From an uncultured Gemmiger sp. (GTDB taxonomy: Bacteria > Bacillota > Clostridia > Oscillospirales > Ruminococcaceae): a stretch of DNA of 64,000 nucleotides. The notes under the pieces were generated by a model that saw nothing but the letters and a program-made list of their open reading frames with translations, was not told where the DNA came from and did not search any database. A program made the translations under genes and the position numbers. The stretch is taken from NCBI GenBank assembly GCA_947631565.1, contig CANRLV010000003.1, positions 1 through 64,000 of the forward strand, written 5' to 3'. Positions 1 through 64,000 of the stretch are shown in pieces. The number at the start of each line of letters is the position of its first letter. Positions within the stretch are counted from its first letter, which is position 1.

Positions 1-76
1 GCTCGGTGTCCAGCCCCACGCACACGGGGCCGCGCGCGGCCACGGCGGCGTACAGTCGGTCCATGCTGGTCTGCAT
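1..76 (-). CDS. pyrF: orotidine 5'-phosphate decarboxylase, N-terminus only (runs off window start)
   Basis: Reverse strand from 76 translates MQTSMDRLYAAVAARGPVCVGLDTE; 'VCVGLDT' is the PyrF N-terminal motif; directly downstream of pyrC. Confidence 0.75.
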   Translation of the reverse strand, partial: MQTSMDRLYAAVAARGPVCVGLDTE

Positions 77-92
77 ACGGTCGTCTCCTTTT

Positions 93-1277
93 TTACAGTT
101 GGTAGGTGATCTTCCCGGCCTTGACGGTGGTCACGACGCGGCCATAGAGCTTTTCGCCGTCAAAGGGAGTGTTCTTGCTCTTGCTGTGCAGGGCGGCGGC
201 GTCCACCGTCCAGAGGGCGTCCAAATCGACGAGCACGAGGTCGGCGTCAAAGCCGGGGGCGAGCTGGCCCTTGCGGTCGTCGAGCCCCAGCACCTGCGCG
301 GGGCCGCTGCTCATCAGAAAGCTCAGGTGTTCAAGCGGCAGGCCCTCCATGCGGCAGAGCCTGGTATAGCAGGCGGCAAAGGCCGTCTCCAGCCCCACCA
401 TGCCGGCCGCGCCGTGGGCCTTCTCCTCGGCCGTGTGGGGGGCGTGGTCGGTGCCGATGCAGCTGACCGTTCCGTCTTTGATGGCCGCGACCAGCGCTGC
501 CACGTCCGCCGCCTTGCGGATGGGCGGGTTGACCTTGTATTGCAGGCGGCTGTCGTCGAACCACAGGTGGTGGGGCGTGACCTCGGCGCTCACGCGCGCG
601 CCGCGGCGGCGGCTCTGGCGCACCATATCGGCGGCCTCGGCCGTGGAGACATGGCACATATGCAGCCGTGTGCCGTAGTACTCGGCCAGGTGGCAGTTGC
701 GCGCCGTCTCGATGTTCTCGGCCAGGCGGTAGTCCCACGGCGATATCTCGCGGTCCTCGGCGTGGGACAGTACGGTCAGCCCGCGCTCGGCGGCGATGGC
801 AAAGGCGCGCGCCATAACGGCGTTGTCCATGACGCCGTTGCCGTCCTCGGTGATGAATTTGACGTCCCCCGGCAATGCCAGCAGATGGTCCAGCGTCTTG
901 CCGTCAAAATCCTTGGTGATGGAGACGGTCTGGTTGGCGTCGCACAGGCCGATCTCCTTGGCCTTATTTTGCACGGCATGGGCGATGTCGGCCGAGGAGC
1001 AGATCGGCTTCGTGTTGGGCATCAGGTTGACGAAGGTGTACCCGCCGGCGGCGGCCGCCGCGCTGCCGGTGGCGATATCCTCTTTGTACTCAAGGCCCGG
1101 CGTGCGCCAGTGGCAGTGCGTGTCGATAAAGGCGGGCAGCACGGTCAGGCCGCGGGCGTCGAGCACCTGCTCCCCCGCCGGTACCGGCAGCCCGGTGCCG
1201 AGGGCCTTGATCCTGCCCTCCGCCAGCCAGAGATCACACACGCGGCCGGTACAGTCGCGGGCGCCCGTGATGAGCAT
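93..1277 (-). CDS. pyrC: dihydroorotase
   Basis: MLITGARDCTGRVCDLWLAEG...LPAFIDTHCHWRTPG...SHAEDREISPW...CIGTDHAPHT; the ORF track start (1931) is too far upstream; ATG 1277 preceded by GGAGGGTGTT. Confidence 0.93.
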   Translation of the reverse strand: MLITGARDCTGRVCDLWLAEGRIKALGTGLPVPAGEQVLDARGLTVLPAFIDTHCHWRTPGLEYKEDIATGSAAAAAGGYTFVNLMPNTKPICSSADIAHAVQNKAKEIGLCDANQTVSITKDFDGKTLDHLLALPGDVKFITEDGNGVMDNAVMARAFAIAAERGLTVLSHAEDREISPWDYRLAENIETARNCHLAEYYGTRLHMCHVSTAEAADMVRQSRRRGARVSAEVTPHHLWFDDSRLQYKVNPPIRKAADVAALVAAIKDGTVSCIGTDHAPHTAEEKAHGAAGMVGLETAFAACYTRLCRMEGLPLEHLSFLMSSGPAQVLGLDDRKGQLAPGFDADLVLVDLDALWTVDAAALHSKSKNTPFDGEKLYGRVVTTVKAGKITYQL

Positions 1278-1297
1278 ACAACACCCTCCTTTTGGGT

Positions 1298-1327
1298 AAA
1301 AAAAAACTTTTCCCCGTAAGGAAAAGT
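1298..1327 (-). terminator. intrinsic terminator / attenuator in pyrC leader
   Basis: Minus strand ACTTTTCC-TTACGG-GGAAAAGT followed by nine T, immediately 5' of the pyrC RBS. Confidence 0.8.
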
Positions 1328-1410
1328 CAAAACGCAGCGGCCAAAGCCGGCAAAAAAAGAAACAACGCGCCTGACCCGTCCGCCTTGTGCTGTACGCCAA
1401 ACGGTGCCAT
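1327..1410 (-). CDS. putative pyr leader peptide MAPFGVQHKADGSGALFLFLPALAAAF
   Basis: ATG about 20 nt after predicted TSS with GGGGG SD; stop TGA overlaps the first base of the attenuator stem. Confidence 0.5.
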   Translation of the reverse strand: MAPFGVQHKADGSGALFLFLPALAAAF

Positions 1411-1437
1411 GCAGCGCGCCCCCTTTTTGTTTTGTCT

Positions 1438-1466
1438 ATTGTACCATGCCGGGCGGGCGGTGTCAA
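1438..1466 (-). promoter_or_regulatory. sigma-A promoter for pyrC-pyrF
   Basis: Minus strand TTGACA-17 bp-TACAAT. Confidence 0.8.
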
Positions 1467-1641
1467 TGCAGCGGGGCGGGCCCGGCAAAGAGGGATTTCG
1501 CCCCTTTTGCGCGCAACTTTTGGGCATTTTGACAAAGAACGCCCCCTCCCGCCGGCGCCGCGCCGCCGGAGCGTTGCCTTTTGGCGCAAAATGTGGTATG
1601 GTAAGCGTATCCACTTTTTTGCAAGGAGCCGTGACCCCCGC

Positions 1642-2289
1642 ATGGGCCTTTGGGAAGACGCCAAAAACATCCGCGATAAGGACCCCGCCGCGCGCAACGT
1701 GGCCGAGGTCATGCTCCTGTACCCCGGGTTCCATGTGCTGGTCACCCATCGCATCGCCCACTTTTTGTATAAGCACCGTTGGTTTTTCTGCGCGCGGCTC
1801 ATCAGCCAGCTGTCCCGCCATTTCACCGGCATCGAGATCCACCCCGGCGCCACCATCGGCCGCAAGCTGTTCATCGACCACGGCATGGGCATCGTCTTTG
1901 GTGAAACGACCGAGATCGGCGACAACTGCACGATCTACCACGGCGTGACGCTGGGCGGCACCGGCAAGGACACCGGCAAGCGCCACCCGACGCTTGGCAA
2001 CAACGTGCTGATCGGGGCCGGGGCCAAGGTGCTGGGGCCCGTGTACATCGGCGACAATGTGCGCGTGGGCGCCGGCAGCGTGGTGCTGCATAACCTGCCG
2101 GCCAACTCAACGGCCGTCGGCGTGCCGGCCGAGGTCGTGCGCGTCAACGACGTCAAGGTCAACCCGGCCGACGACCTCGACCAGCAGGACCTGCCGGACG
2201 CCACCAACCAGCGCATCGCCCGGCTGGAGGCCCAGCTCAGCCGGCTGGAAGCAAAGATACAGGGGGAATATCCCCCCGACAAGGAGTAA
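1642..2289 (+). CDS. cysE: serine O-acetyltransferase
   Basis: MGLWEDAKNIRDKDPAARN...HPGATIGRKLFIDHGMGIVFGETTEIGDNCTIYHGVTLGGTGKD; left-handed beta-helix hexapeptide repeats. Confidence 0.92.
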   Translation: MGLWEDAKNIRDKDPAARNVAEVMLLYPGFHVLVTHRIAHFLYKHRWFFCARLISQLSRHFTGIEIHPGATIGRKLFIDHGMGIVFGETTEIGDNCTIYHGVTLGGTGKDTGKRHPTLGNNVLIGAGAKVLGPVYIGDNVRVGAGSVVLHNLPANSTAVGVPAEVVRVNDVKVNPADDLDQQDLPDATNQRIARLEAQLSRLEAKIQGEYPPDKE

Positions 2290-2348
2290 GACCCACCGCC
2301 CCACCCGCACAGCGGGTGCAAGCTATCAAAAAAAGTACATTTTTAATA

Positions 2349-2570
2349 ATCGGCCCTGACCGACATGTGCGGTTGCGCCCGCAGGCGCACGTCGTAGGCC
2401 AACCGCGCGAAGCGCGGCTCTTAGGCCGGAGACGCAGGGCCGATACCGCTAGAGCAAAAATGCCGCAGCAAGTCGCCGTAAGGCATGCGCAAGGCATTTT
2501 TGCGACAGGGTGTGTCCAAGAGAGGGGTGCAGGCGGACTGGCGCAGCCGGCAAAGCCGAACCCCTCTTTT
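2349..2570 (+). repeat. three-hairpin dispersed element, copy A (long variant)
   Basis: Stem 1 ATCGGCCCTG/CAGGGCCGAT, stem 2 GCAAAAATGCC/GGCATTTTTGC, stem 3 AGAGGGGT/ACCCCTCT; shares linkers with 53490-53653 and 57487-57659. Confidence 0.85.
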
Positions 2571-2578
2571 GCAGGAAC

Positions 2579-3562
2579 TTACAGCTGGACCTCGTCGGGG
2601 TCCGGCAGGCCCCTGGCGAGGCAGTCGACGGCATAGAACGCGCTCTCGACCATGCTGGCGACGTTGACGTCGGTGTAAAAGGCGTTGTGCGGGCTCAGGA
2701 TCACGTTGGGGAAGCTGCGCAGCAGCGCCATCTCGCGGTTTTTGAGCACCTGGCCGGACCGGTCATAGTAGCAAAGGTCGTTCTCCCCGTTGATGACGTC
2801 CAGCCCGGCCCCGCCCAGCTTGCCGCTTTCCAGCGCGTCGATCAGGGCGTCGGGGTCCACCAGCGTGCCGCGCGCGGTGTTGACGAGCATCGCCCCGTCC
2901 TTCATCTGCGCAAAGGCGGCGGCGTCCAGCATATGATAGTTCTCCGGCGTGGCGTTGAGGTGCAGCGTGATGATGTCGCTCTCGGCGTACAGCTGCGGCA
3001 GCCCGACATACTGCACATATTGGGCCGCCCGGTCGTTGGGGTAAAGGTCATACGCCAGCAGTTTGCAGCCGAAGCCGGCCAGGTGCTTTGCCACCACGGT
3101 GCCGATGCTGCCGGTGCCGATGATGCCCACCGTACAGTCCGAGATATCGCGCCCCATCTTGCCGGGCAGACTCCAGTCCTGCACGGCGGCGCGCAGCATG
3201 GTCTGGTGCATCTTGCGCGTGCACATCAGCATGAGCATAATGGCATAGTTGGCCACCCCCTGCGGCGGATAGTGGGAGTGCGCCACCCGCATCCCCAGCG
3301 CCTTGGCCCTTGCAAGCGGCAGGTGGTCATAGCCGATGCTGCGGCAGGGCAGGCTGCGCACACCCATCCCGTACCAGGCGTCCAGGTATTCCGGCGGGAT
3401 GCGGCAGGGGTTGGTGCTGACGGCGTCGCACCCCTGGGCCAGGGCCAGGTTTTCCGGCCCCGGCACGGCGGCGGTGAACACATAGTCGATGCCGTACTGG
3501 CGGGCGTACCGCGCGCAGAATTCCTCTTCATCCGGGCGCAGAGCGTAAAAGCAGATCTTCAT
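2579..3562 (-). CDS. D-isomer specific 2-hydroxyacid dehydrogenase (D-lactate dehydrogenase-like)
   Basis: MKICFYALRPDEEEF...TVGIIGTGSIGTVVAKHLAGFGCKLLAYD...MLVNTARGTLVDPDALIDALESGKLGGAGLDV; Rossmann GxGxxG. Confidence 0.88.
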   Translation of the reverse strand: MKICFYALRPDEEEFCARYARQYGIDYVFTAAVPGPENLALAQGCDAVSTNPCRIPPEYLDAWYGMGVRSLPCRSIGYDHLPLARAKALGMRVAHSHYPPQGVANYAIMLMLMCTRKMHQTMLRAAVQDWSLPGKMGRDISDCTVGIIGTGSIGTVVAKHLAGFGCKLLAYDLYPNDRAAQYVQYVGLPQLYAESDIITLHLNATPENYHMLDAAAFAQMKDGAMLVNTARGTLVDPDALIDALESGKLGGAGLDVINGENDLCYYDRSGQVLKNREMALLRSFPNVILSPHNAFYTDVNVASMVESAFYAVDCLARGLPDPDEVQL

Positions 3563-4035
3563 TCGTCATCCTCCGGTGCGGGCACGGGGTGCTCCGCGAT
3601 GTACTCCTCCAGCAGCGCCGCCGCCAGCCGGATCAGGGCCGGGCAGGGGCGTTTTTGGTAAAATTCCGGCGTGCGCGGGGTGGCCGCGGGGCCGGCGTTC
3701 TCCCCTTTTTTGAGGCCCAGCAGCTCGCGGCAGACGATGCTGTCCTTGCCGTTTTCAGCCTTGAAGCGCGCGGCCAGCTCCTGCACGGCGCCGTAGAGCG
3801 CGGTTTTCCGCGCCGGGTCGGCGCTGCCGTAGAGCGCGCCCAGCACCAGCACCGCGCCCGAGAAGGCGCCGCACACCTCCCGCATACGGCCAAAGCCGCC
3901 GCCAAAGCCCGCCGCCAGCTGCGCGGCGCGCTGCGGCGTTACGCCCAGCTCGGGCGCATAGGCCATGGCCACGCACTGCGCGCAGTTGTGGCCCTTGAAA
4001 AAATAATCGTAGGCGATTTGGCCCTTGTCCGGCAT
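3559..4035 (-). CDS. C-GCAxxG-C-C family redox protein
   Basis: FFKGHNCAQCVAMAYAPELG...AAGFGGGFGRMREVCGAFSGAVLVLGALYG matches the family pattern; overlaps the dehydrogenase start by 4 nt. Confidence 0.8.
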   Translation of the reverse strand: MPDKGQIAYDYFFKGHNCAQCVAMAYAPELGVTPQRAAQLAAGFGGGFGRMREVCGAFSGAVLVLGALYGSADPARKTALYGAVQELAARFKAENGKDSIVCRELLGLKKGENAGPAATPRTPEFYQKRPCPALIRLAAALLEEYIAEHPVPAPEDDE

Positions 4036-4124
4036 GGGCGGCGCCCCCTTTGTTGTGTCGTACCAAAAGCATACCGCAAACGGCGCGTTTTGTTAAGCCT
4101 TTTTTGAATTTTTTGTAAAATGGC

Positions 4125-4153
4125 TTGCACTTTGCGTCCCCGCGTGCTATAGT
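4125..4153 (+). promoter_or_regulatory. sigma-A promoter of htpG
   Basis: TTGCAC-17 bp-TATAGT. Confidence 0.75.
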
Positions 4154-4157
4154 TGTT

Positions 4158-4184
4158 TTAGCACTTAAAGCACGCGAGTGCTAA
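4158..4184 (+). promoter_or_regulatory. CIRCE (HrcA) operator
   Basis: TTAGCACTT-N9-GAGTGCTAA versus consensus TTAGCACTC-N9-GAGTGCTAA (one mismatch). Confidence 0.9.
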
Positions 4185-4212
4185 TATTTTTGCAAAAGAG
4201 GTAATCTTCCCC

Positions 4213-6114
4213 ATGGCCATGCGTCAGTTCAAAGCCGAGAGCAAGAAATTGCTCGACTTGATGATCAACTCCATCTACACCAACCGCGAGATCTTTCTGC
4301 GCGAGCTCATCTCGAACGCCAGTGACGCCTGCGACAAGCGCTATTTCAAGAGCCTGACCGATGCGAGCGTCGGCATCCAAAAGGAGGATCTGGCCATCCA
4401 CATCGCCGCCGACAGGGACAGCCGCACGCTGACCGTATCGGACAACGGCATCGGCATGACCAAGGAGGAGCTCGAAAAGAACCTGGGCACCATCGCGCGC
4501 TCGGGGTCGCTGGATTTCAAGAGCGAGAATCCCAGCGACAACATCGACATCATCGGCCAGTTCGGCGTCGGCTTCTACTCGGCGTTCATGGTGGCGGGCA
4601 AGGTGACGGTCATCTCCCGCGCGCAGGGCGCCGACGAGGCCTGGCAGTGGTCGAGCAAGGGCGTCGAGGGCTATACGCTGACCCCGGCCGAGAAGGACGA
4701 CGTCGGCACCGAGGTCATCCTCGTCCTCAAGGAGGACACCGAGAACGAGAAGTACAGCGACTATCTTGACGAGTATACCCTCGCGGACCTCGTCAAGAAA
4801 TACAGCGATTACATCCACTACCCCATCACGATGTACCGCACAAAGTCCCGCCAGAAGCCCAAGCCCGAGGACGCCGGCGACGACTACAAGCCGGAGTACG
4901 AGACCTACACCGAGCTGGAGACCCTGAACAGCATGGTGCCTATCTGGAAGCGCCCCAAGAGTGAGGTCAAGGACGAGGACTACAACGAGTACTACAAGTC
5001 CCGCTTTATGGATTACACCGACCCGCTGCGCGTCATCACCAGCCGCACCGAGGGCACGGCCACCTACACGGCGCTGCTGTTCGTGCCCGGGCGCACGCCG
5101 TATGACTACTATACCAAGGAGTACGAGAAGGGCCTGGCGCTGTATGCCTCCGGCGTGATGATCATGGAGAAGTGCGCCGACCTGCTGCCGGACTATTTCA
5201 GCTTTGTCAAGGGCGTGGTGGACAGCGAGGACCTGAGCCTGAACATCAGCCGCGAGACGCTGCAGAAGGACAGCCAGCTCAAGCTCATGCGCGACAGCCT
5301 GGAGCGCAAGATCAAGAACGAGCTGCGCGCCATGCTGAACAACGACCGCGAAAAGTACGAGACCTTCTGGAAAGCGTTCGGCCGCCAGCTCAAGTTCGGC
5401 ATCTACGGGGACTACGGGATGCACAAGGACCTGCTGGCCGAGCTGCTGCTGTTCTGGAGCGCCAACGAGAACAGGTACGTCACGCTGGACGAGTATATCG
5501 AAAAGATGCCCGAGGGGCAGAAGTGCATCTACTTTGCCGCCGGCGACGAGGTCGATCGGCTGGCCAAGCTGCCCAACGCCGAGCTGGTCAAGAGCAAGGG
5601 GTATGACCTGCTGCTTTGCAGCGAGGACGTCGACGAGTTCTGCCTGCAGATGATGCGGGACTACAAAGAGAAAGAGTTCAAGAACATCAACGGCGGCGAC
5701 CTGGGGCTGGAGACCGAGGAGGAGAAGAAAGCCGCCGAGGCCGCCGACGCCGAGAACAAGGACCTGTTCGAGGCTGTCAAGACCGCTTTGAACGGCAAGG
5801 TCAAGGAGGTCAAGGCCAACCCCACGCTACAGGCGCACCCGGTGTCGCTTTCCAGCGAGGGCGGGCTTTCCATCGAGATGGAAAAGGTGCTGCGCAAGAT
5901 GCCCACCGGCGAGAACGTCGAGAGCACCAAGGTGCTGGAGCTCAACCCCGGCCACGCCGTGTTCGCGGCGCTCAAGGCCGCGCAGGCGGCCGGCGACACC
6001 GACAAGGTCAGCCGCTATGCCGAGCTGCTCTACGACCAGGCGCTGCTCATTGCCGGGCTGCCGCTGGAGGACCCAGTGGCGTATGCCCAGCTCGTGTGCG
6101 GGCTGATGGCGTAA
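4213..6114 (+). CDS. htpG: molecular chaperone HtpG (Hsp90)
   Basis: MAMRQFKAESKKLLDLMINSIYTNREIFLRELISNASDACDK...IGQFGVGFYSAFMVA. Confidence 0.96.
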   Translation: MAMRQFKAESKKLLDLMINSIYTNREIFLRELISNASDACDKRYFKSLTDASVGIQKEDLAIHIAADRDSRTLTVSDNGIGMTKEELEKNLGTIARSGSLDFKSENPSDNIDIIGQFGVGFYSAFMVAGKVTVISRAQGADEAWQWSSKGVEGYTLTPAEKDDVGTEVILVLKEDTENEKYSDYLDEYTLADLVKKYSDYIHYPITMYRTKSRQKPKPEDAGDDYKPEYETYTELETLNSMVPIWKRPKSEVKDEDYNEYYKSRFMDYTDPLRVITSRTEGTATYTALLFVPGRTPYDYYTKEYEKGLALYASGVMIMEKCADLLPDYFSFVKGVVDSEDLSLNISRETLQKDSQLKLMRDSLERKIKNELRAMLNNDREKYETFWKAFGRQLKFGIYGDYGMHKDLLAELLLFWSANENRYVTLDEYIEKMPEGQKCIYFAAGDEVDRLAKLPNAELVKSKGYDLLLCSEDVDEFCLQMMRDYKEKEFKNINGGDLGLETEEEKKAAEAADAENKDLFEAVKTALNGKVKEVKANPTLQAHPVSLSSEGGLSIEMEKVLRKMPTGENVESTKVLELNPGHAVFAALKAAQAAGDTDKVSRYAELLYDQALLIAGLPLEDPVAYAQLVCGLMA

Positions 6115-6135
6115 AACGGGGGCACGCGCTCCCCT

Positions 6136-6172
6136 GCCCTGCCGGAAAATCTGCCCGGCAGGGCGTTTTTTG
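6136..6172 (+). terminator. htpG intrinsic terminator
   Basis: CCCTGCCGG-loop-CCGGCAGGG then cgTTTTTT. Confidence 0.8.
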
Positions 6173-6231
6173 TGGCATTCCGGACCGAATTGTGCTATGC
6201 TGGAAGCAGCCGTAGAAAAAGGAGTGGGACC

Positions 6232-8721
6232 ATGGCCGAGCAAACCGAAAACACGCTGCCGCAGGACGCCGGCGAGGAGACCTTTGTCTACATAGACCCG
6301 CAGGCCATCGAACGGCTGGGCCGGCTGGGCCGGGCCGCCGCCGGGCGTGAGGACGCCCACCGCGCGCTGCTGGCCCGCGCCGAGGACGGGGATCTCGACG
6401 CCATGTTGGGCCTTGCGCAGGACTACCAGACCGGCAGCGGCACCGCGCGCGACGAGCACGAGGCCTTTTTGTGGCTGACGCGCGCCGCCGACGGCGGGCA
6501 CCTGGCGGCCCGGCACGAGCTGGCGATGTGCTGGCTGACCGGCACCGGCACCGACAAGGACCCCGCCCGCGGCGCGGCCCTGCTGGCCGAGAACGCCGAG
6601 GAGGGCGTGCTCGCCTCGGTGTGTATGCTGGGCGTCTGCTATGAGTTCGGCGACGGCGTGCCCGAGGACAAGGGGCGCGCCGTGACCCTGTACGCCGAGG
6701 CCGCGCAGCAGGGCTTTGCCCGCGCCCAGTGTAACCTAGGCATATGCTGTTACCACGGCATCGGCACGGCGCGGGACCCGGCGGCCGCCGTGCGCTGGTT
6801 CACGCTGGCGGCGCGGCAGGGCCATCCCCGCGCCCAGGTGCTGCTGGGCGTCTGTTACGAGAACGGCTACGGCGTGGAAAAGGACGCCGCCAAGGCCGTC
6901 GCCTGCTACCGCGCCGCGCGCGAGCGGGGCTACGTCGACGCTTCCTGCGCGCTGGGTGTGTGCTACTATAACGGCATCGGCGTGAATCGGGACCTTGCCA
7001 GGGCCGCCGCCCTGTATGAGGAGGGCGCCCGCCGCGGCGACGCCCGCGCCGCCCTGCTGGCCGGCGAATGCTATGAGCACGGCGACGGCGTGGACGCTGA
7101 CCCCGTGCAGGCGGCGGCGATGTACACGCTGGCGCACGAGCACGGCAGCGCCGCCGGCTCCTGCGCGCTGGGTGTGTGCTATGAGTTCGGCACCGGCGTG
7201 GAGACGGACAAGGCCCGCGCCGCCGAGCTGTATCGCGCGGGGGCCGAACGGGGCAACGCGGCCGCACAGTGCAACCTGGGCTTTTGCTATCTGCAGGGCA
7301 TCGGCGTGGCGCGCGACCCGGCGAAAGCCATCCCGTGGCTCGAGAAAGCCGCCGGGCAGCACTATCCGCGCGCGATGGGCCTGCTGGGGGACTGTTATTC
7401 CTACGGCCGCGGTACGGCGCAGGACCACGCCAGGGCCGCCGAGCTGTACACGGCCGCCCACAACCTGGGCTACCCGAACGCGACCTGCTCGCTGGGGTTG
7501 TGCTACGAGATGGGCCACGGCGTGCCGATGAACAAGCAGCGCGCCGCCGAGCTGTACCGCGCGGCCGCCGAACAGGGGCTGGCGCAGGCGCAGTGCAACC
7601 TTGGGTTTTTCTATTACCTGGGCATCGGCGTAAAGGAAGACAACGCCGAGGCCTTCCGCTGGTTCAGCAAGGCTGCCGCGCAAAACTACCCGCGCGCGCA
7701 GTTTTTTGCCGGCGAATGCTATGAGCTTGGCTATGGCGTAGAAAAGGATGTTGGCAAGGCCTTCCAATACTACACCGCCGCCCACGAGGGCGGCTACCGT
7801 GACGCCGCCTGCGCGCTGGGGCTCTGCTATGAGACGGGCGAGGGCGTGGCGATGGACAAAGCGAAAGCCGTCGAGCTGTACCGCGAGGGCGCCCGTGCCG
7901 GGCACGAGCGCGCCCAGTGCAACCTGGCCTTTTGCTACCTGCAGGGCATCGGCACCGAGCGCGACGCCAAACGGGCGGTGCGCTGGCTGCGGCAGGCCGC
8001 CGAGGGCGGCAGCAGCCGCGCCATGTGCCTGCTGGGCGAATGCTACGAGGACGGCACCGGCGTGGAGCGCGACTACGCGCTGGCGGCCGAGAACTACCGG
8101 GCGGCGGAAAAGGCCGGCAACGCCCGCGGCGCCTGTCTGCTGGGGCTGTGCTATGAAATGGGCCGCGGCGTCGGGAAAGACACCTTAAAGGCCGTAGAGC
8201 TCTACCACAAGGCGGCCGAGCAGGGCCTGGCGATGGCGCAGTGCAACCTGGGTTACTGCTTTTACGCGGGCATCGGCGCGGCGCAGGATTACGGCCAGGC
8301 GGTGCGCTGGTTCCGCAAGGCTGCCGAGCAGGGCCAGCCGCGCGGGCAATTTTTGCTGGGGCAATGCCTTGAAAACGGCAGCGGCTGTGTGGCCGCCCCC
8401 GCCGCCGCGGCCGAATGGTACCGCAAGGCCGCCGAAAAGGGCTACAGCCCCGCCCAGTGCGCGCTGGGCGAGCTGTACGCAGCCGGGCAGGGCGTCGGCA
8501 AGGACCCGGCTGCCGCGGTCGAATGGTACCAAAAAGCCGCCGACCGCGGAGACGGGCGTGCGCTCTGGCTGCTGGCCGGCTGCTATGAGCACGGTGCCGG
8601 CGCCCCGCGCGACAAAAAGAAGGCGCTGGCGCTCTACCGGAAAGCGGCCGACGCCGGCTATGAAAAGGCCGGGAGCGATGTAAAACGGCTGCAAAAGAAG
8701 TCCTGGTTTTTACCGAACTGA
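6232..8721 (+). CDS. giant Sel1-like (SLR/TPR) repeat protein, 829 aa
   Basis: About 20 repeats of ~36 aa of type 'AQCNLGFCYLQGIGVARDPAKAIPWLEKAAGQHYPRA'; no signal peptide seen; RBS ggagtgg upstream of ATG 6232. Confidence 0.92.
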   Translation: MAEQTENTLPQDAGEETFVYIDPQAIERLGRLGRAAAGREDAHRALLARAEDGDLDAMLGLAQDYQTGSGTARDEHEAFLWLTRAADGGHLAARHELAMCWLTGTGTDKDPARGAALLAENAEEGVLASVCMLGVCYEFGDGVPEDKGRAVTLYAEAAQQGFARAQCNLGICCYHGIGTARDPAAAVRWFTLAARQGHPRAQVLLGVCYENGYGVEKDAAKAVACYRAARERGYVDASCALGVCYYNGIGVNRDLARAAALYEEGARRGDARAALLAGECYEHGDGVDADPVQAAAMYTLAHEHGSAAGSCALGVCYEFGTGVETDKARAAELYRAGAERGNAAAQCNLGFCYLQGIGVARDPAKAIPWLEKAAGQHYPRAMGLLGDCYSYGRGTAQDHARAAELYTAAHNLGYPNATCSLGLCYEMGHGVPMNKQRAAELYRAAAEQGLAQAQCNLGFFYYLGIGVKEDNAEAFRWFSKAAAQNYPRAQFFAGECYELGYGVEKDVGKAFQYYTAAHEGGYRDAACALGLCYETGEGVAMDKAKAVELYREGARAGHERAQCNLAFCYLQGIGTERDAKRAVRWLRQAAEGGSSRAMCLLGECYEDGTGVERDYALAAENYRAAEKAGNARGACLLGLCYEMGRGVGKDTLKAVELYHKAAEQGLAMAQCNLGYCFYAGIGAAQDYGQAVRWFRKAAEQGQPRGQFLLGQCLENGSGCVAAPAAAAEWYRKAAEKGYSPAQCALGELYAAGQGVGKDPAAAVEWYQKAADRGDGRALWLLAGCYEHGAGAPRDKKKALALYRKAADAGYEKAGSDVKRLQKKSWFLPN

Positions 8722-8747
8722 GCGCCGCCTGCCATAAATAAAATGGA

Positions 8748-8797
8748 GCATCCGCCCCACGCACACCGCAAGGTGCACACGGGGCGGATGCATTTTT
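8748..8797. terminator. bidirectional terminator between convergent genes
   Basis: GCATCCGCCCC...GGGGCGGATGC followed by ATTTTT. Confidence 0.7.
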
Positions 8798-8808
8798 GCA
8801 GCAGAAAA

Positions 8809-9765
8809 TCAGTCATAGCTGGTCACCAGCCCGGCCAACAGGCCGGTGTCGGCCTGATAGCGGGCGATGACGGCGGCGAAATCCTCCATCGTGGTGTCGG
8901 CAAAACTAAAGTGGATGCCATCCGGCTCAAAATCGGCGGCCGGGTAGCGGTACACGTTGGTAAAATAGGCGCTGTACTGCTCATACAGCCCCTGCGCGCG
9001 GAACGCCTGCTCCAGCGCGGCCAACGTTTGGCTGCGCCCGTCGGTGTCCGACAGCGGCGCGCACAGCAGGTGGAAATCCGCCCCGTGCGCGTCGCACAGG
9101 GTCTGGATGTAGCGCAGGCTGTCCACGGAAAGGGGCGGCAGCGGTCCGGCCGGGGGCTCCGGCACACGCCGGGCGACCGCCTGCAGCGTCAGCTTCTTGA
9201 CCAAAGGCGAGGCCTCGGTCAGGCGTGCCAGCGCGGGGTGCATGAGCCAGCCGTAGGCGGCGTGCAGCTCCTCGCGCGCCGCCGCGCTGAAGGCGGGCAG
9301 CAGGCCGGTCAGCGTGAAGGGAACGGCCACATACTGGTAGCCGTGGCGGCCGTCAAAGCCGCGGGCAAAGGTCTCGGGAACGACCACCAGATACACGTCC
9401 GCGGCGTCGGGATGGTTTTGCAAAAACTGCTGTACCAGCACGCTGTAGCCGGCCAACGTGACGGCGGCGTTGCTGCCGTCGATGCGGTAGGCGGTGTTGC
9501 ACAGCGAGAAGGGGTCAAACACCTGCGCGCACACGCTGTCGCCGACGATCAGCGCCGTCGCCCCGTCCTGCGCCTGCACGTTGGCGATGTGCGGCAGGAC
9601 CTCCTCGGCCGCCGCCGAGGTCACATACCCGGCGCTGTCCGTCAGGACCAGCAGCGGGGTGCGCAGCGGTTCTTTGGCCGAAAGCAGCAGGACCCCGCCA
9701 AACAGCAGCAGCACGGTCAGGCAGAACGCGGCGATGCGCAGCAAAAAACGCGGCAAAGGCTCCAC
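8809..9765 (-). CDS. membrane-anchored SGNH/DHHW-like protein, partner of MBOAT acyltransferase
   Basis: N-terminal TM; 'ALIVGDSVCAQVFDP' GDS-like motif; late 'DGIHFSF' motif; 5 bp from the MBOAT gene. Confidence 0.65.
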   Translation of the reverse strand: MEPLPRFLLRIAAFCLTVLLLFGGVLLLSAKEPLRTPLLVLTDSAGYVTSAAAEEVLPHIANVQAQDGATALIVGDSVCAQVFDPFSLCNTAYRIDGSNAAVTLAGYSVLVQQFLQNHPDAADVYLVVVPETFARGFDGRHGYQYVAVPFTLTGLLPAFSAAAREELHAAYGWLMHPALARLTEASPLVKKLTLQAVARRVPEPPAGPLPPLSVDSLRYIQTLCDAHGADFHLLCAPLSDTDGRSQTLAALEQAFRAQGLYEQYSAYFTNVYRYPAADFEPDGIHFSFADTTMEDFAAVIARYQADTGLLAGLVTSYD

Positions 9766-9770
9766 CCCCC

Positions 9771-11177
9771 CTAAAACTGTGCGTAGTAAAACGCGGCGGC
9801 GTTGCCGCCCACCGCACGGCAGGCAAACAGCAGCACCAGCACCGCCAGCCCGGCCAGCCCGGCAAAGCGCACGGCGCCCGGCAGCGCGCGCAGGGCACGG
9901 GCCGGGTCACGGCCGGCGCCCTCCTCCCGTTCGGCAAACAGCGCCCAGGCCCCGGCCGCCGCCCATGCGGCCAGCACGGCGGCCCATTCGGTCCTGGCAA
10001 GGCCAAGGGTGAGCAGCGTGCCGTCAAACAGCGCGGCGGGTGCGAACGCCGTCAGGATGCGGCCCAGGATGGCAAAGGCCGCCGCCAGGCCCGGGGCACG
10101 GAAGAACAGCCATGCCAGGTCCACCAGCACGAACACGCCGAGCCGCCGCAGCCAGCGCCGCTTTGGCGCCGTGGCGGGCAGCAGGTCCGCCGCGATCTGG
10201 TACACGCCATGCAGCAGCCCCCAAAACAGGAACTGCAGGCCGGTGCCGTGCCACAGCCCGCTGACAAGGAAGGTGAGCACCAGATTGCGCCAGCGGCGCG
10301 CGCGGCCCTGCCGGCTGCCGCCCAGCGGGATGTAGATATACCGCTGCAGCCAGCCGGACAGCGATATGTGCCAGCGCCGCCAGAAATCCCGCAGGCTCAC
10401 CGCCAGATAGGGGCGGGCGAAATTGCGCTCCAGCCGGATGCCCAGCACGGCCGCGGCGCCGACAGCGATGTGGCTGTAGCCGGCGAAATCATAATACAGG
10501 CTGAACGCGTACAGCACGGTGGCCAACGCCAGCACACAGCCCGGCTGCTGTGCGTAGCTGCCGTAGGCGCCGTCGACAAAAACACGCAGCGTATCGGCCA
10601 GAATCAGCTTTTCGGCATAGCCGCACAGCATGGTGACGAACCCCGCCTGCAGCTGCTGCGCCTGTGGCCGGGCACCGCCGTCCAGCAGCGCGTCCAGCTG
10701 GGGAGCGAACGCGTCATAGCGGCCGATGGGGCCGCTGAGCAAACGCGGGAAAAAGGTCGTGTACAGCGCGTAGCGCAGCAGATTTTTTTGCGCCGGGATG
10801 CGGCCCCCGTACACATCCGCCAGGTAGCCGGCCGCCTGCAGCGCATAGAAGGCGAGCCCGACCGCCGGCACCGGCGAGAAGGCCGGCGCCGCCGCCAGCA
10901 GCTTGCGGGCGAACAGCCAGCCGGCGCTGCCGGCCAGCCCCAGCACGAGCCATGCCCGCCGCCGGCCGGGCGCGGCGGCACGCTCCACCTGCAAAGCGCA
11001 CAGCCAGGTCAGCAGCGTCACCCCGCACAGCGCCGCCAATGAGGCCAGCCCGAAGCTGGCCATGTACAGCACATCGGCCGCCAGCAGCACCCACGCGCGC
11101 AAGGAGCACGGCGCCAGCCAGAACAAAAAGGCTGCCGCCGCAAAAAAGAACAGGAACCCCCACGAGACAAACGACAT
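9771..11177 (-). CDS. MBOAT family O-acyltransferase (AlgI/DltB-like)
   Basis: MSFVSWGFLFFFAAAAFLFWL...FFPRLLSGPIGRYDAFAPQL...RDFWRRWHISLSGWLQRYIYIPLGG...LWHGTGLQFLFWGLLHG; start chosen at 11177. Confidence 0.92.
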   Translation of the reverse strand: MSFVSWGFLFFFAAAAFLFWLAPCSLRAWVLLAADVLYMASFGLASLAALCGVTLLTWLCALQVERAAAPGRRRAWLVLGLAGSAGWLFARKLLAAAPAFSPVPAVGLAFYALQAAGYLADVYGGRIPAQKNLLRYALYTTFFPRLLSGPIGRYDAFAPQLDALLDGGARPQAQQLQAGFVTMLCGYAEKLILADTLRVFVDGAYGSYAQQPGCVLALATVLYAFSLYYDFAGYSHIAVGAAAVLGIRLERNFARPYLAVSLRDFWRRWHISLSGWLQRYIYIPLGGSRQGRARRWRNLVLTFLVSGLWHGTGLQFLFWGLLHGVYQIAADLLPATAPKRRWLRRLGVFVLVDLAWLFFRAPGLAAAFAILGRILTAFAPAALFDGTLLTLGLARTEWAAVLAAWAAAGAWALFAEREEGAGRDPARALRALPGAVRFAGLAGLAVLVLLFACRAVGGNAAAFYYAQF

Positions 11178-11287
11178 GGTAGCGTTATCCTTTACACAAA
11201 ACGGGCCCGCCGCAGCGGGCGCCACAAGCATTACCGCCGTACAGTATACCACATTCCGCCGCCGAATACCATAGCGCGGCGGCAAAA

Positions 11288-11335
11288 AGTGCGGTGCCGC
11301 CGGTCCCCCCGGCGGCACCGCACCGCATTTTTATC
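11288..11335 (-). terminator. intrinsic terminator downstream of pdp
   Basis: Perfect GGTGCCGCCGG/CCGGCGGCACC stem; minus-strand T tract (GCACTTTTTG). Confidence 0.75.
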
Positions 11336-12656
11336 AGAAGGTCTCGACGCCGTCGGCGGTGACGCGCGCATAGATCAGCGGCGGCTCGGCCGGTTTTTCC
11401 GGCCCGATGACAAGGCCGGAACGGTAGGTCTCCTCGGCGACCGGGAACAGCCCCGGGTCGCTGGCATGGAAGGTGGCCAGGCTCTCCCCTGCCCTGACCG
11501 CGTCGCCGAGCTTTTTGTGCAGGACGATGCCGGCGGCCGGGTCGATGGTGTCCTCCTTGGTCAGGCGGCCGGCGCCCAGGCTCACGCTGGCCGCGCCGAT
11601 GCGCTCGACGTTGTTTTCGACGATGTACCCGTCGGCGGGGGCGGTCAGCTCGTAGCTGTACGCCGCCTGCGGAAGTTTGGCCGGGTCCTTGAGGGCCGCG
11701 ACGTCGCCGCCCTGGGCGGCGAACATCTGGCAGCATTTCTCGAACGCCGAGCCGTCGTCGATGGTTTTTTGCGCCAGCGCGCGGCATTCGGCCAGCGTGC
11801 CCTTACCGGCCAGCACCAGCATATTGGCGGCCAGCTGCAAGCAGACCTCGGTCAGGTCGGCCGGGGCGCGGCCCTGCAGCACGGCCATGCTCTCGGCCAC
11901 CTCGAGCGCGTTGCCGATGTTGTGGCCCAAGGGCTTGTCCATATCGGTGATGATCGCCGCCACCCTGCGCCCGTTGGCCGTGCCGATGGCCACCATCTGG
12001 CGGGCCAGCTCGACGGCGTCGGGCAGGTTTTGCATAAAAGCGCCGGAGCCCATCGTCACATCGAGCAAAATGGCGTCGGAGCCGGCAGCCAGCTTTTTAC
12101 TCATGATGGAGGAGGCGATCAGCGGCAGGCAGCCAACGGTGGCGGTGACATCACGCAGTGCATACAGCTTTTTGTCGGCCACGGCGATGTGCCCGCTCTG
12201 GCCGATGACCGCCAGCCCGATGCGGTTGACCTGGGCGAAAAACTGCTCCTGTGTCATCTCGGTGCGGGTGCCGGGCACGGCCTCCATCTTGTCGATGGTG
12301 CCGCCAGTATGGCCGAGGCCCCGGCCGCTCATCTTGGCCACCTTGACCCCGCACGCCGCCACGATGGGCGTGATGACGAGGGTGGTCTTGTCACCCACAC
12401 CGCCGGTGGAGTGCTTGTCGGCCTTGACGCCGGCAATGGCGGACAGGTCCACCATGTCGCCGCTGTGGGCCATGACGTCGGTCAGGGTGGCGGTCTCTTC
12501 ATCGGTCATGCCGCGCAGGTAGATGGCCATGAGCAGGGCGCTCATCTGGTAGTCGGGCACGGTGCCCGCCACATAGCCGCCGATGGCAAATTCCAGCTCG
12601 GCGCGGCTCAAAACGCCGCCGTCGCGCTTTTTGGCGATGATATCGTACATTCGCAT
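11334..12656 (-). CDS. pdp: pyrimidine-nucleoside phosphorylase
   Basis: MRMYDIIAKKRDGGVLSRAELEF...VKADKHSTGGVGDKTTLV...MSGRGLGHTGGTIDKMEAVPG. Confidence 0.95.
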   Translation of the reverse strand: MRMYDIIAKKRDGGVLSRAELEFAIGGYVAGTVPDYQMSALLMAIYLRGMTDEETATLTDVMAHSGDMVDLSAIAGVKADKHSTGGVGDKTTLVITPIVAACGVKVAKMSGRGLGHTGGTIDKMEAVPGTRTEMTQEQFFAQVNRIGLAVIGQSGHIAVADKKLYALRDVTATVGCLPLIASSIMSKKLAAGSDAILLDVTMGSGAFMQNLPDAVELARQMVAIGTANGRRVAAIITDMDKPLGHNIGNALEVAESMAVLQGRAPADLTEVCLQLAANMLVLAGKGTLAECRALAQKTIDDGSAFEKCCQMFAAQGGDVAALKDPAKLPQAAYSYELTAPADGYIVENNVERIGAASVSLGAGRLTKEDTIDPAAGIVLHKKLGDAVRAGESLATFHASDPGLFPVAEETYRSGLVIGPEKPAEPPLIYARVTADGVETF

Positions 12657-12735
12657 GGCTGTTCTCCTGTTTTGTAAGCAGGCCGGGGCGGCCGCTGTGC
12701 GGCCGCCCCGGCGTATGGGTTTTGCAAATGCGCCT

Positions 12736-13674
12736 TTAACGGCTGCCCTTGTCGTAGGGGATGCCCTCGGCCTTGGGGGCGCGGGAGTTCTGCGAGGTGA
12801 AGGCCAGCACCACCAGCGAGACGATGTAGGGCATCATGTTGTAGACGGTGCCGGGGATGTTGAGCGCGTAGAGGAAGCCGATGCCGAAGTACACGTTGGA
12901 CAGCGCCCGGAACAGCCCGAACAGCAGCGCCGCCAGGGCGATGCGCTGGGGCTTCCACTGGCCGAAGATCATGACGGCCAGCGCCAGGAAGCCGAAGCCG
13001 GCGACGCCGTTCTCGAACTTCCACTCCGACACGCCGGCGAGGATGTAGCAGATGCCGCCAAGGCCCCCGTACACGCCGGAGATGAGCACGCCGGCCCAGC
13101 GCATCTTGTACACGTTGATGCCGACGGAATCGGCCGCCTGCGGGTGTTCACCGCAGGCCATCAGGCGCAGGCCGAACTTGGTCTTGTACAGCACCACATA
13201 GGCGACGATGAGCGCGATGACGGCGATGAGCATGAACCAGTTGAATTCAAAGCGGCCGATGGTGATGATGAAGCTGCTCTTGGGCCCGCCGTACTGGATG
13301 ACCGAGGACACGTCGTCGGGGTTGACGGCGGTGTTCATCGCCTTGACAAAGACGGTGGCGGCTGCCGTGGCCAGCATATTCATGGCCGTGCCGACGATGG
13401 TCTGGTCGGCCTTGAAGTTGATGCAGGCCACGCCCAGCAGGCAGGAATAGCCCATGCCGAAGAGGATGGCGCCCAGCAGCACGGCCGGCACCATGAGGAT
13501 GGCCGGCAGCCCGGGCCAGAAGCGCATGACCAGCGCACCGCCCAAGGAGCCCAACACCATGATGCCCTCAAGGCCCAGGTTGATGACGCCGGAATGCTCG
13601 GCAAAGCAGCCACCCAGGGCGACCAGCAACAGCACCGAGGAGAAGATGAGTGTGTATTGCAGCAGCAGCAACAT
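12736..13674 (-). CDS. ABC transporter permease, nucleoside (NupQ/YufQ-like)
   Basis: Multi-TM BPD_transp_2-type permease; 'GLEGIMVLGSLGGALV'; operon context with BMP protein. Confidence 0.88.
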   Translation of the reverse strand: MLLLLQYTLIFSSVLLLVALGGCFAEHSGVINLGLEGIMVLGSLGGALVMRFWPGLPAILMVPAVLLGAILFGMGYSCLLGVACINFKADQTIVGTAMNMLATAAATVFVKAMNTAVNPDDVSSVIQYGGPKSSFIITIGRFEFNWFMLIAVIALIVAYVVLYKTKFGLRLMACGEHPQAADSVGINVYKMRWAGVLISGVYGGLGGICYILAGVSEWKFENGVAGFGFLALAVMIFGQWKPQRIALAALLFGLFRALSNVYFGIGFLYALNIPGTVYNMMPYIVSLVVLAFTSQNSRAPKAEGIPYDKGSR

Positions 13675-14816
13675 TACGCCTCGCCTCCTTTCACGTTTTC
13701 CTCACCTGGCGCGGCCTTTGCCTTCCGGAGCTTTTTCTCCTCGCTCTTGGCCAGGCCGGTGTTGACGGCGTACTTGATAAAGAACACGAAGCCGCACAGG
13801 TAGATGATGATGGAGGAGATCAAATCAGAGATCTGCGAGGAGTACATCGTCAAATCGACGTAGGCGCCGCCGTTGGTGATGTGCTGGATAAAGTAGGAGG
13901 AGAGGATAGCGCCCAGCGGGTGCAGACCGCCCAAAAAGGCGGCGGCAATGCCGTTGAAGCCCATGCCCGGCACGCTGGACTGGGTGACGGACCACTGCTC
14001 GTAGTCGGTCTGGTAGAGGAAAGCCCCGGCCAGCGCGGCCAGCGCCCCGGCGATGATGAGCGTCAGGATGATGTTGCGTTTTTCGGCCATGCCGGCGTAC
14101 TTGGCGGCGTTCTTGTTGTTGCCGGTCGCCTTGAGCTCATAGCCGAGCTTGGTCTTGTTGAGCAGCACCAGGATGACGATGGCCAAAATGACCGCCAGCG
14201 GGATGGCGATGGTGATGTACTGGTTCCCGTTGAACAGCTTGTCCAGCCCGAAGGAGGGCAGGATGGCCTGCGGGGCGTCGCTGGCCAGGTGCAGCGTGTA
14301 GGGACTGGTGGGTTCCTTGACCTGCGAGAGCAGCATATTGGTCAGGTACAGCCCGATCCAGTTGAGCATGATGCCGGAGATGACCTCGTTGACGTTGCAG
14401 TAGGCCTTGAGCAGGCCGACCGCGGCGCCGAACACGGCCCCCGCCGCCACACTGAGCAGCAGGCAGGGCAGCCAGCCCCAGTGCAGCGCCAGCGCGCCGT
14501 ACAGGCACGCGCAGCTGCCGGCCACGAACTGCCCGGCCACGCCGATGTTGAACAGACCGACTTTATAGGCGAACAGCACGCTCAGCGAGCACATAAGCAG
14601 CGGCGCCGTCTTGACCAGCGTGTTGGCGAAGTTTTTCAGCCGCAGATTGGCGCGCGAGGAGTTCATGAAGTTTTTGATGACCGCCAGAATGGAATCCGCC
14701 GCGCCGGCCGGGTTGATGCACAGCAACACGATGTAGCCGAGCAAAAGCCCCAGCAGCACGCACAGCAGCGAGGCCAGCAGCGACTGCACGGCATCGTTTT
14801 TCAGTATCTTTTTCAT
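13674..14816 (-). CDS. ABC transporter permease, nucleoside (NupP/YufP-like)
   Basis: MKKILKNDAVQSLLASLLCVLLGLLLGYIVLLCINPAGA...GVAGQFVAGS; 1-nt overlap with next permease. Confidence 0.88.
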   Translation of the reverse strand: MKKILKNDAVQSLLASLLCVLLGLLLGYIVLLCINPAGAADSILAVIKNFMNSSRANLRLKNFANTLVKTAPLLMCSLSVLFAYKVGLFNIGVAGQFVAGSCACLYGALALHWGWLPCLLLSVAAGAVFGAAVGLLKAYCNVNEVISGIMLNWIGLYLTNMLLSQVKEPTSPYTLHLASDAPQAILPSFGLDKLFNGNQYITIAIPLAVILAIVILVLLNKTKLGYELKATGNNKNAAKYAGMAEKRNIILTLIIAGALAALAGAFLYQTDYEQWSVTQSSVPGMGFNGIAAAFLGGLHPLGAILSSYFIQHITNGGAYVDLTMYSSQISDLISSIIIYLCGFVFFIKYAVNTGLAKSEEKKLRKAKAAPGEENVKGGEA

Positions 14817-16348
14817 GCTTTCACCTCATCCCGTTTGGCGCCGGCCATATACAGGCCGAGCTCCTCCTGCGTGGTGGTCTTGGGGTCCAGCTCGCCGACG
14901 ATCTCGCCCTCGTACATGACGAGGATGCGGTCCGGCACGTCCATGACCTCGTCGAGCTCAAGGCTGACCAGCAGCACCGCCTTGCCGGCGTCGCGCTGGG
15001 CGACCAGCTGCTTGTGGATATACTCGATGGCGCCGACGTCCAGCCCGCGGGTGGGCTGCACGGCGACCAGCAGGTCGGGGTCCTTGTCGATCTCGCGGGC
15101 GATGATGGCCTTCTGCTGGTTGCCGCCGGACATCGAACGGGCGATGGTGATGGGCCCCTGGCCGGAACGCACGTCATACTGCTCGATGAGCTTGTTGGCG
15201 TAGTCACGGATGGGCTTGCGCTTCAAGAAGCCGAATTTGGAGACGAACTCCGGCTCAAAGTAGCGCTGCAAAACGAGGTTGTCCTCCAGCGTGTAGTCCA
15301 GCACCAGCCCGTGCTTGTGGCGGTCCTCGGGGATGTGGCTCATGCCGGAGGTCGAACGGGTGCGGATGGAGGCCCTGGTGATGTCCTTGCCGTTCAGGCG
15401 GATAGAGCCTTCCTTGAGTGGCTCAAGGCCGGTCAGGCCGTAGACGAGCTCGGTCTGGCCGTTGCCGTCGATGCCGGCGATGCAGACGATCTCGCCGCCG
15501 CGCACCTTGAAGCTGACGTTCTTGACCGCGTTGTTGGCGTGCACCTTGCTGGCCACCGTCATGCCCTGCACGTCCAAAATAACGTCGCCGGGCGTCGAGG
15601 GCTTTTTGTCGACATGGAAGCTGACATTGCGGCCCACCATCATGGCCGAGAGCTCCTCGGCCGTGGTGTCCTTGACGTCGACGGTGCCGATATACTTGCC
15701 CTTGCGCAGCACGCTGCAGCGGTCGGCCACGGCCATGATCTCGGCCAGCTTATGCGAGATGAACAGGATGCTCTTGCCCTCGGCGGCAAGGTTCTTCATG
15801 ATCTGGAGCAGCTCCTCGATCTCCTGCGGGGTGAGCACGGCGGTCGGCTCGTCAAAGATCAGAATCTCGTTGTCACGGTAGAGCATCTTCAAAATTTCGG
15901 TGCGCTGCTGCATACCGACCGTGATGTCCTCGATGATGGCGTCGGGGTCGACCATCAGGCCGTATTTCTCCGACAGGTCCATCACCTTTTTGCGCGCCTC
16001 GTCCTTTTGTAAAAAGCCCGCCTTGTTGGGCTCGACGCCCAGGATGATGTTGTCCAGCACCGAGAAGCACTCGACCAGTTTGAAGTGCTGGTGCACCATG
16101 CCGATGCCAAGGTCGTTGGCGTCGTTGGGGTCCCTGATATCGACCTTTTTGCCGTCCTTGCGGATCTCGCCCTCCTCGGGCTGGTACAGGCCGAACAGCA
16201 CGCTCATCAGCGTGGATTTGCCGGCGCCGTTCTCGCCCAGAAGCGCGTGGATCTCGCCTTTCTTCAGCTGCAAGGTGATATCGTCGTTGGCGATGATGCC
16301 CGGGAACCGCTTGGTGATGTGGAGCATCTCAATGGCGTAATTTTCCAA
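14813..16348 (-). CDS. ABC transporter ATP-binding protein, nucleoside (two ABC domains; NupO/YufO-like)
   Basis: ALLGENGAGKSTLMSVLFG, second domain 'SMSGGNQQKAIIAREI'; TTG start at 16348 (MENYAIEMLHITKRFPG) with AAGGAGG upstream. Confidence 0.93.
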   Translation of the reverse strand: MENYAIEMLHITKRFPGIIANDDITLQLKKGEIHALLGENGAGKSTLMSVLFGLYQPEEGEIRKDGKKVDIRDPNDANDLGIGMVHQHFKLVECFSVLDNIILGVEPNKAGFLQKDEARKKVMDLSEKYGLMVDPDAIIEDITVGMQQRTEILKMLYRDNEILIFDEPTAVLTPQEIEELLQIMKNLAAEGKSILFISHKLAEIMAVADRCSVLRKGKYIGTVDVKDTTAEELSAMMVGRNVSFHVDKKPSTPGDVILDVQGMTVASKVHANNAVKNVSFKVRGGEIVCIAGIDGNGQTELVYGLTGLEPLKEGSIRLNGKDITRASIRTRSTSGMSHIPEDRHKHGLVLDYTLEDNLVLQRYFEPEFVSKFGFLKRKPIRDYANKLIEQYDVRSGQGPITIARSMSGGNQQKAIIAREIDKDPDLLVAVQPTRGLDVGAIEYIHKQLVAQRDAGKAVLLVSLELDEVMDVPDRILVMYEGEIVGELDPKTTTQEELGLYMAGAKRDEVKA

Positions 16349-16474
16349 CCCTGCATTCCTCCTTTTTCTCCGTTTTTCACCGCCGCGCCCAGCGCCCGAC
16401 GGCGATAAATTTTCCTGTTTACCATTATAGCATACCTTTCGCAGGTTTTCAAAAAAAATTTCACTTTTTGGCAA

Positions 16475-16516
16475 AATTTTATGCAAAAGCTGCCGGGCGC
16501 TCACGCGCCCGGCAGC
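16475..16516 (-). terminator. terminator between bmp gene and ABC genes
   Basis: GCTGCCGGGCGC-GTGA-GCGCCCGGCAGC then TTTTGCATAAAATTTT on minus strand. Confidence 0.75.
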
Positions 16517-16534
16517 CGGTACAGGAACTTTTGC

Positions 16535-17725
16535 TTACTTCAAGTTGCCCTGATCGTTGACAGTGATGACGGTGGCGAAGTCCGCCGCAGCGCCGTCGGT
16601 GGCGTTGGAAACGGTGATGACGCCGTTGTACATATCGGCCACCAGCGCCTTGTAGTCATCCTCGGTGAAGCCGTCGGCCCACTGGGTGGTGCCCAGCTGG
16701 ACGTAGTTGGCCTCGGGGTCCTCAGAGACAAGGCCCAGGGTATCGATCTTGCCGCCGTACTCGCTGAACAGGCCGTTCTGCACAGCCGCCAGCAGCACCT
16801 GAACGGTGGGGGCCAGGCCCTTCATGGCGGAGGTGACGGTCATGCCGTCGCCGTAGGCGCCGTCGATGATGCCCTTCTGGTCCACGTCAACGCCGATGAC
16901 CTTGCCGTCGACTTTCTGGGCAGCCTCGGCCGCGGAGGTGTAGATGCCGCCGCCGCAGGCAAACACGATCTCGGTGCCGCCCTGGTACCAGGTGTCCATA
17001 ACGGCGGTGATGTCGGCGTCGCCGGAGAACTGGTTGCCGTAGGCGTAGTTGAGGGTCACGTCGGACAGGCCGAGCTCGGCGGCAGCGGCGTCAACGCCCT
17101 GCACGAAGCCGTAGCCGTAGCGCTGCACGGCGGGCACCGCCATGCCGCCCAGGAAGCCGATGCTCTTGTAGCCCAGCTTGACGGCCGCAACGCCGGCCAT
17201 GTAGCCGCAGAGCTCTTCCTGATAGGTGGCGCAGTAGAGATTGGCGGGCACGGTGAAGTCATCGCCCAGGTCGCCGGCGCCGACATCCAGCGCGATGAAG
17301 GTGATGTCGGGGTATTCCGGCGCGGTCTCCTTGACCGCATTGGCGAACGCGTAGCCGGGCATGACGATGGTGTTGTAGCCCTCGTCGATGGCCTGCTCGA
17401 TCATGGCGACGCGGTCAGCGTCGGAGTCAGAGGTAGGACGCTTGTAGATGAAGTCGATGCCGTTGGCCTCGGCATACGCCTTGCAGGCCTCGTAGGTGGT
17501 CTGGTTGAAGGACTGGTCGGTGATGTCGCCGTAGTCGGTGATCATCGCCACGGCCATGTCGCCCGCGGGGGCCGCCGCATCGGCCGCGTCGCCGGTATCG
17601 GCGGTGTCATTGGTGGCATCGGTGGGGGCGGAGGTGTCGGCGTCGCCGGTGTCCGCGGTGGAACCGCAGGCCGCCAGGCTCAGCATCATGGCCGCCGCCA
17701 GCATCAGGGAAAGCAGCTTTTTCAT
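16535..17725 (-). CDS. BMP/PnrA-like nucleoside-binding lipoprotein
   Basis: MKKLLSLMLAAAMMLSLAACGS lipobox; 'AMITDYGDITDQSFNQTTYEACKAYA' BMP family signature. Confidence 0.93.
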   Translation of the reverse strand: MKKLLSLMLAAAMMLSLAACGSTADTGDADTSAPTDATNDTADTGDAADAAAPAGDMAVAMITDYGDITDQSFNQTTYEACKAYAEANGIDFIYKRPTSDSDADRVAMIEQAIDEGYNTIVMPGYAFANAVKETAPEYPDITFIALDVGAGDLGDDFTVPANLYCATYQEELCGYMAGVAAVKLGYKSIGFLGGMAVPAVQRYGYGFVQGVDAAAAELGLSDVTLNYAYGNQFSGDADITAVMDTWYQGGTEIVFACGGGIYTSAAEAAQKVDGKVIGVDVDQKGIIDGAYGDGMTVTSAMKGLAPTVQVLLAAVQNGLFSEYGGKIDTLGLVSEDPEANYVQLGTTQWADGFTEDDYKALVADMYNGVITVSNATDGAAADFATVITVNDQGNLK

Positions 17726-17781
17726 GTTTGTTCTCCTTTTTCCGTTCATTCCGGGCAGGGCGTTCCTGTCCGAATACTACC

Positions 17782-17810
17782 ATTATAGTCGCTCCGCACA
17801 GGCTTTTCAA
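17782..17810 (-). promoter_or_regulatory. sigma-A promoter of bmp gene
   Basis: Minus strand TTGAAA-17 bp-TATAAT. Confidence 0.8.
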
Positions 17811-17850
17811 TGAGCAAAACGACGAAAAGGCTTACAAAAGCATAACAAAA

Positions 17851-17884
17851 TACTTCTGCCGCCCCGGGCCGGGGCGGCAGAAGA
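17851..17884 (-). terminator. terminator downstream of second BMP gene
   Basis: CTTCTGCCGCCCCG...CGGGGCGGCAGAAG then TATTTTGTT on minus strand. Confidence 0.7.
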
Positions 17885-17893
17885 GAGCCTGCT

Positions 17894-19078
17894 TCAGTTT
17901 TCGGCCCACACCGCAACGTTGGCCACGGCGGGCAGGGTGCCGGTGTCGGAGATGACCTCCACGGCCGCGATGTTGTCACGCAGGTCGGCATAGCGGGCCG
18001 CGTAATCGTCGACGGTAAAGGCGGTGAAGCGCCAGCTGGCCGTGGGCAGCGCGACGGCATTTTCCAGCACGCCCAGGCGCACGGTCTGCCCGGCGGTCTC
18101 GGCGCCCCAGGTGGCGCCGGCGGCATAGTACTCATACAGCTTGTTCTGCACGACGGTGGAATAACAGTTGGCGGCGGTGGTCAGGACGGCCTCGCCGCGG
18201 CTGCTCTGGTCCGCGCCGCTGGCGATGACGGATACGCCCTGCCGTTCCTGCGCCGCCTGCAGGCAGCCCTGCAAAACGGTGCTGTTCAGCGCGAACACCG
18301 CCTGCACGCCACTGTCGTACCAGCCGTTCACATAGTCGGCCACCTCGTCGGCCGATCGGCCGACGGCGTTGTACCAGGTGCGGCAGATGACCTGCACGCC
18401 CTGGCGCCGGGCTGCGGCCTCGGCCCCCTGGATGAAGCCGGTGGCGCTGCGCACCGACTCCGGCATGGCGCCGGCGGCGGCCACCGCCAGGCTGGTGTTG
18501 CCGTCCATCACGGCGCCGTAGCCGGCCAGCCAGGCCGCCTGCTCCACCCGGAACAGCACGCTGTGCACATTGCCGGCGGCGGTATAGTCGGAATAATCCT
18601 CGCTGTGGGGCTCGGCGCCCAGCAGCAGGAAGTTGACCGTCGGGTACAGCTCCTGCGCCGTGTGCAGCGCCGCGGCCATATCGTCGCCGGCGCAGACGAT
18701 GAGCCCGGCCTGCTCGTTCACGGCGCTCTCGAACGCCGCCAGCAGGGCCTCGGTCTCATCGGCGTCGGCCGCACAGGCCCTGGCGGTAAAGCCGAAGTTT
18801 TGGGCAAAGGTCTCGACCCCGCGCCACAGCGCGGCGTTCAGGCCGGCGCCGTCGGGCCCGGCCGCGTTGAACACTGCCGCGATGGGGGCGCCGCCGCCGT
18901 CCGGCGGCGTGTCGACGTCCTGCGCGGCGAGCACATAGACGGCGTCGTCCACCACGGCCGGCGGCGGCGGGGTGGGCTGCGGCGTCTCGGCGGCCTGCTC
19001 GCTGCAGGCGGCGAGCAGCAGCGCGCCGAGCAGCGCGGCCGCGGCTTTGGTGATGCGGGGCAAACGGATACGGTGCAT
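17894..19078 (-). CDS. second, divergent BMP/PnrA-like lipoprotein
   Basis: ITKAAAALLGALLLAACSEQ lipobox; 'VFNAAGPDGAGLNAALWRGVETFAQNFGF', 'SVLFRVEQAAWLAGYGAVM'. Confidence 0.85.
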   Translation of the reverse strand: MHRIRLPRITKAAAALLGALLLAACSEQAAETPQPTPPPPAVVDDAVYVLAAQDVDTPPDGGGAPIAAVFNAAGPDGAGLNAALWRGVETFAQNFGFTARACAADADETEALLAAFESAVNEQAGLIVCAGDDMAAALHTAQELYPTVNFLLLGAEPHSEDYSDYTAAGNVHSVLFRVEQAAWLAGYGAVMDGNTSLAVAAAGAMPESVRSATGFIQGAEAAARRQGVQVICRTWYNAVGRSADEVADYVNGWYDSGVQAVFALNSTVLQGCLQAAQERQGVSVIASGADQSSRGEAVLTTAANCYSTVVQNKLYEYYAAGATWGAETAGQTVRLGVLENAVALPTASWRFTAFTVDDYAARYADLRDNIAAVEVISDTGTLPAVANVAVWAEN

Positions 19079-19105
19079 GGGCGTGAAAAGCTCCTTTACA
19101 GGGGG

Positions 19106-19525
19106 TCAGGCAAGATTCTGGGGGCCGAAGCCGTAGGGCAGCAGCTCACCCAGGGTGGTCAGGATATAATCGTCCTCGCTCCTGGCCAGGATGACCGGCA
19201 GCGCGGGGCCGGTGAATTCGAACAGGGCCTGGCGGCAGACGCCGCAGGGCGCCGTGACCAGCGTGTTGGTCTGCCCGTCCAGGCTGCCGACGATGGCGAT
19301 GGCGTCAAATTCCCGCACGCCCTCGCTGACGGCCTTGAACAGCGCCGTGCGCTCGGCACAGGAGGTCGGGGTGAAGGCCGCGTTCTCGACGTTGCAGCCG
19401 GTGAACACCCGCCCGTCGGTGCTGCGCAGCGCCGCGCCCACCTTGAAGCGGGAGTAGGGCGCGTAGGCAAAGCCGCGGGCCGCAAGGGCAGCGCGAATCA
19501 GTTCCTGTATCTGCTTGGTTTCCAT
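19106..19525 (-). CDS. cdd: cytidine deaminase
   Basis: YAPYSRFKVGAALRSTDGRVFTGCNVENAAFTPTSCAERTALFKAVSEG. Confidence 0.94.
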   Translation of the reverse strand: METKQIQELIRAALAARGFAYAPYSRFKVGAALRSTDGRVFTGCNVENAAFTPTSCAERTALFKAVSEGVREFDAIAIVGSLDGQTNTLVTAPCGVCRQALFEFTGPALPVILARSEDDYILTTLGELLPYGFGPQNLA

Positions 19526-19544
19526 AGGCAGGGTACGCCCTTTC

Positions 19545-20261
19545 TCAAACGGCGCCCAGCGCCACCCGCATCATGGCGGTGAAGCTGGTCTGGCGCTGCT
19601 CGGCGGTGGTGATCTCGGGCGAAACGAAGCTGTCCGAGATGGTCAGCAGGCAGGCGGCGTTCCTGCCCAGCACCCGGGCGTTGTGGAAAAGGGCAAAGCT
19701 CTCCATCTCGACGCACAGGCAGCCCTTCTCGTCCCGCAGGCGCTCCCAGTAGGCGGGCCTGGCATCGCTGGGCTGGCGGTAAAAGACGTCGCCGGAATGG
19801 ATGACGCCCTCGATGAGGGGTATCCCCTGCCGGGCGGCGCTCTCGCGCAGCGCGGCGTTCAAGCCCTCGCTCGGGTACTGGATGTCGGCGGTATCGCCGG
19901 ACTGGACCTGGGCATAGCTGCTCTCGGAATAGGCGCCGGTGGCCAGCACGACGTCAAACAGCTTGGCCTTGTCGGTGTAGGAGCCGGCGGAGCCGATGCG
20001 CACGATGTTCTCGACGCCGTACTGGGTGTACAGCTCATAGGAATAGATGCCGATGGACGGCATACCCATACCGCTGCCCATCACGCTGACCGGCTTGCCC
20101 TGATAGGTACCGGTGTAGCCCAGCATCCCGCGCACATCGGTGACAAGGCGCGGGCTCTCCAAAAAGGTCTCGGCAATGAACTTGGCGCGCAGCGGGTCCC
20201 CGGGCATGAGGACGGTCTTGGCGAAATCGCCGGCTTCGGCACGGTTGTGGGGGGTAGACAT
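19545..20261 (-). CDS. deoD: purine-nucleoside phosphorylase (DeoD-type)
   Basis: VLMPGDPLRAKFIAETFLESPRLVTDVRGMLGYTGTYQGKPVSVMGSGMGMPSIGIYSYELY. Confidence 0.95.
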   Translation of the reverse strand: MSTPHNRAEAGDFAKTVLMPGDPLRAKFIAETFLESPRLVTDVRGMLGYTGTYQGKPVSVMGSGMGMPSIGIYSYELYTQYGVENIVRIGSAGSYTDKAKLFDVVLATGAYSESSYAQVQSGDTADIQYPSEGLNAALRESAARQGIPLIEGVIHSGDVFYRQPSDARPAYWERLRDEKGCLCVEMESFALFHNARVLGRNAACLLTISDSFVSPEITTAEQRQTSFTAMMRVALGAV

Positions 20262-20298
20262 GGCGGCACACTCCTTTGTTGTGATTTATTTGGCTACC

Positions 20299-20327
20299 AT
20301 TATACCACATCCGCGGCAAATGTGGTA
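20299..20327 (-). promoter_or_regulatory. deoD operon -10 box overlapped by inverted repeat TACCACAT-N9-ATGTGGTA (putative operator)
   Basis: Minus strand TATAAT at 20304-20299; 8-bp perfect arms 20303-20310 and 20320-20327. Confidence 0.55.
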
Positions 20328-20374
20328 AACTTATTTTAAAACTGTTGGCCAAGTGCTGTAAAGGAGGCACCGGG

Positions 20375-21289
20375 ATGGAGCTGCCGACCGCCTGTACCTT
20401 ATGCCCGCGCGCCTGCGGGGCCGACCGCGCCGCCGGGCAGACCGGCTATTGCGGCGCCGGCGATACGCTTCTGGCGGCCCGCGCCGCCCTGCACCACTGG
20501 GAGGAGCCCTGCCTGGCCGGCGACCCCGAGACAGGCCCGGGCAGCGGCACGGTGTTTTTCAGCCACTGCGCGCTGCGCTGCGGCTACTGCCAGAACTGGC
20601 CCATCAGCCAGGGCGGCGTGGGCCGGCCCGTCAGCACCGAGCGTCTGGCGGAGATCTTTTTGGGATTGCAGGAAAAAGGCGCCAAAAATCTCGACCTCGT
20701 CACCGCCACGCAGTGGCTGCCGTGGGTGCTGCCGGCGCTGGACGCCGCCCGCGCGCGCGGCCTTGCACTGCCCGTCGTCTACAACACCGGCGGCTATGAG
20801 ACGGTCGGGACTGTACAAAGGCTTGCCCCCTATGTGGATGTCTGGCTGACGGACTGGAAATACGCTGACCCTGCGCTGGCCGAGCGCCTTTCGGCCGCGG
20901 CCGACTACCCCGCCGTATGTGAGGCCGCTTTGCGCCAGATGCTTATCCAGACCGGCGCGCCGGTGTATGACGCCGACGGCTTTCTGCAAAAGGGGGTGCT
21001 CGTGCGGGTGCTGGTGCTGCCCGGCCACGCCGATGACGCGGTGGCGGTGCTGGAAAGGCTGGCGGCGCTGCGCAGGCAGACCGGCGTGCCCTTGCTGCTC
21101 AGCCTGATGCGGCAGTTCACCCCGTTTTACCGGGCCGCCGAGCTGGGCCTTGGCCGCCGGGTGACGAGCTATGAGTACCGCAAGGCCGTCGACGCCGCCG
21201 TGCGCCTCGGTCTTTGTGACGGCTACACGCAGGAAAAAAGCAGCGCGCGTGAAGAATACACGCCGCCGTTTGACTTTGAAGGTCTGTAA
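20375..21289 (+). CDS. radical SAM protein, pyruvate-formate-lyase-activating-enzyme-like (PflX/COG1313 type)
   Basis: N-terminal CTLCPRAC...GYCGAG; 'HCALRCGYCQNWPISQ' CxxxCxxC radical SAM motif. Confidence 0.85.
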   Translation: MELPTACTLCPRACGADRAAGQTGYCGAGDTLLAARAALHHWEEPCLAGDPETGPGSGTVFFSHCALRCGYCQNWPISQGGVGRPVSTERLAEIFLGLQEKGAKNLDLVTATQWLPWVLPALDAARARGLALPVVYNTGGYETVGTVQRLAPYVDVWLTDWKYADPALAERLSAAADYPAVCEAALRQMLIQTGAPVYDADGFLQKGVLVRVLVLPGHADDAVAVLERLAALRRQTGVPLLLSLMRQFTPFYRAAELGLGRRVTSYEYRKAVDAAVRLGLCDGYTQEKSSAREEYTPPFDFEGL

Positions 21290-21389
21290 ATCCGCCTTTA
21301 TACTTTCTTTATCTTCTTTCCCGCCGGTTTAACACCCATTTTAGACCGTCGGGGGTATACTGTTTTGTAAGGGAAAGGGGGCTTGCCGT

Positions 21390-22727
21390 ATGGCGGAGCT
21401 GGCACACCGGCGCCTGCATCTGACGTCCTACCAGCTGATCATCGGCGGCTTTGCGCTGGTCATTCTGCTGGGTGCGCTGGCCCTGTGCCTGCCCGCTGCG
21501 GCGCGGGACGGCGCCGCGACCCCGTTCGGGGACGCGCTGTTCACCGCCACCTCGGCGGTGTGCGTGACCGGGCTGGTGGTGCGGGACACGGCGCTGCACT
21601 GGTCGGTGTTCGGGCAGGCGGTCATCCTGGTGCTGATCGAGATCGGCGGCATGGGCGTCATCACGGTGGCGGTGGCCTTCACTGTGCTCCGGCGGGGCAA
21701 TGTGTCGCTTTCCCAGCGCACGACCCTGCAGGAGGCACTGGCCGCCCCCCAGCTGGGCGGCGTGGTCCGCCTGACCCGCTTCATCCTGCGCACGTCGCTG
21801 GCCCTGCAAGCAGCCGGCGCCGCGGCCATGCTGCCGGTCTTCTGCCGGGACTATGGCCCGCGCGGGATCTGGATGGCGGTGTTCCACTCCGTCTCGGCCT
21901 TCTGCAACGCGGGGTTCGATATCATGGGCAGCGCCGGAGCGCCCTACGCCTCGCTCACCCGCTATGCGGCCGACCCCGTCATCAACCTGACCGTCGTTTT
22001 TCTCATCGTCGCCGGCGGCATCGGGTTCCTGACCTGGGCGGACCTGCGCCAGAACGGCCTGCACTGGCAGCGCTGGCGCATGCAGACCAAGGTGGTGCTC
22101 ACCGCCACCGGCATCCTCATTTTGCTGCCGGCGCTTTGGTTCTTTTTTGCCGAGTTCGACCACCTGCCACTAAGGCAGCGGCTGCTGGCCTCGCTGTTCC
22201 AGGCCGTAACGCCGCGCACCGCCGGCTACAACACCGTTGACCTGACCGCGCTCACCGGCGCCGGGCAGAGCATCCTCATCGGCCTGATGCTGACCGGCGG
22301 CTCGCCGGGCTCGACGGCCGGCGGCATGAAGACCACCACCCTCGCCGTTCTGCTGGCCGACACGGCCGCCGTGCTGCGCCGGCGCGAATCGGCCAGCCTG
22401 TTCGGCCGGCGGCTGGATGACGAGGCCGGCCGCACGGCCGGGGCCATCCTGCTGTTGTATGTGCTGCTGTTCTTCGGCGGGGCGCTGGCCATCTGCGCCA
22501 TCGAGGAGCTGCCGGTCCAGTACTGTATGTTCGAGACAGCCTCGGCCATCGGCACCGTGGGGCTGACGCTGGGTCTGACCCCGACGCTGGGCACTGTTTC
22601 CCGCGTCATCCTGATGGCGCTGATGTTTTTGGGCCGCGTGGGCGGGCTGACGCTGGTCTACGCGGTCGGCGCGGCGCCGCGGCGGGGGCTGTCCCGCCTG
22701 CCGCAGGAAAAAATCATCGTCGGCTGA
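21390..22727 (+). CDS. TrkH/KtrB family potassium channel subunit
   Basis: FTATSAVCVTGLVVRDTALHWSVFGQAVILVLIEIGGMG... TPRTAGYNTVDLTAL... GGSPGSTAGGMKTTT. Confidence 0.92.
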   Translation: MAELAHRRLHLTSYQLIIGGFALVILLGALALCLPAAARDGAATPFGDALFTATSAVCVTGLVVRDTALHWSVFGQAVILVLIEIGGMGVITVAVAFTVLRRGNVSLSQRTTLQEALAAPQLGGVVRLTRFILRTSLALQAAGAAAMLPVFCRDYGPRGIWMAVFHSVSAFCNAGFDIMGSAGAPYASLTRYAADPVINLTVVFLIVAGGIGFLTWADLRQNGLHWQRWRMQTKVVLTATGILILLPALWFFFAEFDHLPLRQRLLASLFQAVTPRTAGYNTVDLTALTGAGQSILIGLMLTGGSPGSTAGGMKTTTLAVLLADTAAVLRRRESASLFGRRLDDEAGRTAGAILLLYVLLFFGGALAICAIEELPVQYCMFETASAIGTVGLTLGLTPTLGTVSRVILMALMFLGRVGGLTLVYAVGAAPRRGLSRLPQEKIIVG

Positions 22728-22748
22728 CAGAAAAAAGGAGTGTTTGCC

Positions 22749-23396
22749 ATGAAATCCATCCTGCTCATCGGTCTGGGCCGCTTTGGCCGCCACATCGCCG
22801 AGAACCTGCACCAGCTCGGGCATGACGTGCTGGCCGTCGACCACCGCGAGGACTGCGTCAACGCCGTGCTGCCGCTGGTGACCAACGCCCAGATCGGCGA
22901 TGCCACCAACGAGGAATTTCTGCAAAGCCTCGGCGTGCGCAACTTTGATGTGTGCATCGTGGCCATCAGCGACGATTTCCAGAGCTCGCTCATCACCACC
23001 TCCTGCTTAAAGGATCTGGGCGCAAAATTCGTGGTATCGCGCGCCGAGCGGGACATCCAGGCCAAGTTCCTGCTGCGCAACGGCGCCGACGAGGTCGTCT
23101 ACCCCGAAAAGCAGGTGGCCAAATGGACGGCCATCCGCTATTCCACCGACCATATTTTGGACTACATCGAGCTGGACGACTCCCACGCCATCTTCGAGGT
23201 CTCGCTGCCGGAGGCCTGGGTCGGCAAGAGCGTGGGCGACCTTGACATCCGCAAGCGCTGGAACATCAACATCCTGGCCGTAAAAGAGGACGGCCGCCTC
23301 AACGCCGTGCTCACGCCCGACACCGTGCTGCGCCCCGGCGCCACGCTGCTGGCGCTGGGCACGACCCGCGACCTGCAAAAATGCTTCCGCCTGTAG
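22749..23396 (+). CDS. TrkA/KtrA family RCK potassium regulatory subunit
   Basis: MKSILLIGLGRFGRHIAENLHQLGHDVLAVD (Rossmann RCK_N) plus RCK_C. Confidence 0.92.
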   Translation: MKSILLIGLGRFGRHIAENLHQLGHDVLAVDHREDCVNAVLPLVTNAQIGDATNEEFLQSLGVRNFDVCIVAISDDFQSSLITTSCLKDLGAKFVVSRAERDIQAKFLLRNGADEVVYPEKQVAKWTAIRYSTDHILDYIELDDSHAIFEVSLPEAWVGKSVGDLDIRKRWNINILAVKEDGRLNAVLTPDTVLRPGATLLALGTTRDLQKCFRL

Positions 23397-23435
23397 GCGG
23401 AGGAGCGCAAGCGTCTGTAAAGGAGGGTGAAACGG

Positions 23436-23681
23436 ATGGCAAGCTGGCTGATCGTCCTTCTGCTGCTGGTGCTGGGGCTTTTGGGCTACCGGCTGATGGG
23501 CGGGCTGGACCGCTTTTGGGCCCGCAACCTTGACCGCGCCGCGCCGCAAAAAACGCGCCGCGCCCACTTTACCTTTGTGCCGGACTGCTTTATAATGGAG
23601 GACGATGACGACACGGAAGGGGGCGCCGCCGATGACGCCAGCGCCGCAGAGCACAGCGCAAAGCACGGGCAGGCCGGCTGA
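23436..23681 (+). CDS. small single-TM protein of unknown function in K+ operon
   Basis: AAAGGAGG-8 nt-ATG; MASWLIVLLLLVLGLLGYRLMGGLDRFWARNLDRAAPQKTRRAHFTFVPDCFIMEDDDDTEGG...; overlaps start of next CDS out of frame. Confidence 0.6.
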   Translation: MASWLIVLLLLVLGLLGYRLMGGLDRFWARNLDRAAPQKTRRAHFTFVPDCFIMEDDDDTEGGAADDASAAEHSAKHGQAG

Positions 23682-25618
23682 GCATATCCTCGTCTGCCTG
23701 TCGGCCTCGCCCACGAACGCCCGCATCGTGCGCACCGCCGCCACGATGGCCGGGGCTTTCGGCGGGGCGTTCACGGCGCTGTATGTGCGCACGCCGGCCG
23801 CCGACCGTATGCCGGCCGCCGACCGCGCGCGTCTGGAGGAGAACACCCGCCTGGCCAAGAGCCTGGGCGCCGCCGTCACCACCGTGTACGGCGACGATGT
23901 TTCGGTGCAGATCGCCGAGTTTGCACGCCTGGCCCATGTGACCAGGATCGTCATCGGCCGCAGCGGCGCCGTGCGCCGCCATTTCTTTGGCGCGCCCACC
24001 CTGCCCGAGCGCCTGACCGAGAGCCTGCCGGAGCTGGAGATCCACATCATCCCCGACCCCGACGCCGCCGACGCCTACGGCCTGCGCAAAAGCATCCTGA
24101 CCCGCTATGTGCAGCCGTCCCTGCGGGACCTGGGCGTGACGGTGCTGGTGCTGGCCGCCGCCACCGGCATCGGCAGCGGCTTTGCCGCCCTGCATTTCAC
24201 CGAGGCCAACATCATCACCGTGTACATCCTCGGCGTGCTGGTCACGGCGCTGCTGGCCTCGAGCCCGGTGTGCAGCGTCATCAGTTCGCTGGCCAGCGTG
24301 CTGGCGTTCAACTTTTTCTTCACCGAGCCGCGCCTGACCCTGCACGCCTATGAGCCGGGGTACCCGTTCACCTTCGCCATCATGCTCATCGCCTCGCTGA
24401 TGACCGGCACCCTCGCCATCCGCTTGAAAGAGAACGCCCGCCAGTCGGCGCTGGCGGCCTTCCGCACCAACCTTTTGCTGGACACCAACCGCCTGCTGCA
24501 GCAGGCCGGCAGCGACGACGAGATGCTGCGCATCACGGCCAGCCAGCTGCGCAAGCTGCTCGAGCGGGACATCATCGTCTACCCGGAGGCCGGCCGGGGC
24601 CTGGGCCCCGGGCAGGTCTTCGCCCGGCCGGAGGGCAGCGGCGCGCTGTTCGCCGAGGCGCCGGAGCGCGCGGCGGCGCAGTGGGTGTTTGCCAACAAGC
24701 GCCGCGCCGGGGCCGGCACCGGCGAGCAGGCGCAGGCCAGGGGGCTGTATCTGGCCATCCGCGGCTCCGGGACCGTGTACGGCGTGCTGGGCATCGACCC
24801 GGGCGCCGCGCCGCTCGACCCGTTCGAGGAAGGGATGCTGCTCTCGATTTTGGGCGAGTGCGCGCTGGCGCTGGAAAACAGCCGCAACGCCCGCGCCAAG
24901 GAGGAGGCCGCCGTGCGCGCCAAAAACGAGAAGCTGCGCGCCGACCTTTTGCGCACCATCTCGCACGACCTGCGCACGCCGCTGACCTCCATCGCCGGCA
25001 ACGCCGGGTATCTTTTGTCAGATTGGCAAAAGCTCGACGACGAGACCCGCACCCGCGCCTTCGGCGACATCTACGACGACGCGCTGTGGCTCAACAGCGT
25101 GGTCGAGAACCTGCTGTCGGTCACGCGCCTGGAGGAGGGGCGGATGAACCTGCACATCAGCGACGAGGTGCTGGACGATATCATTGAGGAAGCCCTGCGC
25201 CACATCGACCGCCACGCCGCCGAGCATACTGTGCGCGTGCAGCCGGCCGAGGAGCTGCTGCTCGTCCGCGCCGACCCGACGCTGCTGGCGCAGGTGGTCA
25301 TCAATCTGGTCAACAACGCCGTCAAGTACACCCCGCCCGGCTCGGCCATCACGGTCAGCACACGGCGGCAGGGGCAGATGGCGGCGGTGTGCGTGGCCGA
25401 CGACGGGCCCGGCATCCCGGACGCCCACAAGCCGCGCATCTTTGAGATGTTTTATACCGGCGACGCCCCGGTGGCGGACGGGCGGCGCAGCCTGGGGCTG
25501 GGGCTCGGCCTGTGCCGCAGCATCGTGGCCGCCCATGGCGGGGCGCTGACCCTTGCCGACAATGACCCGCACGGCTGCGTGTTCACGTTCACCGTGCCGT
25601 TGGGGGAGGTGAAGGTCG

Positions 25619-25626
<8 letters not shown>
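23632..25626 (+). CDS. KdpD-like sensor histidine kinase lacking the N-terminal KdpD domain (USP + DUF4118 + HisKA + HATPase)
   Basis: AEHILVCLSASPTNARIVRTAA (USP), 4-TM DUF4118 region, 'RTISHDLRTPLTSIAGN' H-box, 'VNNAVKYTPPGS', 'ADDGPGIP', 'LGLGLGLCRSIV'; preferred ATG 23632 after GGAAGGGGG. Confidence 0.9.
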
Positions 25627-26317
<691 letters not shown>

Positions 26318-26329
26318 TTTTACTGGAAA

Positions 26330-26370
26330 ATGCCCGACGGGCCGAACGGCCCGCCGGGCGTGCTTTTGTG
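26330..26370. terminator. bidirectional terminator between convergent genes
   Basis: AAAATGCCCGACGGGCC-gaac-GGCCCGCCGGGCGTGCTTTT. Confidence 0.75.
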
Positions 26371-26371
26371 T

Positions 26372-27178
26372 TTACCGGGCTTTGATGTCCTCCGCGGGCA
26401 CCGCGTCGCTCGCCGCGAACTCCACAAAGCCGCCGGATCCTTCGCTCGGGCAGAGGAAGCGGACCTGGTAATAATCCGCCGACCAGCCCACACCCTCGAC
26501 GAAAGCCTTGAGCTCCCGCAGGGCTTGCTTTTCCTCCGCCGCCGTGACGGCGCCGCCCGGGCAGATGCGGCAGGCGGTCAGTATAGTGGGCACCTTTTGC
26601 AGCACCGCCGGGGCAAAGGGCTCGTCCAATTCAAGAGCGCCGCCCCAGGCCGCCGCGTTTTGGCTGCAGCTGACGGTGCCCTGCTGCGTTTTATACGGCG
26701 GGTCGCAGCAGAGCATAAAGACGAAGGGGCGGTACCCGCTTTCGTTATAAGGGGCAAAGGCCTCGCCGTACTGCTCCCGGGCCAGCGCCGCCAGCTGCTC
26801 GTCCGCTGCCTGCTCCAGCCGCAGGCAGGTGTTGCGCCTTTGCTCCACCCGCCAGACGTGGTCCGGCACATCATCGCCCGGGCCGGTATCATCGGTGAAA
26901 AGCCAAAACCGTGTCTCGATCTCAAAGCGGGTATCGGCGCTCTGCGCGGACTGGACCTCATTGACGTAGCGGAAAAAGCGCCCGCCCCAGCCGCCCAGCA
27001 CGGTAAAGCTCTGCCCCGGGTAGAGCTTTTCGGCATACCGGACGGCTGCACGCCGACTCCAGGCGCGGCTCAAGGGATCGCCGGAAATGGCATCCACGCC
27101 CAGCAGCAGCGCCAGCACGATGGCGGCGCCGCCCGCGGCGGCGAGGATGCGTTTTGTCTTAACGGTCAGCGGTCTCAT
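26372..27178 (-). CDS. membrane-anchored extracytoplasmic protein of unknown function, third gene of ECF module
   Basis: N-terminal TM (ILAAAGGAAIVLALLLGVDAI); 20-nt overlap with upstream gene. Confidence 0.65.
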   Translation of the reverse strand: MRPLTVKTKRILAAAGGAAIVLALLLGVDAISGDPLSRAWSRRAAVRYAEKLYPGQSFTVLGGWGGRFFRYVNEVQSAQSADTRFEIETRFWLFTDDTGPGDDVPDHVWRVEQRRNTCLRLEQAADEQLAALAREQYGEAFAPYNESGYRPFVFMLCCDPPYKTQQGTVSCSQNAAAWGGALELDEPFAPAVLQKVPTILTACRICPGGAVTAAEEKQALRELKAFVEGVGWSADYYQVRFLCPSEGSGGFVEFAASDAVPAEDIKAR

Positions 27179-27761
27179 CGGACTTTTCCCCTTTCACGGC
27201 GTATTGGAACAAACGGGCGGCCAGCGCGCCCAGCAGGCACAGGACGATAAGCACCGCCCACAGCAGCCAGCCGTTGCGCACGGCATGGACGAAAGCCCGG
27301 ACGGGGCGCAGTGTCCCCTGTGCCTCGCCCAGAAGGCGCAGATAGTCCGGCACAAAGGCCATGACGCAGGCGAGCAGCGGCGTCAGGCGCCACAGCCTGG
27401 AATCGAGCCAACAGGCGACGCCGGTCACAGCCGGGAAAATCAGCAGAAAGAAGACCGAAAAGTTTGGCGAGAACATGACGAGGTTGCCCAGCAGCGTGCC
27501 GCCCGCCATAAAGGCCAGCAGCAGGCCGTTGATGCGCTCGCGCAGAGCGCGCAGGACCCTGCCGTCGTCGGGCGGCGGCGGGGCGGGCAGGGTCTCCCCC
27601 GCCCCGGCCAGGTCCGGGAACAGGGCGCGGCAGCCAGCGCAGGTTTGCAGGTGCTCGCGCACCAGCGCCGCGCTGCCGGCGCTCGCCGCGCCGTCCTGCA
27701 CAAGCGGCGCCAGGTCGCGGCAGACCTCGCACGGTATCGTGATCTTTACAGGTTCAGACAT
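27159..27761 (-). CDS. zinc-finger (zf-HC2-like) anti-sigma factor, membrane bound
   Basis: CEVCRDLAPLVQDGAASAGSAALVREHLQTCAGCRALF followed by several TM segments. Confidence 0.8.
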   Translation of the reverse strand: MSEPVKITIPCEVCRDLAPLVQDGAASAGSAALVREHLQTCAGCRALFPDLAGAGETLPAPPPPDDGRVLRALRERINGLLLAFMAGGTLLGNLVMFSPNFSVFFLLIFPAVTGVACWLDSRLWRLTPLLACVMAFVPDYLRLLGEAQGTLRPVRAFVHAVRNGWLLWAVLIVLCLLGALAARLFQYAVKGEKSDETADR

Positions 27762-28266
27762 CGGTGTATCCCTCCTCCTGGAGCTTTGCCTTGAGCCAGA
27801 CGCGGGTGCGGTGCTCGGCCACGCGGGCGGTGTTCTCGTTGATGTGCAGGCGGGCGCCGATCTCGGCGTAGGAATAGCCTTGGGCCCGCAGCGTGACGAC
27901 GGCGGCGTCCCGTTCGCCGCGCTGCGCCAAAAGCTCCCGCACGCGGGCGAGCGTTTGGCGCGCGTCGGCGCCGCCGGGGGCGGGCGGGCCCTCCCACAGA
28001 TAGCGCTCGAGCAGCTCGTCCAGGCTGAGGGCTGGCCGCCGCCTTTGCAGGCTGTTCAGCCAGGTATGGCGGGCGATGCTGAACAGCCAGGTGCGCACGC
28101 TGCTTTCGCCGCGGAAGGTGGGCAGGCAGCGCAGCACGCGCACAAAGGTCTCGCTCAGCAGGTCCTCGGCCTCGTGCGGGTCATGCGTCAGGCCGCAGAG
28201 GTAGCGGTAGAGCTCGGCCTTGTACCGCCGGTAGAGCTCCTCCAGCTCCGGCACCAGCGCCGCCAT
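27754..28266 (-). CDS. ECF RNA polymerase sigma factor
   Basis: LYRRYKAELYRYLCGLTHDPHEAEDLLSETFVRVLRCL...SSVRTWLFSIARH...YAEIGARLHINENTARVAEHR. Confidence 0.9.
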   Translation of the reverse strand: MAALVPELEELYRRYKAELYRYLCGLTHDPHEAEDLLSETFVRVLRCLPTFRGESSVRTWLFSIARHTWLNSLQRRRPALSLDELLERYLWEGPPAPGGADARQTLARVRELLAQRGERDAAVVTLRAQGYSYAEIGARLHINENTARVAEHRTRVWLKAKLQEEGYTDV

Positions 28267-28351
28267 ATCGCCGCCCCCTTTCCACTGCCTTTGCCAGTTG
28301 GTGTGTATGCCCGGCCCGAATGTTACAGGCTGTGACAAAAATTATACTACA

Positions 28352-28382
28352 AAAGCTCCCCGGCTGTCGCCGGGGAGCCAAA
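28352..28382 (-). terminator. terminator of downstream-most DUF4179-like module
   Basis: GGCTCCCCGGC-gaca-GCCGGGGAGC then TTTTG on minus strand. Confidence 0.7.
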
Positions 28383-28404
28383 CTTAGGGAGATGACGGGC
28401 GAAT

Positions 28405-29694
28405 TTATTCGGCCAGCGGCGGCAGGGCCAAAATTTCCACCGTGACGGTGCCGTCGCCGTTGTCCTCCAGGAGCGTGACCTCGGTCACGGCGCCGCCCTC
28501 AAGGCCAAGGCCGACCACGGCCCACGGCGCGCCGCCCAGCTCCTTGAGACCGAAGATGCGGCTGCTGTACCGGCTCTCGTAATAGTAGCAGGGCTCGGAC
28601 TGGCCGGGCAGCAGCGTCAGCTCGCAGACCTTTTTGTACAGCATCTCGCCTGCCGCGCGCAGCTCGGCGCGGGTGCAGTCGGCCCAGGGGCCGAGGTCCT
28701 CTTTCATCGAGGCCAGCGTGCCCCTGCTGTTGGCGACGGTGTCCTGCGCGCTGTCCGGCTCCGGCAGCGGCTGGCCGGCCTGTTCGGCGGCCGCGGCGGC
28801 GTTCTGCTCGTCGCGCGCCTTGGCGCGCGCGATGGCTTCGTCGAGCAGGGCCTGCTCCTCGGCCGTGGGGGTATACTGCCAGCTTTGTTCCACGCGGGCG
28901 GCCGCGGCGGCGTCGGCGTGCTCGGCCCCGAGGGGCAGCGTGAACAGGATGTTCAGATTCTCATAGTCCGCCGCGGTGCTGATGCGGCCGTCGGTGCCGG
29001 TGTGGTAGCCGAGCGTGCCGGCAAGGCCCCATTGCTGCATGACGGCAAAGTAGATCTCACGGTCGGCAAAGGGGTACAGGTCGGGGACCCGGACGTCGGC
29101 GTAGAGCACGCCGTCTTTGGCGCGGAAGGTGCTCTCCTCGCCGTTCGCCCGCGGATTTTCGGCACGGTCGCCCTGCAGCAGCACACCGTCGCGGATCTCC
29201 TGCATCCATTCCTCCTCGGTCAGGGGGGTGCCGTCGGTGCGGGCCACGGTGTACAGGATGTGGGTGTGGGCCAGGTCCCCGTCCGCGGCGGCGGGCTCGC
29301 TGGCGACGGCCAGCAGCGTGACGGTGTAGCCGGCGTCGGCCTGCACGGCGTTGACGGTGAGCACGTCGGGCGCGCTGTAGATGTCGACGAGGGTCCGGTA
29401 GTTTTTCTCCTGCGCAAAGGCCGTGAGGTTCTGCGGCGCGATGATGGCCGCGGCCTCGGGCGGGGTCTTGAACAGGCCGCCGGCGGCGGCCGCGCCGAGG
29501 GCGCACAGGCACACAGCGCCGGCGGTCACGGCGGCGAAAACGGTTTTACGGGCACGCATAGGGCGGCCTCCTTTCACTTGGCTCACTTGGCGGGCGGCGC
29601 GCGCCGCGCCCTGCCGCAGGGCCGCCTGCTGAACGGCGGCCGCGTCAAGGCCCTGGGCGGCAAACGCGCGGTCCCAGAATTCATGTTTGGTCAT
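28405..29694 (-). CDS. putative membrane-anchored anti-sigma / extracytoplasmic sensor protein (paralog of 30405-31553)
   Basis: MTKHEFWDRAFAAQGLDAAAVQQAALRQGAARAARQ cytoplasmic segment, TM 'VFAAVTAGAVCLCALGAAAAG', large outer domain; 14-nt overlap with sigma gene. Confidence 0.75.
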   Translation of the reverse strand: MTKHEFWDRAFAAQGLDAAAVQQAALRQGAARAARQVSQVKGGRPMRARKTVFAAVTAGAVCLCALGAAAAGGLFKTPPEAAAIIAPQNLTAFAQEKNYRTLVDIYSAPDVLTVNAVQADAGYTVTLLAVASEPAAADGDLAHTHILYTVARTDGTPLTEEEWMQEIRDGVLLQGDRAENPRANGEESTFRAKDGVLYADVRVPDLYPFADREIYFAVMQQWGLAGTLGYHTGTDGRISTAADYENLNILFTLPLGAEHADAAAAARVEQSWQYTPTAEEQALLDEAIARAKARDEQNAAAAAEQAGQPLPEPDSAQDTVANSRGTLASMKEDLGPWADCTRAELRAAGEMLYKKVCELTLLPGQSEPCYYYESRYSSRIFGLKELGGAPWAVVGLGLEGGAVTEVTLLEDNGDGTVTVEILALPPLAE

Positions 29695-30247
29695 GGGGGT
29701 CGGCACCTTCCTTTTGGCAGTGTTCGCACAGCTCCCGCAGTGTGCGGTAGAGCTTCGCCTTGACGGTGTTCTCGTTGAGGCCCAGCGCCCGGGCGATCTG
29801 CTTGAGTGGCATATCCAGCGCAAATCGGCAGATAAAAATCTTGCGGACCTCCGCCGGGTAACTTTTGAGCCACTCCCCCGCCTGCGCGGCCAGCAGGCGC
29901 TGCTCGGCCATATCGGCGGCCGACATCTCGGTGGCCAGCTCGGGCAGGTCATACTCGTCGCCGTTTTCGTCCGCCGTCTGCAGCGGCACAAAGCGCTGGA
30001 GCCGTGCCTTCAGCCCGTACCAGGCGCCCAGCTTGCGGCGGGCCACAGCGCGCACATAGGCGGCCGGGTCCCGGATATGGTCGGCGCCGTAGAGCAGGAT
30101 GTTGGCGTAGACGTCGGCGTAGATATCCTGCAAAATGTCCGGTATCTCGGCGGGGTCGGCGCAGCCGCGGGTGACGGTGAGCAGGGTCTGGGGGTAGGTA
30201 TCGCGGTAGAGGGTCTCAAAGAACGGGATGGGTTCCAAAGCGCGCAA
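29681..30247 (-). CDS. ECF-type sigma factor (TTG start)
   Basis: PIPFFETLYRDTYPQTLLTVTRGC...LPDILQDIYADVYANI...MPLKQIARALGLNENTVKAKLYRTLREL. Confidence 0.82.
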   Translation of the reverse strand: MRALEPIPFFETLYRDTYPQTLLTVTRGCADPAEIPDILQDIYADVYANILLYGADHIRDPAAYVRAVARRKLGAWYGLKARLQRFVPLQTADENGDEYDLPELATEMSAADMAEQRLLAAQAGEWLKSYPAEVRKIFICRFALDMPLKQIARALGLNENTVKAKLYRTLRELCEHCQKEGADPHDQT

Positions 30248-30330
30248 GGGGCATCACATCCTTCACCGGTATAGTGGCGCGGGCGGAGAAAAAAGTTGCG
30301 TATAAATTTTGGATAAAGTATAACACAGGC

Positions 30331-30368
30331 GCAGCGAGACGGCGGCCGTTTGGCCGCCGTCTCGCTGC
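30331..30368. terminator. 17-bp perfect stem-loop, probable terminator downstream of 30405-31553
   Basis: GCAGCGAGACGGCGGCC-GTTT-GGCCGCCGTCTCGCTGC; weak T tract. Confidence 0.55.
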
Positions 30369-30404
30369 GCGGGGTATGGTAAGGATGATATCCGGGGGAT
30401 GGCA

Positions 30405-31553
30405 TTACCGTGCAGGCAGGATAAGCTTTTCCAGCGTGGCGGTGTCGTCGGCGTTGTGGGTGTAGATGTAGGCGCGATACTGTGCTCCGCCGTCGCCGCC
30501 GCCAGCAGTCAGGCCGCCGACATGGCTTTCACCAAAGGTCTCAAACATCACCGGCTGCAGGAAGTACGGCTCGCTGTCGGGGTCATCCGCATTGCCGAAG
30601 CGCCAGCCATCGACGCCGTTTTCAACGGTGCGGGGCACGGTCTCGGTTCGCTCCACGGTGCCGAGGGCACGCAGCTCCTCCACGCTCAATGTGCTGTAAT
30701 CGTCCATGGCATCCTCGAAGGTCTGCTGCTCTGGCGGCAGCTCGGGCACCGGCTCGGCCGGGCCGGTGCCGCGCCACTCGTCCAGCAATGCCTGCGCCCT
30801 GGCGGGGTCGGCGCAGGCAGCGTCCAGCGGCAGTGTGAACAGCACGTTGAGGCCCGCGGTATCGGGGTTCGCGGTGATGGCGCCGGTCCCGGCGTCATAG
30901 AGATAGGCCGTAAAGTCCGGGAGCATACCCTCCTGCGCCATAAGATAGACCGTGCGGTCGGCGAAAGGATAGACGGTATCGCATTCCGAAAGGCAGTAGA
31001 GCACGCCGTTCCTGACCGCGGCGGCGTAGCCGCCGTTCATCATGAAAGGGTTGCAGGTGGCCGGGTCCTCGCCGGAGATCAGCGGCCCGACGAGGAACTG
31101 CTCGTCCAGCGTGACGGGCTCGCCGTCGGTGCGGCGGATGGCGGTGACGGCATAGGTGCTCTCGGCAGCGGCGCCGTCATGCTCAAAATCCGAAAGGTTT
31201 TTTCCCTTGGTCAGGCCGAGCAGCGTGACCGTGTAATCGCCGTCGGTCTTCGTCTCGTTGACGGCGACGGCATCGGGGCCCGCAAAGGCGGCGGAGAGGG
31301 CGGCATAGCCGAGTTCATCGGCGACTTCTTTGGGCGTGAGGAAGAATCCGGCGGCGGCCGCGCCGAGCGCGCACAGGCAGAGCGCGCCGGCAGCCACGGC
31401 GGCGGGAAGGGTCTTGCGGGTTTGCATGGATGGGTCTCCTTTCAGTTGTCGGGCGGCCAGCACCGCGCCGCGGCGCACGGCGGCATGGCGGATGGCGGTT
31501 TTGTCCGCCCCGGCGGCGGCGAGCGTCTGCCGCAGCAGTTCGTGTTCGGTCAT
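30405..31553 (-). CDS. putative membrane-anchored anti-sigma / extracytoplasmic sensor protein (paralog)
   Basis: MTEHELLRQTLAAAGADKTAIRHAAVRRGAVLAARQ, TM 'PAAVAAGALCLCALGAAAAGFF'; ATGA overlap with sigma gene. Confidence 0.75.
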   Translation of the reverse strand: MTEHELLRQTLAAAGADKTAIRHAAVRRGAVLAARQLKGDPSMQTRKTLPAAVAAGALCLCALGAAAAGFFLTPKEVADELGYAALSAAFAGPDAVAVNETKTDGDYTVTLLGLTKGKNLSDFEHDGAAAESTYAVTAIRRTDGEPVTLDEQFLVGPLISGEDPATCNPFMMNGGYAAAVRNGVLYCLSECDTVYPFADRTVYLMAQEGMLPDFTAYLYDAGTGAITANPDTAGLNVLFTLPLDAACADPARAQALLDEWRGTGPAEPVPELPPEQQTFEDAMDDYSTLSVEELRALGTVERTETVPRTVENGVDGWRFGNADDPDSEPYFLQPVMFETFGESHVGGLTAGGGDGGAQYRAYIYTHNADDTATLEKLILPAR

Positions 31554-32104
31554 AGGCCGACACCCTCCTTTTGGTAGAGTTCCCGAAGCTCGGCGAGGGC
31601 CCGGTAATAGCGCATCTTGACAGTGGCCTCCTTCATGCCCAGCAGTTTGGCGATTTGAGCAAAGGGCATATCCAGCTCGATGCGGCAGAGCAGGATGCGG
31701 CGCGTCTCGGGCGCAAAGGTCTTGAGCCTCTCGGCCGCCTGCGCGGCCAGCAGCCGCGCCTCGGCCGCCTCGCCGGCCGAGACTTCGGCGGCGAGCTCGG
31801 GCAGGTCGTATTCCCCGCCGTCGTCGTCCATCCCGCGCAGCGGCACCATGCACTGCAGCCTGGCCTTGAGACCGTACCACTCGCCCAGCTTATGGCGGGC
31901 GACGCGGCGCACGAAGCCGACCGGGTTGGTAAAATAGTCGGTCCCGTGGGTGAGGATGGCGGCGTAGACGTCGGTGTAGATATCCTGCATGAGGTCGGGG
32001 ATGCGGTCGGCGTCGGCGCAGCCGCGCGTGACAAGGCGCAGCGTGGCGCGGTAGGTCTCGTCATACAGGGCTTCAAAAAACGGGATGGGGTCCTGTGCGC
32101 GCAA
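31550..32104 (-). CDS. ECF-type sigma factor (TTG start, paralog of 29681-30247)
   Basis: MRAQDPIPFFEALYDETYRATLRLVTRGC...MPFAQIAKLLGMKEATVKMRYYRALAELREL. Confidence 0.82.
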   Translation of the reverse strand: MRAQDPIPFFEALYDETYRATLRLVTRGCADADRIPDLMQDIYTDVYAAILTHGTDYFTNPVGFVRRVARHKLGEWYGLKARLQCMVPLRGMDDDGGEYDLPELAAEVSAGEAAEARLLAAQAAERLKTFAPETRRILLCRIELDMPFAQIAKLLGMKEATVKMRYYRALAELRELYQKEGVGL

Positions 32105-32178
32105 GGTAGCATCACATCCTTCACCGCTACAGTGCCGCGGCCGGGCGAAAAAGTAACACAAAATCCCGCAAAAACAAA

Positions 32179-32212
32179 AAAGCCTTCCCCCCGGCGGGGG
32201 AAAGCCTTTTCA
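32179..32212 (-). terminator. terminator at end of dcw cluster
   Basis: AAAGGCTTTCCCCC...GGGGGGAAGGCTTTTTTGTTTTT on minus strand. Confidence 0.75.
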
Positions 32213-33304
32213 CGCTTCCGGCTCGGCGCTCTCGGGCGTGGCGGGCGGCGGGGTCGGCGTCGGGGTGGGAGTGTCGGGGCGCAGGTAGGCCCAGATCTCG
32301 CCGTCCGAACGCTGGTACGAGACATCCAGCACGCCGCGGTCGGTGGCGCCAAGGCCCTGCCCCTCAACGTCCAGAATGGTCGTGCCGGCCAGCTTGAGCT
32401 TGTCGGCCAGGTTGTGCACGGTGCCCACGATGACCGTCAGGCGGTCCTCATAGCGGAAGGAGATCTCGCTGATGTCTGCCACCGAGATGCCGGTGGTGCC
32501 CGCCAGCAGGCCGGCCGCGTCAAGCCCCTCGACCAGCTGGCGCAGCGCGTCGTTGGCGTCGACGTCGCCGGGGCCGGGCGTGGGGGCCGCCGTGGGGAAG
32601 AGCACGATGCCGTCCACGGTCTCGGGCTCGGCCGGCGCATTGAGCGAGTTGTAGGTCTCGAGCTTCAAGGTCTGCCCCGGCACGCTGGGCATGATGGCGG
32701 GCAGCGCCGCCTCCAGCTCGATGAGTCCCTCAGGGAAGTCGTCGGCCGTGCGCAGCAGCTTGCGCTGGTCGCTCAGGACCAGCCAGCCCACCGGCAGCGC
32801 CACGGCAAAGCGCTCGGTGGCGGGGCGCACGCGCACCACCACGGTGCCGGGCATGGCGGTGCGCACCTCGACCTCGTCAAGGTACGGCAGCTGGGCGGCC
32901 AGCTGGGCACTTTTGTCGGCGGTGGAAAAGCCGAACAGGCTGTCCCCTTTGGCGATGCCCAGCAGCTCGAGCACCTGCTGCTCGGTATAGATGCCGAGGT
33001 CGGCGGGAAGGTTGCCGTCCATATCGGTGATGCGGAAAGCCGTCACTTTGAACAGCAGATTGACCGAGAGGATGACGCCCAGCGCCAGCATGGCCAGCAC
33101 CAGCACGATGCCCAGAACGGTGCGGTTGCGGCGCTGGCGGCGGCGCTCGGCGGCCGTCACGCGGCGGCCGACGGACCCGGCCGCGTAGCCGGGGCGCTGG
33201 GGATTGGGCTGCGCGCGGCGGGGCGGCTGCCGGCGCGGCTGGGGGCTGCCGCCCCCGGAGACAGAACGGGAGGCCGCCCTGCGGCTGCGCGAGTCGCGGT
33301 CCAT
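32210..33304 (-). CDS. ftsQ: cell division protein FtsQ/DivIB
   Basis: Basic N-terminus, single TM, POTRA-like 'FKVTAFRITDMDGNLPADLGIYTEQQVLELLGIAKGDSLFGF'; dcw context. Confidence 0.82.
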   Translation of the reverse strand: MDRDSRSRRAASRSVSGGGSPQPRRQPPRRAQPNPQRPGYAAGSVGRRVTAAERRRQRRNRTVLGIVLVLAMLALGVILSVNLLFKVTAFRITDMDGNLPADLGIYTEQQVLELLGIAKGDSLFGFSTADKSAQLAAQLPYLDEVEVRTAMPGTVVVRVRPATERFAVALPVGWLVLSDQRKLLRTADDFPEGLIELEAALPAIMPSVPGQTLKLETYNSLNAPAEPETVDGIVLFPTAAPTPGPGDVDANDALRQLVEGLDAAGLLAGTTGISVADISEISFRYEDRLTVIVGTVHNLADKLKLAGTTILDVEGQGLGATDRGVLDVSYQRSDGEIWAYLRPDTPTPTPTPPPATPESAEPEA

Positions 33305-33344
33305 AGGCGTGCCTCCTTTTTTGGGGTCGGTTTTGGGGCCGGGC

Positions 33345-34466
33345 TCAGCCGGCCAGCTCCAGCAGCTTTTGCGTGATAATGTCCAGGCTGTGCAGGTTGC
33401 CCAGCGTTTTGGCGTTTTGGCCCATCGCGGCCAGCTTGCCGGGCGCCTGCAGCAGACCCTGCACAGCCTCGATGAGCTTTTGCCCGGTCAGGTCCTTCTC
33501 CTCAAACACGAGGGCCGCGCCGGCGTTCTGCAGCTCCAGCGCGTTGTAGTACTGGTGGTTTTCGGCCACGTTGGGGCTGGGGATGAGGACGGACGCGCGG
33601 CCCATCGCCTCCAGCTCGGCCAGCGTCAGCGCGCCGGAACGGGCGATGACGAGGTCGGCGGCGGCCAGCAGCCGCGGCATATCGTCGATATACTCCCGCA
33701 CGACCAGATCGTCGCCGGGGGCAAAGCCGTATTTTTGTTCGAGGTCCTTGAACAGCTGCACCCCGCGGCTGCCGGTGGCGTGCAGGTGCAGGATGGGCAG
33801 GCCGCTTTTTGCCTCCCACGCGCAGAGCTCGGCCACGACCTGATTGATGCGCTCGGCGCCCAGGCTGCCGCCAAAGCTGACGATGACGGTGCGGGCCCCC
33901 GCATTCAATTCTTTGCGGGCGGCCTCCCGCTTTTGGGCCCACGCGCGTATCTCCGGGCGCACCGGGTTGCCGGTGACGGTGGTCTTTTCGGGCGCGCCGA
34001 GCTTTTCGACCGCCGCCGCGCTGGCCGAGAAGATCAGGTCCACGTCCTTCGCGAGCAGCTTGTTGGTCACACCCGGGAAGGCGTTCTGCTCCTGGATGGC
34101 GGTGCGGATGCCGGCCCTGGCGGCGGCGCGCACCACCGGCCCGCTGACGTAGCCGCCGCAGCCGATGACCAGGTCGGGCTCTACTTCTTTTAAAATCGCT
34201 TTGGTGCGCGGGCCGGACAGGGCCAGGTGCCACACGGCGATGAGGTTGCGGCCGATGTTTTCAAGGCTCAGGTGCCGCTGGAAGCCGTTGATCTCGATGT
34301 TGTGGAAAGGATACCCGGCCTTGGTGACAAGGCCGTATTCCATGCCCTTTTTACGCCCGGCAAAATGGATCTCGGCCTGCGGGCAGGCTGTTTTTAAGGC
34401 GCCGGCAATCGCCAGCGCCGGGTTGATGTGGCCGGCGGTGCCGCCGGCGGCGATCAGAACACGCAT
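33345..34466 (-). CDS. murG: UDP-N-acetylglucosamine--LPS N-acetylglucosamine transferase MurG
   Basis: MRVLIAAGGTAGHINPALAIAGAL...VIGCGGYVSGPVV. Confidence 0.95.
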   Translation of the reverse strand: MRVLIAAGGTAGHINPALAIAGALKTACPQAEIHFAGRKKGMEYGLVTKAGYPFHNIEINGFQRHLSLENIGRNLIAVWHLALSGPRTKAILKEVEPDLVIGCGGYVSGPVVRAAARAGIRTAIQEQNAFPGVTNKLLAKDVDLIFSASAAAVEKLGAPEKTTVTGNPVRPEIRAWAQKREAARKELNAGARTVIVSFGGSLGAERINQVVAELCAWEAKSGLPILHLHATGSRGVQLFKDLEQKYGFAPGDDLVVREYIDDMPRLLAAADLVIARSGALTLAELEAMGRASVLIPSPNVAENHQYYNALELQNAGAALVFEEKDLTGQKLIEAVQGLLQAPGKLAAMGQNAKTLGNLHSLDIITQKLLELAG

Positions 34467-34484
34467 CCAAAGCCTCCAAAAACG

Positions 34485-35750
34485 TTAGTTCACCGCGCGG
34501 CGGGTGTAGACGGGCCGGCGCTGGGCGCTGCGGGCCGCCTTTTCCTGCCGGGCGATGCGGGCGTTGCCCGCCCGCGATATGCTGAGCAGCACCCCCATCT
34601 CGGCCAGCAGCAGCAAAAGGCTGGTGCCGCCGGCCGAGAAGAACGGCAGGCTGATACCGGTGTTGGGGGTGGCGCCGGTGACGGTGCCGATGTGGAAAAA
34701 GATCTGCCACGACACCTGCGCCGTGATGCCGATGGCCACCATGCTGCCGAAGTAATCCGGCGCGCGCAGGGCGATCATGATGCCCTGCACGATGAACAGC
34801 GCGAACAGCAGCATACAGATGACCGCGCCGATAAAGCCCAGCTCCTCGCACAGGACCGAGAAGATGAAATCATTGACGGATTCCGGCAGCCACTGGTGCT
34901 TCTGGCGGCTGTTGCCAAGGCCCAGCCCCGTCAGCCCGCCGGAGGCGATGGAATACACGCTCTGCTGCATCTGCCAGCCCAGCTTGGAGGTATCGGTGGC
35001 GAACAGGCCCCAGCTGCTCATGCGTTCGTTGGCCCAGGTGTTGTTCTCGTTGGTCAAAAACATCCAGCCGCCGACGAGCAGCGTGGGCACCACGAAGGCC
35101 ATCCAGCCCAGGCCGCAGCCGCCGCACACCAGCATGGTGAAGACGATGGCCGCGATGAGCACCATCGCCGAGTGGTGCGGCTCCAGCGCCAGCAGCAGCA
35201 TATACACGCCCAGCGGCAGCAGCGGCAGCAGGATGCCGTGGCGCAGTGTACTGCGCTTGTCATAGTGGGTAGCGGTGTAGGTGGCCACGCACAGCACCGA
35301 CGAGAACTTGGCGATCTCAGACGGCTGCACGGTGACGGACCCGAACAGAAAGATCCAGCGGTGGGCGTTGTTGTAGCTCTCGCTGAACAGGGCCCAGATC
35401 AGCATCAGGATGGTGAGCAGGTAAAGCGGCCAGTGCGCAAACTGCAAGGCGCGGTAGTTGACGAAGGAGATGGCATACATCAGCACCAGCCCGATGACCG
35501 CCACCGCCACCTGCGGGCGGATGTACTGGTAGAGGTCCCCGGTCTTGGCGTAGCCGGTGGAATAGCTGGCCGAGAACAGCACCACCAGCCCGTAGACCAG
35601 CAGCACGACCAGCGTGGTCACGAACCCGCGCGAGACGCGGCCGCGGTCCTGCCGGGGCAGCGCGATGTTGCCGAGGAAGCGGAAGATGTTGGCAAAAAAC
35701 ACGTCGTACAGCAGGCCCAGGATCGGCCCGAACACGCTGCCAGCGGACAT
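34485..35750 (-). CDS. ftsW: lipid II polymerase FtsW (SEDS family)
   Basis: RWIFLFGSVTVQPSEIAKFSSVL, GLTGLGLGNSRQKHQWLPESVNDFIFSVLCEELGFIGA. Confidence 0.93.
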   Translation of the reverse strand: MSAGSVFGPILGLLYDVFFANIFRFLGNIALPRQDRGRVSRGFVTTLVVLLVYGLVVLFSASYSTGYAKTGDLYQYIRPQVAVAVIGLVLMYAISFVNYRALQFAHWPLYLLTILMLIWALFSESYNNAHRWIFLFGSVTVQPSEIAKFSSVLCVATYTATHYDKRSTLRHGILLPLLPLGVYMLLLALEPHHSAMVLIAAIVFTMLVCGGCGLGWMAFVVPTLLVGGWMFLTNENNTWANERMSSWGLFATDTSKLGWQMQQSVYSIASGGLTGLGLGNSRQKHQWLPESVNDFIFSVLCEELGFIGAVICMLLFALFIVQGIMIALRAPDYFGSMVAIGITAQVSWQIFFHIGTVTGATPNTGISLPFFSAGGTSLLLLLAEMGVLLSISRAGNARIARQEKAARSAQRRPVYTRRAVN

Positions 35751-35783
35751 CGCTGCCCCTCCCCTCTTTTAGAACGGCTGCCG

Positions 35784-36797
35784 TTAAACCAGATAGACGT
35801 ACAAAATGCCCAGCACCACGCCGACGGCGGCCAGCAGGCTGAAAAAGCCGTCGATCTTTGCCTCGCGCCAGCCGCGCATCTCAAAGGCGTGGTGGATGGG
35901 CGTCATTTTAAAGATGCGCTTGCCGTGGGTCAGCTTGAAGTAGGTGCGCTGGATGACCACGGTCATGGCGTCCCAGATATAGACGATGCCGAAGAACAGC
36001 ACCAGCTCGGGGCGGCCGAGGGCGAAAGCCAGCCCGGCCACCATGCCGCCCAGAAACATACTGCCGGTGTCGCCCATAAAGACCTTGGCCGGGTAGAAGT
36101 TCCACACGAGGAACCCGGCGCAGCCGCCGGCCACGGCGGTGGCCAGCACCGCGATGTGGTAGTAGGAAAGCAGGCTGGCCGCCAGCAGGTAGCCGAGCAT
36201 CGAGACAAAGGTCACGCAGGAGCACAACCCGTCCAGCCCGTCGGTCAGATTGACGGCGTTGACCAGGAACACCAGCCCGAAAAAGGCGATGGGATAGTAC
36301 AAAAGCCCCAGGTCCACCATACCGAAAACGGGCAGCAGGATGAGCGTGCTGTCCATGCCCAGCGTGTGCAAAGCGTACAGGAAAGCGCCGGTGATGGCGA
36401 ACTGGAGGATGAATTTCTGGCCCTCGGTCAGGCCCTCGTTGTGGTGCTTGAAGACCTTGATGGCGTCGTCGACAAAGCCCATGGCGCCGTTGGCGGCGGC
36501 GAACACCAGCACCAGCAGCGTGATGTTCAGTTCCCGCCGGCCCAACAGCTCCGGCGCAAAGCGTTGGAAGGCAAGGTACACAAGGCCCACCGCGGCCAGG
36601 ATGCCGAAGATAAAGCACAGCCCGCCCATGGTGGGCGTGCCGCTTTTTTTGCTGTGCCAGGTGGGGCCATCCTCACGGATGGACTGGCCGAAATGCAGCC
36701 GGCGCAGGGCCGGCACCGCCACACAGCCCGAGACCGCCGTGACCAGAAAGCTGCCCAACGCGGCGGCGATCAACATCCTGGAGACGATCATCCCCAT
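35784..36797 (-). CDS. mraY: phospho-N-acetylmuramoyl-pentapeptide transferase
   Basis: GTPTMGGLCFIFGI, FVDDAIKVFKHHNEGL, NAVNLTDGLDGL, MTPIHHAFE. Confidence 0.95.
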   Translation of the reverse strand: MGMIVSRMLIAAALGSFLVTAVSGCVAVPALRRLHFGQSIREDGPTWHSKKSGTPTMGGLCFIFGILAAVGLVYLAFQRFAPELLGRRELNITLLVLVFAAANGAMGFVDDAIKVFKHHNEGLTEGQKFILQFAITGAFLYALHTLGMDSTLILLPVFGMVDLGLLYYPIAFFGLVFLVNAVNLTDGLDGLCSCVTFVSMLGYLLAASLLSYYHIAVLATAVAGGCAGFLVWNFYPAKVFMGDTGSMFLGGMVAGLAFALGRPELVLFFGIVYIWDAMTVVIQRTYFKLTHGKRIFKMTPIHHAFEMRGWREAKIDGFFSLLAAVGVVLGILYVYLV

Positions 36798-36820
36798 ACC
36801 CTACTTCACCCTCCAAACGG

Positions 36821-38185
36821 TCAGTGGGCGCTGTAGTACTCCTTCAGCGCCTGCTCAAGGCCGACCGCGTGGCTGGCCTTGGCGAGCAGCACGTCGCCGG
36901 GGCGCAGATGCTGCTGTAAACAGTTTACCACGTCCTTGGCCGTTTGGCAATGCAAAGTTGCAACGCCCCTGGCCTGCGCCGCGCGGCCGATGCCCCTGGC
37001 CAGCTCGCCGCAGGTGATGAGCAGGTCGACGCCGGTCTCGGCGGCCTGCTCCCCCACCGCGGTGTGGGCGCTCTCGCTCACGCTGCCCAGCTCCAGCATA
37101 TCGCCCAGCAGGGCGACATGGCGCTTTTCGGGACGCTTTTGCAGCACCGCCAGCGCCGCGCGCATACTTTCGGGGGCGGCGTTGTAGCAGTCCTCGATGA
37201 CGGTGATGCCGCCATGGACCACCGCGTGCTGGCGCATACCGCTGGGCACATAGTTTGCCAGCGCGGCGGCGGCGCGCACCGGGTCAAGGCCCAGCCGGGT
37301 AGCGGCCGCATAGGCGGCCAGCGCGTCGCGCACGGTGTGCACGCCGGCGGTGGGGATGGTCACGGCCGGCAGGCGGCCGTACTGTGCGTCCAGCAGCGTG
37401 AAGGTAGTGCCGTCTGTGCCCTGCTCGATGTTGACGGCGCGCACGTCGGCCGCCGTGTTGTTCGCGTCGGCCGAGAACCACACCGGGCGCAGCCGCCCCG
37501 GCAGGTTGGCCGCGGGCAGCAGGTCATTGTCGGCGTTCAGCACCAGCGGCGCCTCGTCCGGCAGGCCGGCGCAGATCTCCAGCTTTGCCTTCAGTATATT
37601 CTCGCGCGTGCCGAGGCTCTCCAGATGCGAGGACCCCACCGTGGTGATGATGCCGGCCGAGGGGCGCACCGCGCGGGACAGGCGCTCGATCTCGCCCGGG
37701 GCGCTCATACCCATCTCGAGCACGGCGTACTCGTGCGTGGGCTCGAGCTCGAACAGCGTCCAGGAAAGCCCCAGGTCATTGTTGTGGTTGGCCGCGCTGC
37801 GCAGCGTGTTGCCGAAGGCCGAGAGCACCGCGTAGCAGAAATCCTTGGTGGTGGTCTTGCCCACGCTGCCGGTCACGCCGACCACCAGCGGATTGAACAG
37901 CATACGGTAGTTGGCCGCCATGCGCAGGATGGCCAGGTAGGAATCCGGCACGAGGACAATGCGCGCCTCGGGCACGCCCGCGACCGGATGATTGGCCACG
38001 ATGTACCCCGCCCCGGCGGCATAGGCCCCGGCGGCATAGTCGTGGCCGTCAAAGTGTTCGCCGGCAAAGCAGACGAAGACGCAGCCGGGGATGACCTTCC
38101 GGCTGTCGGTGACGACGGCGGTGACGGGCTCGTTGCCGGCCAGGGCCAGCCCGGCCAGCAGTTCATTGGCGCGCATGGGTCGCAT
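36821..38185 (-). CDS. murF: UDP-N-acetylmuramoyl-tripeptide--D-Ala-D-Ala ligase
   Basis: VVGVTGSVGKTTTKDFCYAVL, NHNNDLGLSWTL, VIEDCYNAAPESMRAAL. Confidence 0.95.
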   Translation of the reverse strand: MRPMRANELLAGLALAGNEPVTAVVTDSRKVIPGCVFVCFAGEHFDGHDYAAGAYAAGAGYIVANHPVAGVPEARIVLVPDSYLAILRMAANYRMLFNPLVVGVTGSVGKTTTKDFCYAVLSAFGNTLRSAANHNNDLGLSWTLFELEPTHEYAVLEMGMSAPGEIERLSRAVRPSAGIITTVGSSHLESLGTRENILKAKLEICAGLPDEAPLVLNADNDLLPAANLPGRLRPVWFSADANNTAADVRAVNIEQGTDGTTFTLLDAQYGRLPAVTIPTAGVHTVRDALAAYAAATRLGLDPVRAAAALANYVPSGMRQHAVVHGGITVIEDCYNAAPESMRAALAVLQKRPEKRHVALLGDMLELGSVSESAHTAVGEQAAETGVDLLITCGELARGIGRAAQARGVATLHCQTAKDVVNCLQQHLRPGDVLLAKASHAVGLEQALKEYYSAH

Positions 38186-38236
38186 AGGTCTTCTCTCCTT
38201 ACGATATCAGGTTCTGCCGCCCCTTGGCGGGGCGCA

Positions 38237-40723
38237 TCATGCCTGCGGTTCTGGTTCCGGTTCCGGCTCCGGCTCGGGCACGCCGCGGTCGGTGGTCAGG
38301 GTGACGACGGTGCCCATCTCGACGGTGGTGTCGGGGGCGGTGTCCTGCTCGACCACGCGGCCGGCCGCGTCCCCCACCAGCTGCACGTTGACGCCGGCCG
38401 AACGGAGCATCTGCACCGCAAAGGTGCCGGTCTTGCCGATGGCGTCCGGCACGATGGTGCTCTGGCCGGCCGTGGCCTCGGTGTACAGGTAGACGGTGGA
38501 GCCGGCCGGGACCGTCATGCCGCCGTAGGGGTACTGGTAGGTGATGGGGCCGGTGGGGCCGATGACCTGGTGGGACAGCCCGATCCGGTTCAGGTTGACC
38601 TGGGCGGTGGCCCAGTCGGTGCCGACGGTGTTCTGCACCTTGACGGTGCCGCTGGGGGCGTACTCGGCCGCCTGCTCGATGCCTAGATAGGGCGCGACCT
38701 CGCTGATGATGTTGCCGACCACCGGCACCATGATGTCGGAGGCGAGTTCCGAGTTGCCGCGCGGGTCGTCGAGCATGACGAAGACCAGCAGCTCGGGGTC
38801 GTTCATCGGCAGCACGCCGACGAAGCTCATCGCGTAGCGGTAGGTGTCGCTCCATTTTTTGGAGTTGGCAAGCTGCTCGGCCGTGCCGGACTTTCCGCCG
38901 ATGCGGTAACCGGCCACATAGGCCTTACGGCAGGAATGGTAGGCGGTGTCGTTGGGGTCGCCGTGGCCGACGTTGTTCTCCATCATGTCGCGCAGCTGGG
39001 CGCTGACCTCCTCCGAGATGACCTGGCGGCGGATGTCGGTGCCGGCCTTTTGGATGATGTTGCCCGCCTGGTCGGTGACGGAATCGACGACATAGGGCGT
39101 GACCAGATACCCGCCGTTGACCACCGCCGCCACCGCCGTGGCCATCTGCATCGGCGTGATGGCCATGTTCTGGCCGAAGGTCGCCGAGAGCAGGTTGGTC
39201 TCGACCTGCTCCATCGCGGCCTGGTCGTGGTAGATCATCCAGCGCGTCTCGTTGGGCAGGTCGATGCCGGTCGGCTCGGTGAAGCCGAACGCGTCGAAAT
39301 AGTCAAAAAAGGTCTTGGGGCTGATGAATTTGCCCAGCTGGGCAAAGTAGATGTTGCAGCTGTTGTTGAGCGCGGTGCCCATGTCCTGCAAGCCGTGGGC
39401 GGCGCCCTGCGCGCAGGTGTAGGTGTGCTCCCACGCGGTGCCGCCGTTGACGGTGTAGGCGCCGCCGCAGGTAAAGCTCTGGTCGCGGGTGGCAAGGCCG
39501 GAATCCAGCGAAGCCGAGGCCGTGATGAGCTTGAACACCGAGCCGGGGTAGTACAGCTCGGTCAGGTTCTTGTTCTTCCACTGCGCCTCGCGCATCATGC
39601 CCTGCACGGTGGAATACTCGTCCTCATCGATCAGGCCGTCGGCCACGATGTCGGCGACCTCGTCCTCGCCCAGGCGGCTGCGCAGGGTGGCGGTGGTGCC
39701 GGCGTCCAGCGTGCCGCCCTCCAAAATGCCGCGCAGCTCCTCGTCATAGATGGTGTAGGGGTCGTTGGGGTCGAACTGGTTGAGCGTGGCCATGGCCTTG
39801 ATGGCGCCGGTCTTGACCTCCATCACGATGACGCAGCCGCGGTTCTGGACGTTGTTTACCTCGATGGCGCCGGCCAGATAGCGCTCGGCGATCTCCTGCA
39901 CGTTCTCGTCGATGGTCAGGTGCAGGTCATAGCCGTCGATGGCGGGGAAGGTCTCGGTGTCGGAGCCTTCGAGCTCGTAGCCGTTGGCGCTGGTCGTGCC
40001 GACCATGCGCCCCGGTGTACCGGACAGCAGCTCGTCGTAGGATTTTTCCAGCCCGTAAAAGCCCTGCCCGTCGTTGTTCAAAAAGCCGATGACCGAGGAC
40101 AAAAACGCCCCGTACGGGTAACTGCGCGAGGAGTTCTGTTCCCGGTAGAGCAGCAGCACGCGGTCGCCCTTCTGCGGGGTGCCGTCGCGCTCGGCCAGAA
40201 TGTTGCCGTCCGCGTCGCGCTTGGGCACGCAGAAGCCGCGCGCGTACTCGAGCACGGCATCCGCCGTGGGCATATCGAGCCCGCGCGCCAGCACGCGGTA
40301 GCTGTAGCGCTGGCCCTCGGCGTTGGTGGCGTTCAGCGCCGCGAGCAGGCTGTCGGCGGTGACGGTCTCGTCATCGATGATGGCGGCGATGTGCTCGCAG
40401 CCCTCGCGCAGGTAGGCTTCGCCCTCCTCGGTGATGGCCGAGGGGTCGGCGACGATGTTCCACACCACGCTGCTCTTGGCCAGCAGCTTGCCGGTGGCAC
40501 CGTAGATGGCGCCGCGGGTGGCCGGCAGCACAGTGTCGGACAGCTGCTGCTGCACGGCTTCGGCGCGGTAGTCGGCGCCGTCGCGCAGCTGCAGGGCGTA
40601 GAGCTGGTAGAGCAGCAGCCCGAAGCCGAAAATCAGAAAAAACGCCACCAGCGCCAGCGTGCGGGCACGCATGGTGTTGTCGACCTGGGGCGTATTCTCA
40701 TGCCGGCGGGGGGTATGCTCCAT
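38237..40723 (-). CDS. penicillin-binding protein 2 / FtsI-SpoVD type transpeptidase with C-terminal PASTA domains
   Basis: PGSVFKLITASASLDSGL, NSCNIYF, YRIGGKSGTAEQL; PASTA-like tail ending PEPEPEPEPEPQA. Confidence 0.93.
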   Translation of the reverse strand: MEHTPRRHENTPQVDNTMRARTLALVAFFLIFGFGLLLYQLYALQLRDGADYRAEAVQQQLSDTVLPATRGAIYGATGKLLAKSSVVWNIVADPSAITEEGEAYLREGCEHIAAIIDDETVTADSLLAALNATNAEGQRYSYRVLARGLDMPTADAVLEYARGFCVPKRDADGNILAERDGTPQKGDRVLLLYREQNSSRSYPYGAFLSSVIGFLNNDGQGFYGLEKSYDELLSGTPGRMVGTTSANGYELEGSDTETFPAIDGYDLHLTIDENVQEIAERYLAGAIEVNNVQNRGCVIVMEVKTGAIKAMATLNQFDPNDPYTIYDEELRGILEGGTLDAGTTATLRSRLGEDEVADIVADGLIDEDEYSTVQGMMREAQWKNKNLTELYYPGSVFKLITASASLDSGLATRDQSFTCGGAYTVNGGTAWEHTYTCAQGAAHGLQDMGTALNNSCNIYFAQLGKFISPKTFFDYFDAFGFTEPTGIDLPNETRWMIYHDQAAMEQVETNLLSATFGQNMAITPMQMATAVAAVVNGGYLVTPYVVDSVTDQAGNIIQKAGTDIRRQVISEEVSAQLRDMMENNVGHGDPNDTAYHSCRKAYVAGYRIGGKSGTAEQLANSKKWSDTYRYAMSFVGVLPMNDPELLVFVMLDDPRGNSELASDIMVPVVGNIISEVAPYLGIEQAAEYAPSGTVKVQNTVGTDWATAQVNLNRIGLSHQVIGPTGPITYQYPYGGMTVPAGSTVYLYTEATAGQSTIVPDAIGKTGTFAVQMLRSAGVNVQLVGDAAGRVVEQDTAPDTTVEMGTVVTLTTDRGVPEPEPEPEPEPQA

Positions 40724-40871
40724 AAATGTGTTGGTCCTTTACATCCTGATTTGTATGCAGGGGGGCGGTTTTTTGTGCATCATGCCCCGCCCTTTTGCAC
40801 GCGCCGCCCGACCACAGCGGCCGGGCGGCAGGAAAAGCGAAGTACGCGCCGCCCCCGAGCGGGCGCGGCGG

Positions 40872-41345
40872 TCAGGGCGCCAGCGCGCCCAGCAGGCTGA
40901 GCGCGGCGGTGCTGAAATCGGCAAAGAAAGCCGCGGCGCCGCCGGGCGCACGCTCGACGGTGGTCTGCTCCTGCAGGCGGATATAGGTGATCTGGCTGTT
41001 GTCGGCCCGGACCAGGCCCAGCTTGCCCTCGGCGATCTGCTGCACGTTGGCGTTGGAGGTGATGGCGCTCATCTGCGAGGCCAGATAGTCATAGGTGCTC
41101 TGGGCGTTGGTCAGCTCCTGCCTGGTCGCGTCGATCTCGCTGGAAAGACGGGTGACCTGCGCCTGGCTGTAGATGACAGCCACCATCATGATTAGGATGA
41201 CCGCCGCCGCCAGCACGGTGCCGGCCTGCCGGGCCAGCTGCCGCGCCCTGCGCAGACCGTAACGCCCCCCGCGCACCACGCGCACCGGTGGCACCGTCTG
41301 CTGGCGGCGCTGCGGCTGCGCCGCCGCATAGGCATTCGAGGCCAT
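40872..41345 (-). CDS. FtsL-like septum protein
   Basis: Basic N-term, single TM (VLAAAVILIMMVAVIYS), coiled coil; between pbp and rsmH. Confidence 0.7.
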   Translation of the reverse strand: MASNAYAAAQPQRRQQTVPPVRVVRGGRYGLRRARQLARQAGTVLAAAVILIMMVAVIYSQAQVTRLSSEIDATRQELTNAQSTYDYLASQMSAITSNANVQQIAEGKLGLVRADNSQITYIRLQEQTTVERAPGGAAAFFADFSTAALSLLGALAP

Positions 41346-41413
41346 GGGCTCCCTCTCCCTTCTCTATCGTGCACGCCCGGCCGGCTTGCTGCGGCCCGGC
41401 GCGTTTTGTCACA

Positions 41414-42337
41414 TCAAAGCTTTTCCAGCACGCGCAGCTTGGCGCTGCGGCTGCGGCGGTTGGCGGCCTGCTCGGCCGCGTCGGCCGTGACGGGCTTGCG
41501 GGTGACGAGCACCGCCTTCGGCTTGCCGCCGCACACGCAGACCGGCAGCTCCGGCGGGCAGGTACAGCCGGCGGCCCAGCGGCGGAACTTGTTCTTGACC
41601 AGCCGGTCCTCAAGGCTGTGGAACGTGATGACGCACAGCCGCCCGCCGGGGGCCATTTTGCCAAAGATGGCCTCGAGACCCTGGTCCAGCGCGTCCAGCT
41701 CGCCGTTGACGGCGATGCGGATGGCCTGAAAGCTGCGCCGGGCGGGATTTTTGTGCTTGCGGCGCTCGGCCGGGGGCAGGGCGCCGGCCACGATGGCGGC
41801 CAGCTGGCCGGTGGTGGCGATGGGCTGCGCCTGCCGGGCGGCGACGATGCGGCCGGCGATCTGCCAGGCGTGCGGCTCCTCGCCGTAGTCGCGCAGGATG
41901 CGGGCCAACTCCTCGCGCCCCAGCGTGTTGACCAGGTCGGCGGCGGTGGGGCCGGACTGGCTCATGCGCATATCCAGCGGCGCGTCGGCCAGGTAGCTGA
42001 AGCCGCGGGCGGCATCGTCCAGCTGGTGGCTGGACACGCCCAGGTCAAGCAAAGCGCCGTCCAGCGCCGGGATGCCGAGGGCATCGAGCACGGCGGCGGT
42101 ATCTTTAAAGTTGGCCTGAACCACCCGGGCGGGCAGGCCCTTGAGCTTTTCCGCGGCGGCTGCCACGGCATCCGGGTCTTGATCCAAAGCGATGAGCCGC
42201 CCGGTGGTCAGGCGCGTTGCGATCGGTTTGCTGTGGCCGGCGCCGCCGGCCGTGCCGTCCAGGTAGGTGCCCCCGGGGCGGATGGCAAGCCCCTGCAAGC
42301 AGGCGTCCAGCAGTACGGGCGTGTGGCTGAATTCCAT
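41414..42337 (-). CDS. rsmH: 16S rRNA (cytosine1402-N4)-methyltransferase
   Basis: MEFSHTPVLLDACLQGLAIRPGGTYLDGTAGGAGHS; LDLGVSSHQLDDAARGFSY. Confidence 0.96.
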   Translation of the reverse strand: MEFSHTPVLLDACLQGLAIRPGGTYLDGTAGGAGHSKPIATRLTTGRLIALDQDPDAVAAAAEKLKGLPARVVQANFKDTAAVLDALGIPALDGALLDLGVSSHQLDDAARGFSYLADAPLDMRMSQSGPTAADLVNTLGREELARILRDYGEEPHAWQIAGRIVAARQAQPIATTGQLAAIVAGALPPAERRKHKNPARRSFQAIRIAVNGELDALDQGLEAIFGKMAPGGRLCVITFHSLEDRLVKNKFRRWAAGCTCPPELPVCVCGGKPKAVLVTRKPVTADAAEQAANRRSRSAKLRVLEKL

Positions 42338-42365
42338 GCCGCTGTCCCCCCTGCTGTGCTGCGTT

Positions 42366-42782
42366 TTAGAAGTCGAGCTCCTCCATCATGGCGGTAAAGT
42401 CGTCGTCCGCGTTCTGCTGGCTGGCGTTCCAGTCCGCCGTGTTCCAGATCTCGGCAAAATCACGGTTCCCGATGATGCTCACATCGTGGTCAAGGTGCGC
42501 ATATGCCCGCAGGCGGGCGGGCAGCGGGATGCGGCCCTGCTTGTCCGGCGTGACCTCGACCGCGGCGCTGAAGAACGCCCGCGCCGCGGCACGGCTGCGC
42601 ACGACGCCCTTCTCCTCGATCCTTTCGGCCAGCGCCTCAAACCCCGCCTTGGGGAAAGCGGCCAGACAGTGGTCCATCCAGCGGGTGACATAAAAGACCT
42701 CGCCCATCTCCTCGCGGAATTTGGCCGGGAAGTTGATGCGGCCCTTGCCGTCCACGGCATAATCGTACTGACCGACCAGCAT
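42366..42782 (-). CDS. mraZ: transcriptional regulator MraZ
   Basis: MLVGQYDYAVDGKGRINFPAKFREEMG; start at 42782. Confidence 0.93.
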   Translation of the reverse strand: MLVGQYDYAVDGKGRINFPAKFREEMGEVFYVTRWMDHCLAAFPKAGFEALAERIEEKGVVRSRAAARAFFSAAVEVTPDKQGRIPLPARLRAYAHLDHDVSIIGNRDFAEIWNTADWNASQQNADDDFTAMMEELDF

Positions 42783-42861
42783 GGGGCGCATCTCCTTTCG
42801 TTGTAAAATCCAGCCGCGGCGGGGCGGCACTGTTGAAAACTCGGTGGAAACCGTTGAAATT

Positions 42862-42910
42862 CTCCACTTTGACCCATTTTAGGGTATAGTTTACCCATTT
42901 CTACCCACCA
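42862..42910 (-). promoter_or_regulatory. candidate MraZ boxes (TGGG-type repeats, helically phased)
   Basis: Minus strand TGGTGGGTAGAAATGGGTAAACTATACCCTAAAATGGGTCAAAGTGGAG; TGGG/TGGA at 10, 21, 10 bp spacing. Confidence 0.6.
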
Positions 42911-42947
42911 TGTGCTACCAGTTTAACAGAGAATGGCAAAAAAATCA

Positions 42948-42985
42948 AGCCCGCAAAGGCCTGTTTTGGCCTTTGCGGGCAAAAA
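42948..42985 (-). terminator. intrinsic terminator
   Basis: GCCCGCAAAGGCC...GGCCTTTGCGGGC then TTGATTTTTTT on minus strand. Confidence 0.85.
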
Positions 42986-43022
42986 ATTTTGTGAAATTTT
43001 AAGCGGTGTGGAAAGCGGGCGC

Positions 43023-43508
43023 TTACCGCCGGGGCGGCGTGGGCGTGGTGGGGCGTTTGGCGGCAGCGTTGCGCAGGTTCATGCGGGTGCTCTTGATGCC
43101 GTTGACGCTGCGGGTCAGCGCCTCCTCGGCTTTTTTGAGCAGGTCCTCGCAGTAGTTGTTGGCGCTGCGCAGCAGCTCGTCGGACTGGGTCTTGGCGCCG
43201 GAGATCATGTCGGCGGCGTACTTTTTGGCGCGCTTGACGATCTCCTGCTCGCTGACCATGGCGCGGGCGCGCTCCTCGGCCTGCTTGACGATGTTGTCGC
43301 CCTCCTGCCGGGCCATCTCCAGGATCTGCTCGCGGTCGTTGACGATCTTTTTGCTGTCGCGGATCTCGTCCGGCAGGTTGTTGCGCACCTCGTCGATGAT
43401 GTCGCGGATGCGGTCCACGTCCACCACACGGCGCGCGGCGGCGAAAGGCACGGCGGTACCCTCCTCCAAAGTTTCTTCCATCAGGTCCAGCAGCTGATCA
43501 ACGTTCAT
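43023..43508 (-). CDS. small coiled-coil protein (DivIVA / ATPase b-subunit-like), function uncertain
   Basis: MNVDQLLDLMEETLEEGTAVPFAAARRVVDVDRIRDIIDEVRNNLPDEIRDSKKIVNDREQILEMARQEGDNIVKQAEERA. Confidence 0.75.
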   Translation of the reverse strand: MNVDQLLDLMEETLEEGTAVPFAAARRVVDVDRIRDIIDEVRNNLPDEIRDSKKIVNDREQILEMARQEGDNIVKQAEERARAMVSEQEIVKRAKKYAADMISGAKTQSDELLRSANNYCEDLLKKAEEALTRSVNGIKSTRMNLRNAAAKRPTTPTPPRR

Positions 43509-43536
43509 GGGTCTTCTTCCTCCTCTGTGTGTATGT

Positions 43537-44082
43537 TCACGTTTCCTCCCGCCCGTAGCGGGTGACGAGTATCTTACCGTATCGGTACTGCCGCAGCAGC
43601 GCGAGCGCGCCGCAGACAGGCGGCAGCGCGGCGTCAGGCTCGCTCTCGGCCAGAACGGCGGCGTTGGGGCTGAGCAGCGGCTCCAGCCGGTCCAGCACGG
43701 CCGGCAGTGTGCCGTGGCCGAACGGCGGGTCCAGCAGCACGATGTCAAAGGGGCCGCGGGCGTGCTTTAAAAAGGTGAAAGCGTCGGTCACAGTCACCGC
43801 GGCGCGGTCCGCCACGCCGGCGGCGCGGCAGTTGGCGCGCACCACCTCGGCGGCCGGGCGCGAGAGTTCGACGAAGGTGCACTGCGCCGCCCCGCGGGAG
43901 AGTGCCTCGATGCCCAGCTGGCCGCTGCCGGCGAACAGGTCCAGCACCCGTGCGCCCGGCAGCAGGAACTGCACGCTGGAGAACATACCTTCCTTGACGC
44001 GGTCCAGCGTGGGGCGGGTGACCGCCGTGCCCGGCAGGGCCTTGAGCGGGGTGCCGCGGGCCGACCCGGCGATGACGCGCAT
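43537..44082 (-). CDS. rsmD: 16S rRNA (guanine966-N2)-methyltransferase
   Basis: MRVIAGSARGTPLKALPG...TRPTLDRVKEGMFSSVQ...VLDLFAGSGQLGIEALSRGA...VLLDPPF. Confidence 0.93.
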   Translation of the reverse strand: MRVIAGSARGTPLKALPGTAVTRPTLDRVKEGMFSSVQFLLPGARVLDLFAGSGQLGIEALSRGAAQCTFVELSRPAAEVVRANCRAAGVADRAAVTVTDAFTFLKHARGPFDIVLLDPPFGHGTLPAVLDRLEPLLSPNAAVLAESEPDAALPPVCGALALLRQYRYGKILVTRYGREET

Positions 44083-44192
44083 GGGCGCTCCCCCTCCCTG
44101 CCGGAACTACACGTCCATTATGCGGCGTTTTGGGGCGGTTGTCAAGGGTGCAGGATGGAAAAACCGGCGCGCGGGGGCATATCTGTGCCGAT

Positions 44193-46037
44193 TCAGGCCC
44201 GCAGGGCGTTGTAGATCTTTTCCGCCATCGCGTGGCTGATGCCCTTGACCTCTTCCAGGTCGCCGATGCTCGCCGCGCGCACGGCCTTGACCGTTTTGAA
44301 GTGCCGCAGCAGCGCCTCGCTCGTTTTGGGGCCGACGCCGGGGATATCGGTCAGGGTGGCAGCGTAGGACTTCCGTTTCATCATGCGCCTGCGGTAGTCG
44401 TTGGCGAAGCGGTGGGTCTCGTCCTGGATGTTGGTCACAAAGGTGAAGATGTTGCGGTGGCGGTTGATGGCGATCTCGCCGCCCTTGTCGTCGACGATGG
44501 CGCGGGTGCGGTGATGGTCGTCCTTGACCATGCCGAAGGTCGGCACATGCTCGAGCGCCGTGCCCTTGAGCGCCGCCTTGACGGCGCTCACCTGCCCGCG
44601 GCCGCCGTCGATGAGCAGCAGGTCGGGCAGGGTCGCGAACTGGTTGTTCGGTCCGTCCGGCTTTTCGCCGCGGCGGGCGGCCTCGTACTCGGCGGCGCGG
44701 CGGGCGAGCGTCTCGGCCAGCGAGGCGTAGTCGTCGGTACCGGCCACCGTTTTCATCGCAAAGCGGCGGTAGCCGCTGCGGTACGGCCGCCCGTCTTTAA
44801 ACACGACCATGCCGCATACGCTGGAGCCGTCGCCCCAGTTGGAGATATCGTAGCTCTCGATGACCTTGGGCGGGGCCGGCAGGCCCAGCACCTGGGCGGC
44901 CTCCTCCAATAATTTTTCCTCGCGGGAATAGCGCCCACTCTCGCGGCCCAGACGCTCGACGGCGTTGGTGTAGGCCATCGTGACGAGCTTGGCCACATCG
45001 CCGCGCTGCGGCACATACAGGTTGACGGCGCTGCCGCGCGCCTGCTCCAGCGCCTTTTGCAGCGCCTCGTGGTCGGCGGGCAGCGCGTCGACGGCCACCG
45101 TTTTGGGAACGGTCTCGCCGTCCAGGTAATACTGCGGCAGGAACTCCTCGCGCACGGCGCCGATGTCGGCGGTGTCATGGAAGACGAACTCCCGCTTGTC
45201 GGCCAGGCGCCCCTCGCGGTAACGCAGCACGGCGGCGCAGACGGCGCGGGAGGTGCCGGCCAGCGCGATGACATCCATCTCGGTCTCGTCGCCGCGCACG
45301 ACCTTCTGCCCCTCGACCACGCGCTCGATGGCATTGATCTGGTCGCGCAGCAGCGCGGCGGTCTCAAAGTCCAGCCGCTCGGCGGCGGCGTCCATCTTTT
45401 CCTTTAGCTGCCGGACGATGTCGCGCTTGCCGTAGCGCAGCATATGCAGCGCCGCCTGCACGGCGTCGTTGTAGGCTTCGCGGGATATCCTGCCGCTGCA
45501 CACGGCCATGCATTTGCCGATGTGGGCGTTGAGGCAGGGCCGGCCCTTGCCGAGCTCGCGCGGGAACTCCTTATTGCAGCGGGGCAGCAAAAAGCAGTCC
45601 TGCGCGGTCTCGACCATCTGGCGCACGGCGAAGGACGAAGTAAAGGGGCCGATGTAGTCGGCGTTTTCATCGTCCTTCTGCAAGGCGGCCGAGATGCGCG
45701 GCCAGTCCCCGCGCGTGACCTTGACGTAGCTGTAGCCCTTGTCATCCTTGAGCAGGATGTTGTACTTGGGGGTGTGGGCCTTGATCTGGCTGGCCTCCAG
45801 CACCAGCGCCTCGAACTCGCTCTGGCAGACGATGACGTCAAACGCGAAGGCGTGGGCGATCATCTGGGTGACCTTGGCGTCATGGGGCACGCCCTCGCGG
45901 AAATACTGTGACACGCGCGTGCGCAGGCGCTTGGCCTTGCCGATGTAGATGATGGTATCGCTTTTGTCGCGGATGATGTAGACACCCGGCAAAAGCGGCA
46001 GCATACAGGCCTTTTTGTACAGCTCCTGTTTGGTCAC
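44193..46037 (-). CDS. uvrC: excinuclease ABC subunit C (GTG start)
   Basis: LPLLPGVYIIRDKSDTIIYIGKAKRLRTRVSQYF; C-terminal HhH; GTG 46037 preceded by GGAGGTGTG. Confidence 0.95.
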   Translation of the reverse strand: MTKQELYKKACMLPLLPGVYIIRDKSDTIIYIGKAKRLRTRVSQYFREGVPHDAKVTQMIAHAFAFDVIVCQSEFEALVLEASQIKAHTPKYNILLKDDKGYSYVKVTRGDWPRISAALQKDDENADYIGPFTSSFAVRQMVETAQDCFLLPRCNKEFPRELGKGRPCLNAHIGKCMAVCSGRISREAYNDAVQAALHMLRYGKRDIVRQLKEKMDAAAERLDFETAALLRDQINAIERVVEGQKVVRGDETEMDVIALAGTSRAVCAAVLRYREGRLADKREFVFHDTADIGAVREEFLPQYYLDGETVPKTVAVDALPADHEALQKALEQARGSAVNLYVPQRGDVAKLVTMAYTNAVERLGRESGRYSREEKLLEEAAQVLGLPAPPKVIESYDISNWGDGSSVCGMVVFKDGRPYRSGYRRFAMKTVAGTDDYASLAETLARRAAEYEAARRGEKPDGPNNQFATLPDLLLIDGGRGQVSAVKAALKGTALEHVPTFGMVKDDHHRTRAIVDDKGGEIAINRHRNIFTFVTNIQDETHRFANDYRRRMMKRKSYAATLTDIPGVGPKTSEALLRHFKTVKAVRAASIGDLEEVKGISHAMAEKIYNALRA

Positions 46038-46077
46038 GCGGCACACCTCCCCCGGCAAAAAATGGCAAGAAGCAGAC

Positions 46078-46112
46078 AAAAAGCGCGGCAGGGAGCCCCC
46101 GCCGCGCTTTGC
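46078..46112 (-). terminator. HPr terminator
   Basis: AAAGCGCGGCGGGGGCTCCCTGCCGCGCTTTTTGTC on minus strand. Confidence 0.75.
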
Positions 46113-46120
46113 AGGTCCTG

Positions 46121-46384
46121 TTACTCAGAGAAGCCGGAGTTGACCAGCTTGACGAGGCCGTCGACCGCGGCCTGCTCGTCCGGGCCGTCGGCGATGATGC
46201 GGATGGCGGTGCCGCCCACGATGCCCAGGCTGAGCACGCCCAGCAGGCTCTTGGCGTTGACGCGGCGCTCCTCCTTCTCGACCCAGATGGAGGCCTTGTA
46301 CTCGTTGGCCTTCTGGATGAAGAACGTTGCGGGACGAGCGTGCAGACCCACCTGATTCTCAACGGTAACTTCTTTTACGTACAT
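46121..46384 (-). CDS. HPr family phosphocarrier protein
   Basis: MYVKEVTVENQVGLHARPATFFIQKANEYKASIWVEKEERRVNAKSLLGVLSLGI. Confidence 0.93.
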   Translation of the reverse strand: MYVKEVTVENQVGLHARPATFFIQKANEYKASIWVEKEERRVNAKSLLGVLSLGIVGGTAIRIIADGPDEQAAVDGLVKLVNSGFSE

Positions 46385-46658
46385 AGCTATTCTCTCCTGT
46401 TTTCGCAAAGTATAGCCTTGACCGCAAAACCGCAGGTCCGGGCAGGCGGGCCCTACGCACCGCCATACTGTCTTTATTTTATATGATGGCGGCAATTTTG
46501 TACAGTGGATTTGCGCAAATTTGGCAGGATTCTGGTATTATGCCCTTTCCACTCCCCATTCTTTGTACAGTTTTGCCATGGATTTTCCCAATGATTGCCG
46601 GCGGGGGCACAAGTTGTAGTGGTAACGGCCCGGGGCCTGCCCCCATATAGGCAAGCCG

Positions 46659-47891
46659 TCACGCCTGCGGGGCATACCGGAACCGCAGCAGCACCGGCGC
46701 CGGCGTGCCGGGCAGATTGGGGGTACTGTCCAATGCTCTGGCGTCGCCCGTGGGCACGAAGCCCATGCGGCGGTACAGGCGCTGCGCGCCGGGAAAGAAG
46801 CTGAGCACCTCCAGCCAGGGCGTTTTTCCGTCGGACGTGATTTTTTTGCGCGCGAAGTCCAGCAATTTGCTGCCGATGCCGCGGCCCTGCATTTCGGGCA
46901 GCACATACAGGCGGCTGATCTCGCCGCTGGGGCGATGTACGCCGACGAGCGCGTCCGGCATACCGTCGGTGGTATGCAGATAGAACGCCCAGCCCGCCGC
47001 GCGGTCGCGCGCCAACTCGGCGGCAAACACCTGCCGGGAATTGGCGGCCAGGTACGCCGGCGTGCACAGGTCCTGCCGCTGCCGCTGCCACGCCGCGTGG
47101 TAGACGGCCGCCGCCTGTTCCAGCTGGGCGTCGGTGCGCACGAGCTGCGCCTTTTCGCCGCGCTTCCATTTGGGCACGGCGCGCGGGTGGGTCCCGGCCC
47201 AGCGCTCATAGAGGTCGGGGCGGCGGGCCCTGGTGCGGGCGCGGCTCTGTTCGGCGCGCCAGCTTTCGATTTTTTCATGGTCGCCGGTCAGCAGCACGGG
47301 CGGCACGGCGCGGTCCTCCCACACCTCGGGGCGGGTGTACTGCGGGTACTCCAAGAGGTCGTCCCAGTAGCTTTCCTCCTCATAGCCTTGCTGCTCGGCC
47401 AGCACGCCGGGCTGCAGGCGCAGCACGCTGTCGGCCACGGCCAGCGCTGCCAGCTCGCCGCCGGTCAGCACATAGTCGCCGATGGAAAGCTCCTCGTCGG
47501 CAAAGGCCTCTATCACGCGCTCGTCGATGCCCTCGTAGTGGCCGCAGACCAGCGTCAGGCAGTCATACCGGGTCAGGCGTTTGGCGTCCGCCTCGGTGTA
47601 GGGGCGGCCGGCCGCGGTCAAAAACACGATGTGCGGTTCAGGATACCCTGCCTGCGCGCACTGCGCCTGCACGGCGCGCAGGCAGTCGGCGATGGGCTGG
47701 GCGTAGAGCACCATGCCCGGCCCGCCGCCATAGGGGTAATCGTCGGTCTGCCGCTGTTTATTGGCCGTATAGTCGCGTATCTGGTGGCAGTGCGCGTCGA
47801 ACAGGCCGCGCTTCCTCGCCCGGCCCAAAATGCTGGTATCCAAAAAGCTGTCACAGAGGTCCGGGAACAGCGTTACGATGTCGATGCGCAT
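46659..47891 (-). CDS. trmD: tRNA (guanine37-N1)-methyltransferase TrmD fused to C-terminal GNAT N-acetyltransferase domain
   Basis: MRIDIVTLFPDLCDSFLDTSILGRA...YGGGPGMVLYAQPI...LVCGHYEGIDERV...SIGDYVLTGGELAA; then 'GEISRLYVLPEMQGRGIGSKLLDFARKKI' GNAT motif A in the same ORF. Confidence 0.93.
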   Translation of the reverse strand: MRIDIVTLFPDLCDSFLDTSILGRARKRGLFDAHCHQIRDYTANKQRQTDDYPYGGGPGMVLYAQPIADCLRAVQAQCAQAGYPEPHIVFLTAAGRPYTEADAKRLTRYDCLTLVCGHYEGIDERVIEAFADEELSIGDYVLTGGELAALAVADSVLRLQPGVLAEQQGYEEESYWDDLLEYPQYTRPEVWEDRAVPPVLLTGDHEKIESWRAEQSRARTRARRPDLYERWAGTHPRAVPKWKRGEKAQLVRTDAQLEQAAAVYHAAWQRQRQDLCTPAYLAANSRQVFAAELARDRAAGWAFYLHTTDGMPDALVGVHRPSGEISRLYVLPEMQGRGIGSKLLDFARKKITSDGKTPWLEVLSFFPGAQRLYRRMGFVPTGDARALDSTPNLPGTPAPVLLRFRYAPQA

Positions 47892-47895
47892 GGCT

Positions 47896-48426
47896 CTAGT
47901 CCTCATCACCGTTGACCGCTTCCCCGAACATACCGGGGATGGGCGCCACGGTGACGGTGCGGTTTTGGATGTCGATGCCCTTTAAGAATTCCGGCACCGC
48001 CGGGAACATATGCTCGGTGCCCTGTGCGTCGGTGACGGTGTAGATGTCCTGCGCCGCCGGATGGTCGACGGCGGTCATGGTGCCGTACACCGTGCCGTCG
48101 GCGGCATCGACGACGGCGCAGCCGAGCAGGTCATCGATGAAATAGCGGTCCCTGGGCAGCCGGACCTCCGCCTTGGCGAAGTAGAGTGTTCTGCCCACCA
48201 GCGCGCGGGCGGCGTCCATATCGTCAACGCCGCCAAGGCGCAGGATGACCGTGCTGCCCTGCCCGCGCACGCCGCGCACGGCAAAGTTCTCGCCGCCTTG
48301 GGCGGCGCCGTACAGCGTTTTGAGCCTGGCTAGGAACGCCGCGCCGTCGCACAGCGGCAGCGCCTTGAGTTCCCCGCGCACGCCGTGGGTGGTGACCAGC
48401 TTGCAGGCCGGCAGATAGTCTTGCAT
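47896..48426 (-). CDS. rimM: ribosome maturation factor RimM
   Basis: MQDYLPACKLVTTHGVRGELKALPLCD; PRC-barrel; between trmD and khpA. Confidence 0.9.
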   Translation of the reverse strand: MQDYLPACKLVTTHGVRGELKALPLCDGAAFLARLKTLYGAAQGGENFAVRGVRGQGSTVILRLGGVDDMDAARALVGRTLYFAKAEVRLPRDRYFIDDLLGCAVVDAADGTVYGTMTAVDHPAAQDIYTVTDAQGTEHMFPAVPEFLKGIDIQNRTVTVAPIPGMFGEAVNGDED

Positions 48427-48449
48427 AGAGGGTCCTTTCTGTGTTTTCA

Positions 48450-48482
48450 AAAAACGCCTCACCGGGCGGTGGGGCGTTTGGG
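48450..48482 (-). terminator. intrinsic terminator
   Basis: AAACGCCCCACCGCCCGGTGAGGCGTTTTTTG on minus strand. Confidence 0.75.
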
Positions 48483-48498
48483 GTTTTGGGGGCAGGCG

Positions 48499-48732
48499 TC
48501 AGTCGATTTCAACGACCACTTTCTCGCCCTGGCGGACGGCGGCCGCGCGCATGACGACGCGGATGGCCTTGGCGATGCGGCCCTGTTTGCCGATCACGCG
48601 GCCCATATCCTCGGCGGCAACGCTGAGATGGTAGACGACGGTACCGTCCTCCCGCGCGGGATCGACCGTTACCTGCACGGCGTCCTTGTCCTCAACAAGG
48701 CCGCGGGCGACGGCAATGAGCAATTCCTGCAT
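48499..48732 (-). CDS. khpA: KH domain RNA-binding protein KhpA
   Basis: MQELLIAVARGLVEDKDAVQV...DMGRVIGKQGRIAKAIRVVMRAAA. Confidence 0.92.
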   Translation of the reverse strand: MQELLIAVARGLVEDKDAVQVTVDPAREDGTVVYHLSVAAEDMGRVIGKQGRIAKAIRVVMRAAAVRQGEKVVVEID

Positions 48733-48768
48733 GTGACGTTCCTCCTATACGATGGTGGCGGGGCCGCC

Positions 48769-49008
48769 TTACAGGACGTTCGCCTTCTTGAGCAGACTGC
48801 GGACGGTGTCGGTGGGCTGGGCGCCGTTCGACAGCCACTGCTTGGCCTTGTCGGCGTCGATCTTGATGACGCTGGGCTCGGTGGTGGGGTCGTAGTAGCC
48901 GATCTCCTCGATGAAGCGGCCGTCACGGGCGAAGCGGCTGTCCGCCACGACGACGCGGTAGAAGGGAGCTTTCTTGGCGCCCATGCGGCGCAGACGAATT
49001 TTGACCAT
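48769..49008 (-). CDS. rpsP: 30S ribosomal protein S16
   Basis: [45 protein letters not shown]. Confidence 0.97.
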
Positions 49009-49085
49009 GATTCTTTCCTCCAGGTGTTTTGTGTTCTTGTTGTATCGTGTAGCCCAAAACGGGTCATACCAAATTGTAAGCGGCC

Positions 49086-50429
49086 TTACCGTATGCCGGG
49101 CATACCCGGCATACCGCCCATCGCGCGCATAAAGCCCTTGGGGTTGCGGCGGGCCTTCTTCATCATCTTGCGCATCGCCTCGAACTGGCGCAGCAGGCGG
49201 TTGACCTCCTCGACGGTGCGGCCGCTGCCGGCGGCGATGCGCCGCTTGCGCCTGGCGTCGATGATGGAGGGATGGGCGCGCTCGGCCGGCGTCATGGAAA
49301 AGATGATAGCCTCGATGTGGGGCAGGGCCTTCTCGTCCACGGCGTCGAGGTCCAGCCTGGCCCCGCCCGGCAGCATCTGCAGCAGCGCCGATGCCCCGCC
49401 CATCTTTTTGATCTGGTCGAACTGCGCGAGCATATCGTTGAGGTCGAACTTGTTCTCCATCATGCGGCGGGCGGCCGCCTCGGCCTGTTTGGCGTCCTGC
49501 GTGGTCTGGGCCTTCTCGATGAGGGAGAGCACGTCCCCCATGCCGAGGATGCGCCCCGCCATGCGGGCCGGGTAGAACGGCTCCAGGTCGCCGAGCTTTT
49601 CGCCAACACCCTGGAAGTAGATGGGCTGCCCGGTCACGGCCAGCACCGAGAGCGCGGCGCCGCCGCGGGTGTCGCCGTCGGTCTTGGTCAGGATGACGCC
49701 GGAGATGCCGACCTTCTCGTGGAAAGTCCTGGCCACGTTGACGGCCTCCTGGCCGGCCATCGCGTCCACCACGAGCAGCGTCTCGTCCACCGTGACGGCC
49801 TGCTTGATGCGCACGAGCTCATCCATCAGCACGTCGTCGATCTGCAGGCGGCCGGCGGTGTCCAGCAGGACGATGTCGTGCCCGTAGTCCCGCGCATAGG
49901 CCAGGGCCTTTTGGGCGATGAGCTCCGGCTTTTCGGTGCCGAGCTCGAACACCGGCACGTTGGCCTGCCTGCCCAGCACGCGCAGCTGCTCGATGGCAGC
50001 CGGGCGGTAGACGTCGCAGGCGACGAGCAGCGGGCGGCGGCCCTGGCTGCGGTAGTAGACGGCCAGCTTGGCGGCGTGGGTGGTCTTGCCGTTGCCCTGC
50101 AGGCCGCACAGCATGAGCACGGTCTGGCCCTTGTTCTTGATGCGCAGGCGCTGCGGCTCCTTGCCGCCCATGAGGGCGGTGAGCTCCTCGTTGACGATCT
50201 TGACGACCTGCTGGGCGGGGGTCAGGCTCTGCATGACCTCCTGCCCCATCGCCCTCTCCGACACCCTGGCGCAGAAGTCCTTGGCGACCTTGTAGTTGAC
50301 GTCGGCCTCCAGCAGCGCCATGCGCACCTCGCGCATGGCCGCCTTGATGTCGGCCTCGTTCAGCTTGCCCTTGCCGCGCAGCTTTTTGAAAACGCCGGAC
50401 AGGCGCTCAGACAGTGATTCAAATGCCAT
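49086..50429 (-). CDS. ffh: signal recognition particle protein
   Basis: [63 protein letters not shown]; start 50429. Confidence 0.96.
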
Positions 50430-50814
50430 CGGCGTCCTCCTGCGCGGCCATATGCTCCAGCAGCCGCAGCATCTCGGCGGCCGCACGGTCGATGCGCGCG
50501 TCGGCCGTGTACAGGCCGCTGTTGACGGTGCGCACCTGCGCCGCCAGCTGCCGCAGACGGCCGAGCTGCGCCTGCAGCGCGGCCTCCTTGCGGGCCATGC
50601 CGAGCTTTTCTTCAAGGGCGAGCAGCGCCGCCTCGCCGTGCTTGATGGCATCGCGCACGCCCTGGCGGGTGATGCCGTAGTTCTCGGCGATCTCGGCCAG
50701 CGAGAAATCCTCGTTGTAATACTCGGTCAGGATCTCGCGCTGCTTCTCGGTCAGGGCGGGGCCGTACTGGTCCAGCAGCACCGAAAAGGACAGGTCCTTC
50801 TGCGGTCTGGGCAT
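50419..50814 (-). CDS. ylxM: YlxM/p13-like helix-turn-helix protein
   Basis: SVLLDQYGPALTEKQREILTEYYNEDFSLAEIAENYGITRQGVRDAIKHGE; overlaps ffh start. Confidence 0.88.
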   Translation of the reverse strand: MPRPQKDLSFSVLLDQYGPALTEKQREILTEYYNEDFSLAEIAENYGITRQGVRDAIKHGEAALLALEEKLGMARKEAALQAQLGRLRQLAAQVRTVNSGLYTADARIDRAAAEMLRLLEHMAAQEDADGI

Positions 50815-51029
50815 ACGGCTCCCCTCCCCTGCGGTCCGTTTTGGCTGTAAATGTAAAGCGTTTTCCTTTACACTGCTGTCCATTATAGCAGGCCTGCGGG
50901 TGCCCGTCAAGGTTTTGGGCGCGGGTTTTTGCAAAAAATCCGACAAAAGACGCCGTTTGGGGTGCATTTTGCGGCAAACTATGCTATAATAGTCAGCGCA
51001 TGAGCCCAAAACGGAGGGAGGTGCCGGCG

Positions 51030-51923
51030 GTGAAAGTGTTTGAGAACTATTACGGGGCGGTGTATCACGGCTCTGTGGTCAGCCTGGCCGGCTACTCCGG
51101 CCGGCACGGGCTGCCGGCCAGCGTGCTGGCCTACCTGGCCTTTGGCGGGGCGACCGGCACCATCAAGGACGGCGTGGCCGAGGCGATGATCGCCCTGGCC
51201 ACCAACCGTGGGGACCTCAAACCCGGTATGCCGGTGGTGGAGGCCAGCTCCGGCAGCTTCGGCGCGGCGCTGGCCATCGCCTGCGCGGTGTCCGGTCACC
51301 CCTGCCTGCTGGTGGTGCCCAGCAGCCTGCCGGTGGCCCGGCGCGAGCACCTGCAAAGCCTGGGCGCGCGCATCGTGGTGTGCAGCGGCGGCGGGCGCAA
51401 GGCGCTGGAGCAGCTGGCGCGGGACACCGCCAAGCGCTACGGCGGCTACTTTACCAACTACTTTGCCAACGACGACAACCCGGAGTTCCACCGCCGTGTG
51501 ACCGGGCGCCGCATTTTGCAGGCCGTGGGCGATTCCATCGACGCCGTGGTGGCCGGCGTGGGCAGCGGCGGCACCATCACCGGCGTGGCCGAGTGCCTAA
51601 AGGCGTGGAACCCGATGATCCGTGTGGTGGCGGTGGAGCCCAGCGAATGCGCGGCCATCAGCGGCGGCTTTTTGGGGCACCACGGCATCGCCGGCATCGG
51701 GCCCGGCTTTGTGCCGGAGAACTACAACCCCTATGTGGTCGACACCGTGCTGCCGGTGAGCACGCCGGACGCCGAGCGCGCCGCCCGCGAGGTGCTGGCC
51801 TTTGACGGCGTGCCTGCCTGCTCGAGCGCCGGGGCCACGCTGGCCGCCGCCGTGCAGCTGATGCAGAAGGGCCTGTGCAAGCGTCCCTTGTGCGTTTTTG
51901 CCGGGCGCAAGACATACGAATAA
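51030..51923 (+). CDS. fold-type II PLP enzyme, cysteine synthase-like (divergent)
   Basis: GGATGTIKDGVAEAMI Lys motif, 'EASSGSFGAALAIAC', 'GVGSGGTITGVAECLK'; GTG 51030 with GGGAGG upstream (51000 alternative). Confidence 0.82.
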   Translation: MKVFENYYGAVYHGSVVSLAGYSGRHGLPASVLAYLAFGGATGTIKDGVAEAMIALATNRGDLKPGMPVVEASSGSFGAALAIACAVSGHPCLLVVPSSLPVARREHLQSLGARIVVCSGGGRKALEQLARDTAKRYGGYFTNYFANDDNPEFHRRVTGRRILQAVGDSIDAVVAGVGSGGTITGVAECLKAWNPMIRVVAVEPSECAAISGGFLGHHGIAGIGPGFVPENYNPYVVDTVLPVSTPDAERAAREVLAFDGVPACSSAGATLAAAVQLMQKGLCKRPLCVFAGRKTYE

Positions 51924-51937
51924 CGGGATACACGCTC

Positions 51938-51977
51938 CCCGCCCCCGCGCCGAATGGCGCGGGGGCGGGCATTTTTT
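51938..51977 (+). terminator. intrinsic terminator
   Basis: CCCGCCCCCGCGCC-GAAT-GGCGCGGGGGCGGG then CATTTTTT. Confidence 0.85.
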
Positions 51978-52042
51978 AACATAGTTTGCCGTCTTTTGGC
52001 ATAGGGTTGGGCAGAGACCCTGTGACAAGAAGGAGGCAGCGG

Positions 52043-52291
52043 ATGAAGGGTGACCCGGAGGAGCGCGCCGTGATGATCGGGCGGTACATTGCCCAGAGTG
52101 GGGCCACGGTGCGGGCGGCGGCGCAGGTGTTCGGCATCAGCAAGAGCACGGTGTGGAAGGACCAGGCGCGGCTGCGGCACCAAAATCCCGGTCTTTGGGC
52201 CGAGGTGCAGGCCGTGGTGCAGAAAAACAAGGCCGAACGCCACCTGCGCGGCGGCGAGGCGACGCGGCAAAAATATCTGCACACACGCTGA
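52043..52291 (+). CDS. spoIIID: sporulation transcriptional regulator SpoIIID
   Basis: MKGDPEERAVMIGRYIAQSGATVRAAAQVFGISKSTVWKDQARLRHQNPGLWAEVQAVVQKNKAERHLRGGEATRQKY; hallmark C-terminal RHxRGGEAT. Confidence 0.92.
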   Translation: MKGDPEERAVMIGRYIAQSGATVRAAAQVFGISKSTVWKDQARLRHQNPGLWAEVQAVVQKNKAERHLRGGEATRQKYLHTR

Positions 52292-52351
52292 AAACCGCTT
52301 GCGCGCCGCGCCGCCGGGCGGTATAATGAAAAAAACAGGAGGTGGGCTTGT

Positions 52352-52840
52352 ATGGACGGCCAAAAGCGCAGCGACTACATCAGCTGGGACGAGTATTTTA
52401 TGGGCATCGCCCTGCTCTCGGCCCAGCGCAGCAAGGACAGCAACAGCCAGGTCGGGGCCTGCATCGTCAGCCCGGAAAACAAGATCCTGTCGCTGGGCTA
52501 CAACGGTATGCCCATCGGCTGCAATGACGACGATATGCCCTGGGGGCGCGAGGGCGACCAGCTCGACACCAAGTATATGTATGTCTGCCATGCCGAGCTC
52601 AACGCCATTTTGAACAGCGCCCACCATGACCTGCGCGGCGCGCGCGTGTATGTCACGCTGTTCCCCTGCAATGAGTGCGCCAAGGCCATCATCCAGAGTG
52701 GCATCAAGGAGATCATCTATCTGTCAGACAAATACCATGACACCCCGGTGAGCATGGCAAGTCGGCGGCTGTTCAACATGACCGGCATCAAGTACCGCGC
52801 CTACCACCCCAGCGGGCGGCAGCTGACGCTGGCGCTGTAA
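52352..52840 (+). CDS. deoxycytidylate deaminase (ComEB-like)
   Basis: [28 protein letters not shown]...[13 protein letters not shown]...[14 protein letters not shown]. Confidence 0.93.
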
Positions 52841-52867
52841 AAAACGGAAGAGAAGGACGTGTAAGGC

Positions 52868-53482
52868 ATGGAACCCATCGTCATCGGCATCGCGGGCGGC
52901 ACGGGCAGCGGCAAAACGACGCTGACGCGTGAGCTGCGCGACCATTTCGGCGCCGACGAGGTCAGCGTCATCGACCATGACAGCTACTACAAGCGCCACG
53001 ACGACCTGACCTATGAGGACCGCTGCAAGCTCAACTATGACCACCCCAACAGCTTTGACACGCCGCTGCTCATCGAGCACCTGAAAGCGCTCAAGGCCGG
53101 GCAGACGGTCGAGGTGCCGGTGTATGACTACACCGTGCACAACCGCAGCGACAAGACCGTGCGGGTGGCGCCGGCGCCGGTCATCATCCTGGAGGGCATC
53201 CTGATCTTTGCCGACCCGGAGCTGTGCGAGCAGATGGATATGAAGGTGTTCGTGGACACCGACGCCGATGTGCGCATCCTGCGCCGCATCCTGCGCGACG
53301 TCAAGGAGCGCGGCCGCACGCTGGACAGCGTGGTGGACCAGTATCTGACCACCGTCAAGCCGATGCACGAGCAGTTCGTGGAGCCGAGCAAGCGCAAGGC
53401 GGACCTCATCGTGCCCGAGGGCGGGCGCAACCGCGTGGCGCTGGATATGCTCATCCAGTGGGTAGCAGCACACCTGGCCTGA
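52868..53482 (+). CDS. udk: uridine kinase
   Basis: IVIGIAGGTGSGKTTLTRELRDHFG...YDHPNSFDTPLL. Confidence 0.94.
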   Translation: MEPIVIGIAGGTGSGKTTLTRELRDHFGADEVSVIDHDSYYKRHDDLTYEDRCKLNYDHPNSFDTPLLIEHLKALKAGQTVEVPVYDYTVHNRSDKTVRVAPAPVIILEGILIFADPELCEQMDMKVFVDTDADVRILRRILRDVKERGRTLDSVVDQYLTTVKPMHEQFVEPSKRKADLIVPEGGRNRVALDMLIQWVAAHLA

Positions 53483-53489
53483 CGGCCTC

Positions 53490-53653
53490 AAAAGAGGGGC
53501 TCGGCGTTACTGGCTGCGCCGGTCCGCCTGCGCCCCTCTCTTGGACACACCCCGTCGCAAAAAATGCCGTTCGCATGCCCAAAGGGCGACTTGAACGGCA
53601 TTTTTTGCTCCAGTGGTATCGGCCCCGGTCGGCACATGTCCGCCGGGGCCGAT
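53490..53653 (-). repeat. three-hairpin dispersed element, copy B
   Basis: Minus strand ATCGGCCCCGG-CGGACATGTGCCGA-CCGGGGCCGAT; GCAAAAAATGCCGTTC/GAACGGCATTTTTTGC; AGAGGGGC/GCCCCTCT. Confidence 0.88.
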
Positions 53654-53672
53654 GGTTTTAAATTTGTCTGCG

Positions 53673-54785
53673 TTACGCCGCCGGCGTGTACGCCTGCCAG
53701 GGGCTTTGCGCGTCCGGGCGCAGCCAGAGCACGGTGCCGTCCCACACGCAGCCGGCATACACGGCGGGCACCGCCTCGGCGCCCGCGGCATCGAGCAAGC
53801 CCCAGCCGCCGGTGTCGGCGCGGCGCACGGCCGCATAGCCGCCGCGCAGCGGCGCGGCCATCATCGGCTCGGCCGCCCGCCAGATGCCAAGCGCATCGTT
53901 GTAGGCGTAGGCCTCGTCAAACACCGGCGCGTAGACCGCTTCCGTTACCAGTGCGCCGCTGCGGTCGATGTAGGCCCAGTTCCCCTCGCCCAGGCGGACC
54001 GGAGCAAGCGCCTCATCATAGAAAAAGCCCGCCGCCGTCACCGGCTCCTCCGTCTGCACCGTCACCTTGGTGCCGGCAGCGGTATCGTAGTAATACAGGT
54101 CGCTCTCGGCCTCGCCGGGCACGGTACCGGCGAATTCATCCTCCTGCTCGCGGCGGTCGGCCAGCGGCAGCAGCGCGGCGGCGGGGTCCAGCCGTTCGGC
54201 ACAGGTCTCCGGCAGCAGGTCGGGCGTGCCGACCGGCGTGAAGAAGAACCGTCCGTCCATGCCGTGATAGAGGCAGGGCTCGCCCCGCGTCAGGTCAAAG
54301 AAGAACTGCCCGATCCAGCCGCCGTGGCCGGGCTCGAGACTGCCGTCACCGTTTTGCTGCAGGACGGCGTCGGTCTGCTCCCGTTCCTCGCCCACGACCA
54401 GCGGTGTGTCCCACATCCAGTGCCCCTGCTCGCACCGGCGCACCGGCGCCGTGGCCGCGCAGGGCAGCACCTCGGTGCCGTCGGCGCGCATCAGCCCCCA
54501 GAGACCGTCCTGGCAGACGGTAAAGTAGCCGCGCACCATATCGGGCGGGTCCAGGCCCTGCTGCACGACGGGGCGGATGTCGTCATAGGCAAGCGTGGCG
54601 CCGGTCACGGCGGCAAAGCCCTGCGGCAGGTCGGGCGCAGCCGTCGGCTCGGCGGCGGGGCTGGCCGTTGGAGCCGGTGTCGGTGCAGGTGTGGGCGTGG
54701 CGGACGGCGCGGCTGTACCCGTATCGCCGGCGCCGCAGGCGGTCAGCAGCAGCATGGCCAGCGCTGTACAGAGCAGGCGTTTCAT
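53673..54785 (-). CDS. lipoprotein with WG-like repeats
   Basis: MKRLLCTALAMLLLTACGAG lipobox, Thr/Pro/Ala linker, 'GLWGLMRADGTEVLP', 'WAYIDRSGALVTEAVY', 'GWGLLDAAGAEAVP'. Confidence 0.75.
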   Translation of the reverse strand: MKRLLCTALAMLLLTACGAGDTGTAAPSATPTPAPTPAPTASPAAEPTAAPDLPQGFAAVTGATLAYDDIRPVVQQGLDPPDMVRGYFTVCQDGLWGLMRADGTEVLPCAATAPVRRCEQGHWMWDTPLVVGEEREQTDAVLQQNGDGSLEPGHGGWIGQFFFDLTRGEPCLYHGMDGRFFFTPVGTPDLLPETCAERLDPAAALLPLADRREQEDEFAGTVPGEAESDLYYYDTAAGTKVTVQTEEPVTAAGFFYDEALAPVRLGEGNWAYIDRSGALVTEAVYAPVFDEAYAYNDALGIWRAAEPMMAAPLRGGYAAVRRADTGGWGLLDAAGAEAVPAVYAGCVWDGTVLWLRPDAQSPWQAYTPAA

Positions 54786-54889
54786 CGGCGGGGCCCCCTT
54801 TGGCTCATTTTTACCAGTATAGCACATGCTCTGCCCCACCGTCTGCAAATTTTGCGGTTTTTCATGTTTTTGTAAACTGTATTACAAAA

Positions 54890-54925
54890 CGCCGCGCGGT
54901 CTCAGGGGCCGTGCGGCGCAAAATT
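54890..54925 (-). terminator. intrinsic terminator
   Basis: GCGCCGCACGG...CCGCGCGGCGTTTTG on minus strand. Confidence 0.65.
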
Positions 54926-54935
54926 GTTTTTGAGG

Positions 54936-55877
54936 TCACTGCTTTTCGATGACGAGGGCGTGGCAGCCCATCGTCCCGTAGATGTGGGCGAAGGTGGCGG
55001 CGTCGATGCGGTCCTTCTCCTCCAGCGGGTCGGTCAGGTAGAAAGTATCGTCGTCATAGCCGGTCAGCACCACGCAGTGCAGGTTAACATAGGGCTGGCT
55101 GCCGTCCGGCAGCGTGAAATGGTCGGCATAGCGCGGCTCCTCAAAATACTGGGTGACCCAGACGAGCACCGGCGCGCCGTCGTGCAGGTATGCTTTGAGC
55201 TCCTCGATATCGGCGCCGGAGACATCGCGCGCGCGGCGGTCGGTGTTGCCGATGTCGCCAAGGTAAGCGTTGACGGCCGTCTCGATGGGGGCCGGCATAC
55301 AGTAGTAGCCGACCTGCCCGGCAAAGGGGCTGCCCATGTACTCCTGCTCGGGGTCGGCGGTCAGGTGGTCCTCGCCGCAGGGCAGGTACCGTTCGGCCAG
55401 CACGACCTTGTCGGCCGGGATGCCGAGGTAGTTGAGCGCCACGGCGGCCGAGGTGATCTCGCAGCCGTTGGGCAGCTCGGGGTTTTGCAGGATGTTGGGC
55501 ACCTCCAGCTCGATGGGGTGCTCGGTCACGGTATCGCGCAGTCTTGCAAGGCCCGACCACGCCGCCAGCGCCGACAGCGCGCTGTTTTGCTGCCCGAACA
55601 GGCCGGGGTCGACGGTCAGCGCCGCATCCTCCTCCGCCGGGGCCGCGTCCGTTTCTTCGGGCATGGCCGCCTCGGGCACGGCCACGTCCTGCGGCGCCGG
55701 GGTCGGGGCGGCGTCGGCCTCCTCCGTGGCCGGCACGGCGCCGGCCAGGTCATGCAGGGCAGCGGCGTCCACCGTGGGCCCCTGCGCCGTGAGCAGGGCG
55801 CTGCCGGCGCAGCCCGGCAGTGCCAGCACCAGCACCAGTGCGGCAAGGCTCAGCGCCTGCTTGACCATTTCGCGCAT
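54936..55877 (-). CDS. C39-like cysteine peptidase, lipoprotein
   Basis: MREMVKQALSLAALVLVLALPGCAG lipobox; 'NILQNPELPNGCEITSAAVALNYLG' Cys motif; 'VNLHCVVLTGYDDDTFYLTDPL' His motif; start 55877. Confidence 0.82.
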   Translation of the reverse strand: MREMVKQALSLAALVLVLALPGCAGSALLTAQGPTVDAAALHDLAGAVPATEEADAAPTPAPQDVAVPEAAMPEETDAAPAEEDAALTVDPGLFGQQNSALSALAAWSGLARLRDTVTEHPIELEVPNILQNPELPNGCEITSAAVALNYLGIPADKVVLAERYLPCGEDHLTADPEQEYMGSPFAGQVGYYCMPAPIETAVNAYLGDIGNTDRRARDVSGADIEELKAYLHDGAPVLVWVTQYFEEPRYADHFTLPDGSQPYVNLHCVVLTGYDDDTFYLTDPLEEKDRIDAATFAHIYGTMGCHALVIEKQ

Positions 55878-55971
55878 CGGCGGCACCCCCTTCCCCATTT
55901 TTCTACAGTATACACCGCTTTTCGACAAATGGAAAGAGGTTTTTGAGGCCTGTACACATAAAAAACTGCAC

Positions 55972-56008
55972 AAAAATCCCCCTGCGGCGGGAGCCGCAGG
56001 GGGTGTGT
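55972..56008 (-). terminator. glg operon terminator
   Basis: CCCCCTGCGGCTCCCGCCGCAGGGGGATTTTTG on minus strand. Confidence 0.8.
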
Positions 56009-56022
56009 GGCGTATCAGGCGT

Positions 56023-57441
56023 TTACCAGAGGTTGACGACCTCGTTGTACAGGCCCTCGTAGCTCTTGGCGGAGTTGGCCCAGCTGAAATCGCACTCCAT
56101 GGCGCGCTCGACCAGCACCTTCCAGCCGTCGGCCTTCCAGTAGCCCTCCTTGGCGCGCCAGCAGGCCTCGAACAGCTCGTGGGCGTTGTAGTTGGCGAAG
56201 GTGAAGCCGTTGCCGAAGCCGTCGCCGGAATCCTTGATGGAATCCTTGAGGCCGCCGGTCTCGCGCACGACGGGGATGGTGCCGTAGCGGCAGGCAATCA
56301 TCTGCGCCAGGCCGCAGGGCTCGCTGCGGGACGGCATGAGGAAGATGTCGGCGCCGGAGTAGATGCGCTGCGCCAGCTTGCCGTTGTAGCCGATGTACAC
56401 GCCGACGCGGCCCGGGTGGCGGGCGGCCAGCTCGTTGAAGAAGTTCTCGTACTGCGCCTCACCGGAGCCCAAAATCACCAGCTCGATGCCCTCCTGGGTC
56501 AGGCCCTCGGCGATGGTCTGGACCAGGTCGACGCCCTTGTGGCCGACGAGCCGGGTGACCATGGCCATGACGGGGCTGCCGTCCTTGTCCAGATGCATCT
56601 CGTCCTGCAAAGCGGCCTTGCACACGGCCTTGCCGTCGGCAAAGGTCTTGGCGTCATAGTTCTTGACGATGTCGGGGTCGACGGCGGGGTCAAAGACCTG
56701 CACGTCGATGCCGTTCAAAATGCCGCACAGCTTGTACTGCTTCTGGCGCAGCAGGCCGTCCAGCCCGTGGCTGAACCACGGGTCCAGGATCTCCTGCGCG
56801 TAGGTGGGGCTGACGGTGGTGATCTTGTCAGCAGTCTCGAACGCGCCCTTCATGAAGTTGGCGCAGCCATCATACTCGACCACATGGGCGTCCCGCATAC
56901 CGATGCCGCAGGTATCCTCCAGAATGTCCAGCCCGTACTTGCCCTGGTAGGCGATGTTGTGGATGGTGAACACCGTCTTGATGTGGTTGAACTTGTCCAG
57001 ATGGCGGTAGTACAGGTTCAGGTACACCGGGGTGAGCGCGGTCTGCCAGTCATTGCAGTTGATGATGTCGGGCTCAAAGTCGGTGTAGAACAGCATCTCG
57101 AGGATGGCGCGGGAGAAGAAAGCAAAGCGCTCGCCGTCATCGTAAAAGCCGTACAGGCCGCTGCGCTTGAAGTAGTACTCGTTGTCGATGAAATAGAAGG
57201 TCACGCCGTCGCGCACGGCCTTGAACAGGCCGCAGTACTGGCTGCGCCAGCCCACCGGCACGCTGAAGTTGGTGAGGTATTCCAGCGTATCCTTGAACTT
57301 GAGGTCCTCATACAGGGGCATGACGACGCGGCAGTCGATGCCGTCGGCAACGAGCGCCTTGGGCAGCGCGCCGGCCACATCGGCCAACCCGCCGGACTTG
57401 GCAAAGGGGGCAGCCTCGCTGGCTGCATAGAGAATTTTCAT
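56023..57441 (-). CDS. glgA: glycogen synthase
   Basis: MKILYAASEAAPFAKSGGLADVAGALPKAL; start 57441. Confidence 0.96.
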   Translation of the reverse strand: MKILYAASEAAPFAKSGGLADVAGALPKALVADGIDCRVVMPLYEDLKFKDTLEYLTNFSVPVGWRSQYCGLFKAVRDGVTFYFIDNEYYFKRSGLYGFYDDGERFAFFSRAILEMLFYTDFEPDIINCNDWQTALTPVYLNLYYRHLDKFNHIKTVFTIHNIAYQGKYGLDILEDTCGIGMRDAHVVEYDGCANFMKGAFETADKITTVSPTYAQEILDPWFSHGLDGLLRQKQYKLCGILNGIDVQVFDPAVDPDIVKNYDAKTFADGKAVCKAALQDEMHLDKDGSPVMAMVTRLVGHKGVDLVQTIAEGLTQEGIELVILGSGEAQYENFFNELAARHPGRVGVYIGYNGKLAQRIYSGADIFLMPSRSEPCGLAQMIACRYGTIPVVRETGGLKDSIKDSGDGFGNGFTFANYNAHELFEACWRAKEGYWKADGWKVLVERAMECDFSWANSAKSYEGLYNEVVNLW

Positions 57442-57486
57442 CACGGAACCCTCCTCGAAATGGAATGGTTTGCGAATTTCAAATCC

Positions 57487-57659
57487 ATCCACATCGGCGG
57501 ACATGTGCCGACGATGTGGATACCTCTAGAGCAAAAAATGACGTTGGAGTCGCCTTTGGCATGAGAACGGCATTTTTTGCGATGGAGGGGAATCTAAGGG
57601 GGAGGTGCAGGCGACTTGGCGAAGCTCCGCTGAGCCAACAAAGCCGAATCTCCCCCTTA
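57487..57659 (+). repeat. three-hairpin dispersed element, copy C
   Basis: ATCCACATCG-GCGGACATGTGCCGA-CGATGTGGAT; GCAAAAAATGACGTT/AACGGCATTTTTTGC; AAGGGGGAG/CTCCCCCTT. Confidence 0.88.
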
Positions 57660-57687
57660 CAGCGGGGCGGCGCAGTCGACCCGCTGC

Positions 57688-58815
57688 TTACACGGTGTGC
57701 GCCTTGGCGACGTAGACCGGGAAGGAGTCGGTGCCGGAGAGCTTTTTGTCGGCGGTGATGTGGACGTTCTTATCCGCCACCACATACTGGACGTCGGCGC
57801 CCTCCTCAACGACAGTATCCTGCATGAGCACGCAGTTCTTGACCACGGCGCCCTTCTTGACCCGGCAGCCGCGGAAGAGCACGCTGTTCTCGACCGTGCC
57901 CTCGATGACGCAGCCGTCGGCGACGACGCTGTGCTTGGCGCAGCTGCCCGCCAGGTAGCGGGTGGGGTTGTCGTCGCGGATCTTGGTGTAGATGGGGGCG
58001 GCGGGGTCGAACAGCTCGGCCATCACGCCGGGGACAAGCATCTTCATGTTCTCGTCAAAGTAGCTCTTCATGTCGGTGATGCGGGCGACATAGCCGTCAT
58101 AGCGGTAGCCCTGCACGTTGAGCAGCTTGATGTTGCGGGCGAGGATGTCGCGCTCAAAGTAGATGAGGCCGCGGGCGGCGGCGCTGCGCACCAGCTCGAT
58201 GAGGCTCTCGCGCTCGATGACATAGATGTTGAGCGAGAGGTTCTGCTCGCCGGGGCGGTAGTCGTTGGAGAGCAGCTCGGTCACGCGGCCGGCGTCGTCC
58301 AGCGAGATGGTGTAGTTGTCATTGCGGGCGCCGGCCGGGATCTCGGAACGGTTGTAGACCATGGTCACGTCGGCGCCGGAGGCGATGTGTGCGTCGATGA
58401 ACTTGTTGAAGTCAAAGTTGAGGGCGTTGCAGGCGTCGGACAGGATGACGTACTTCTCCTTCTGCTCCTCCAGGAAGGGCAGGATGCTCTGCAAAGCGTC
58501 GACGCGGCCGGAATACATCTTGACCGTGCGGTCCGCGAACGGCGGCACGATGTTGAGACCGCCGTGCTTGCGGGTCAGGTCCCACTCGCGGCCGGCGCCC
58601 AGATGGTCCATCAGCGAATGGTAGTTGCGGCGCACGATGATGGAGACGTTGTCGATGCCGGAGTTGGCCATGCTGGAGAGCACGAAGTCGATCATGCGGT
58701 AGCGTCCGCCGAACGGGATGGACGCCATCGAGCGCTCGGTCACCAGATCGGGAACAAGATCGTCGTAGGTGTTGGCGAAAATCACGCCGAGGGCGTTGTT
58801 GTTGCTGCTTACCAT
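57688..58815 (-). CDS. glgD: glucose-1-phosphate adenylyltransferase regulatory subunit GlgD
   Basis: [54 protein letters not shown]. Confidence 0.94.
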
Positions 58816-60032
58816 TGCTCCTCACCATCCTTTACATCACTGGATACCATTGCCTTGGGGCCGATGACGGCACCGGCACCGACGGTGACGCCGGACCCGA
58901 CGGTGGCCACGTCGCCGGGGTTCGAAATGTCCATCCCGCCGGCCGGCATGGCGCCGACCTTGGCGCCCTCTTTGATGACGACGTTCTCGGCCACGATGCA
59001 GTGCGCGACGTGGGCGCCCGCCTTGATGGTGGTGTTGCCCATGATGACGGCGCCGTCAACGGTGGCGCCGTGCTCGACGACGACGCCCGGGAACAGGATA
59101 CTGTCCTTGATGACGCCGTGCACGCGGCAGCCCTCGGTGATCATGCAGTTGGAGATCTCGGCGTCCGCGCCGACGGTCTGGCAGGGCTGGCCGGAGTTGC
59201 GGGAATAGACCTTCCAGTCCTCGTCGAACAGATCGATGCCGGAATGACTGGGGTCCAGCACCTCCATGTTGGCCTGCCACAGGCTCGGGATGGTGCCGAC
59301 GTCCTTCCAGTACCCGGCGAAGCGGTAGGCGTACATACGGCGGCCGTCCTTGAGCAGGTTGGGGATGATGTTGTTGCCGAAGTCGTTCTCGGAGTTGGGG
59401 TCGGCCTCGTCGGCGATCAGGTAGCTGCGCAGGATGTCCCAGTTGAAGATATAGATGCCCATCGAGGCAAGGTTCGACTTGGGGTCCTTGGGCTTTTCCT
59501 GGAACTCGCTGATCTTGTCGTTCTCATCGGTGACCATGAGACCGAAGCGGGAGGCCTCGCTCCACGGCACCTCCATGACGGCGACCGAGAACTCGGCGTT
59601 CTTCTCCTTGTGGAAGCGGAGGAAATCGCTGTAGTCCTGCTTGCAGATCTGGTCACCGGAGAGGATGATGACGTACTGCGGGTCATAGCGGTCGATGAAA
59701 GAGATGTTCTGGTAGATGGCGTTGGCGGTGCCCTTGTACCAGTCCGACCCCGAGGCCTGCTGGTAGGGCGGCAGCACATGAACGCCGCCGTGCAGGCGGT
59801 CAAGGTCCCACGGCTGGCCGTTGCCGATATACTCATTGAGGACGAGCGGCTGGTACTGGGTCAGGATGCCGACTGTGTCAATGCCGGAATTGACACAGTT
59901 GGACAGCGGAAAATCGATGATGCGATACTTCCCGCCGAAAGGCACGGCTGGCTTGGCGAGCTTTTGGGTCAACGCGTAGAGGCGCGAGCCCTGACCGCCG
60001 GCCAGAATCATTGCGATCATTTCTTTTGCCAT
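58809..60032 (-). CDS. glgC: glucose-1-phosphate adenylyltransferase
   Basis: [51 protein letters not shown]; overlaps glgD start by 7 nt. Confidence 0.96.
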
Positions 60033-60083
60033 AGTTGTTCTCTCCTTATAAATTCGGTCCGGTGGGGCCGTTTTTCCAAATCG

Positions 60084-62063
60084 TCAGCGGGCGGTGGTCT
60101 TCTTGGCGCCCTTTTTGGGCTTGGCCGCTTCCCTGGCGGCGGCCGCCCCGGACGCGGGCTTTTTGCGCGGGGCAGGCACCGTCAGGTAGACGGTGGACAG
60201 CGGCGGCAGCGTGAGGGCGATGTGCTGGTCAAAGCCGTGCATCGTGCCCTTGCTGCTGCGCACCGAGCCGTTCGAGAAGCCGGAGCCGCCGTATTTGGCG
60301 TCGTCGGAGCTCAGGACCTCTTTGTAGGTGCCGGACACCGGCACGCCCATGTTGTAGCCGTTGCGCCACACGGGGTTGAAGTTGCAGACGATCATCACCA
60401 TCTTGCCGGCGGCGTCACGCCGCAAAAAGGCGATGACGCTCTGCTGGTTGTCGTCCGGGACGATCCACTGGAAGCCCTCCCAGCTGTAATCGACCTGCCA
60501 CAGGGCGGGGTTCGCGGTATAGAAGTGGTTCAGGTCCCGCACATAGGCCTGCAGCTGCTTGTGCTTTTCGTAGTCCAGCAGCATCCAGTCCAGCTGCTTT
60601 TTCTCGTCCCACTCGATGAACTGACCGAACTCCTGCCCCATGAACAGCAGCTTTTTGCCGGGGTGCGCCCACATATAGCCGTAGAAGGTGCGCAGGTTGG
60701 CGAATTTGGTCTCGTAGTCGCCGGGCATCTTGTTGATGAGGCTACACTTGCCGTGCACGACCTCGTCGTGGCTGATGGGCAGCACGAAATTCTCGCTGAA
60801 AGCGTAGAAGAAGCTGAAGGTGACCTTGTTGTGGTTGCCGGCGCGGAACAGCGGGTCGGTCTTCATGTAGCTGAGCATGTCGTTCATCCAGCCCATGTTC
60901 CACTTGAAGTTGAAGCTCAGGCCCCCGTCCTTGGCCGGCTTGGTGACCATCGGCCATGCGGTGGATTCCTCGGCGATCATCATCTTGTAGGGGTGGCGGC
61001 CCAACACCACGCCGTTGAGCTTCTGCAAAAAGGCCACGGCCTCAAGGTTTTCCTTGCCGCCGTTGACGTTGGGCTCCCACTCGCCGTCGCGGCGGTTGTA
61101 GTCGAGGTACAGCATGCTGGCCACGGCGTCGACGCGCAGGCCGTCGATGTGGTACTCGTCCACCCAGAACAGCGCGCTGGAAACGAGGAAGCTCTGCACC
61201 TCGCCCATGCCGAAGTTGAACACCATCGTCCCCCACTCCTTGTGCTCGCCGCGGCGGGGGTTGGGGTCCTCATAGCAGGGGGCGCCGTCGAACATGTACA
61301 GGCCGTAGGCGTCTTTCGGGAAGTGGGCGGGCACCCAGTCCAGGATGACGCCGATGCCGGCCTGGTGCATCTTGTCCACAAAGGCCATAAAGTCCTTGGG
61401 GGCGCCGTAACGGCTGGTGGGGGCAAAGTAGCCGGTGCACTGGTAGCCCCAGCTGCCGTCGAACGGGAACTCGGTGATGGGCAAAAGCTCCACATGGGTG
61501 TAGCCCATCTCCTGCAAATAGGGCGCCAGCAGGTCGGCCACCTCGGAATAATTATACGGCACGCCGTCCTCTTTCATGCGCCAGCTGCCCATCTGCAGCT
61601 CGTAGATGGACATCGGCGAATTGATGACGTCCTTGGCTTTCTGGGCCTTCTGCCAGGCATCGTCGCCCCAGGCGTAGCCGTCGAGATCATACACCTTGCT
61701 GCCGTTGGCGGGGCGGGTCTCGGTGTGGAAGGCATACGGGTCGGACTTGAGCACCTGCTCCCCGGCCGGCGTGGTCAGGCAGAACTTGTAGACCGCATAC
61801 TCCGGCACGCCGGGAATGAACCGTTCCCAGATGCCGCCGCCCAGCCCCTGCATGGGGTGGGCGCCGGCGTCCCAGCCGTTGAAGTCACCCACAACGGCAG
61901 CCGCCTGCGCGTGCGGCGCCCAAACGCGGAACAGCACACCGCTTTGGCCGTCCTGCTCGGTCATATGGGCGCCGAAGAAGCGCTGGGCTTCCTGGTTGTT
62001 GCCCTCATGGAACAAAAAGGCAGGCAGGTCATTGGGTTTTGGCGCGGAGGTCGTTTTGCTCAC
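60084..62063 (-). CDS. glgB: 1,4-alpha-glucan branching enzyme
   Basis: FRVWAPHAQAAAVVGDFNGWD... HVELLPITEFPFDGSWGYQCTGYFAPTSRYG... DGLRVDAVASMLYLDY. Confidence 0.95.
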   Translation of the reverse strand: MSKTTSAPKPNDLPAFLFHEGNNQEAQRFFGAHMTEQDGQSGVLFRVWAPHAQAAAVVGDFNGWDAGAHPMQGLGGGIWERFIPGVPEYAVYKFCLTTPAGEQVLKSDPYAFHTETRPANGSKVYDLDGYAWGDDAWQKAQKAKDVINSPMSIYELQMGSWRMKEDGVPYNYSEVADLLAPYLQEMGYTHVELLPITEFPFDGSWGYQCTGYFAPTSRYGAPKDFMAFVDKMHQAGIGVILDWVPAHFPKDAYGLYMFDGAPCYEDPNPRRGEHKEWGTMVFNFGMGEVQSFLVSSALFWVDEYHIDGLRVDAVASMLYLDYNRRDGEWEPNVNGGKENLEAVAFLQKLNGVVLGRHPYKMMIAEESTAWPMVTKPAKDGGLSFNFKWNMGWMNDMLSYMKTDPLFRAGNHNKVTFSFFYAFSENFVLPISHDEVVHGKCSLINKMPGDYETKFANLRTFYGYMWAHPGKKLLFMGQEFGQFIEWDEKKQLDWMLLDYEKHKQLQAYVRDLNHFYTANPALWQVDYSWEGFQWIVPDDNQQSVIAFLRRDAAGKMVMIVCNFNPVWRNGYNMGVPVSGTYKEVLSSDDAKYGGSGFSNGSVRSSKGTMHGFDQHIALTLPPLSTVYLTVPAPRKKPASGAAAAREAAKPKKGAKKTTAR

Positions 62064-62127
62064 GATACTATCCCCTTACTTCGCGTTTTGGCGGCGGGCA
62101 TACCACCGCCATCTTACTTATATCCAT

Positions 62128-62156
62128 AGTTTACCTGCTTTTGGGGGAAATTTCAA
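62128..62156 (-). promoter_or_regulatory. probable sigma-A promoter of glgBCD(A)
   Basis: Minus strand TTGAAA-17 bp-TAAACT. Confidence 0.6.
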
Positions 62157-62254
62157 GGGGGTATTTAGGGATTCAGAACAAAAAAGAAAAAAAGTCGGTT
62201 TTTGATTTGTGCAACATACACATAATGGTTCATCGTTCCTTGTACTAATACACG

Positions 62255-62288
62255 AAACGCCCGCGCGGCCGGGCCGCGCAGGCGTTTC
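62255..62288 (-). terminator. intrinsic terminator
   Basis: AAACGCCTGCGCGGCCCGGCCGCGCGGGCGTTT on minus strand. Confidence 0.6.
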
Positions 62289-62298
62289 AGCACAGTTT

Positions 62299-63348
62299 TT
62301 ACTTGCCGTAGATATAATAGGGGTTTTCGCCCACATACCTGTTGCGCGGGCTCCACACGGTGTGGGTGAGCAGATACTCGCCCCAGACGCGGTAGCCAGC
62401 GGGGTTGAAGTGGATGCCGTCATAGTTGGCGTCGTACTCGTCCTTCATATAGCCGTCGGGGCCGGAGAGCACCTCGTTGATGTTGACGAAGTAGCACCCC
62501 TTGGACAGCGCCAGATTGGCCAGCATATTGTTGACGGTCTCCAGCCGCTCCGGGTACAGCCCCGGGCGTGCGGTCTGCCTGCCGCCGCCATCCTGTACAT
62601 ACTCCTGCACATTGGGGATGGCCTGCACATAGAACGGGATGCCGGGCAGCATCTCGCGGAATTCGTCCAGCATACGGCCGTAGTAGGCGATGAGGCCCTC
62701 CTCGGTGCCGAGCTGCTGCAGCGTGTTTGTGCCGCACATGATATACAGCACGTCGGGCTGGGTGGCGGCGATGGCCTCCTTGGGGGTCTCCTCCACCTTG
62801 GTGACGGCGTTTGTCTGTGTGCCGTTGTTGACGAAGGTGTTGGCCGAGGCCCCGATATAGGCCACATATTTGGCGTTGGGCAGGCCGGCGTCATAGATGC
62901 CGAGGCCCGACATGATGCTGTCGCCCACAAAGGTGGCGGTATCGAAGGTGGAACGGTCGACGGTGCCCAGCATCGGCACCGCGACCATGCGGTAGTCGGT
63001 GTTGGAATATTCAAGGTCTATGGTCGGCTCGACCGGCGCTGCCGTGTCCCAGGCGGCGGTGTCGACCGCCGGCAGCAGGTGTTTTGGTTCATAGCCGGCG
63101 GGCTCGGGCGCAGGCTCCGGCGCCGGTTCCGGGGTAGGCTCCGGGGTGGGCTCGGGCTCCGGCGTCGGCTCGGCGGCGGTGGGCAGGGCGTCGGCCGCGG
63201 CGGGCAGGGCCTCGTCTTTGTCGGCGCTGAAGTAGTAAAATCCCGCGCCGGCGGCAAGCAGCGCCAGAACCAGCAGCGCCGCGATGAGCAGGCGCTTGCG
63301 CCGGCGTCGGCGCATGATCTCCTGATGATACGCGTAGTAATCGGCCAT
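62299..63348 (-). CDS. membrane-anchored SGNH/GDSL hydrolase with Pro-Glu stalk
   Basis: TM 'LLIAALLVLALLAAGAGFYY', (PEP)n linker, 'TFVGDSIMSGLGIY', 'DVLYIMCGTNTLQQL', 'DGIHFNPAGYRVWGEYL'. Confidence 0.85.
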   Translation of the reverse strand: MADYYAYHQEIMRRRRRKRLLIAALLVLALLAAGAGFYYFSADKDEALPAAADALPTAAEPTPEPEPTPEPTPEPAPEPAPEPAGYEPKHLLPAVDTAAWDTAAPVEPTIDLEYSNTDYRMVAVPMLGTVDRSTFDTATFVGDSIMSGLGIYDAGLPNAKYVAYIGASANTFVNNGTQTNAVTKVEETPKEAIAATQPDVLYIMCGTNTLQQLGTEEGLIAYYGRMLDEFREMLPGIPFYVQAIPNVQEYVQDGGGRQTARPGLYPERLETVNNMLANLALSKGCYFVNINEVLSGPDGYMKDEYDANYDGIHFNPAGYRVWGEYLLTHTVWSPRNRYVGENPYYIYGK

Positions 63349-63600
63349 GGCAGGCGGTCCCTCTTTTTCTGCATCACTCGCCGCAGGCCAAAATATGGGG
63401 CCGGCGTCGATCTTCAAATCCATTATACCCCGTTTGCGCGTCCCGTGCAAGGGCTGCGGGGCGGTGTGGGTGTAAAATTTCCGGGCCGGCCAAGGCACCC
63501 GGCAAAAAAACTTTCGGCGCGCCTTGCCGCGGTGCCGAAAATACGCTATACTGTTTCTATCACTCCCCCGTTCCGCACATCCGAAAAGGAGGCCCGACCG

Positions 63601-64000
63601 ATGGAATGGCTCATCGTCAGCGATTCTTCCTGCGAGATCCGCGAGCTGGACACCGCCCCCGGCGTGACCTTCGCGCTGGTACCGTTCAAGATCCGCATCG
63701 GCCAGCGCGAGTACGTTGACCTGCCCACGCTCAACACCCACGCCATGCTGGAGGCGATGACCGCCTACAACGGCGCCAGCACCACCGCCTGCCCCAGCCC
63801 GGAGGAGTGGGCCGCCTGGTTCGAGCTGGCCGACAACGCCATCGCCCTGACCATCAGCAGCAACCTGTCCGGCAGCTACAACGCCGCGATGGCGGCGCGC
63901 CAGATGGTGCTGGAGGAGCACCCGGACAAAAACATCTTTGTGCTGGATACCTTGAGCGACGCCGGCGCGCTGGCCGCCGCCGCCGAGCTGGCCAACGCGC
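63601..64000 (+). CDS. DegV family fatty-acid-binding protein, N-terminal part (runs off window end)
   Basis: MEWLIVSDSSCEIRELDTAPGVTFALVPFKIRIGQREYVD...TTACPSPEEWAAWFE...ALTISSNLSGSYNAAMAAR; absent from the ORF track because it lacks a stop in the window. Confidence 0.9.
   Translation, partial: MEWLIVSDSSCEIRELDTAPGVTFALVPFKIRIGQREYVDLPTLNTHAMLEAMTAYNGASTTACPSPEEWAAWFELADNAIALTISSNLSGSYNAAMAARQMVLEEHPDKNIFVLDTLSDAGALAAAAELANA

Follow-up and report, generated by a model that had tools for sequence, protein, structure and literature searches.

The DNA analysed here (the window) is a stretch of 64,000 nucleotides from a genome that the preliminary description had called Firmicute-like and that can be assigned more exactly to Gemmiger, since the nearest named relatives of its PyrC are those of Gemmiger species. 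pyrC, encoding a dihydroorotase of 394 aa (TIGR00857, over cut-off), occupies 93..1277 on the minus strand, with its start at ATG1277 and a Shine-Dalgarno (SD) sequence, AGGAGG, at 1285..1290 (minus strand). The gene is situated at the contig end, and the window extends just 92 bases past it. Of the pyrC-pyrF pair originally named, pyrC is present as a dihydroorotase gene and pyrF is not found in the window; pyrF does follow pyrC in Gemmiger formicilis ATCC 27749 (L113), where the gene order is pyrC, pyrF, pyrK, pyrD. Adjoining the pyrC promoter is a divergent gene (1642-2289, plus strand) for a hexapeptide-repeat acyltransferase (PF00132), serine O-acetyltransferase-like, and the acyltransferase gene neighbours pyrC in G. 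formicilis too (L113 1316-1966, minus strand). Elsewhere in the window, 6172-8721 on the plus strand encodes an 849-aa protein with many Sel1-like short repeats, as judged by eye.

The features upstream of pyrC all lie on the minus strand. A sigma-A-type promoter (1438..1466) consists of TTGACA (1466-1461), a 17-nt spacer and an extended -10 element, TACAAT (1443-1438); it has 11 of 12 consensus matches, is the sole promoter-like site in 4 kb, where shuffled sequence yields 0.5, and is kept in relatives, and from its position transcription of the pyrC leader would start at about 1431. The leader SD, GGGGG (1423-1419), is contained in CAAAAAGGGGGCGCGCTGC (1411..1429), the predicted 5' arm of an SD-masking stem, and is followed by a leader ORF, MAPFGVQHKADGSGALFLFLPALAAAF (1327..1410), which runs for 27 codons from ATG1410 and ends with the stop codon TGA (1329-1327). 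Inside this ORF a U-rich run, TTGTTTCTTTTTTTG (1365-1351), falls within a U-rich tract, GCGCGTTGTTTCTTTTTTTG (1351..1370), which is the putative 3' arm of the same stem (an anti-SD) and likely the UTP-sensitive stretch. An intrinsic terminator (1298..1328), with stem GACTTTTCCT/GGGGAAAAGTT (1328-1305, 10 pairs) and a T-run, is located 50 bases upstream of the pyrC start and opens with the last bases of the leader stop codon. The promoter, leader SD, leader ORF and U-rich run agree base for base with the preliminary description, as does the overlap between TGA and the start of the terminator.

When relatives were checked, the leader ORF, its U-richness and the terminator all proved to be conserved. 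Every one of the 31 Gemmiger leaders examined has a leader ORF of 25-29 codons with an ATG or GTG start (stop codons TGA in 29, TAG in 1 and TAA in 1), and in all 31 the stop codon lies directly against, or overlaps, the beginning of the terminator stem ahead of pyrC. A search for the exact pattern of terminator plus stop found it once per genome in 27 of 35 Gemmiger genomes and 0 times with a reversed-pattern control; the matches listed coincide with pyrC upstream positions located independently, and the genomes without an exact match include ones with an altered stop codon or stem. These comparisons indicate that a real, conserved attenuator lies upstream of pyrC in Gemmiger. In two of the leader loci, L029 and L113 (G. 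formicilis ATCC 27749), a MITE-like insertion of ~130 bp, whose ends are inverted repeats (GTAGGGGCGAGCATTGCTCGCCC ... GGGCGAACAATGTTCGCCCCTAC), is found between the leader terminator and pyrC, leaving leader and terminator intact.

The same system is present across about 20 genera, a breadth that had been missed earlier: 22 more leaders, belonging to about 20 sister genera, follow this plan before pyrC or pyrB, and at the pyrB-first loci pyrB carries what looks by eye like a PyrI-like zinc-binding tail. Open frame, start, SD and stop are conserved in the 53 leaders (31 Gemmiger and 22 others), which vary by whole-codon lengths, in their stop codons (TGA, TAG or TAA) and in their peptides, the last being wholly different between genera; shuffles put the probability that the frame is open by chance in all 20 lineages at about 4e-10. 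Gemmiger pyrB forms a separate locus, with no such leader upstream. The gene order in two PyrC relatives from another family of the order (L214 and L215) is pyrB-pyrI-pyrC; a leader was not apparent in the short stretch of L214 that was covered, and the L215 sequence begins within pyrB.

In Gemmiger the stop codon of the leader ORF falls on the beginning of the stem, in contrast to the ORF of E. coli pyrL, which extends through the terminator, a difference that the preliminary description had not recognized. In the leaders dissected from outside Gemmiger the stop is usually at the stem as well, but it is in the loop in L090 and L092 and about 10 nt ahead of the stem in L087, and in L095 and L096 the leader ORF passes through the terminator, like E. 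coli pyrL; about 20 natural versions of a single switch are thus available, which differ in whether the stop codon precedes the terminator, lies within it or lies past it. For comparison, ordinary terminators were surveyed with a simple home-made scan in 400 kb of a complete Gemmiger genome plus the window: they start a median of 16 nt past the stop codon and only 2 of 82 overlap it, so the geometry of the leader is unusual.

U content was assessed by comparing leaders with synonymous recodings that use each genome's own pyrC codon usage. By this measure leader U is enriched (mean z +4.1 in Gemmiger and +3.75 in other genera) and leader C is depleted (z -3.2 and -2.75, respectively), A and G being near 0, whereas the z for U in pyrC controls (5' end and middle) is 0.3-0.8. 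Phe codons tell the same story, with a TTT:TTC count of 164:56 in leaders as compared to 256:253 in pyrC. Three leaders are exceptions without U excess: L083, L016 and L094, the last of which has almost no U-run and retains the anti-SD. In the window species, LFLFLP replaces the Phe-Phe of its relatives and the U-run is longer, so it seems to be the nucleotide, not the amino acid, that is kept in the leader tract. Nor does base pairing explain the enrichment, since U pairs less strongly than C with a G-rich SD. The synonymous U enrichment is as one would expect if UTP is sensed.

When leader RNAs are folded, the SD pairs with an element within the ORF, which in Gemmiger is for the most part the U-rich tract. 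The median SD-to-ORF pairing is 0.83 in leaders as compared to 0.16 for the pyrC ribosome-binding site, and in the fold of the window leader the SD is unpaired at 0.02 and paired to the ORF at 0.98. RNAalifold, applied to a start-anchored Gemmiger alignment, did not recover the SD stem in the main subgroup, where it gave a weak competing local hairpin (GGTG..CACC); we think that the alignment missed the stem because SD spacing and register vary, and for this reason a register-free arm-swap test was used, in which the SD arm of one genus is set against the ORF arm of another. Cognate SD and ORF arms pair better than swapped ones (z -5.4 to -6.1; 0 of 5000 permutations as good, p<1/5000), while z is +0.2 to -2.7 for dinucleotide-shuffled arms and 0 to -1.4 for stretches next to the arms; the weaker signal in these controls means that base composition accounts for part, not most, of the covariation. 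Across genera, then, the sequences of the two arms of the SD-masking stem covary. Clear examples are L083 (GAAAGGAGAACAAA with TTTGTTCTTCTTTC, 14 bp), L094, L095 and L096. The SD/anti-SD pair of the window is among the weaker ones: in the window species, pairing between U-run and SD is mostly wobble, and duplexes with swapped arms are at least as good as the cognate one. For the window species and several others, synonymous shuffles form equally good or better pairings; because the peptide itself already dictates much of the pairing, synonymous shuffles alone do not prove it. The U-rich tract likely doubles as an anti-SD covering the ribosome-binding site of the leader itself, a role missed in the preliminary description and one that would likely shift the decision point to ribosome loading. 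Two leaders upstream of pyrB, L088 and L091, are apparently arranged differently from the others: in L091 a long hairpin sits right on top of a purine-rich site that resembles a ribosome-binding site (GGACAGGAGGGAAAAACAAAACC GGG TTTTGTTCTTCCTTTTCTTTTGTCC), L088 being similar, and this is apparently a different arrangement of the SD/anti-SD idea.

PyrR-dependent attenuation (RF00515), typical of Bacillota, is likewise transcription attenuation of pyr genes, but the leader-bearing genomes scanned have neither PyrR over cut-off nor the RNA element. The NCBIfam PyrR model found nothing over cut-off in this genome (G000, 89% complete) or in a congener (G054, 98%), both of which gave weak phosphoribosyltransferase matches only, the best in G000 being HPRT-like; RF00515 had no match in G000, in G054 or in the window, where the Rfam scan as a whole returned no match. 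The absence of a PyrR element noted in the preliminary description holds for both genomes, and the absence of pyrR over cut-off and of RF00515 speaks against a PyrR-regulated attenuator. In a sample of 101 genomes of this GTDB family, PyrR is over cut-off in 47 and the PyrR RNA element is present in 37, RF00515 matches being confined to other genera of the family, and related genera that retain pyrR do carry the element; neither was found in any of the genomes with leader-type PyrC, of which the sample includes 16 outside Gemmiger. Because leader-bearing genomes form one clade, the absence of PyrR and the presence of the leader are to be read as an association, not as many independent events. 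Roughly one in three of the 101 genomes (e.g., G007, G011 and G014) lacks PyrR over cut-off and carries a PyrC other than the leader type. The leader could be a pyrimidine control route for a large group of gut Oscillospirales that lack PyrR.

We consider it probable, judging from the sequence, that the transcription attenuator preceding pyrC is of the pyrBI type and that the start of its leader is masked. The conserved ORF and terminator, the lack of PyrR and the synonymous enrichment of U at the expense of C support the pyrBI-style reading of the preliminary description, to which the second role of the U-rich tract, as anti-SD, is likely to be added. Transcription from near 1431 would expose the leader SD; about 50-75 nt downstream, the U-rich tract, once transcribed, would hide the complementary SD, and a ribosome would have to load before this anti-SD is made. 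When UTP is low, polymerase would be slow in the U-rich leader and the ribosome would load, whereas under plentiful UTP a fast polymerase would leave the SD masked and the leader untranslated. A ribosome at the stop codon would then, by analogy with E. coli work, cover the 5' arm of the terminator and permit readthrough into pyrC(FKD); without a ribosome, the terminator would fold and transcription would end, so that the default state would be pyrC off and the outcome UTP feedback control without PyrR. In E. coli, termination falls from about 90% to <10%, in a translation-dependent manner, when a stop codon is placed 5 bp away from the terminator (PMC4824070). In B. subtilis, transcription outruns translation (PMC7858274), which would count against any model that puts a ribosome at the terminator; if this were so in Gemmiger, a model in which a ribosome catches up to the terminator would be strained, but a race for loading would, as we argue, still work, and loading-based sensing, if true, would let the design operate wherever transcription outruns translation. 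A literature search, covering few subscription papers, found no published experiment on the Gemmiger pyrC leader.

Alternatively, the leader could act by classical pyrBI coupling only, in which polymerase, pausing in the U-rich leader, is caught up by a ribosome that has already initiated and that then blocks the terminator, and the pairing between SD and U-tract would be a by-product of one being purine-rich and the other pyrimidine-rich. Such coupling is well established in E. coli (PMC10135430) and would account for the U enrichment, for the geometry of stop and terminator, and for synonymous shuffles that pair equally well or better in the window species and several others. We nonetheless find it unlikely as the full explanation: pairing is cognate-specific over 20 genera, the signal in shuffled and positional controls being much weaker or absent, it outreaches the SD core (as in L083, with 14 bp, L094, L095 and L096), and it survives loss of the U-run in L094. 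A more distant candidate, and one that we regard as improbable, is that the SD-masking stem is itself the sensor, a metabolite or an RNA-binding protein other than PyrR stabilising it and turning leader translation off. A long, conserved masking stem whose closed form means OFF would suit such a sensor, but the loop and inner parts are unconserved between genera, stem register and length vary, the window has no Rfam match, and the synonymous U enrichment would be left unexplained.

The conservation of V-F-F-P in most Gemmiger leaders could suggest nascent-peptide or amino-acid attenuation, with this motif stalling ribosomes or sensing charged tRNA-Phe. This is very improbable, as the peptides differ wholly between genera, the LFLFLP of the window partly replaces Phe while raising U content, and Phe supply is unlinked to pyrimidine genes; a search for the traits of amino-acid attenuators revealed no codon run conserved across genera and no alternative antiterminator hairpin, the terminator and the SD stem being the only structures seen. 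Although bacteria with runaway transcription can put terminators right behind stop codons (PMC7858274), the view that this is simply the terminator of some short upstream transcript or non-functional ORF, with no part in regulation, is hardly credible given the leader's own promoter, the conserved ORF, the single copy per Gemmiger genome before pyrC, and the greater distance of ordinary Gemmiger-genome terminators from their stops.

The masked-start attenuator of Gemmiger resembles the E. coli pyrBI leader pyrL in its short leader ORF with a U-rich coding run, in the intrinsic terminator that precedes a pyr operon, and in that a ribosome is predicted to block the terminator; it differs in its gene, which here is pyrC (pyrC-F-K-D), and the peptides read ...GLPFFFPL... 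in E. coli pyrL as compared to ...AVFFP... in Gemmiger or LFLFLP in the window. The SD of E. coli pyrL is also predicted to pair with its own U-run, UUUCUUCCCG (0.99), although this is a single-sequence fold, whereas the stem described here covaries across genera. We raise, tentatively, the possibility that in pyrBI-type attenuators in general, including E. coli pyrL, the U-run both slows polymerase at low UTP and acts as an anti-SD, such that sensing would take place at ribosome loading, not at elongation catch-up. Adding a masked start to the textbook mechanism makes the catch-up race model newly testable, in E. coli as well. The E. coli pyrE attenuator (rph-pyrE) is also similar in that the stop codon of an upstream frame adjoins the terminator stem, but that frame is a full gene, rph, and the Gemmiger frame is a 27-codon leader.

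In Bacillota, leader-peptide attenuation has been thought rare; histidine leader peptides before hisS/hisZ in bacilli were reported in 2010 as the first regular leader-peptide attenuation outside Proteobacteria and Actinobacteria (PMC2965389). Those peptides sense amino-acid codons, not a nucleotide, and the pyrC leader would place a nucleotide-sensing leader peptide in this phylum. Membership in PF08052 (PyrBI_leader) was considered and rejected: the leaders of the window, L095, L096, L019 and L082 had no match at E<=10, as compared to 3e-34 for E. coli PyrL, and PF08052 had no match in the Gammaproteobacteria sample searched for Enterobacterales pyrL. The L095 leader (G089), which runs through its terminator, ends in ...NRGVFFLPAARR and a stop, and E. 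coli pyrL ends in ...NRGAFFCPGVRR and a stop. The likeness of these peptide ends (...QLPCFNRGVFFLPAARR in L095 and ...QPLNRGAFFCPGVRR in E. coli pyrL, L100 283-417, each followed by the stop) could be due to convergence, arising from a translated terminator and T-run, or to common descent.
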